DNA from: Patescibacteria group bacterium
GTDB taxonomy: Bacteria; Patescibacteriota; Gracilibacteria; UM-FILTER-43-11
Assembly: GCA_029260955.1 (NCBI GenBank)
Contig: JAJDCF010000014.1
Span: forward strand, 1 to 34,657
Length of the DNA stretch: 34,657 nt
Direction: 5' to 3'
Part shown: one piece after another, positions 1 through 34,657 of the stretch
Layout: every line of letters starts with the position of its first letter
Numbering within the stretch: the first letter of the stretch is position 1
Position numbers and translations under genes: made by a program
The notes under the pieces: generated by a model
Told to the model about the DNA's origin: nothing
What the model saw: the letters and a program-made list of their open reading frames with translations, nothing else
Databases searched by the model: none

Positions 1-171
1 AGACCCCCATGGCCTTAATTCAGCATCTCCCTTCCGTAGTGTTACCTCCACAAAACATCGCTTACCATAAAAGGGGTAAGCTTTTGTGATGTGAGTATTT
101 CGTATAAGATCTAGTTGTAGGCCATATTTCTTTTTGTTACAATCAGGCCTTATAGAATAAGCGATAAAACT

Positions 172-441
172 ATGAAAGCGTTAGTTGTGGAAACCAAAGA
201 CAATCCCTGTTTGCCGTGGGTGCGCAGTCTTCACTTGCCAGATGGTAATGACCATTTGGCCATTCATAGGGCATGTGAAAAGCTATTCGCAACAGTTGAG
301 AGTCCAATGTTTGCGATAAGGATTCCAGGAACAGTTGAAGTTCCTGATGATTTAGTCATTGCGGTACGGGAATATATTCAGAATCGAGTTGCAATTCCAT
401 TATCTATTGATGAATTTAATGGCTTGATCAGCAGTGTTTGA
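172..441 (+). CDS. hypothetical 89-aa protein
   Basis: ORF MKALVVETKDNPCLPW...; followed by a hairpin/T-tract terminator; no family recognised. Confidence 0.5.
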   Translation: MKALVVETKDNPCLPWVRSLHLPDGNDHLAIHRACEKLFATVESPMFAIRIPGTVEVPDDLVIAVREYIQNRVAIPLSIDEFNGLISSV

Positions 442-476
442 AACACAACCTACAACAGCCCTCTTAATAGATCATC

Positions 477-511
477 AAAAAAGCCCCACCAATTACGGTA
501 GGGCTTTTTAG
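477..511. terminator. bidirectional rho-independent terminator between convergent genes
   Basis: AAAAAAGCCCCACC-aattac-GGTAGGGCTTTTT, A-tract and T-tract on both sides. Confidence 0.8.
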
Positions 512-527
512 TTTTAAGCTTTTAGCT

Positions 528-2642
528 TTAGTCCTGCTTAGGCTGAGGAATTCCCTTCATGCTCAGCTTGAAGCGGCCTTGTCGTTCGTCGACAGCTAGT
601 AGTTTCACGTTTACGATCTGGCCTTCGCTAATGATGCTATTCACATCTTTCACGAACTCATCAGCGATTTCTGACACATGGATCATTCCTTCCTTGCCTG
701 GCATGAACTCACAAATGGCACCAAATTCAAGTACCTTAGTTACCTTAGCGTTCTCGTATAGCTTACCAACTTCCGGGTCAGCAGTGATTTGCTCTACCCA
801 GGTCTTGGCCTTAGCGGCTGACTCACCGTTAAGCGAGGTAATAACCACAGAACCGTCATCTTCGATGTCGATTGATTCAACACCGGTTTCTGCGATTATC
901 TTGTTGATCATTTCTCCTCCTGGGCCAATGATGAAGCGGATCTTTTCTGGATTAACCATCATAGAAAGTAATCTTGGAGCAAATTCGGACATTTCGGCTG
1001 GTTTGCTGATGATAGCGTCCATCGAATCAAGAATCGATATGCGGCCCACTTTTGCAGCAGCAAGAGCTTCTGAGAATATATTGTCATTAAGACTCTTGAG
1101 CTTGATATCCATTTGGATACAGGTAATACCCTTGCGAGTACCAGTTACCTTAAAATCCATGTCTCCACCAAAATCTTCTTCGTCTTGTAGGTCAGTCAAA
1201 ATCTTGTAGTTGCTTGGATTGTCGTGATCAGTCATAAGACCCCTCGCGATTCCTCCCACAGCTGCCTTTAGAGGCACACCGGCGTCCATCAAAGCTAGAC
1301 TTGAGCCACAAGTGGCTGCCATAGAGCTGGACCCGTTAGAGGCCAGTATTTCGGTTACAGTACGAATGGTGTAAGGGAAGTCTTCCTTGGATGGTAGAAC
1401 AGGCATGAGCGCCTTTTCGGCGAGAGCTCCGTGTCCGATTTCACGATTACCGGTGAATAGACGACCAGAAGTTTCACCAACAGAAAATGGCGGGAAGTTG
1501 TAGTGGTGGAAGTAGTGCTTCTTCTCTTCACCTTCAATTCCATCGATCAACTGAGCATCTCCCGGGCTTCCAAGGGTACAAATAGTTAGCCCCTGAGTTT
1601 CTCCACGATTGAAGACAGCAGAACCATGAGTTCTTGGTAATAGTCCAGCTTCTACGCTTACAGGGCGAATTTCGTCCATTTTGCGTCCGCCAATACGTTT
1701 GTCGTTTTCCAGAATGTTCTTACGAACGGTTGTTTTAACAAGTTTATCAACAGCAGACTGCACCTGACCTAGTTCCTCTTCAGTAACTTTATCAGTAAAG
1801 TGCTCTTTAACTTCTGCTCCGAGCTCTTGGAAGTAACCGTAACGTTCTAGCTTTTGAGTCTTGGTAGCTAAAGCGTCCATTACTTTGTCGGCATAGTTGC
1901 TATTTACGTAGTCGATGATCTCCTGATTTGACTCTGGAGCTTCAAAAACGAACTTTTCTTTACCGATTTCATCCTGAATACCCTTAATGAAGATAGCGAC
2001 CTCGTTAGCGGACTTCTTACCCATCATGATAGCCTCGTACATCACATCTTCAGTGACTTCGTTGGCACCGGCTTCAATCATTACAACGTTACCAGTGGTG
2101 GCAGAAACTATCAGGTCAAGGTCAGAGGTTTCACGTTGTTGGTGAGTGGGGTGTAGCATGAGTTTTCCTTCGATCAGACCCACACGTACGGTAGCAGTAG
2201 GGCCTTCAAAAGGAGCATCAGAAAGAGAAAGCGCTATAGAACCAGCAATGGTTGCAACCATGTCGTGTTCATTTTCTATGTCATATGACAGTGTGGTAAG
2301 CATTACCTGAATGTCACGGTGAAATCCTTTTGGGAAAAGCGGGCGATAAGTACGATCAGCCACTCTGGCCATAAGTACTTTGTCGTCACTAGGGCGGGTT
2401 TCACGCTTAATGAAGCGAGATCCCTTAATTTTACCTGAGGCGTACATCTTCTCTTGGTAGTTCACCATAAGAGGTAAGAAGTTTACCCCGTCACGAGCAC
2501 GCTTGCTCATAACAGCCGTTGCTAAAATAACCGTATCGCCGTAACGAACGGTGCAGCTTCCACTAGCAAGTTTAGCTAGTCTACCTGTCTCAACAATGAG
2601 CTCTTTGTCGCCGAGCATCATTTTATAAGTTTTGGGTTCCAT
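528..2642 (-). CDS. pnp: polyribonucleotide nucleotidyltransferase (PNPase)
   Basis: 704 aa; two RNase PH-like regions, KH segment (IRFIIGPGGEMINKIIAETG) and C-terminal S1 domain (GAICEFMPGKEGMIHVSEIADEFV). Confidence 0.97.
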   Translation of the reverse strand: MEPKTYKMMLGDKELIVETGRLAKLASGSCTVRYGDTVILATAVMSKRARDGVNFLPLMVNYQEKMYASGKIKGSRFIKRETRPSDDKVLMARVADRTYRPLFPKGFHRDIQVMLTTLSYDIENEHDMVATIAGSIALSLSDAPFEGPTATVRVGLIEGKLMLHPTHQQRETSDLDLIVSATTGNVVMIEAGANEVTEDVMYEAIMMGKKSANEVAIFIKGIQDEIGKEKFVFEAPESNQEIIDYVNSNYADKVMDALATKTQKLERYGYFQELGAEVKEHFTDKVTEEELGQVQSAVDKLVKTTVRKNILENDKRIGGRKMDEIRPVSVEAGLLPRTHGSAVFNRGETQGLTICTLGSPGDAQLIDGIEGEEKKHYFHHYNFPPFSVGETSGRLFTGNREIGHGALAEKALMPVLPSKEDFPYTIRTVTEILASNGSSSMAATCGSSLALMDAGVPLKAAVGGIARGLMTDHDNPSNYKILTDLQDEEDFGGDMDFKVTGTRKGITCIQMDIKLKSLNDNIFSEALAAAKVGRISILDSMDAIISKPAEMSEFAPRLLSMMVNPEKIRFIIGPGGEMINKIIAETGVESIDIEDDGSVVITSLNGESAAKAKTWVEQITADPEVGKLYENAKVTKVLEFGAICEFMPGKEGMIHVSEIADEFVKDVNSIISEGQIVNVKLLAVDERQGRFKLSMKGIPQPKQD

Positions 2643-2682
2643 AATAAAATAGAATTAATAGAAATATATTTATTCTGGAACC

Positions 2683-2745
2683 TATGAAAGTTTCAAGTGG
2701 TTAGCCCCGACCTATCGGGATTACTCATTTGAAACTTTCTTTCAT
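2683..2745 (-). promoter_or_regulatory. rpsO-pnp intergenic hairpin (processing/attenuation type)
   Basis: 11-bp perfect stem GAAAGTTTCAA/TTGAAACTTTC enclosing an inner CCCGATAGGTCGGG hairpin. Confidence 0.6.
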
Positions 2746-2754
2746 GATTCCAGC

Positions 2755-3051
2755 TTATTTACGTAGTTTAAGTCCTTTGATTACTTCTTCGTATACTTCC
2801 GGCTTGGAATTCTTGAGGTAATTCAAAAGTTTTCGCCTTTTACCTACCATGAGTAGTAGACCGCGGCGAGAGTGGTTATCCTTTTTATGCTCCTTCAGAT
2901 GACCAGTTAATTCATTAATGCGCTTTGTCAGAATTGCAATCTGTACTTGAGCAGATCCGGTGTCCTTGTCGTGCTTTGCGTAGGTTTTAATGACCTTCTT
3001 CTTAATATCGTGTTTTGTAGCAGGTTCTTTCTTTTTCGTGCTTGTCTTAAT
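2755..3051 (-). CDS. rpsO: 30S ribosomal protein S15, apparent non-canonical ATT start
   Basis: Manual translation: [98 protein letters not shown]. Full S15 signature; absent from the ORF track because no ATG/GTG/TTG start exists in frame. Confidence 0.92.
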
Positions 3052-3071
3052 GTATTTGGAGGAATAATAAA

Positions 3072-3105
3072 AAGTTAACAGAGAAATTTTATCAGAAATC
3101 TGTTA
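3072..3105 (-). promoter_or_regulatory. putative sigma70 promoter of rpsO
   Basis: minus strand TTGCAG-N17-TAAAAT about 35 nt upstream of the ATT codon; coordinates approximate. Confidence 0.45.
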
Positions 3106-3125
3106 CTTCTGCAAGTCAAAGTGCT

Positions 3126-4052
3126 TTAGAGCCATTTCTTTAGTTTGAAAATGGCAAATAGTGCTATTCCAACAATCCCCATTATGGCAATGATGGACCA
3201 AAAATGCCCTGCATTACTCATAGCTTCTACAAAAGGGAGCTGTACATTCATACCAAAAAGCCCTGTCAAAAAGGTAAGTGGCAACATGATGGCTGAAAAC
3301 ACCGTTAAAGTGCGCATTGTCAGGTTAATGTTGTGAGAAAGCAGTGATTCATTGGTATCTTCCAGTGATTCGATGATTTCTTTTTGAGTTCCCAGAATAT
3401 TCCACAGGCTTTCAATCTGGTCTACTATGTCGTCAAAATAAATAACAAGATCTTCTGGCAGGAAGCGCTTTTGCTTGTGCTCTAGTGCAGCAATTACGGA
3501 TCTTTGCGGAAGTAAAATCTTACGCAGAGTAATAACGTTCTTTTTTAAGATCATTATGTTAAATAGCTCGTCCTTAGCCCTCATAGACTCAAATATTTTT
3601 TCTTCAATTTTCTTGGTAGAGATCTGAATTTTATCAGTTATAGGAAAGATGGCATTAAAAAGCACGCTGATAATTTCGTAAAGCAGGTAGCCTGTACCTT
3701 GTTTTTCACCAAAGAATATTTTTTTGGATTTTATGGAGGACTGGCAAGCTTCCGCGATCTCATTCAAGGCCTTAAGCTTACCTTTGTGCACAGTAATCAG
3801 GTAATCCTGGCCGATAAATATATTTAGTTGCTCGGTGTCGAAACGATGATGCTTCTTGTTGTAAACCGGAAATTGCAGAATAATAAATAGATATTTGTCA
3901 TATTCGTCAATTTTGGGTCTTTCTGTCTCCTGCAGGCAGTCTTCTAAATCAAGTTCGTGAAAACGATACTTTTTTGCCAGCTTTACCAAGTCTTCATTGC
4001 TTGGATCTACCAGATTTATCCACTTATTTTTCTTGTATTTAATTTCTTGCAA
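3126..4052 (-). CDS. corA: CorA-family Mg2+/Co2+ transporter-like protein
   Basis: 308 aa; two C-terminal TM helices with the GMN motif (FLTGLFGMNVQLPF). Confidence 0.9.
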   Translation of the reverse strand: MQEIKYKKNKWINLVDPSNEDLVKLAKKYRFHELDLEDCLQETERPKIDEYDKYLFIILQFPVYNKKHHRFDTEQLNIFIGQDYLITVHKGKLKALNEIAEACQSSIKSKKIFFGEKQGTGYLLYEIISVLFNAIFPITDKIQISTKKIEEKIFESMRAKDELFNIMILKKNVITLRKILLPQRSVIAALEHKQKRFLPEDLVIYFDDIVDQIESLWNILGTQKEIIESLEDTNESLLSHNINLTMRTLTVFSAIMLPLTFLTGLFGMNVQLPFVEAMSNAGHFWSIIAIMGIVGIALFAIFKLKKWL

Positions 4053-4064
4053 GAATGGGGTGGG

Positions 4065-4469
4065 TTAGCGTTTCTTTTTGGGTAAATATTTGTGCTTCAC
4101 AGCATTGCTTTTCATCCTTTTTTTCCTTTTTCTATATGCCTTTCTGTAGCCAAATGCTAGTGAAAGAAAGGTGTACAAAAAGAAGGCCAGTACTACGAAC
4201 CACCAAAGGCGCATTGAAAGGAAGGGGATGCCTTGTTCACGGAAAAGCAATAAAAGAAGTACTAGAAAGCCGTATAGCCTTAGTCTTCCTGGGTAAATTT
4301 TAATAATTTTCTTGGCAATGGCGTCCTTTAGGTACTTTTTTCGATAAATTCCCAGGGCAAAACCACATAAAATTAACAAGGCACCAATCAAAAGGGTCAG
4401 TTTGGTGTACTGAAAATTAGGATTTGGGAGTGGGGTGAGATAGTACTGAAGAGTTAGAAAACGTTCCAT
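4065..4469 (-). CDS. hypothetical membrane protein with basic C-terminus
   Basis: 134 aa with several hydrophobic segments and a KRKKRMKSNAVKHKYLPKKKR tail; same strand and spacing as neighbours. Confidence 0.6.
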   Translation of the reverse strand: MERFLTLQYYLTPLPNPNFQYTKLTLLIGALLILCGFALGIYRKKYLKDAIAKKIIKIYPGRLRLYGFLVLLLLLFREQGIPFLSMRLWWFVVLAFFLYTFLSLAFGYRKAYRKRKKRMKSNAVKHKYLPKKKR

Positions 4470-4480
4470 GACTTAGATGG

Positions 4481-4981
4481 TTAAGATTCAGAAGATTTTT
4501 TGTTACTGCGTTTTGATTTTTTTTCGGCTTTGTGTTCCTTGCCACAAAAGGGGCAAATATTCCAAACGTTTGGAAAGGTTTTTTTGCATTTTGAGCAGGA
4601 TTTTTTTAGACTTTCGCCGCAATTGGGACAATAGCTGTAATCCTTGTCGGCTGGGGTAAGGCATTTGTCGCAAGTATTAAGCTCAGACTGACTTTCTCCC
4701 TCCATCATGTTTCTTTCGAGTTCTTCGTAGTAACGTTCAGTGCGGGTTTTACCAGGTCTTACGATTAAATACAAAAGAACACCAAGGATTGGCACAATAA
4801 TGACCAGTAAGATCGAAAAGGCCTGGAATAGAATGCTTTTACTTCTTTGTAAGACATCTCTGGTTACCCATATAATGATTGCTAGCCAAAGTAGAGAGAA
4901 ATAAGCCAGAACAGCTATTTTGACTGTACCGAACGTATCTGAGCTAAGAAAATCGATGGCTTGAGTTAGCAAAGGAGGCAT
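4481..4981 (-). CDS. membrane protein with C-terminal double zinc ribbon
   Basis: Two TM segments; CDKC..CPNC and CSKC..CPFC pairs. Confidence 0.8.
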   Translation of the reverse strand: MPPLLTQAIDFLSSDTFGTVKIAVLAYFSLLWLAIIIWVTRDVLQRSKSILFQAFSILLVIIVPILGVLLYLIVRPGKTRTERYYEELERNMMEGESQSELNTCDKCLTPADKDYSYCPNCGESLKKSCSKCKKTFPNVWNICPFCGKEHKAEKKSKRSNKKSSES

Positions 4982-4991
4982 AAGGATTTGG

Positions 4992-5732
4992 TTATGAGGT
5001 GATATGTGTTTTGTGTGTGCAGTGTATATAACCCACGAAGGCTAATGCTGCCAGAACGCCGTAAGAGATTTTAACATAAATTGAGGGTGATCCGTGAAGA
5101 AAATCTATTCCAAGCATTCCCAATGAGTAAATCATGAGTGCTCTGGCTCCTACAACTCCCGAAAGATGAATACGTTTACTCTGCTTTACGCTGTATGCGA
5201 GCAGAATAGCGGTTAGCAGCGCTGCATAAAGCTGCGTGGGGTGTATTGGTGAAACGAAGGGTATATTAGTGGCCTCAAACGATATGCCCCATGGCAGACT
5301 GGTTGGTAGGCCATAATTCTTGCCTGCGAAGAAGTATCCAATATGTACGAAAATAAGCATACCGAGCGATGACAGAAAGAAGGTATCAAACCAGGCCCAA
5401 AAATCCTCTTTATTTTTACGAGCGGCAAAGTAAAGTGTTGCAATAGCAGCAGCTAACATACCAAAAAAGCTGAATTTTAAATCCCATATGTAGATCACTG
5501 AAAGAAAATTGTGTTTAAACTCAGAAAGATTACTGATTACGTAAACCAGTCGACCTCCTAGAAGTGCAGCAACAATGACATGAGCCAAATACTCCGTTAC
5601 AAAGGCAAGGTTCATTTTATGCTTGTTGACGTAGCGGATCACAAAAGTTCCGGTAAAAAGAAAGCCTAAGGCTAGCAAAATATTAAGAGTGCGCACGGTA
5701 ACGAGAGAGTTCTGAAAGAGAATTTCAAGCAT
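4992..5732 (-). CDS. Lgt-family (prolipoprotein diacylglyceryl transferase-like) membrane protein, divergent
   Basis: Multi-TM; GGRLVYV, GKNYGLPTSLPWGISF and HPTQLYAALL match Lgt landmarks. Confidence 0.7.
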   Translation of the reverse strand: MLEILFQNSLVTVRTLNILLALGFLFTGTFVIRYVNKHKMNLAFVTEYLAHVIVAALLGGRLVYVISNLSEFKHNFLSVIYIWDLKFSFFGMLAAAIATLYFAARKNKEDFWAWFDTFFLSSLGMLIFVHIGYFFAGKNYGLPTSLPWGISFEATNIPFVSPIHPTQLYAALLTAILLAYSVKQSKRIHLSGVVGARALMIYSLGMLGIDFLHGSPSIYVKISYGVLAALAFVGYIHCTHKTHITS

Positions 5733-5774
5733 ATAAAAGAGTTGTGAGTGTTGGGTGAGTGTTGAATATAAAAA

Positions 5775-8700
5775 CTACCTAATTTCCTGGGAGCTAGTAA
5801 GGCCGCCACTGGAACTAAAGCCAGGAGGTACAGGGCGGTTATCCCTTTCGATAAAGAAGGTATCAAGGGATTTTGAATTTGCTACATCAATAGTATTGCC
5901 CGCATTTAGATCAATAGTGGTTGGTAGAGTTGCTGGTGTACAGGCGATGGATGGTAATAATACGCAATATCCACCGCCACTAAAGAACGTGCCAGGTGAG
6001 GTATAGTCAACATTTGCCGGATCAGCATGAATCGTAGAAAAGCGCCTAATAAAATCAAAATCGTAAGCCTGAGCGCATCCTACTTTATCGATAACTCCTG
6101 AACCGTTATCCCATGGGGAGCAGTCGGCACCAACAGGGGTCACTTTTTTAGGCGCGCCTCCGATCGTGTTTTTAGAGGCAATACTACCTTGCCAGTAAAG
6201 CTGGTTCTTTAGTTGATTGCTATTGCCTCCCGCGGCTCCGTAGTAGAATGTTGCACCTGAATCAGGACTGGAACGAACACTTCCTTCGGCATAAAGAAGG
6301 CCGACAACGTTGGTTACACTAGGGTGAATAAAGACTTCTCCGCCGTCTCCGTTGGAATCTTTCATTACAATTATTCCAAGTGAGTTATCTTGGTCGTCAT
6401 ATATTAAGTTCGCGCCTATATTTAGATTAATACCTTCAAGAATAATGGTGTATTTGTAGCCGGCAGGCACTGTTATAAGATCAGCAACATTTTCAAGGCT
6501 CAAAGTACTATTTAGCCCAAGGTCAAAATAGGCAGTGTATGTATTTTTGTTGTCATCAATAGTAACACAAGGGCCGCTTGTAGGCAGATCTCCAAGTGTG
6601 GCAGGGCCGTTACATGAATCAAAATTTCTGGTGAGTACTGCTACATTCTTGCGAATCTCTTTTCGAAGATCGGCAGAAGAAGTGGTAGTGATTGTTTCAA
6701 GGTCGCGGCCTGTTTCGAATACCTGACCTCCACTTACTGTACCGCTGGTCGATAGACCGACTGATTTAACCTCAATTCCATCGATATATTTTGTCGCGGG
6801 ATAGAGTGCTGATAGGTGGGCATATGGGGCAGGAGCAGGATGACCAATATATTGAGTTATTCCGAAGTTTATTTGAGCGTCTACCGTTTCGCCAATGTAT
6901 TGCGATGGAGTGAAAGCGAAGGAAAATGTATCAGTTTTGCCCAATGGAGTAGATACATCAATACTAAATGGATCGCTTCGATCAAGATCAACTTCTGGGC
7001 ATGTAACTAGGGGGTCTGTTTGACATTCATGAGTTGGCTCCACGTAAAGGTCTCCACTGATTTTATAAATGCCATCAGCGTCCAAGTCAGAGCCAAAACT
7101 ATAAGATGGATCATGGTAGTTTTGCTCTGGATTGTGAAACATATTATCATTTGAAATTCCAGCACCCTGAAATAGGGAATAGCGCGTTTCTCCACTGTCT
7201 GGATCCGTCTGACCTGGTGCATCAGTTGGAATGGAACTAAGATTAATACTGCCTATCTCTAGCAATGCTTCACCGATTCCAGCGCTTACGTCTTTTAGCG
7301 ACAGAATATGATCAAGATTATATGCATTTAAAACAATATTGCTATTGTTAACTAATTCGTAAGTAGCTTCGGCAGGCGTACTGATCACGATGAATGGAAC
7401 ATCAAGCTCTCCACTTGTTACCTCAAGAACAGGATCAAATTCAAAAATATGCGGCAGGCCTGCAATTGAAACAGAGCCAGAGGTACCAAGAACTACTGTG
7501 TCAGAAACAGCTGGTATACCAGGTTGGCTAGGTGAAACGGCGGGTAGTGCAAGATCTGTAGCTGTTGTTTCTACATTGCCTACTACAAGTGAGTTGCCTA
7601 ATGGGCTTGATGGAGCATAGCCAATAACGTCGACTATATAGTTGCTGTTAACTAGAGTAGGTCTGGATGCGCCATCTGGTGGATATTGGAATGGAGTTAC
7701 AGGATCTGCAAAAAGACTGCTCCAGGAACCGTACTTTGTACCTTCAATGTCGACTGGAATATTATTGCCCAGAATAACGTCACGAGTCCAATCCAAGCTG
7801 TCAAAATAGTATTCACTTGAATCAAAATCATAGAGTAGCTCGACGTCACGTACCCATAGGTCTGAATCGGGCTCAGGTATTACTACGGGAGTTATTGCTG
7901 ACTTAATAGGCATAATAGAGTTACCGGCTACGTCCATTAATCTTAAGGCTAATCTGATTGTCTCACTACCGTCAGCAATGGGTTTTGCAGAAGAGTAAAC
8001 ATTAAGATTTGAAAAATAAGGAATAAGCTCACCTGCTTTTACGTATAGATTTACTGGATTAGGGTCATAAATATTAGGCGCGGGAGAGAGAAGGTTTACT
8101 CCATCGTCATTTACAGCTATTAATGCCCCTTCTGGTCCAAAGTAGTGGCCAAAGCCTGATGCGTTGTAAAGGACTCCTCCCAAAGTGTATCTACAAAAGC
8201 CGTTAGTGGGGGCTCCGATTCTTCCAATCGCTGGAATAGTAAGGTTAGCTTCGCCTGTATTGCCATGGCTGATTACTAGATTGCCATTTGTTTGCGCGGT
8301 AGGAACCACGCATGGTGACGGGTCGATTGAGGTTACTGTAATAGTACTTTTATGCGGGGCTACAAGGTTTACATATGAGTCATTTTCGTCAGCAAACTCC
8401 AACCAGTCGATGTTGCCAAATGTGTCGTCGGTGCTAATCCATGCAGGTTCAATACCTTTGTATACAGGCGGAGTTAGGTCGGGAAACCACTCCGTAAATG
8501 CGCCTGCAAACTCAGTTTCACCGCTCTCCGGGCCAAACTTGATCCATCCAAGGTGCTCACTCCAGGCATTACCCTTAAATGGTTGACCGTTTGGATTGTT
8601 GACCCTGTCAAAAACACAGACATTATCAACTCCGTCCCAGTTACAATAGGTATCAGAATCATCTAAAACATTCGTACAGGCGTTTTGGTCGGCTTTTTGT

Positions 8701-9236
8701 GGGCAAAAATCAATATATACCCCCCAATCATCGTTGTCTTGGGTGCCTACCCTTGGTATCTGGCCAAATTCATCGATGTCACAGCTGCTTCCTGTCCATT
8801 TACAGTAGTTCACAGCAGGGCCTGTGGTACATTGCGTCTGATCCTTTGTGGTGCAAGCCGATAGCGACACCCATCCGTATTTTTCTCCCCATATAAAGCC
8901 GCTTAGATTTCCGTTGTATGTAGCCTTTGCTAAATATTCATCAGGAAAGTTGCCAGCTCCCATGCCTGGTGTATTTCGTATATCCATTCCGTCCCATACG
9001 GTCCATCCAATTTTGTCCGCCCAAGAGAATCCCTCAAATAAGCAGGTTTGTGCAGAGTTGTCACAATTTTCACTCATGTTTAGGTCTTCGATAGTCACGC
9101 CGTAACCCACATCGCCCATATTCATTGTGCTTACCAGCCCGTTATATGCGTCGCCAGTAATATCCGTTTTGGCATGAGCAGATGACGCTAAAGATAGTGT
9201 AAGCAATATACCTATGATGAAGATTCTACTCTTCAT
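5775..9236 (-). CDS. large secreted/surface protein (1153 aa)
   Basis: Sec signal peptide (MKSRIFIIGILLTLSLASSAHA); repeated ADKIGWTVWDG / WGEKYGWVSLSAC / AWSEHLGWIKFGPESG motifs; Cys-rich insert. Confidence 0.85.
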   Translation of the reverse strand: MKSRIFIIGILLTLSLASSAHAKTDITGDAYNGLVSTMNMGDVGYGVTIEDLNMSENCDNSAQTCLFEGFSWADKIGWTVWDGMDIRNTPGMGAGNFPDEYLAKATYNGNLSGFIWGEKYGWVSLSACTTKDQTQCTTGPAVNYCKWTGSSCDIDEFGQIPRVGTQDNDDWGVYIDFCPQKADQNACTNVLDDSDTYCNWDGVDNVCVFDRVNNPNGQPFKGNAWSEHLGWIKFGPESGETEFAGAFTEWFPDLTPPVYKGIEPAWISTDDTFGNIDWLEFADENDSYVNLVAPHKSTITVTSIDPSPCVVPTAQTNGNLVISHGNTGEANLTIPAIGRIGAPTNGFCRYTLGGVLYNASGFGHYFGPEGALIAVNDDGVNLLSPAPNIYDPNPVNLYVKAGELIPYFSNLNVYSSAKPIADGSETIRLALRLMDVAGNSIMPIKSAITPVVIPEPDSDLWVRDVELLYDFDSSEYYFDSLDWTRDVILGNNIPVDIEGTKYGSWSSLFADPVTPFQYPPDGASRPTLVNSNYIVDVIGYAPSSPLGNSLVVGNVETTATDLALPAVSPSQPGIPAVSDTVVLGTSGSVSIAGLPHIFEFDPVLEVTSGELDVPFIVISTPAEATYELVNNSNIVLNAYNLDHILSLKDVSAGIGEALLEIGSINLSSIPTDAPGQTDPDSGETRYSLFQGAGISNDNMFHNPEQNYHDPSYSFGSDLDADGIYKISGDLYVEPTHECQTDPLVTCPEVDLDRSDPFSIDVSTPLGKTDTFSFAFTPSQYIGETVDAQINFGITQYIGHPAPAPYAHLSALYPATKYIDGIEVKSVGLSTSGTVSGGQVFETGRDLETITTTSSADLRKEIRKNVAVLTRNFDSCNGPATLGDLPTSGPCVTIDDNKNTYTAYFDLGLNSTLSLENVADLITVPAGYKYTIILEGINLNIGANLIYDDQDNSLGIIVMKDSNGDGGEVFIHPSVTNVVGLLYAEGSVRSSPDSGATFYYGAAGGNSNQLKNQLYWQGSIASKNTIGGAPKKVTPVGADCSPWDNGSGVIDKVGCAQAYDFDFIRRFSTIHADPANVDYTSPGTFFSGGGYCVLLPSIACTPATLPTTIDLNAGNTIDVANSKSLDTFFIERDNRPVPPGFSSSGGLTSSQEIR

Positions 9237-9253
9237 GAGCTAAAAAGTTTGGA

Positions 9254-10249
9254 TTAGGAATTGAAGCAAAATTGCTTTAGTTCATTATCAGAAATCTGGT
9301 TACAAAGGTCCTTGTCACGTGAAGCAAGAGACTGCCTTAAATAGTACTCATTAATCTTGTCACCTTGCTCCTTGTGGCATTCATCTGCCGCTGACTCACT
9401 ACTCACTTTGTCGCAATGGCTCAAATCTTTTTCATCAAAAGCTAGTCGGGGATAGATAGCGTCTTTGCATTTGGTGGATTTTGGTCCCGCGAGACTATCA
9501 CATAGTTGGACAACTTCTTTAAGCTCTTTTGTGTCAGTTGCATTCTTAGCTGCTTGTTTGCTTTGTTCAATAGCTGCAATGTTACTGGTGACTGTTTTCT
9601 TACACTGATTAGAAAGATAGGAATCAGAAATGCTGTCGCAACTTTCGATGTTTAATGTTTTTGCACTACTCTTTAAATAATAATTATCTTCGCACTGCTG
9701 CCTTAATGCATCGGAGGCTATTACGGTGCAATCATCAGCGCTTTTTGCGCTGTGACTCACAATCATCTGCATTTGATCAAGACACATTTGCTTTAAATCG
9801 GGGGCAGTTATTTTCTCGCAGAGTGAGACATCTCTTTGATCTATAGCCTTATTAAGGTAAATTTTGTCATAGCATTGGGTTTTTAATATTTCGCTGTGCA
9901 ATTCATCACACTGTTTTTCGTCATCGTTATTCAGTATTGTTGCATAATTTATATTATCCTCACATTGTTGGCGCATTTCCTCATTCCAGGTGATTTTTTC
10001 GCAATCAGATATATTCCCGGTATTCAGAGCTTCGACCATGGCATCTGCATCGCCTGACGCCTTTTCTTGCAGGCTGGGTTCAACTGGTTTGGCAAACCCT
10101 TTCGGTTTACTCGGCACTTTTACTACCGCTACTGGTATCTTTGGTGTCGGCTGCTCTTGCTGAGGTATTCGTCCTCTAAAAAAAACAAGTCCCGAAAGGG
10201 CAATTATAACGAGCAGTCCTGGGATGAGCCAGATTCTTAATCTGTTCAT
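9254..10249 (-). CDS. membrane-anchored Cys-paired repeat protein
   Basis: N-terminal TM followed by repeating C-x(8-11)-C units such as CEKITAPDLKQMC, CDSISDSYLSNQC, CNQISDNELKQFC. Confidence 0.8.
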   Translation of the reverse strand: MNRLRIWLIPGLLVIIALSGLVFFRGRIPQQEQPTPKIPVAVVKVPSKPKGFAKPVEPSLQEKASGDADAMVEALNTGNISDCEKITWNEEMRQQCEDNINYATILNNDDEKQCDELHSEILKTQCYDKIYLNKAIDQRDVSLCEKITAPDLKQMCLDQMQMIVSHSAKSADDCTVIASDALRQQCEDNYYLKSSAKTLNIESCDSISDSYLSNQCKKTVTSNIAAIEQSKQAAKNATDTKELKEVVQLCDSLAGPKSTKCKDAIYPRLAFDEKDLSHCDKVSSESAADECHKEQGDKINEYYLRQSLASRDKDLCNQISDNELKQFCFNS

Positions 10250-10347
10250 ATATTTTGCTTCCTAATAGATTGATTCACTCTTGTGAATACTAGCAAAAAC
10301 CTTGCTCAAAATAAATTGACACATATGCTCGGATTGGGTGCGCCATA

Positions 10348-11829
10348 CTAAAAGTTTACGACTATTAGGGTGTATCCCCCAAAGCACAAAAAAAATAGAA
10401 AAAGTGAGCCAAGAAAATTTGATCGAAAAAACTTTATTTTAAGCGTGAAGGCAAGGTGTGCAATGACAAGGAAAATACTTATATTGATGATTAGCGGACT
10501 GGCTATAGTTTTTAGTACAAGCTCCTGAGACAGGCCTACATTTTTTTCAATCGCGAAGCTGACCATGAAAAAGTAAGCAATATAAAAAAATAGCAACCAG
10601 CCTGCGAAGCTATCTAGTTCCATAAAAAATGCTACGAAATCCTTTCTTTCCACAGGTATTGTGTCTATTGAATCGGTGGTAGTATCAGCAGGCGTAGACT
10701 GCCTCTCTATTCTGTCCACCAGCTTTTTAGTTTTTGACTGCTTTCGATACTCCTTCCATTTTGTGAATGCCTTAGCTATGTCTTGCTTCCTTGCTCGGCG
10801 AAGAATTACATTTGGCGCACTGATGAAGGAAAAGAATTTTGAAAAAATCCTAAATATGCTTGGTGCTTCATCTCCATTCTTGCCTTTAAGGCCTCTGCTT
10901 AATTTTGCAAGCCAGCGAGCTCGACGCTTTTTGATCCTACTAGCCATGTTCTGATCAATTTTGTCTGCCCCTTTTCGGTTGAAGACTTTCTTGATCTTAG
11001 AAAAAACCTGCTGGGTCCTTTCGAAGCGTGCCAACTTTTTTTGCAGACTGTGAAGTTGCTGGAATTGAAAGCTATTTGCAACAAAGCCGCTACCTTTCAG
11101 TTTAGAGACAGTACTACTGTATTCGGAATCTTCTGTCACATCTTTTCCCAATTTGTCTGGATTGGATACTAGCTCGTAGAGCTCATTGCAGATTTTTGTT
11201 ATGTGCTTTAAATTGTTACTCGATCTTATTCTTTCAAGCTCATTGAGCGTATTCTGAATTTCTTTGAGAAATGCTTCTGAATAATTGTCAGGGTGATTTT
11301 TCAATATCATCTTAGTGTTGATGATGAACTGATCCATCTCTGCAATTATATCCTGGCTTATTTTTTCGCCATCTTCCTCTTCACTTTTTGCCTCAGCTGC
11401 TGATTTGTTTGTAAGGTCGATGCCTTCATCCTCCATCTGATGCTTCCATTCTTCAAATTTCTCCTTTGAACTATCGGCAGCTGGATTGGTAGAACTTTGC
11501 GGATACAAATCAACAACATCAAAACGATACTCCGTTAACAATCTTCTGTAGGCCGAGTTTGCATCTTTAGCATCGATAGTTCCATTCACTTCCTTAGCCT
11601 GAGTGTCTTTGGCAATAAAATAGAATGTTACAATGCCTCCCTGGGTACTTGCCTGAACTTTACTTTGGCTTTCAGCAACCGCTGCCTCTTGGGCTGAAAC
11701 TTCGCTTATACCAACCACAGATAAGCCCATTTTGTGCAGTTCTTCACGTGCAGCATCAATAGACTCGGCATCTAAGACTCCTTCGAGTTTTTGGTTGCTT
11801 GCTCCTAGTGCGGTATACTTGAACTTCAT
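10348..11829 (-). CDS. protein with two tandem PilC/GspF N-domain-like segments and C-terminal TM helices
   Basis: FKYTALGASNQKLEGVLDAESIDAAREELHKMGLSVVGI and FYFIAKDTQAKEVNGTIDAKDANSAYRRLLTEYRFDVVDL; TM helices at the C-terminus. Confidence 0.75.
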   Translation of the reverse strand: MKFKYTALGASNQKLEGVLDAESIDAAREELHKMGLSVVGISEVSAQEAAVAESQSKVQASTQGGIVTFYFIAKDTQAKEVNGTIDAKDANSAYRRLLTEYRFDVVDLYPQSSTNPAADSSKEKFEEWKHQMEDEGIDLTNKSAAEAKSEEEDGEKISQDIIAEMDQFIINTKMILKNHPDNYSEAFLKEIQNTLNELERIRSSNNLKHITKICNELYELVSNPDKLGKDVTEDSEYSSTVSKLKGSGFVANSFQFQQLHSLQKKLARFERTQQVFSKIKKVFNRKGADKIDQNMASRIKKRRARWLAKLSRGLKGKNGDEAPSIFRIFSKFFSFISAPNVILRRARKQDIAKAFTKWKEYRKQSKTKKLVDRIERQSTPADTTTDSIDTIPVERKDFVAFFMELDSFAGWLLFFYIAYFFMVSFAIEKNVGLSQELVLKTIASPLIINISIFLVIAHLAFTLKIKFFRSNFLGSLFLFFLCFGGYTLIVVNF

Positions 11830-11872
11830 TTTATTTCTATTTAAAGGAATTTTACCACAGCTAGAGCTTATT

Positions 11873-13900
11873 ATGCAACAAGAGTATAGTCACAATATGA
11901 GTTATGCAAAAGTCAGTATCCTAAAACGTCCGGGCGAGTTTGATCAGCCACTTACCTACAAGATTCCAACGGCCTTGAGTCAAAAGTGCTCTGTGGGGCA
12001 GGGGGTGAGTGTTGAGCTACGCAGTCAAATGACCAGAGGCATTGTTATTTCGCTTGAATCAAAACTTTCCGAAAGTGTTGAAAATGTGAAGGAAGTTCAG
12101 GATTTTTTGCCGGATTTGTTTTTGGAGTCCGAAACGATTGAGCTAGCTAAACGAATCGCAGATTATTATCAGTGCTCACTACTTCGTGCTCTCAAACTTT
12201 TTGTTCCCAGAACGCTGTGGCAAGGTAAAGGTAAGCGTACGCTGGCTAAAATAGAAAAGGAGGACTACAAAAAAGCTGATCCAAAGATGTTTCCACTGGC
12301 GCCTCTTGAGCATGAGCTTACAGCAGAACAGAGCAAAGCGCTCAAAACAATTGCCTCAGAGGAAAGGCCGATTTTGCTTCATGGTGTGACTGGCTCCGGT
12401 AAGACAGAAATTTACCTTCGCATGATTCTGGAGGCCGTCAAAAAAGGTCAGCAGGCTATTTTGCTTGTGCCCGAAATTGCTTTGACCCCACAGATGATCG
12501 AGTATTTTCAGCGCTATTTTGGCCCTTATTTGGCCTTACTTCATTCTAAACTTTCTGATGGTCAGAAGCTGCATGAGTGGTTCAAAATCAAGAGTGGTTA
12601 TGCGCCACTAGTCATTGGTTCACGTTCGGCCATATTTGCACCCGTAAAGAATCTTGGCGTACTCATTTTGGATGAGGAGCATGAATGGACCTACAAGCAG
12701 GAATCTTCGCCTTACTACGAAACACATCGAGTTGCCGAGATGATGAAAGAGATGACAGGTTGCCAGATTATTCTTGGAACAGCCACACCCCGACTTGAAA
12801 GCTTTTATAAAGCGGAAGTAGGGGATTATGCTCATATAAAATTACCCAACCGAATTAATTCCTTTGCGTTGCCCAAAGTCGAGGTGGTGGACTTGCGCGA
12901 TGAGTTTAAACGAAAGAATTTCAGTATTTTTTCACATGCCCTGTTTTCCAAAATTCAAGATCGCCTAAAAAAGAAGGAACAGATCATTCTTTTTGTGAAT
13001 CAGCGTGGAATGGCAAGAGCCGTTGTTTGCCGCGATTGTGGCCTGTCACTCAATTGTCCGGAGTGCGAGGTTAGCTTAAAGCTGCATGGGGGAACTTATG
13101 GAGGTGCGCAATACATGCTCTGCCATTATTGTTCGTATAGGTGCGAGCCGCAACTTACTTGCCCTCATTGCAGTTCATCCAATATTCGCCATGCGGGCCT
13201 TGGAACCGAGCGAGTTGAGGAGGAGCTTTCTAAGGCATTCCCCGATGCTAGAGTCGTTAGGGCCGATAAAGACACGACATCTAACAAGCTAGGCTTTGAG
13301 CCCATTTACGGAGCTTTTAAAAAACGTGAATACGATATTCTCGTGGGCACTCAAATGGTGGCCAAAGGTCTGGATTTTCCGAATGTTACCTTGATTGGCA
13401 TAATGCTGGCCGACATTGGTCTTCATGTGCCGGATTTTCGCAGTCATGAGCGCCTGTTTCACATAATAACTCAGGTGTCCGGGCGTGCTGGCCGAGGAAA
13501 GGCTAAGGGCGAGGTTGTTTTGCAGACATACCAGCCTGAACACCATGCTATTCGTATGGCGGCTGATTATGCTTACGATGAGTTTGCGGCAAAGGAGCTT
13601 AATTTTAGAAAGCGCCTTAAATACCCGCCCTTTTCTCACTTGATCAAGTTTGTTGTGACGGGTTTTGACCTGGAAAAGCTAAAGAAACATGTTCAATTAG
13701 AGCAAGAGGTCCTGGAAGATATTTTTAAAGTGAATAAGCTGCCTGTAACCATTACCTCGGCTCCTGCCATGATGTCAAAGATAGGTAAGAACTACTATTA
13801 TCATGTACTTTTAAGAAGCCCAGATCCTCATTTAATATTCAACCATTGGAAGCCACCAAGAGGATGGAGGATCGATATTGACCCGGTTAATACTGTTTAA
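11873..13900 (+). CDS. priA: primosomal protein N' (replication restart helicase PriA)
   Basis: Walker A LLHGVTGSGKTEIYLR, DEEH box, Zn-binding CRDCGLSLNCPEC...CHYC...CPHC; ORF track start 11732 trimmed to MQQEYSHNMSYAKV. Confidence 0.93.
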   Translation: MQQEYSHNMSYAKVSILKRPGEFDQPLTYKIPTALSQKCSVGQGVSVELRSQMTRGIVISLESKLSESVENVKEVQDFLPDLFLESETIELAKRIADYYQCSLLRALKLFVPRTLWQGKGKRTLAKIEKEDYKKADPKMFPLAPLEHELTAEQSKALKTIASEERPILLHGVTGSGKTEIYLRMILEAVKKGQQAILLVPEIALTPQMIEYFQRYFGPYLALLHSKLSDGQKLHEWFKIKSGYAPLVIGSRSAIFAPVKNLGVLILDEEHEWTYKQESSPYYETHRVAEMMKEMTGCQIILGTATPRLESFYKAEVGDYAHIKLPNRINSFALPKVEVVDLRDEFKRKNFSIFSHALFSKIQDRLKKKEQIILFVNQRGMARAVVCRDCGLSLNCPECEVSLKLHGGTYGGAQYMLCHYCSYRCEPQLTCPHCSSSNIRHAGLGTERVEEELSKAFPDARVVRADKDTTSNKLGFEPIYGAFKKREYDILVGTQMVAKGLDFPNVTLIGIMLADIGLHVPDFRSHERLFHIITQVSGRAGRGKAKGEVVLQTYQPEHHAIRMAADYAYDEFAAKELNFRKRLKYPPFSHLIKFVVTGFDLEKLKKHVQLEQEVLEDIFKVNKLPVTITSAPAMMSKIGKNYYYHVLLRSPDPHLIFNHWKPPRGWRIDIDPVNTV

Positions 13901-16900
13901 ATTCTGGTGACGATATTGGCTAGGATTTCTTGGAACCTATCTTCACTCATTTGGCTAAACATGGTGCTGATTATCAGATCCAAGTTGTTGTATATTTGGT
14001 CAATCACTGTTACTTGCCCAAGCTCTGCGGCTAGCGATGGGTAACGTTGTATTAAGTGATCCCTTGCTTGAATACCTAGCTCTTGTTTTCTCGTATCGCC
14101 TCTGGCTTCTTGTCCTCTTAGCATGCCGAAAAAATCTGCATCAATTTCAAAAAGAAATTGTTGGGTTATTTCGCGGTGTTGTCTGGTGTTTGCATCATGG
14201 TGATTACCCACTTTTCGTTCACGAGGCATATCTTGATTCATTGCTTCGTTTGATCTCGTATTGATATCCTTTTCACCGCTTAAATAGGCCGTTCCATCTA
14301 GCATACCTTCTGACATCGCGATCCAGCCGGCCATACGGGCGAAGTTCTTCTTGTTAGCATACTGCGGATTTTTGGCATTTTCTTCAAGCCACTGAACTGC
14401 TCCAACGTAGGCGTTACTCACACCTGTAATTTTTGTTTCGGTCTGCCCGGATCTACCCGATAGGAAGCTTTTAGCCGTGTTTGCATCACCTAAACAAGCA
14501 ATACTGCGTCCCCAGTCATGATCCCATCCACGTTCATTCACAGATTTCTTTACACGCTCTATGACCTGGTTGTTGTTTTGAACCACCGTCCAGTACCAGT
14601 TTTTAAATTCATCCCCAAATCCGTCCTCTGAAATGCTACCTTTTTCGAAGTCTCTGCCAAAGTTTTGTTCTGCGTATCTCTTCCAGTCGGCTGTGGTCAT
14701 GGGGGGTGACAGAGTAGAGAACCAGTCAATTGATGGCCATACGTTTAGGTGTTCGCCAAGCGCTAATCCGCGATCAGGCGCTAAAAGACCTCTGGCCATT
14801 CCTGATATCAAATGAAACATTACGTTTTCCGCATATGATTTTCCGTTCTTAATACCATATTCCAGAATGGACTCATATTGCATGGGATCTACATGTTCAC
14901 CTTCTCTAGCTTGTGCCAGGAGCTCATCCAGTCTTTCAGTTAATACATTCTGGGTTCTATTGTTTTCTGTGTCATATTTCCCTTTCTCGCTTTGGTAAGC
15001 GCTTTCCTGATCTCGCACTAGGCTGGGAAATTCATCAAAGTCGTAGATTTCACCCAGAGCCCTGTGTAATTTTTGTCTTAGTAGAATTGGATTGTGGTGT
15101 AGAATCTGGTCGCCTGGTTTAAGTAAAACGCTGGACTGAAGATTGTTCAGTACTTTCCATAAATTTTCATTTCGCAAATTGAAACGGCCCTTTTTTGCCA
15201 AAATTCTCAGAATGGCTTTGAGCTGATCCTTGCCGGGAAAGGTGCTGTTGGCGATGCTTTCCAGTTCTTCTTCTAGTTGCCAGGCATCCAGGTTTTCGTA
15301 TCTGCTCTGCCATTCTTGCACCTCATCTGCTTCCGCCTTTTGCTCTCTGGCTCTGGCTTCACGTCCCATATCGGTGTTACCGAATAGTGCCATGCCAATT
15401 TTGGCAGCATGATCGGCTACGGTTCGGTCGTTTCTTCGACTAATAAATTCATAAACATCGGTACCCATTTGCACGAAGTCTTGCATTGAAAGAAAGGTGG
15501 TGTTTAGCCATAGTTTCTGAAGAATGTTCATTTCGGTATTTGGAGACTTGCGTGCGGCCTTCCCAACCTTGTCTTCCACATCACCTAGGTCTTTCGAAAT
15601 TTTTTCATTGCGACTTGTAATAGCGGCAACAATTACTTCACTATCCTCGTTCCGCAGAAGATCCTCATTAAGATCTTCAGTGGCATCGTTGAAGCCCTTC
15701 ATAGCGCGAATTAGTTCGGGACCTCCGGTTACTTTGTCAAGATGTTCCGATTTATCCAGCTCTTCCAGTCGCCGCCTGATATGTTCGATTTGCTCCAAAT
15801 TCTTTTTGTGAACAGCATGCTCCTTGGTTTTTGGGCCGCTGGATGGACCACCTGATCCACCTGAGCCTCCTGATGCATTGCCCCCATAGTCTCCTGCATC
15901 TTCATCTGCTCCACCTGAATAACCAAATTTTTCCTTTTCTGACTTGGGGTTTTTATTGTAGTCTTCATATTCGCGAGCTTTATTTGCAATGTTGCCCAGG
16001 ATTCCTGTTCCAGCACCAAGTATGAGGTTGTGTAGTCTCGCTTTGTTTTTTTGTTTAGTGGTGCCGCGTTCTTCGACAAAGTCTTTATTCAGCTCATTTT
16101 GCATGGCGTATATCTCGCTGAGAATGTAATCGTCATGCGAGGGATCGTCTTTCCACTTTCCACCGTCAGGAGCTGTTTTTCCTTCGGCATTCTCCATTTT
16201 TACAAAGGCTGCTCTGATCTTTTTCCAGTGATCTGGATCGGCTTCAATATATGCCTTTCTGACATCGTCTCTTATTTTTGAATTCCTTTCGAATTCAACA
16301 TGAAGTAATTCGTGAGTTACTTGTTTCTTAAGTCCAATAAGATCACCTCCTTTACCAAAAACAGTTTCATCTATGATGATTTTCCATTTGCTGCCTTCCT
16401 TCTCAAAAACCATATCTCCTTCCGGAGTGGTCTCTCGGTGTTCCTTTTCAAATTCAGCATGAGACACTAATTCTAAGTGCTCAGCGCCAAGATTGGTTTC
16501 TAGAATATGGCGAATATCATCAGGGTTTTTAGCTTTTCCTAGCTCTTTGATTGTTTTGTGGGCCAGCTTTGCATCTTGATTCTCTGGGCTGCGAGCTTCG
16601 GCTAGGCTGGCATCCAGGTTTTCAAATATGGCTAATTTTGGAGCTAGGGTATTTAAGTCATTCTTGATGGCGATTAGTTCTTCAGGTCCTATGTCATCCA
16701 TATTTTCCAGGCGACTGCCAAAGGCTGCCATTTGCTGTCTTATTTCGCCCTCAGGGTCGATAAAGGCGTCCAGAGTATTCAACTCCTTTTTTAGAATTGG
16801 TGAAACACCCTCCCATCCTTTCCCCCCCTGTTCAGCTATGGCAATCTCCTTCAGTTCTGCAATTTTTTGAGGTGTTAGATTGTCAATAACAGTACTAAAT

Positions 16901-18159
16901 TTTTTGTAGTTCCATGTGATCTCATTTTGAATGGCAGACCTATTTTCTTCGCCTGCTTCAACCTCTTCGAGACTTGTGGAAAGAGCTAATTTTGTAGACT
17001 TAAAGTTTCTGGCTATTCTATTATATATTTTTGGATCGCTATGTTTTTGTTCAATAAGAAGATGCTTTGCTTCTGCAAATTCATCTTCGATGGACTTTAT
17101 CGTTTCCTCACTAAACATACCGCGCTTTTTGGTGTCAGCTAGTTGTTTTTGGAGTTCGTCGAATTCCTTGGTCAAGTAATCTCGTACTCTTTCTGCTCGA
17201 ATTCCCTGAGCTTCAATGATAAGTCGCTGGAGCTTTTCGAGAGTACTCGGGTCAACATTGTCAGTAACTGGCCTTGAAGCCTCTTTTCTCTCCTCCAATT
17301 TTCTTTGTCCGTGAGTCCAATCAGATCGACCTTTCTTTATTTGTGCTTGGTAGTGGGGGATTAGCGAGTTTATTTGCTTGAGTCTTTGCCTTAGGCGTTC
17401 TCTTTCGTCGGTCTCGGCTTCTGCAATCTTGACGTTGATTTCGACTTCTTCATTTTCGAGAGCTTTGATTTCTTGCTCGGTAGACTTCTTACCCTCAAGC
17501 CATTTTCTATCAGCATCTTCGAATAGTTTCTCTCTGGTTCTACCCAAAGCATATTGCGCGTTATCGTTGGTGGTCATTTGATCGCTGGCATCTTTAAGCT
17601 CCTTTTCCAGTTTGCTATCAACAAACTGCAGCATGTCGGAGTTCATAAAAAGATACATATCGACTTCATCGATCGTGCGATTTGTTAGGCTATTTATGAG
17701 ACGTTGATCACTTTCAATTTGGTCTACTGCATCATTCAATTCCGTGGCATTTGTCACTGGTTTTTGCCTTTCTGATAAAGCCTTAATGCAGTTTATCCTG
17801 TTTGTTTCAAGTTCCTCACGCTTCGCAGTACTCTTTTCTGTTTTCAGAAAGAACTCAATGTCATTGATTCTGTTCTGTAGGCCGTTTAGAAGATCTGGAT
17901 TGAGGGGTGTAGATGCTGATTCAAGTTGATCCATTTGATCCTCTATGCTTCTTATCTCCTTTTCTATTTCAGCGCGTTTAACCAGATCCTTTTCTGTTTC
18001 GAGTCTCGCAACCAAAGCGCCCCAATCTCTTGCCAGGACCGCTTGTGAGCTTTCAGCACTTTCTTCAAGCTTCAGAAATATGAGATTTGTATCCAAAATT
18101 GGATTACAGGAATATATCTCTCTGAAACAGTAGCCGATGTTTCTTTTCCAAAAACTCAT
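13897..18159 (-). CDS. 1420-aa coiled-coil protein with HEXXH metalloprotease-like motif
   Basis: Charged heptad-rich N-terminal half; HELLH at 16300-16314 with a downstream SEIYAMQNE; Gly/Ser-rich linker. Confidence 0.8.
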   Translation of the reverse strand: MSFWKRNIGYCFREIYSCNPILDTNLIFLKLEESAESSQAVLARDWGALVARLETEKDLVKRAEIEKEIRSIEDQMDQLESASTPLNPDLLNGLQNRINDIEFFLKTEKSTAKREELETNRINCIKALSERQKPVTNATELNDAVDQIESDQRLINSLTNRTIDEVDMYLFMNSDMLQFVDSKLEKELKDASDQMTTNDNAQYALGRTREKLFEDADRKWLEGKKSTEQEIKALENEEVEINVKIAEAETDERERLRQRLKQINSLIPHYQAQIKKGRSDWTHGQRKLEERKEASRPVTDNVDPSTLEKLQRLIIEAQGIRAERVRDYLTKEFDELQKQLADTKKRGMFSEETIKSIEDEFAEAKHLLIEQKHSDPKIYNRIARNFKSTKLALSTSLEEVEAGEENRSAIQNEITWNYKKFSTVIDNLTPQKIAELKEIAIAEQGGKGWEGVSPILKKELNTLDAFIDPEGEIRQQMAAFGSRLENMDDIGPEELIAIKNDLNTLAPKLAIFENLDASLAEARSPENQDAKLAHKTIKELGKAKNPDDIRHILETNLGAEHLELVSHAEFEKEHRETTPEGDMVFEKEGSKWKIIIDETVFGKGGDLIGLKKQVTHELLHVEFERNSKIRDDVRKAYIEADPDHWKKIRAAFVKMENAEGKTAPDGGKWKDDPSHDDYILSEIYAMQNELNKDFVEERGTTKQKNKARLHNLILGAGTGILGNIANKAREYEDYNKNPKSEKEKFGYSGGADEDAGDYGGNASGGSGGSGGPSSGPKTKEHAVHKKNLEQIEHIRRRLEELDKSEHLDKVTGGPELIRAMKGFNDATEDLNEDLLRNEDSEVIVAAITSRNEKISKDLGDVEDKVGKAARKSPNTEMNILQKLWLNTTFLSMQDFVQMGTDVYEFISRRNDRTVADHAAKIGMALFGNTDMGREARAREQKAEADEVQEWQSRYENLDAWQLEEELESIANSTFPGKDQLKAILRILAKKGRFNLRNENLWKVLNNLQSSVLLKPGDQILHHNPILLRQKLHRALGEIYDFDEFPSLVRDQESAYQSEKGKYDTENNRTQNVLTERLDELLAQAREGEHVDPMQYESILEYGIKNGKSYAENVMFHLISGMARGLLAPDRGLALGEHLNVWPSIDWFSTLSPPMTTADWKRYAEQNFGRDFEKGSISEDGFGDEFKNWYWTVVQNNNQVIERVKKSVNERGWDHDWGRSIACLGDANTAKSFLSGRSGQTETKITGVSNAYVGAVQWLEENAKNPQYANKKNFARMAGWIAMSEGMLDGTAYLSGEKDINTRSNEAMNQDMPRERKVGNHHDANTRQHREITQQFLFEIDADFFGMLRGQEARGDTRKQELGIQARDHLIQRYPSLAAELGQVTVIDQIYNNLDLIISTMFSQMSEDRFQEILANIVTRI

Positions 18160-18239
18160 AAAGGTATAAATAATCTATATATTATACATCAAATCGGGCC
18201 ACTTTTCAAGGGGGATTTGGCTTCCTGAAGCTAATATTT

Positions 18240-18323
18240 TATATAAAGAAAGCCAGCCCCGATGGACTGGAAATGATGATGGATGGCCGAGTCGCAAAAT
18301 GAGTCGTTACTAGCTCACAGCCG
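18240..18323 (-). ncRNA. candidate small RNA or leader RNA
   Basis: Near-consensus promoter TTGACA-N16-TATACT at 18329-18356 (minus); terminator-like CCAGTCC-atcg-GGGCTGG followed by CTTTCTTT. Confidence 0.45.
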
Positions 18324-18328
18324 TACCG

Positions 18329-18356
18329 AGTATAGCACCCTATGATTATTTGTCAA
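18329..18356 (-). promoter_or_regulatory. strong sigma70-like promoter
   Basis: TTGACA AATAATCATAGGGTGC TATACT on the minus strand. Confidence 0.7.
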
Positions 18357-18366
18357 GTCGAAGTCC

Positions 18367-18388
18367 CGAGCCCACCCGAAGGTGAGCT
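18367..18388. terminator. hairpin downstream of the GC-rich gene
   Basis: GAGCCCACC-CGAA-GGTGAGCTC stem; no strong T-tract. Confidence 0.4.
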
Positions 18389-18410
18389 CAGGACGGTTGA
18401 CTCCGTTCGA

Positions 18411-19478
18411 CTACATGAAGACTGAACAGCGTGAGGGGCGAAGTTCGTCCTTGTTGTACTTGCTGCACTCCTTTTTGGCTCGGTTCTTCACTCGCGACCT
18501 GGCTTGGTCGTAGACGCCGAGCATGTGGTTGTAGACGCCGATGAGCAGACCGACGCCCTGCTTCTGTTCCTCGGTCAGTTTTTCGGGCTCGAGGGATAGG
18601 CCCACCACGGCGCTGAGCCCGCTCTCGATCTCGGCCTTTATTTCGGGGTCGATCTGGCCACGTAGAATGGCAAGGAGATCCTTCTTGTGTTCCGCCTCGC
18701 TCTTGCCTTGGCACTTCGGGTCGTCAGCGTCTTTGCCGAGGCAACCGATTGCTCGCAGGCCGTCATCGATCGCTTTCCAGAGCCGGCCGTAGTTCTCCAG
18801 CGCCAGGAACTCGCCCGAAGTGACGAGCGCTTGCTGAGTTATCGCTTTGGCGAGTTCCTCACCCTCACGCACCTGGTCGGCGAGTGCCTCCGGGGGCTTG
18901 ATGGAGGTGAGGAGTTCGGAATCGTCGTTCAGAGTAGAGGCGGGTATGAAGTCCTCCAGTACGGAGCCACCGAAGGAATCGCACTCGTTGGGTAGGGTGA
19001 TGAAGGGGGTCATGGGCTTCCGTGTGAAGCACATCTCCACCTTGGCCGCCCACTCTAGGTTGTGTTTGGCGGGTGGTGGCAGCTTGCAGATGTCTTCCTT
19101 GGGGAACTTCTGGCAGATTTTTTTCGCTTTTGCGATCTTTTCTGCCTTCTTGGCAGCCTGCATTTCGAGCTCGGCTTGCTGCTTGTAGTGCTTGTAATAC
19201 TCGACGGGTGCGCTGCCGATGGGGATTCCCAGGACGAGTGCCCACGAGAGCACAAACTGCATGTGCAGCGGGGCTTTCTTGCGCAGCTCGCGAACGGTGT
19301 AGTAGGTCAGGACCCCGAGCAGCGCTAGTGCAACGGCGATGTTGACCGAACTGGTCCTCTCGAGGGAGACATTAAAAGACATGACTCCAGTGTGCACAAG
19401 GAAGAGCATGGTAGCCGCTACCAAGCCCGTGGCGTTGAGCAAGGTATTGCCCATGAGTTTCTTCAGTTTTGTCTGCAT
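18411..19478 (-). CDS. hypothetical membrane protein, compositionally atypical
   Basis: 355 aa; at least two TM helices near the N-terminus; markedly GC-richer than neighbours; own promoter and leader. Confidence 0.7.
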   Translation of the reverse strand: MQTKLKKLMGNTLLNATGLVAATMLFLVHTGVMSFNVSLERTSSVNIAVALALLGVLTYYTVRELRKKAPLHMQFVLSWALVLGIPIGSAPVEYYKHYKQQAELEMQAAKKAEKIAKAKKICQKFPKEDICKLPPPAKHNLEWAAKVEMCFTRKPMTPFITLPNECDSFGGSVLEDFIPASTLNDDSELLTSIKPPEALADQVREGEELAKAITQQALVTSGEFLALENYGRLWKAIDDGLRAIGCLGKDADDPKCQGKSEAEHKKDLLAILRGQIDPEIKAEIESGLSAVVGLSLEPEKLTEEQKQGVGLLIGVYNHMLGVYDQARSRVKNRAKKECSKYNKDELRPSRCSVFM

Positions 19479-19493
19479 ATACTATTCGTTTTC

Positions 19494-19594
19494 TCGACTG
19501 TGTAGTCGAACAGAGGCCTTATCGGACGTAAGACTGATCCCGTAGTGGATCACCTTTCGCCTGAAGTTGGCCTCTGTTCAAATAATGATTTGAA
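19494..19594 (-). promoter_or_regulatory. structured 5' leader of the 355-aa gene
   Basis: 11-bp stem GAACAGAGGCC/GGCCTCTGTTC enclosing GATCC-ACTACG-GGATC, plus flanking hairpins TTCAAAT-catt-ATTTGAA and TCGACT-acac-AGTCGA. Confidence 0.5.
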
Positions 19595-19611
19595 TGAGCA
19601 TTTGGCCTGTG

Positions 19612-19640
19612 ATTCTACAATATATTAGGCTGTAAGTCAA
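19612..19640 (-). promoter_or_regulatory. sigma70-like promoter of the 355-aa gene
   Basis: minus strand TTGACT-N17-TAGAAT. Confidence 0.65.
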
Positions 19641-19681
19641 ATCTAAAAGGCCTTGCTGCGCTGTAAGGCATTCCATTTTTT

Positions 19682-20071
19682 CTAAATGTGATAGTCAGAC
19701 CAGCTTCGAGGCTCGCTGAGTAAAGCGTTTTGCAAAGCCAAAAGTCCCAGTAAGGCACATTTACTTCTTCGTATGCTGATTTCGATTCCTAACATTGCGT
19801 AAATTTCTTCTTTTGTGAGCTTAAGAATTTCTTCCTTGGTCATTCCCTCAATTAGGTCGCCAAGCATGTCAGCAGAAGCCATGCTTACGGCACATCCGTT
19901 ACCGGAAAATGCGTAGCCTGTTACTTTGTCACCTTCTATTTTTAGACTGAGCTCTACTTTATCGCCGCAAGAGCGATTAGCCTCTTTATGATTAATAACT
20001 GCATCCAGCTTTTTATCCTTGTAGAAGGGATTTTTATAGCGATCCAGAATGTTTTGAGCGTAAAGATCCAT
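19682..20071 (-). CDS. sufU: Fe-S assembly scaffold SufU (NifU/IscU-N family)
   Basis: 129 aa; FSGNGCAVSMASADMLGDLIEG and C-terminal RRSKCALLGLLAL. Confidence 0.93.
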   Translation of the reverse strand: MDLYAQNILDRYKNPFYKDKKLDAVINHKEANRSCGDKVELSLKIEGDKVTGYAFSGNGCAVSMASADMLGDLIEGMTKEEILKLTKEEIYAMLGIEISIRRSKCALLGLLALQNALLSEPRSWSDYHI

Positions 20072-21267
20072 TAATTGAAATACTGATAAATTTCTTCCAA
20101 TGCTTTTACAGTTTTATCAACATCGCTCTTAGTATTGTAGAATGCGAGGCTTATTCGAGCAGTTGCAGAAAGGTCGCAATAGTCCATCAGGATCTGACCA
20201 CAATGTTGTCCGGAGCGGATGCAGATATTGCTTTGAGAAAGGCCTTCGGCAATGTCATGTGGATGCACACCCTTTATGGTAAATGATATGACTGAGCCAC
20301 GATTCTTGCTGGTTTTGGGGCCAACTAGGCTCAGATAGGGGAGTGACTTCAGCTTTTCAAGTGCATACTCGGTCAATTCGTGTTCTTCTTTCTGAATCTG
20401 ATCAAAACCGATTTTGCTAATGTAATCGATGGCCGCCTTCATAACAACTACTCCGGCAATGTTTGGCGTGCCGGCCTCGAATTTATGAGGGATTTCGGCT
20501 GGACTGAAGTGATCTTCAAAAACCTCCTGAATCATTTCGCCACCACCCATGAATGGAGGCATTTGTTTGAGCAGCTCTTCTTTGCCATAAAGTACACCAA
20601 CGCCCGTTGGTCCGTATATTTTGTGCGCCGATAAAACCAGGAAATCTACATCCAGCTCTTGTACGTCGATGGGGGAGTGCACTGCCAGTTGGCAGGCGTC
20701 GATCAGTACTTTGGCGCCCTTTTCGTGGGCGGCCTCAATTATTGGTTTAAGATTGGGGATTGATCCCAAAATATTCGACATGCCAGTTAGTGAGACGAAT
20801 TTGGTTTTGCTGGTGATTTGTGACCCGTCGAAAACAAATTGACCGTCGTCATCGATGTCTAAATATTTAACTACAATACCTTTTCGTTCCTTGAGCTGAA
20901 GCCAGGGAACAATATTACTGTGGTGTTCCATTTTACTAAGTAAAACTTCATCGCCTTCATTCAAAAATTCATCACCATAGCTTCGTGCAACCAGATTAAT
21001 GCCCTCGGTGGCGTTGCGCGTGAATACAATTTCATTTGTCTTGCCCGCCCCAATGAAGTCTGCCACTGCTTGCCGAGTACCTTCGTATGCAATCGTTGCC
21101 TCCTCGGCTAAAAAATGAGCACCGCGATGTACGTTGCTATTCAGCCTTTCGTAATAGTTTTTTTCCGAATCTAAAACAGCCTGTGGCTTTTGGCTGGTTG
21201 CCGCATTGTCTAAGTAAACTAGCTCTGGCCGCTGCTTGAAAATAGGAAAGTCCTTTTTGTAGTCCAT
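20071..21267 (-). CDS. sufS: cysteine desulfurase SufS
   Basis: 398 aa; YLDNAATSQKP, SAHKIYGPTGVGVLYG, RSGQHCGQ active-site Cys. Confidence 0.96.
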   Translation of the reverse strand: MDYKKDFPIFKQRPELVYLDNAATSQKPQAVLDSEKNYYERLNSNVHRGAHFLAEEATIAYEGTRQAVADFIGAGKTNEIVFTRNATEGINLVARSYGDEFLNEGDEVLLSKMEHHSNIVPWLQLKERKGIVVKYLDIDDDGQFVFDGSQITSKTKFVSLTGMSNILGSIPNLKPIIEAAHEKGAKVLIDACQLAVHSPIDVQELDVDFLVLSAHKIYGPTGVGVLYGKEELLKQMPPFMGGGEMIQEVFEDHFSPAEIPHKFEAGTPNIAGVVVMKAAIDYISKIGFDQIQKEEHELTEYALEKLKSLPYLSLVGPKTSKNRGSVISFTIKGVHPHDIAEGLSQSNICIRSGQHCGQILMDYCDLSATARISLAFYNTKSDVDKTVKALEEIYQYFN

Positions 21268-21276
21268 GGAAGGCGA

Positions 21277-22182
21277 TTATATCAGTTTCCTGATGGTTTC
21301 ATAAGCGGTTTTGTGCTCTTTGATCTTCTTCAGCTCTTTTCCCAAAAACCCAGTAATCAGAAGCTTTTTGGCCATCTCCTTTTTTATTCCTCTGGCGCCA
21401 AAGTAGTACAGGTCCTCATCGTTTAGATTGCGTACAGCGGCGCTGTGGCCGGCTTTTACGTCATTGGTATCAATCTTAAGTCCAGGCACGGCTCGAACGG
21501 TGGTATTAGGGCTGAGGTTCAGAGTTTCTTGTTTCAAGTATCCAGCGGATCCTCCTCCAGTTTGTTTGATGTTCACCATTCCATCAAAACTTAGCATGGC
21601 TTTGTCTTGGGCAATGCCCTTCATGCCGACTTCGCCTGCCCCCTGTTTTTCGGCATACTCATGTTCGCAATTAAAGCTTAAATCTTGGTCGGTGGCTGAT
21701 TTGGCTATGATGTCGGTGTTGATCTCGGCGTTTCTGCCGGATGCTGTTTGAGTTAGCTGGCTATCTAGCTTCTTGCTGCCAAAATGATAGGTGTAAATGT
21801 GACATTTGGCGTCGCTTGCAACATCTGACGTTCGTTTTTCGGTCATTTCAGTTTTTTGTGAACTACAATTGAGCACAATGTATTTAAGATTTGAATTGGC
21901 TTGGCATTTTATGTGCTGCTCAAAGTGGATGGTGGGGGATTTAACTTCATTACTCCAGTCCTCTATGATGGTGGCAGAGCTGCCCTCACCTAATTCAATC
22001 ACCAACTTCAAATCCAGGTCATTCGCGGTGGGTTTTAGCTTGATGTAAATGGCTTCTTCAAGCTGTTTTTGGGCAGGAATCGTTAGCTTGTAACACTCTC
22101 GTTTTTCTTCATAACACTTGGCCAGGACAAAGTCCTTTTTACTAGGGTGTTCGATGCTGAAAGGTAGTTTGAATTGATTCAT
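21277..22182 (-). CDS. sufD: Fe-S cluster assembly protein SufD
   Basis: 301 aa; SufBD C-terminal core (KAGHSAAVRNLNDEDLYYFGARGI). Confidence 0.9.
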   Translation of the reverse strand: MNQFKLPFSIEHPSKKDFVLAKCYEEKRECYKLTIPAQKQLEEAIYIKLKPTANDLDLKLVIELGEGSSATIIEDWSNEVKSPTIHFEQHIKCQANSNLKYIVLNCSSQKTEMTEKRTSDVASDAKCHIYTYHFGSKKLDSQLTQTASGRNAEINTDIIAKSATDQDLSFNCEHEYAEKQGAGEVGMKGIAQDKAMLSFDGMVNIKQTGGGSAGYLKQETLNLSPNTTVRAVPGLKIDTNDVKAGHSAAVRNLNDEDLYYFGARGIKKEMAKKLLITGFLGKELKKIKEHKTAYETIRKLI

Positions 22183-22231
22183 TATTGCTATTCACTTTTG
22201 CTTCGCCCTATCTAGGTTCGGCTATCTAGGG

Positions 22232-23671
22232 TTATAAGTTTTCCATTTCGAGTTCGATCAGTCGGTTCATTTCGACGGCGTATTCCAGGGGTAGTTCGCG
22301 GACGATTGGGTTGATAAATCCATTTACGATCATGGCCTCGGCCTGAGCGACAGGTATACCGCGGGAGGTCAGATAAAAGATATCTTCTTCGTTTAATCGG
22401 CCCACTCTGGCTTCGTGGTTTACCGTTGCTGAATTGTTATCGACTTTTATATTGGGGTATGTGTCCGAAACAGAAATCGGATCCAGGATCAGCGCGTCAC
22501 ACTCCACCTGACTGATGGCGTTTTTTGCGGTTTTTACAATGCGTAGGTCGCCACGGTAAATTGATTTACCACCCCCCTTACTGATGGACTTCATGACAAT
22601 TCTCGAGCTGGTGTTTTCGCCTAGATGAAAAATTTTGGCGCCGGTGTCCTGAGTTTGCCCTGCATTGGCAAAAGCAATACCTAAGTGGTCGGCGCGCGAA
22701 TTTCGACCCTTTAAAATGCTACATGGGTAAAGCATGGTAACTCCAGAGCCCATATTTCCGCCAACCCATTCCATAATGCCGCCTTCTTCGATGATGGCGC
22801 GTTTGGTATTTAGGTTGTAGGTGTCTTTCGACCAATTCTCCACGCTCGAATATCGGAACTTGGCACCTTTGCCTACAAAAACTTCTACACAACCGGCATG
22901 CAGGGCATTGCTGCCGTACTTTGGTGCGCTGCAGCCTTCAATGTAGTGCGCCTCCGCTCCGTCATCGATGATTATGAGTGTGTGTTCGAACTGCCCCATG
23001 TTCATGGCGTTCATTCTAAAGTAGGCCTGAAGCGGCTTTTCGACTTTTACACCTTTGGGGACGTACAAAAAAGTTCCACCAGACCACACTGCGCCATGCA
23101 AGGCGGCAAATTTGTGGTCGTTGGCCGGGACACACTTCATAAAGTACTTCTGCACAAGTTCTGGGTGTTTTTCGACGGCCACGTCCATATCTAAAAACAA
23201 CACACCTTGCTCTTCCAGTTCTTTTTCGATGGAATGATAAATTACTTCGGATTCATATTGAGCACCCACACCCGCCAAAACCTGTTTCTCGGCTTCGGGA
23301 ATTCCCAGTCGGTCAAAAGTGTTTTTGATGTAAGCTGGGACTTTATCCCAAGAGTCGTAACCACCCTTTTTGTCTGCAGCCTTGGCAAAAAAACAAATTT
23401 CATCAAAATCAAGTTTCTCCAAACTTGGACCCCAATCGGGTAGGGGAATTCTAGTAAAATATTCGTAAGCCTTCATTCGCTGATGAAGCATCCACTCCGG
23501 TTCATCTTTGTCTTTCGAAATATGTGCCACTAGTTGCGGAGAAATACCTTTCTTGAACTTTTCCATGTACTCCGATGGATCTGAATGGTCGAAGGTATCA
23601 CGATTAAGCCCAGCAAATATGCCCTCACTTTTTTCCTCTTTTACCTCTGATTTTACGTGGGGGTCTGCCAT
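22232..23671 (-). CDS. sufB: Fe-S cluster assembly protein SufB
   Basis: 479 aa; NSATVNHEARVGRLNEEDIFYLTSRGI. Confidence 0.96.
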   Translation of the reverse strand: MADPHVKSEVKEEKSEGIFAGLNRDTFDHSDPSEYMEKFKKGISPQLVAHISKDKDEPEWMLHQRMKAYEYFTRIPLPDWGPSLEKLDFDEICFFAKAADKKGGYDSWDKVPAYIKNTFDRLGIPEAEKQVLAGVGAQYESEVIYHSIEKELEEQGVLFLDMDVAVEKHPELVQKYFMKCVPANDHKFAALHGAVWSGGTFLYVPKGVKVEKPLQAYFRMNAMNMGQFEHTLIIIDDGAEAHYIEGCSAPKYGSNALHAGCVEVFVGKGAKFRYSSVENWSKDTYNLNTKRAIIEEGGIMEWVGGNMGSGVTMLYPCSILKGRNSRADHLGIAFANAGQTQDTGAKIFHLGENTSSRIVMKSISKGGGKSIYRGDLRIVKTAKNAISQVECDALILDPISVSDTYPNIKVDNNSATVNHEARVGRLNEEDIFYLTSRGIPVAQAEAMIVNGFINPIVRELPLEYAVEMNRLIELEMENL

Positions 23672-23687
23672 ATCTCTCTTTGGTCAT

Positions 23688-23735
23688 ATTAGTGGGCTAA
23701 TAGCCGGCTAATATTCCACTAATAGTGGGCTAATA
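23688..23735. repeat. direct and inverted repeat element between sufC and sufB
   Basis: TAGTGGGCTAATA at 23690-23702 and 23723-23735; ATTAGTGG/CCACTAAT stem; central TAGCCGGCTA palindrome. Confidence 0.65.
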
Positions 23736-23748
23736 TTGCTCAAAATGA

Positions 23749-24504
23749 CTATAGGTGCTCGTATCCTTCTTCTTCGAGTTCGTGAGCCAGTTTTGGCCCT
23801 CCGGATTTGACGATGCGGCCGTTTTTCATCACGTGTACATAGTCTGGCTTCAGGTGTTTTAGAATGCGTTGGTAGTGCGTGATGAGGAGGGTTCCTGTTT
23901 TTTCACGTTTACGCATTACCTTGTCGATGTTAGCTGTGATCGTTTTTAGGGCGTCAACATCCAACCCGGAATCGGTTTCATCCATAACTGCCAATGTCGG
24001 TTGTAAAATGGCCATTTGCAGCGCTTCCGCCTTCTTCTTTTCACCTCCGGAAAATCCGTGGTTCAAAAATCTTTCAGCGAAGTCTTCGGGCATTTTTAGC
24101 TCAGCCATGACTTCCTTGAGCATCTTTTTAAATCGGAAAACCAAAATTGGTGGCTTGCTTGGATCAGCGTGTGCTTGCTTAGCTCGATATGCGGCTAACA
24201 AGAATTCTTCGAGCGTCACTCCTGCAATCTCTTTTGGGTACTGAAAAGCTAGGAATATTCCGATTAGGGCTCTTTCATGGGCTTCCATTTTAAGAATACT
24301 CTTGCCTTTGTAGTAGATATCGCCGCCTGTGACTTCATATTTTGGATGACCCATGATCACGTTCGAAAGCGTGCTCTTTCCAGAGCCATTTGGCCCCATG
24401 AGCGTGTGCACTTCACCTTCGTTGATGGTCAGATTGACCCCCTTAAGAATCGCCTTGCCGTCGATGGCTACTTCCAGGTTTTTAATGTCGAGGAGTGCTG
24501 TCAT
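23749..24504 (-). CDS. sufC: Fe-S assembly ATPase SufC
   Basis: 251 aa ABC ATPase; GPNGSGKSTLSNVIMG, FSGGEKKKAEALQMA, LAVMDETDSGLDVDAL. Confidence 0.96.
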   Translation of the reverse strand: MTALLDIKNLEVAIDGKAILKGVNLTINEGEVHTLMGPNGSGKSTLSNVIMGHPKYEVTGGDIYYKGKSILKMEAHERALIGIFLAFQYPKEIAGVTLEEFLLAAYRAKQAHADPSKPPILVFRFKKMLKEVMAELKMPEDFAERFLNHGFSGGEKKKAEALQMAILQPTLAVMDETDSGLDVDALKTITANIDKVMRKREKTGTLLITHYQRILKHLKPDYVHVMKNGRIVKSGGPKLAHELEEEGYEHL

Positions 24505-24573
24505 ATTATTCAGGAGTTAGATGCTCAAGATTATATCAAAAAGCCGCTGAGCGCAAAGGAAAATGAGCCTTGA

Positions 24574-24649
24574 TGGAGCCACCTGGCGGGATTGAACCGC
24601 CGACCTACGCGTTACGAGTGCGTCGCTCTACCAACTGAGCTAAGGTGGC
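24574..24649 (-). tRNA. tRNA-Thr(CGT)
   Basis: Cloverleaf GCCACCTTAGCTCAG...CTCGTAA...GGTTCAATCC...AGGTGGC-T-CCA; CCA encoded. Confidence 0.9.
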
Positions 24650-24725
24650 TGGTCGGGGAGACAGGACTCGAACCTGCGACCACACGACCCCCAGCCGTGC
24701 ATTCTACCAACTGAACTACTCCCCG
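24650..24725 (-). tRNA. tRNA-Pro(GGG)
   Basis: Cloverleaf CGGGGAGTAGTTCAG...CTGGGGG...GGTTCGAGTCC...CTCCCCG-A-CCA; CCA encoded. Confidence 0.92.
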
Positions 24726-24851
24726 TTTAGTGTTATTGCTTCATAATAGCTACGATGTAGGATATCATTTCAATGAAGTGCATGCTACTTTTTCTAGCTT
24801 TGCCTTATCTATCATCTGAAATTTAGGGGAATATGAAATTAAGCTGTGCTT

Positions 24852-25382
24852 ATGACTAGAGACTACAAGTCAATGCTGGGTGCCAAAGTTCTGGAATTTG
24901 ATTCCGGTGATCTGTTGGCTATGGTTAGCGGAATCATTGTTGATCCTGACAGTGGTATGGTCGAGGCATTTTGGGTAAAACCTACCACGCTTCCAGTTAA
25001 GAACGCAGTCTTAAGGGTTTCTGAAATCGTTGAATTGAAGAAGAATCTTTATATCAAATCAGAAAAAGTCCTAGCTCAGGCGGAAGATGTTATTAAAATT
25101 AACGAAATACTTGAGGATGGTCGTACTTTTATAGGCAACGCTGTTCAGAATGAAGCAGGTGATTCTTTTGGCACTTGCGTCAATCTAACTTTTGATACTG
25201 GTACATACGCCCTTAAGCAGGTTTACAGCAAGCGATCAATTTTGGGCCTTATCACTTTGGATGAACGTATTTTTTCTTACAACAACATAGTCAAAGTTCT
25301 TCCAGAAATGATTCTGGTGGATGATGATGGGAAGAAAAAGGAATCCGTGATGGCTACAACGCCGGAAGCAGCTGCAGGATAA
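24852..25382 (+). CDS. PRC-barrel domain protein
   Basis: Two PRC-like segments: MLGAKVLEFDSGDLLAMVSGIIVDPDSGMVEAFWVK and FIGNAVQNEAGDSFGTCVNLTFDT. Confidence 0.75.
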   Translation: MTRDYKSMLGAKVLEFDSGDLLAMVSGIIVDPDSGMVEAFWVKPTTLPVKNAVLRVSEIVELKKNLYIKSEKVLAQAEDVIKINEILEDGRTFIGNAVQNEAGDSFGTCVNLTFDTGTYALKQVYSKRSILGLITLDERIFSYNNIVKVLPEMILVDDDGKKKESVMATTPEAAAG

Positions 25383-25396
25383 TAAACTAAGTTACT

Positions 25397-25436
25397 AAAA
25401 AAGCCCGCGTCTTAAAGACTTGGGCGGGCTTTTTTG
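25397..25436. terminator. bidirectional rho-independent terminator
   Basis: AAAAAAGCCCGC-gtcttaaagacttgg-GCGGGCTTTTTT between convergent genes. Confidence 0.9.
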
Positions 25437-25455
25437 CTTGTGTAACAAATTCGCT

Positions 25456-25842
25456 TTATCCGAGAGCGGACGCAACGAAGGTGACGATAGTCCAAGAGAG
25501 AAGGATGATCACGATACCGATAACGGCATAAGTGATGATCTTTCGAGCTTTTCCGACTTGTTCGTCGTTTCCTCCAGCAGTGACCATAAGGACACCAGCG
25601 TAGATTAGGAATGCAACGGAAATCAATCCGAGAATTCCCAGGAAGTAGTTGATTATAAGTGTGATGTTCTGCCCTAGGGTTCCTTGAGCTGCGGCAGAAG
25701 GGGCAGCGCCTCCTTGTGGATTATCAAAAAATGATGCGCTTTGAGCGAATGCATTTGTAGCAAATGCTCCGAAAGCGGCCATCATTGAAGAGGTTTTTAA
25801 GGCGAGTTTTTTCATTTTTGTCTTATTAGTTTGTAATTTCAT
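25456..25842 (-). CDS. TrbC/VirB2-like pilin-type small membrane protein
   Basis: Signal-peptide-like N-terminus, two TM helices, FLIYAGVLMVTAGGNDEQVGKARKIITYAVIGIVIILLSW. Confidence 0.75.
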   Translation of the reverse strand: MKLQTNKTKMKKLALKTSSMMAAFGAFATNAFAQSASFFDNPQGGAAPSAAAQGTLGQNITLIINYFLGILGLISVAFLIYAGVLMVTAGGNDEQVGKARKIITYAVIGIVIILLSWTIVTFVASALG

Positions 25843-25931
25843 ATTTAATTATACCAAATGGCCCTAATAGCCGTCAATAATTAGCAGCCACATAATTTTA
25901 GTTTCTGATTGACAGAATAGATTAGTATTTC

Positions 25932-26441
25932 TTATTCCATTAGCCACCTAAGGGTTGCGACAAGACTTTTTTCTAGGTCATCTGAGAACCATCCATCAAT
26001 ATACTTGATCACATCTTCCTGCTTTGTGGACTTATGGTCTCTAATGATTTCGGTTGCACTCCTTTCTTTGCTGCCTGTTGCAAGATCAACCAGTTGATTC
26101 CCACTTATGAGTTCCAAGGTGATGGGCTTTTCGCAGTCTGCTTCTATTTGGGCTAGCTCTTGGGGGTCCCAACTTAAAAGATCGCAGAATTTTCCAAGAT
26201 TTCCACTATTCATTGCTTTGAGTGTGAATAGTATCTTTGTGCGCACATCTTCAATGGTGTCAGTTTCTTTTATACCAATATCTTCCATGACTGTTGCCAA
26301 ATCTCTGGTGCCTTTATTGTCTATGGTTAGGTAATCTCCCTTTTTTTCTATCGTACCAGATGCATCAGAAGCAGTTAATAATGTGCGGCCAACTGGCTCG
26401 CCTTCTAGTTCATGGTGTTCAACATATGCTTTTAGCCCCAT
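25932..26441 (-). CDS. hypothetical protein (169 aa)
   Basis: Intact ORF with typical composition; no family recognised. Confidence 0.6.
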   Translation of the reverse strand: MGLKAYVEHHELEGEPVGRTLLTASDASGTIEKKGDYLTIDNKGTRDLATVMEDIGIKETDTIEDVRTKILFTLKAMNSGNLGKFCDLLSWDPQELAQIEADCEKPITLELISGNQLVDLATGSKERSATEIIRDHKSTKQEDVIKYIDGWFSDDLEKSLVATLRWLME

Positions 26442-26520
26442 AATGATGTGAGGTTGGAAATGGTGTTTATTATAGTATATACCAAAGATAAGTCAAGTTA
26501 TTCAACTTCACATAAATGGA

Positions 26521-26597
26521 TGGTCGGGGAGACAGGACTCGAACCTGCGACATCACGCTCCCAAAGCGTGCACTCTAGCCAACTGAGCTACTCCCCG
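26521..26597 (-). tRNA. tRNA-Pro(TGG)
   Basis: CGGGGAGTAGCTCAGTTGGC...CACGC-TTTGGGA-GCGTG...CTCCCCG-A-CCA. Confidence 0.93.
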
Positions 26598-26618
26598 ACA
26601 TGTCGATTTTGGAATGGA

Positions 26619-26703
26619 TGGTGGGCAGGGAGGGATTCGAACCCCCGAAGGCGGAGCCATCTGGTTTACAGCCAGACCCGGTTGACCACTTCGGTACCTA
26701 CCC
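26619..26703 (-). tRNA. tRNA-Tyr(GTA)
   Basis: Type II tRNA with long variable arm; TCTGG-CTGTAAA-CCAGA; GGGTAGG/CCTGCCC acceptor; CCA encoded. Confidence 0.93.
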
Positions 26704-26730
26704 ACGTTTATCCCATTGTAACAGAGTTAC

Positions 26731-26806
26731 TGGAGCCACCTTCCGGGTTCGAACCGGAGACAATCCGCTTACAAGGCGGGCGCTCTACCAACTGAGCTAA
26801 GGTGGC
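26731..26806 (-). tRNA. tRNA-Thr(TGT)
   Basis: GCCACCTTAGCTCAGTTGG...CTTGTAA...GGTTCGAACC...AGGTGGC-T-CCA. Confidence 0.92.
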
Positions 26807-26879
26807 TTACGATTTACATAGTGCTATTTTTACGCTGCACCGAGCGTACCTATTTTAGCTTTGTCGTCTCTCGACAACG

Positions 26880-26897
26880 CAACTGAGCTAGGGTGGC
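26880..26897 (-). repeat. truncated tRNA 5' end (acceptor strand plus half D-arm)
   Basis: minus strand GCCACCCTAGCTCAGTTG followed by non-tRNA sequence; 1 mismatch to the downstream tRNA-Thr(TGT) 5' end. Confidence 0.8.
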
Positions 26898-26925
26898 CGA
26901 CATTATGCGTCAATTAAATTAATTC

Positions 26926-26972
26926 AATTTTATGCCAGCGTCAATGAATAGATTAGATTATCTGGCAAAATT
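26926..26972. other. inverted repeat between the tRNA cluster and rnpB
   Basis: AATTTTaTGCCAG ... CTGGCAAAATT, 11-bp stem with one bulge. Confidence 0.5.
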
Positions 26973-27007
26973 ATAGTAAATGTGTTATAAACCCTAATGC
27001 TATTGAA

Positions 27008-27362
27008 TCTTTTAAACCGTAGTAGTCGCTCTTCCGCCACGGCGGAGGAGAGGAAAGTCCGAGCACCCTAGAGCAAGGGTGGTCGCTAACGGCGACCGGC
27101 GTGTTGGTAACAGCGCGCAAGGGAAAGTGCCACAGAAACTATTTCTTTCGTTTCGACGGATAAGAATGAAAAGTCCGTGATAATTAGCACGGTCCCTCTA
27201 TCAGTGATGTTAGAGGGCGGCAAACCCCACCTGGTGCAAGGTATGCATGGGGGAATGGAATATGTAATGGCTCGTTATACCATTTCTGCTACCGCTTAGA
27301 TAGATGACTACTCGCCTGGCTTCGGCTAGGTGACAGAACTCGGCTTATGAGTTTAAATTTTT
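27008..27362 (+). ncRNA. rnpB: RNase P RNA
   Basis: Conserved core GAGGAAAGTCCGAGC, GGGAAAGTGCCACAGAAA, GGCAAACCCCACCTGGTGCAAG, ACAGAACTCGGCTTATGAG; P1-like TTTAAAC/GTTTAAA ends; boundaries approximate. Confidence 0.95.
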
Positions 27363-27383
27363 CACTGGCATTTACCTTTTTTT

Positions 27384-28805
27384 ATGAAGAGATCAAAGCT
27401 TTTCTTTGAAATCCTGCGCCTTCCTGTTGATTTTCTCGCCACTGTCGCGGCTTTTTTGGTCGCTTATCGGATTAGGCCAATTACAGACCTTATTCCGGGT
27501 GTTCAATTCCACTTTTTTCCCGAGCAACTACCGCCTTTTGACGAATTTTTTAAGTTCTCGATTGCGGCGACAATCTTTTTGATCATCCTGCTCATTTTCA
27601 ACGGGCTTTATTCCATTAAGTCGGTAGAGCGATTTGGTAAAACTTTTTTGCGAATCGTTTTTTTGGTATCGGCTTGGCTGATGTTCATTATTGCTTACTA
27701 CTTCCTGGTTGTTCACGAACTCTTCTTCTCGCGTATTGCCCTGGCTCACATTTGGCTTTTTGCCATCGTCTTTATCACTTTGGGGCGAGTGGTCATTCTT
27801 TTTATACAGGAAGCCATGTATCGCTTTGGAATCGGGCAGACTCGAGTACTTTTTGTTGGAGTAAATACCTTTGCAGATCGTTGCTATAGCGTGCTGGCTC
27901 AGGACAAGAAATATCATGTTATCGGTGCGCTTGCCGATGAACATCATTCTCGCAAGAAGGGGACACTTAAAATCGTTGGAACCGTTGATCAGATGGAGCC
28001 CATAGTGCACAAATATAAGGTGGATGAGATTATTCAGGCCGAACCAACCTTTGAAAGCGTTTCGAATGCCGACATTCTCTCCTTTTGCCGTTCGCACCAG
28101 ATTTATTACTACTTTATTCCCGAGGTGCTCAGGCTTCAGAGTGTGAACATCGAAATGGAGATGATCGATGATGTGCCGGTGATCAGCCTTAAGCAGACCC
28201 CGCTGGAGGGTTGGGGGCACGTTTATAAGCGGCTTTTTGACATTATTTTTAGTTTGATACTGATTCAAATACTGATTCCGATTTGGATCATCGTGCCGAT
28301 TCTTATTAAACTGGATTCACATGGTCCTGCCTTTTACCGAAGTAAGCGCAAACACAAAGATAGGGTTTTCGATATCTTCAAATTTCGCTCTATGATCATT
28401 AATGCTGATGCGAAGAAGGCAGAGCTTCTTCATCAGAACGAGCGAGAAGGACCGCTTTTCAAGATTAAAGATGACCCACGTGTGACAAAGCTTGGTCGCT
28501 TTCTTCGTAAAACCAGCATCGATGAGCTTCCTCAGTTATTTAATGTTCTACTTGGAACCATAAGTGTTGTTGGCCCAAGGCCCCACCTGCCCGAAGAAGT
28601 CGCTCAGTACAAAAAGGACTACCATAAAGTCTTTACCATCAAGCCGGGTCTCAGCGGACTTGCTCAGACCAGTGGGCGCTCTAATCTGGACTTTGAGGAT
28701 GAGGTAAAGCTTGATTTTTACTACATCGAAAACTGGTCCATGTGGCTGGACCTCAAAATAATACTAAAAAGCATCCTCGTCGTGTTTCGCGCTGACGGAC
28801 ATTAA
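27384..28805 (+). CDS. undecaprenyl-phosphate sugar phosphotransferase (WcaJ/WbaP-like)
   Basis: 473 aa; N-terminal TM bundle; KRLFDIIFSLILIQILIP...FKFRSMIINAD...LRKTSIDELPQLFNVLLGTISVVGPRPHLPEE. Confidence 0.93.
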   Translation: MKRSKLFFEILRLPVDFLATVAAFLVAYRIRPITDLIPGVQFHFFPEQLPPFDEFFKFSIAATIFLIILLIFNGLYSIKSVERFGKTFLRIVFLVSAWLMFIIAYYFLVVHELFFSRIALAHIWLFAIVFITLGRVVILFIQEAMYRFGIGQTRVLFVGVNTFADRCYSVLAQDKKYHVIGALADEHHSRKKGTLKIVGTVDQMEPIVHKYKVDEIIQAEPTFESVSNADILSFCRSHQIYYYFIPEVLRLQSVNIEMEMIDDVPVISLKQTPLEGWGHVYKRLFDIIFSLILIQILIPIWIIVPILIKLDSHGPAFYRSKRKHKDRVFDIFKFRSMIINADAKKAELLHQNEREGPLFKIKDDPRVTKLGRFLRKTSIDELPQLFNVLLGTISVVGPRPHLPEEVAQYKKDYHKVFTIKPGLSGLAQTSGRSNLDFEDEVKLDFYYIENWSMWLDLKIILKSILVVFRADGH

Positions 28806-28806
28806 A

Positions 28807-28989
28807 CTAGGAAGAGCTGTGCTTGATTTCACTACCACTGACGTGCGCAACATGCTTGTTGCATTTACCGCAGTACTTCTTGCTCTCTAATTTACCCGTG
28901 ATCGTCTTTTTGTTGATACGAGTTTTGTAGTTCTGCATTTTGCAGTCCTTACAAGAGAGGTAAACGTTGGTGTTCTTTCCGCGTGGCAT
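28807..28989 (-). CDS. rpmG: 50S ribosomal protein L33
   Basis: 60 aa; CKDCKMQNYKTRINKKTITGKLESKKYCGKCNKHVAH. Confidence 0.9.
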   Translation of the reverse strand: MPRGKNTNVYLSCKDCKMQNYKTRINKKTITGKLESKKYCGKCNKHVAHVSGSEIKHSSS

Positions 28990-29049
28990 GTGAAATAGTG
29001 TTATCTTCTGAAATTAGCCCGCTAAGTGTAATGAAAGTGTGGTTTTTTG

Positions 29050-30579
29050 TCAAAACTTATTCCAGAGTACCTGATTCGTAACTTCGTGGTGATACCAAAC
29101 TTCACCTGCTTTGACGCGCGTGCCAAGCTCACGAGGGCAACGATCGGCTGATGCTTCCTTCAATCCTGCATATTTCTCGAGGTTCTCTTCTAGCATGACA
29201 TCCTTGATGAAGTCACTTTTTTTGAAGGCACGAATTGCCTGATCGATGTTGGCTGGCAATTTCTTCACAGGTTTGTCGTGAAGCTCAGCGTAGGCTTTCT
29301 TCTGTTTGGGTGAAGCCTTCATTCCTTTTAGTCCGGCTCTTAGAATTAAGTAAAACGTTAGGTAAGGGTTGGCATCCGGTGCCACAGTGCGAACTTCCAT
29401 GCGCGCTGATTTTTCGTTTCCGAATGGAATTCTAACCATGGCACTGCGATCAGAAGGGGATACCTTGATCTCATTTGGTGCCTCAAACTTAGGATCCAGG
29501 CGGCGATAGGCATTTACGCTGGAGTTTAGACCCAAGCAAATACCATTTGCGTAATACAGAACGCCTGTAACGAATTCGTGAGCGTCTTTTGAAATCATGT
29601 ATTTACCCTTCGCATCATAAAAAATGTTCTTTCCATTTTTAGATAGAGATAGGTTTACATGCATTCCTGAGCCATTTATGTTCATTTTAGGCTTTGGCAG
29701 GAAGCTTGCGGTCAGGCCAAAGTTCTTTGCGAGCTGGCGAGCGACCACCTTGTACAGCTGAACTTGGTCCGCGGCCTGAACGACTTCGGTGTATTTGTAG
29801 TTCATTTCAAACTGTGAAGGTGCAACCTCTGGATGATCCTTCTCGTTTTCGAAGCCTAGAGCTCTTGTAGCTTCTGCCAGACGATCGATGAATTGCCTAA
29901 GAGTGTCTTGAGGCAATGCGTTGAAGTAACCGCCCTTCGATGCTAATTCAAATCCCTCCTTTTCATCGTAGTTTTGTTCGGCATTTTCACTCTCCAAAAT
30001 GAAGCCCTCAATTTCTGGTGCCACGTTGACCAGAATCTTATCTTTTTTCATAAGTTCCTTTGCAAGTAGCATCAAATTGGAACGGTAGTCGCCAACATAT
30101 GGCTTTTTGTCCCTTCCTAGTACATTAGCGAAGACGATCACCTTTCCATGGCCAAAAATATCTGCCGGAAGCCAACGAAATGATGACCAATCAAGTTGAA
30201 GGAGTAGGTCGGAGCTATGCTGAGGAGTGAAGCCCTTAATGGATGAGCCATCGAAGGTAAGGTTGTCGTGCGCGCCGAGCATGAAGTTCTTGTTGTAGTC
30301 GAGCATATGAAATTTTCCTTCCATGTCCGAAAAACAAACGGTGATAGCCTTGATCGCTTTTTCTTTTTTTAGAATCTCCAGGAATTTTGTTTCGAAGTAT
30401 TTCTGAGGTTTTCCTGCATCGCGATCCTTTTTGATCGCTAAATTTCTATCTTCCAATTCTGAGTAACTAAGCTCAAGGAAGTTTGAACCATCTTTTAGCC
30501 TAGGAGTTGTAGTCATATTTGATTTTGTTAGTGGAGCTAAATACATAGCTATCATTCTTTTTTTGAGCGCGTCTGACAA
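29050..30579 (-). CDS. glnA: glutamine synthetase
   Basis: NLTFDGSSIKGF, EIEGFILE, NINGSGMHVNLSL, NSSVNAYRRLDPKFEAP; start may be internal (MTTTPRLKDG, 30516). Confidence 0.93.
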   Translation of the reverse strand: MSDALKKRMIAMYLAPLTKSNMTTTPRLKDGSNFLELSYSELEDRNLAIKKDRDAGKPQKYFETKFLEILKKEKAIKAITVCFSDMEGKFHMLDYNKNFMLGAHDNLTFDGSSIKGFTPQHSSDLLLQLDWSSFRWLPADIFGHGKVIVFANVLGRDKKPYVGDYRSNLMLLAKELMKKDKILVNVAPEIEGFILESENAEQNYDEKEGFELASKGGYFNALPQDTLRQFIDRLAEATRALGFENEKDHPEVAPSQFEMNYKYTEVVQAADQVQLYKVVARQLAKNFGLTASFLPKPKMNINGSGMHVNLSLSKNGKNIFYDAKGKYMISKDAHEFVTGVLYYANGICLGLNSSVNAYRRLDPKFEAPNEIKVSPSDRSAMVRIPFGNEKSARMEVRTVAPDANPYLTFYLILRAGLKGMKASPKQKKAYAELHDKPVKKLPANIDQAIRAFKKSDFIKDVMLEENLEKYAGLKEASADRCPRELGTRVKAGEVWYHHEVTNQVLWNKF

Positions 30580-30603
30580 GTTTTTTCTAGGCAGAATATT
30601 TTG

Positions 30604-30620
30604 TGTCCGAAAAATCGGCA
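30604..30620. promoter_or_regulatory. putative operator half of a paired site
   Basis: TGTCCGAAAAATCGGCA, matches the second site as TGTCsGAA-N3-TCGrCA. Confidence 0.45.
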
Positions 30621-30659
30621 GGTCTTGTTTTCGCTCTAAGGCCGTGATAATTTATGAAC

Positions 30660-30676
30660 TGTCGGAATTTTCGACA
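30660..30676. promoter_or_regulatory. putative operator, second copy
   Basis: TGTCGGAATTTTCGACA, palindromic TGTCG/CGACA arms. Confidence 0.5.
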
Positions 30677-30706
30677 ACAACTTTAAATAGCACTAAATTT
30701 TGAATT

Positions 30707-31450
30707 ATGGTCTCGTATGAAGTTCTCTCAAAAAATGGATTCACAAAAAAGGAGGCACGAGTCTATTTGGCCTGTCTGGCTCTTGGCTCAAGTACTGTTT
30801 TAAAGATTAGCCGGAAAGCGGATGTATCTCGTGGTTCCTGCTATGACATTCTTGAAGACATGCTCGATAAGGGTTTTGTAAGTAAGCTTGATGAGGCGAA
30901 ACATGTCGTTTTTTCGGCGGTTGATCCCGATGCTCTACTTCGTCGGAGCGAGGATAATGTTAGGCAACTTGAACTTGCTCTTCCCGAGTTGAAGGGGCTT
31001 TTTCATAAGCATGCCAAACCTCGCGTTCGTTATTTTGAGGGATTGGAAGGAGTGAAGCGGGTATATATGGATACTCTTACCGCTACCACCGAGATTTTGA
31101 ATTACGCGAATTCCCGTGAAATCAGAATTCACTGGCCTGATTACGATGCCGAGTACGTGGCTAAGCGTTATAAAAAGAAGATATTTTTGAAGGGGATTGC
31201 ACCCGATGATGAGTATGGGCAGACTGTTCAGTGTGATGACCCAAAGTGTTTGCGAGAAACCAGACTTCTTTCGGCTAAAGACTTTAATTTTACGAATGAA
31301 ATCAGCATTTATGATAACAAGGTAGCCATTACCTCTTTTGAAAACGAAATGATTGGCATCTTAATCGAAAGTGATGCCATTGCCGATACACAGCGGGACA
31401 TCTTTAAAATGGCCTGGGGTTTTGCCCAGATGCAGAAGAAATTGTGTTAG
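30707..31450 (+). CDS. TrmB-family transcriptional regulator
   Basis: 247 aa; N-terminal HTH (GFTKKEARVYLACLALGSSTVLKISRKADVSRGSCYDILEDMLDKGFV). Confidence 0.88.
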   Translation: MVSYEVLSKNGFTKKEARVYLACLALGSSTVLKISRKADVSRGSCYDILEDMLDKGFVSKLDEAKHVVFSAVDPDALLRRSEDNVRQLELALPELKGLFHKHAKPRVRYFEGLEGVKRVYMDTLTATTEILNYANSREIRIHWPDYDAEYVAKRYKKKIFLKGIAPDDEYGQTVQCDDPKCLRETRLLSAKDFNFTNEISIYDNKVAITSFENEMIGILIESDAIADTQRDIFKMAWGFAQMQKKLC

Positions 31451-31502
31451 CGAAAGCAGCGGACACCGAAGTGCCCGCCGCCGTTGCCCTGTTCCTTGCG
31501 CG

Positions 31503-32021
31503 TCAGCCGCTGGGGAAGACGTTACGACAAATCGTTGCGCTTGCCTCCTTCGCGATCTCAGCTCGCACGGCCTGCATGAATACCAGCAGTGCCTGAGCCT
31601 GCACCTTGATTGTGCGCTGGTTGATCGACTTGGTAGCGTGGTGGCGCAGGCTCTCAGATTGACCTTCGGTTGCTGCATGTAGGAGGGCAACCGTTGTGGG
31701 CACGCACTTGTGATCACGGAGGAATCTGCCAACAATTCTTTTTTGCAGATCTGCTTCACAGCACTCGTGAATTCCCTCGATCTGGTCGATGTGGAATGCT
31801 CCGATGCGTTGTAGTGCATTGCAGATGGCTTCGATGGCTTCCGGCTCATCTGGCCTGCATGCCAGCGCTGCCGCTGCGTGTTCGATGTGAAGGTAGCGTA
31901 GGTCCACTCTGAAGAGGTCTATGCCGAGACCAAGTTGGAGGATATCGATCAACTCCGTAGTGGCCTTTCCTTTGTAGTTATACTCACCGAGCGAGTTGTA
32001 CCTGTACTGTATGTCTGTCAT
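31503..32021 (-). CDS. hypothetical protein, GC-rich and compositionally atypical
   Basis: ORF 31503-32108; SD-like GAGGTTAG precedes MTDIQYRYNS; no family recognised. Confidence 0.5.
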   Translation of the reverse strand: MTDIQYRYNSLGEYNYKGKATTELIDILQLGLGIDLFRVDLRYLHIEHAAAALACRPDEPEAIEAICNALQRIGAFHIDQIEGIHECCEADLQKRIVGRFLRDHKCVPTTVALLHAATEGQSESLRHHATKSINQRTIKVQAQALLVFMQAVRAEIAKEASATICRNVFPSG

Positions 32022-32234
32022 TTTTAGACTAACCTCGTTCACGATGTCATACCCTGCTGTTAGCAAACAGGGCATCTGTGCCTGATTTTTGAATGGATTA
32101 TCCCTCAAATATCAATGACGTCAGATCACTGCTCGCTAGATTGAAATGCTAAAGATCAAAGGTTGGTATTAAACCATGCATGATTAAATAAGTCAATAGG
32201 CTTCCCATATTTTCGTTGCGAATCATTGATTAAT

Positions 32235-32310
32235 TGGAGCCACGACCCGGAATCGAACCGGGGACCTCACCCTTACCATGGGTGCGCTCTACCAACTGAG
32301 CTATCGCGGC
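32235..32310 (-). tRNA. tRNA-Thr(GGT)
   Basis: GCCGCGATAGCTCAGTTGG...CACCC-ATGGTAA-GGGTG...TCGTGGC-T-CCA. Confidence 0.93.
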
Positions 32311-32367
32311 TAACTATGATTTCTTCCTACTCTGCGCATCACGACGAGCGCGACGCAGATTCTAAAG

Positions 32368-32385
32368 CAACTGAGCTATCGCGGC
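32368..32385 (-). repeat. truncated tRNA 5' end (acceptor strand plus half D-arm)
   Basis: minus strand GCCGCGATAGCTCAGTTG, exact copy of the start of tRNA-Thr(GGT) 75 bp away. Confidence 0.85.
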
Positions 32386-32426
32386 TTACACATCTTGCCG
32401 ACATAAATTACCTTAGGCCTTGTTTC

Positions 32427-32717
32427 TTAGTCAAGCTTAGAGATCATTTTTCCGATGATTTTGTTTTGACTGACTAGGCCAAAGCTGTCAGTGCTTTCTT
32501 CCGAGTTTGCTCCCCGTAGCCTTAGTCGACCGTCTGAAGTAATGAGTTCGATTCGTTTGACGATGATCAGGTCAGTTTGAATGGGATGTGTTGCTACCAC
32601 AATATCGCCAACTTTATATATGGGCATGGGTAACACGGAAATCCGGTCCCCATTGCAGAGAAGGGGATTCATGGAGTTGCCCGATACCATGTAAGTTGTT
32701 AGCTGGCTGTCATCCAT
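32427..32717 (-). CDS. sodX: S24/S26-type peptidase, putative Ni-SOD maturation protease SodX
   Basis: VSGNSMNPLL (Ser) and DLIIVKRI (Lys) dyad; overlaps the 3' end of sodN by 19 nt. Confidence 0.85.
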   Translation of the reverse strand: MDDSQLTTYMVSGNSMNPLLCNGDRISVLPMPIYKVGDIVVATHPIQTDLIIVKRIELITSDGRLRLRGANSEESTDSFGLVSQNKIIGKMISKLD

Positions 32718-33139
32718 TCGACGTTGCGGTCTTTAGACTTCCAAAAGATTTCGTGAATATTCTTTACGGCTGCCATCAATTCCTCTGCGTGTGCCTGACT
32801 TACCTCTACTTTGCAGCTTGAGCAAAGTTTGGCTGCCTTCCAGAAAATGTCATGAAGTTCAGGGTTGGCTTCCAAATGTTTTGGCTTAAAATAGTCCGTC
32901 CACAGGATTAAAAGTTCATCTTTGCACTTTTGTGCCTGCTCTTCCTTTATTGCAACATATCGAGACAGAGTGTTTTGATAGGTCAGTATGGCAACTTGAT
33001 CGAGTGAGGTTGGCATTTTAAGTGCAATAAGCTTCTTGGTCATAGAAAGAACAGCTTCGGCATTAATACGTGCTGCGGCTGGATCGTAGACTCCACAAGG
33101 GCCATCACAGTGGGCGTGGGCGATTGGTTCTGAATTCAT
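32699..33139 (-). CDS. sodN: nickel-containing superoxide dismutase
   Basis: Ni-hook HCDGPCGVYDPAAARINAEAV after the short propeptide MNSEPIAHA. Confidence 0.94.
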   Translation of the reverse strand: MNSEPIAHAHCDGPCGVYDPAAARINAEAVLSMTKKLIALKMPTSLDQVAILTYQNTLSRYVAIKEEQAQKCKDELLILWTDYFKPKHLEANPELHDIFWKAAKLCSSCKVEVSQAHAEELMAAVKNIHEIFWKSKDRNVEWMTAS

Positions 33140-33399
33140 GGGATTTGTTTTAGATTATGTGAATTCAATTTAGCATCATCATGTGTCAACCGCAAATCCT
33201 TGATCAATGAACACAAATTTGGTTCAATGGTTTCAGAAACAAAAATAAAAACTCGAGCCTGCACGCTTAGCTCTGCGCATTAACTCGTTCGCCTTGCTGA
33301 AGGGATATGGTTTTACGTCTGGCATCCCCGGACCGGCCTCTCCCCCTTGAACGCATGGATTAAATAGCGCGGATCGAATGTCAGTATTGGGGTTTTTGT

Positions 33400-34005
33400 T
33401 TATGCAAAAAAGCTTTTCACGCCGTAATAAAGACCAATCAAGAATATAATGAGTAATACTCTTTTTATCGTTTTACCTGTTTCGTAAGAATCTGGTGAGC
33501 CCATTTTTCTTGAGCTGACAGTTTGCGTACTGGTTATTTTTGAGGAGGCTGAGTGAGGTGTTTTGGCAACCTTAAACTGGGTTTGTTTGCTTCCGGATTG
33601 AACTTGTCCTTTATCGTTGACGAGTTTTCTGAGGATTCCCGGAAGTTGAGCAAGTTGTGTTACTTCAAGCTCTGTGGGCTTTAGCGTGCTATCACCTTCT
33701 CTTCCTGCAGTCGTTTTCGTATTCACGGTTACCCGTCCTGTTTGGCGATCCATCTTTATGTCCCACTCATTCTTTAGCTGAGACCAGTTTATGCCCTTTG
33801 GAAACTGCTTCACAATCTTGTTTATCTCTTTAAGTGAGGCACCTGTAGGGAGCTGCTTGGCGACGTTTTTGAGCACGGATTTGGCAACGGCTCCCATGAA
33901 TCCGAATACAAGAAAGAATATTACTATGGAAATAATTGGAAAAACCAAGTTAGGCATCATGTCCGAATCGAAGGGGATTGTTACGCCGTTAATCGTTATA
34001 TCCAT
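33400..34005 (-). CDS. hypothetical membrane protein
   Basis: TM segment near N-terminus and a second at the C-terminus; start set at MDITINGV because the longer ORF begins inside tRNA-Ser. Confidence 0.65.
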   Translation of the reverse strand: MDITINGVTIPFDSDMMPNLVFPIISIVIFFLVFGFMGAVAKSVLKNVAKQLPTGASLKEINKIVKQFPKGINWSQLKNEWDIKMDRQTGRVTVNTKTTAGREGDSTLKPTELEVTQLAQLPGILRKLVNDKGQVQSGSKQTQFKVAKTPHSASSKITSTQTVSSRKMGSPDSYETGKTIKRVLLIIFLIGLYYGVKSFFA

Positions 34006-34025
34006 AGAAGCTAGAGGTAATGAGC

Positions 34026-34115
34026 TGGAGGAGAGAAAGGGATTCGAACCCTCGAGAGACTTGCGCCCCAACACGCGTTCCAGGCGTGCGCCTTAAACCA
34101 CTCGGCCACCTCTCC
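34026..34115 (-). tRNA. tRNA-Ser(GGA)
   Basis: Type II tRNA; GGAGAGGTGGCCGAGTGG...CACGC-CTGGAAC-GCGTG...TTCGAATCC...TCTCTCC-T-CCA. Confidence 0.94.
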
Positions 34116-34127
34116 TTGGTATAATAG

Positions 34128-34147
34128 AAAACCCCGCTTTACGGGGC
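34128..34147 (-). terminator. rho-independent terminator after rpmB
   Basis: minus strand CCCCG-TAAAG-CGGGG-TTTTCT. Confidence 0.75.
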
Positions 34148-34180
34148 CATTCTGAATGTAAATGATGAAGCCCTATTCGA

Positions 34181-34369
34181 TTAGGCTTTTGCGGAAGTTC
34201 TTAGGCATGCCATACAGATCTTCTTCTTTTCCATGTCACCTGTTTTGTTGTTGTAGACCTTTTTAGTGGTCAAATTAGGTAAAAAGCGACGTTTGGTACG
34301 ACGGACAGAGTGACTGACGTTGTGACCTGATTTAGGACCTTTGGAGCAAACTTGGCAAACTTTGGACAT
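34181..34369 (-). CDS. rpmB: 50S ribosomal protein L28
   Basis: [39 protein letters not shown]...; ORF-track start trimmed. Confidence 0.93.
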
Positions 34370-34443
34370 GGCGTAATAAATGAGTATAGTAAGAAAGCTC
34401 ATGAAAGGTACCAACTAAAGCCTGTCCTTGTCAATTTATATTT

Positions 34444-34657
34444 ATGGAAATCCTTTATCTCGTCGTTGCCTTGGCCGTGTGCATTACGGTGCACGAAGCA
34501 GCCCATGCCTGGGTGGCTTATAAGCTTGGTGATCCCACCGCTAAAATGGAGGGTCGTGTTTCACTGAACCCTATGAAGCATTTGGATGTTCTTGGGACGA
34601 TCATGATTTTTATAGCCCATTTTGGTTGGGGAAAGCCTGTTCCGTTTAATTACAACA
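34444..34657 (+). CDS. site-2 protease / M50-family zinc metalloprotease (truncated by window end)
   Basis: MEILYLVVALAVCITVHEAAHAWVAYKLGDPTAKMEGRVSLNPMKHLDVLGT: HEXXH within a TM and SLNP..HLD. Confidence 0.9.
   Translation, partial: MEILYLVVALAVCITVHEAAHAWVAYKLGDPTAKMEGRVSLNPMKHLDVLGTIMIFIAHFGWGKPVPFNYN

Follow-up and report, generated by a model that had tools for sequence, protein, structure and literature searches.

Upstream 5′ pieces of tRNA-Thr at two tRNA-Thr genes of a Gracilibacteria genome and their counterparts in other bacteria

The window analysed here is a stretch of 34,657 nucleotides from a Gracilibacteria genome (G000). It carries on its minus strand an intact tRNA-Thr(GGT) gene at 32235-32310, which is called by ARAGORN and scores 65.6 bits against the Rfam family RF00005. 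Upstream of this gene, at 32368-32385 on the same strand, lies an exact copy of its nucleotides 1-18, GCCGCGATAGCTCAGTTG, which ends in the D-loop after G18. The base that follows, where copy and tRNA part, is C in the copy. GCCGCGATAGCTCAGTTG occurs exactly twice in the window, at 32293-32310 and 32368-32385 on the minus strand, with starts 75 bp apart; at up to three mismatches it has five matches, versus 0.04 expected from shuffles. Chance is therefore excluded as the source of the match. A sequence-only reading of this DNA had reported such an exact repeat, 75 bp upstream of tRNA-Thr(GGT) and diverging in the D-loop, and the sequence match confirms it.

Copy and gene are separated by a 57-nt spacer (32311-32367, minus strand). 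Within it, at 32331-32359, is the TCTGCG...CGCAGA hairpin that the same reading had pointed out. A promoter-like pair of boxes, TTGACT (32429-32434) and TAATTT (32405-32410) with 18 nt between them, can be read on the minus strand upstream of the fragment (32405-32434). Directly upstream of the leader are genes for a nickel superoxide dismutase and a small peptidase of the S24/S26 type (32430-32690 and 32699-33139, minus strand), in an order that is kept in the congeneric genome G008. The TTGACT box is kept there too, and the fragment with its following C is identical in 19 of 19 columns. Of the spacer, the block TAGAATnTGCGTCGCGCnCG is kept and the second half is not; the 5′ arm of the hairpin is largely kept, and the 3′ arm is not. 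The leader also folds no better than shuffles (z of -1.49 for the spacer and +0.64 for fragment plus spacer). The hairpin is present in the window but is not conserved, and the spacer no longer contains a recognisable insert.

The second Thr gene that had been proposed to carry the same truncated leader does so. An intact tRNA-Thr(TGT) lies at 26731-26806 on the minus strand (ARAGORN; RF00005), and a copy of its nucleotides 1-18 is found at 26880-26897, with 17/18 identity and a single mismatch at nt 7 (GCCACCC versus GCCACCT). The breakpoint is the same, after G18 and followed by C. The 73-nt leader body in between (26807-26879, minus strand) consists of a hairpin at 26861-26877 (p 0.012), an A-rich stretch, and the motif GCTCGGT at 26839-26845. 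Upstream of the fragment is TTGACG (26939-26944), 17 nt from TAATTT (26916-26921), on the minus strand (26916-26944) and within upstream regions that align among G000, G008 and a second congener, G009. In both Thr leaders the promoter-like boxes thus stand upstream of the fragments, and none is found in the spacers. In the aligned region of G008, the tRNA start itself stands where G000 has the TGT fragment. About 110 bp from this leader and divergent from it is a class A RNase P RNA (27009-27363, plus strand, 176 bits). A small protein encoded at 25456-25842 (minus strand) matches PF18895, a family of type IV secretion pilins. The remaining Thr tRNA, with anticodon CGT (24574-24649), is located directly behind tRNA-Pro and lacks an upstream copy.

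The tRNA regions of the window genome and of the congeners G008 and G009 were all collected, in line with the tabulation of upstream regions that had been suggested for this genome and its relatives. Upstream 5′ copies are found at 2 of the 35 tRNA genes of the window genome, both Thr, compared with 2/350 at equal score in swapped controls; in relatives, fragments also occur at other tRNA genes. The three congeneric genomes together have six 5′ copies upstream and eight 3′ copies downstream of intact tRNAs, i.e., 14 partial copies on the right side and no real one on the wrong side. The sole wrong-side match is probably a neighbouring tRNA-Ser cut by the end of the locus.

Some of the congener copies are far more complete than those in the window. 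G009 has no fragment at GGT, and instead carries a nearly complete copy of tRNA-Thr(TGT), which scores 43.7 bits against RF00005 and lacks only the T-arm, replaced by TCCCGCCTTGGCGGGA. Among the congener copies, one type of palindrome, TCCCGCCNNGGCGGGA, takes the place of the anticodon arm in those of Gln, Glu and Leu and of the T-arm in that of Thr, and an Arg copy has a 20-bp palindrome inside its T-loop. Other related genera retain nt 1-41 and nt 1-49 of tRNA-Thr(GGT). The 3′-end copies of the congeners, 17-41 nt long, lie downstream of tRNA-Leu, Tyr, Gln, Glu and Arg, several of them with REP-like palindromes in the tRNA arms (L274, L042, L291, L293, L296, L297, L300). Two further observations were made in the window genome. 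An isolated tRNA-like 5′ piece, GATGGACTAGCTCAGTTG, is found near 1494-1511 of locus L012 (G000:C65), a 3-kb locus in which no tRNA is called. A tRNA-Asn(gtt) at G000:C95:9509-9619 (L018, L243) is recognised by ARAGORN only with introns permitted and has an insert of ~37 nt in the anticodon region.

Beyond these genomes the pattern is confined neither to Thr tRNAs nor to one lineage. A motif permitting A, C or T after G18 is found in 7 of the 353 genomes of the class, and all eight hits have C. A scan of the GTDB species collection, which fixed C after G18 and so carries no information on breakpoint or base preference, gave at least 91 matches at 80 loci examined, all of them, among the matches listed, isolated 5′ pieces without a full tRNA. 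The tRNAs behind these pieces are, again among the matches listed, Gly, Val, Lys, Trp, Thr, Phe, Met, Ala and others, in Pseudoalteromonas, Shewanella, Bacteroidota, Gastranaerophilales and other taxa. In a table of 95 distinct spacers, with the class hits added, all seven acceptor letters equal those of the downstream tRNA in 79 pieces. Breakpoint and base preference were judged from the class scan and from scans without a preset breakpoint, one of which drew on loci mostly picked by the pattern. In the latter scans, pieces end at 11-13, 16-19, 25, 41 and 49 nt. A at position 19 occurs in 3 of 60 genomes of one family. The distribution is patchy (18/61 in Pseudoalteromonas, 2/79 in the order Gastranaerophilales, besides the 7/353 of the class). 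Matches to the leader motif in viruses come without a tRNA and appear to be due to chance. Rfam 15 has no family above its gathering score over the leader, and detects only tRNA, plus the RNase P RNA nearby. The 5′ version was not described in the literature covered by a restricted search, with most subscription journals outside its scope. The original observation is therefore correct, and broader than the sequence-only reading supposed: both Thr genes are real cases, but the emphasis on two of them was too narrow, as many tRNA types are involved.

The copies, the side on which they lie, their breakpoints and the palindromes in the arms of the congener copies can all be seen directly in the DNA. 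To account for them, we favor, with somewhat better than even confidence, an origin in which the fragment is the remnant of a tandem tRNA-Thr copy whose D-loop was opened by a hairpin-bearing insert and which then decayed. An additional tRNA-Thr copy would have arisen beside the functional gene, a hairpin-bearing insert would have opened the D-loop of this copy after nt 18, and the 3′ part of the opened copy would have decayed or been lost. Such copies would arise repeatedly; when the copy lies upstream, its 5′ end would survive at the promoter, and when it lies downstream, its 3′ end would survive. As the putative promoter of the tRNA precedes the remnant, the latter would be expected in the transcribed pre-tRNA leader, from which RNase P would remove it on making the mature 5′ end. 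The fragment itself, we infer, has no essential function.

Several findings support this origin. In the Bacteroidota loci L076 and L083, a palindrome is located between nt 18 and nt 19, with tRNA sequence resuming at G19. Since arms and loops opened by palindromes occur in near-whole copies, the 18-nt pieces may be understood as the remains outside a loop opening. Tandem arrays of the form (fragment-spacer)n-tRNA exist, and in other taxa the bases before the fragment resemble those before the tRNA (60% alike over 10 nt, versus 32% when swapped); both would fit tandem duplication. In the window's own cases these preceding bases do not clearly match. The nt 1-41 and nt 1-49 pieces of related genera, the alignment of the TGT fragment with the tRNA start of G008, and the mirror-image arrangement at E. 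coli tyrV described below also count in favor of this origin. A recurrent tandem-duplication/deletion product, one of three options put forward by the sequence-only reading, is thus the best-fitting of them, given the right-side-only copies, the congener copies with palindromes in their loops, and the tandem arrays. Simple decay, however, does not predict that the GGT fragment would stay identical in G008 while part of the spacer diverged, although repeat expansion and contraction could refresh the fragment. Also counted against the remnant origin are the absence of a recognisable insert from the GGT spacer, the invariant C in the class-wide hits, and the likeness of leader bodies at different tRNAs, seen between the TGT body and one in G009 and within another family.

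The last of these findings bears equally on what else the leaders might be. Along its length, the TGT body is homologous to the leader body of a tRNA-Met in G009 (score 28.5, where the best of 2000 shuffles reaches 17.5), and each of the two is preceded by the 5′ end of its own tRNA. Similarly, five Peribacteria-type leaders (Trp twice, Ala, Met twice) have bodies that are alike, each again with the 5′ end of its host tRNA. These relationships would be expected of a tiny mobile cassette that enters tRNA D-loops and restores its target, with the tRNA 5′ end remaining on either flank. We nonetheless regard such a cassette as improbable. An element of 57-76 nt could not bring along the 5′ end of every different tRNA that it entered, and no recombinase is found in the nine nearby proteins scanned. 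A search of the family, which also missed the G009 copy, gave no further instance of the body with a convincing E-value.

Slightly less improbable, in our assessment, is a selected cis-acting leader RNA. Here, the copy of nt 1-18 would pair with nt 66-72 in place of the tRNA's 5′ strand, and parts of the spacer with complementarity to the D/anticodon region would hold or release the tRNA, so as to tune folding or processing. In seven Gracilibacteria leaders, including that of the window TGT gene, a hairpin that differs in sequence among them begins immediately behind TTGC (p 0.000-0.046); the window GGT leader is without one there. CTCGG is found at spacer position 30-37 in six of the seven (one, L209, having been found via that motif), and most of them have GCTCGGT at a similar distance, unlike the window GGT leader. 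The C at position 19 in all class hits is likewise in keeping with selection. In addition, the own tRNA variant is the best pairing partner of the spacer in 19 of 20 Pseudoalteromonas Gly leaders and in 12 of 13 Val leaders (mostly Melainabacteria), and the complementarity of Bacteroidales spacers is strong (z about -4 to -10). The window leaders, by contrast, show no significant complementarity to their tRNAs (z of -0.78 and -0.10; p 0.12 and 0.37), and the patchy occurrence described above also speaks against selection. In predicted folds, the leader copy takes the acceptor strand in 78 of 92 leader-tRNA transcripts. A bistable switch by design was considered on this account and rejected, as shuffled spacers give the same preference for the acceptor swap (0.79 and 0.79); the swap is thus attributable to the fragment together with the energy model and is no sign of design. 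The suggestion of a leader that mimics a D-arm keeps some probability, in that different tRNA genes share leader bodies and, in two other clades, each spacer fits its own tRNA. Because of these shared bodies and matched spacers, a selected leader RNA or mini-cassette keeps some probability, which for a functional leader we would put at low to moderate. We consider it as doubtful as the cassette that the leaders belong to a widespread and uncatalogued kind of pre-tRNA leader RNA, one in which a duplicate of the tRNA 5′ strand, together with a hairpin or antisense segment, would compete with tRNA folding and so control maturation of that tRNA in cis.

The remaining suggestion, that an integrated element was lost and left part of its integrase attachment site behind, is very unlikely to hold. 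Right-side-only copies would be expected here too, and tRNA genes are common integration targets. However, the ends of the copies vary as listed above, the spacers of roughly a hundred cases from different phyla are only tens of bases long, and there are tandem arrays as well as arms replaced by palindromes. No integrase domain is found in the nine window proteins scanned, and E. coli has the same architecture at the 3′ end of a tRNA.

The fragment, if it is the remnant of a loop-opened tandem copy, may yet function as a leader RNA. The recurrent pattern is one of terminal tRNA pieces, 5′ pieces upstream and 3′ pieces downstream, broken in a loop and located beside intact tRNA genes in distant phyla. 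It points to a common route of tRNA gene duplication and of opening by palindromes, and accounts for fragments that tRNA finders miss. Shewanella and Pseudoalteromonas are culturable hosts that carry such leaders, in which an effect on tRNA supply can be tested.

Comparison with known systems sets this pattern apart from some and places it close to another. Integrative elements that target tRNA genes have a duplicated part of the tRNA gene at the far end of the inserted DNA. There it is usually the 3′ end, with the copies kilobases apart, whereas in the window it is the 5′ end at a distance of tens of bases, with no integrase in the nine proteins scanned; the varying ends of the copies also speak against a constant core or crossover. 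The degenerate tRNA copies, such as the Thr copy of G009, resemble tRNA pseudogenes, but the window has a clean terminal piece that matches the adjacent intact gene, in what is predicted to be a transcribed leader. REP-type palindromes are comparable in that palindromes such as TCCCGCCNNGGCGGGA fill the arms of extra tRNA copies in G009; unlike there, TCCCGCCNNGGCGGGA is absent from the window and from the tRNA loci of G000. The closest likeness is to the 178-bp repeats of E. coli tyrT/tyrV (RttR RNA), which are tandem units beside a tRNA gene, each with an exact terminal tRNA piece of 19 nt whose end falls in a hairpin loop. We checked this in the tyrV sequence, where there are 3.1 copies of 178 bp, every one with an exact match to the final 19 nt of the tRNA. 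Exact terminal pieces of the adjacent tRNA and tandem units are likewise part of the pattern described here, the window itself having one unit per gene. The E. coli repeats differ in lying downstream with a 3′ end, and in their longer unit, which encodes RttR and tpr; the window pieces are 5′ ends that lie upstream, and 3′ versions occur in the congeners. The motif GGAYGAGAA precedes tRNA 3′ copies both in the E. coli tyrV repeats and in Patescibacteria, at tRNA-Pro and tRNA-Ser (L214, L037, L044, L030). The part of the tyrV unit just before the 19-nt piece is also tRNA-like (6 of 2000 shuffles are as good), which would weakly fit an opening of the T-loop. Judged by these sequences, E. coli tyrV is the mirror case of the 5′ leader copies.
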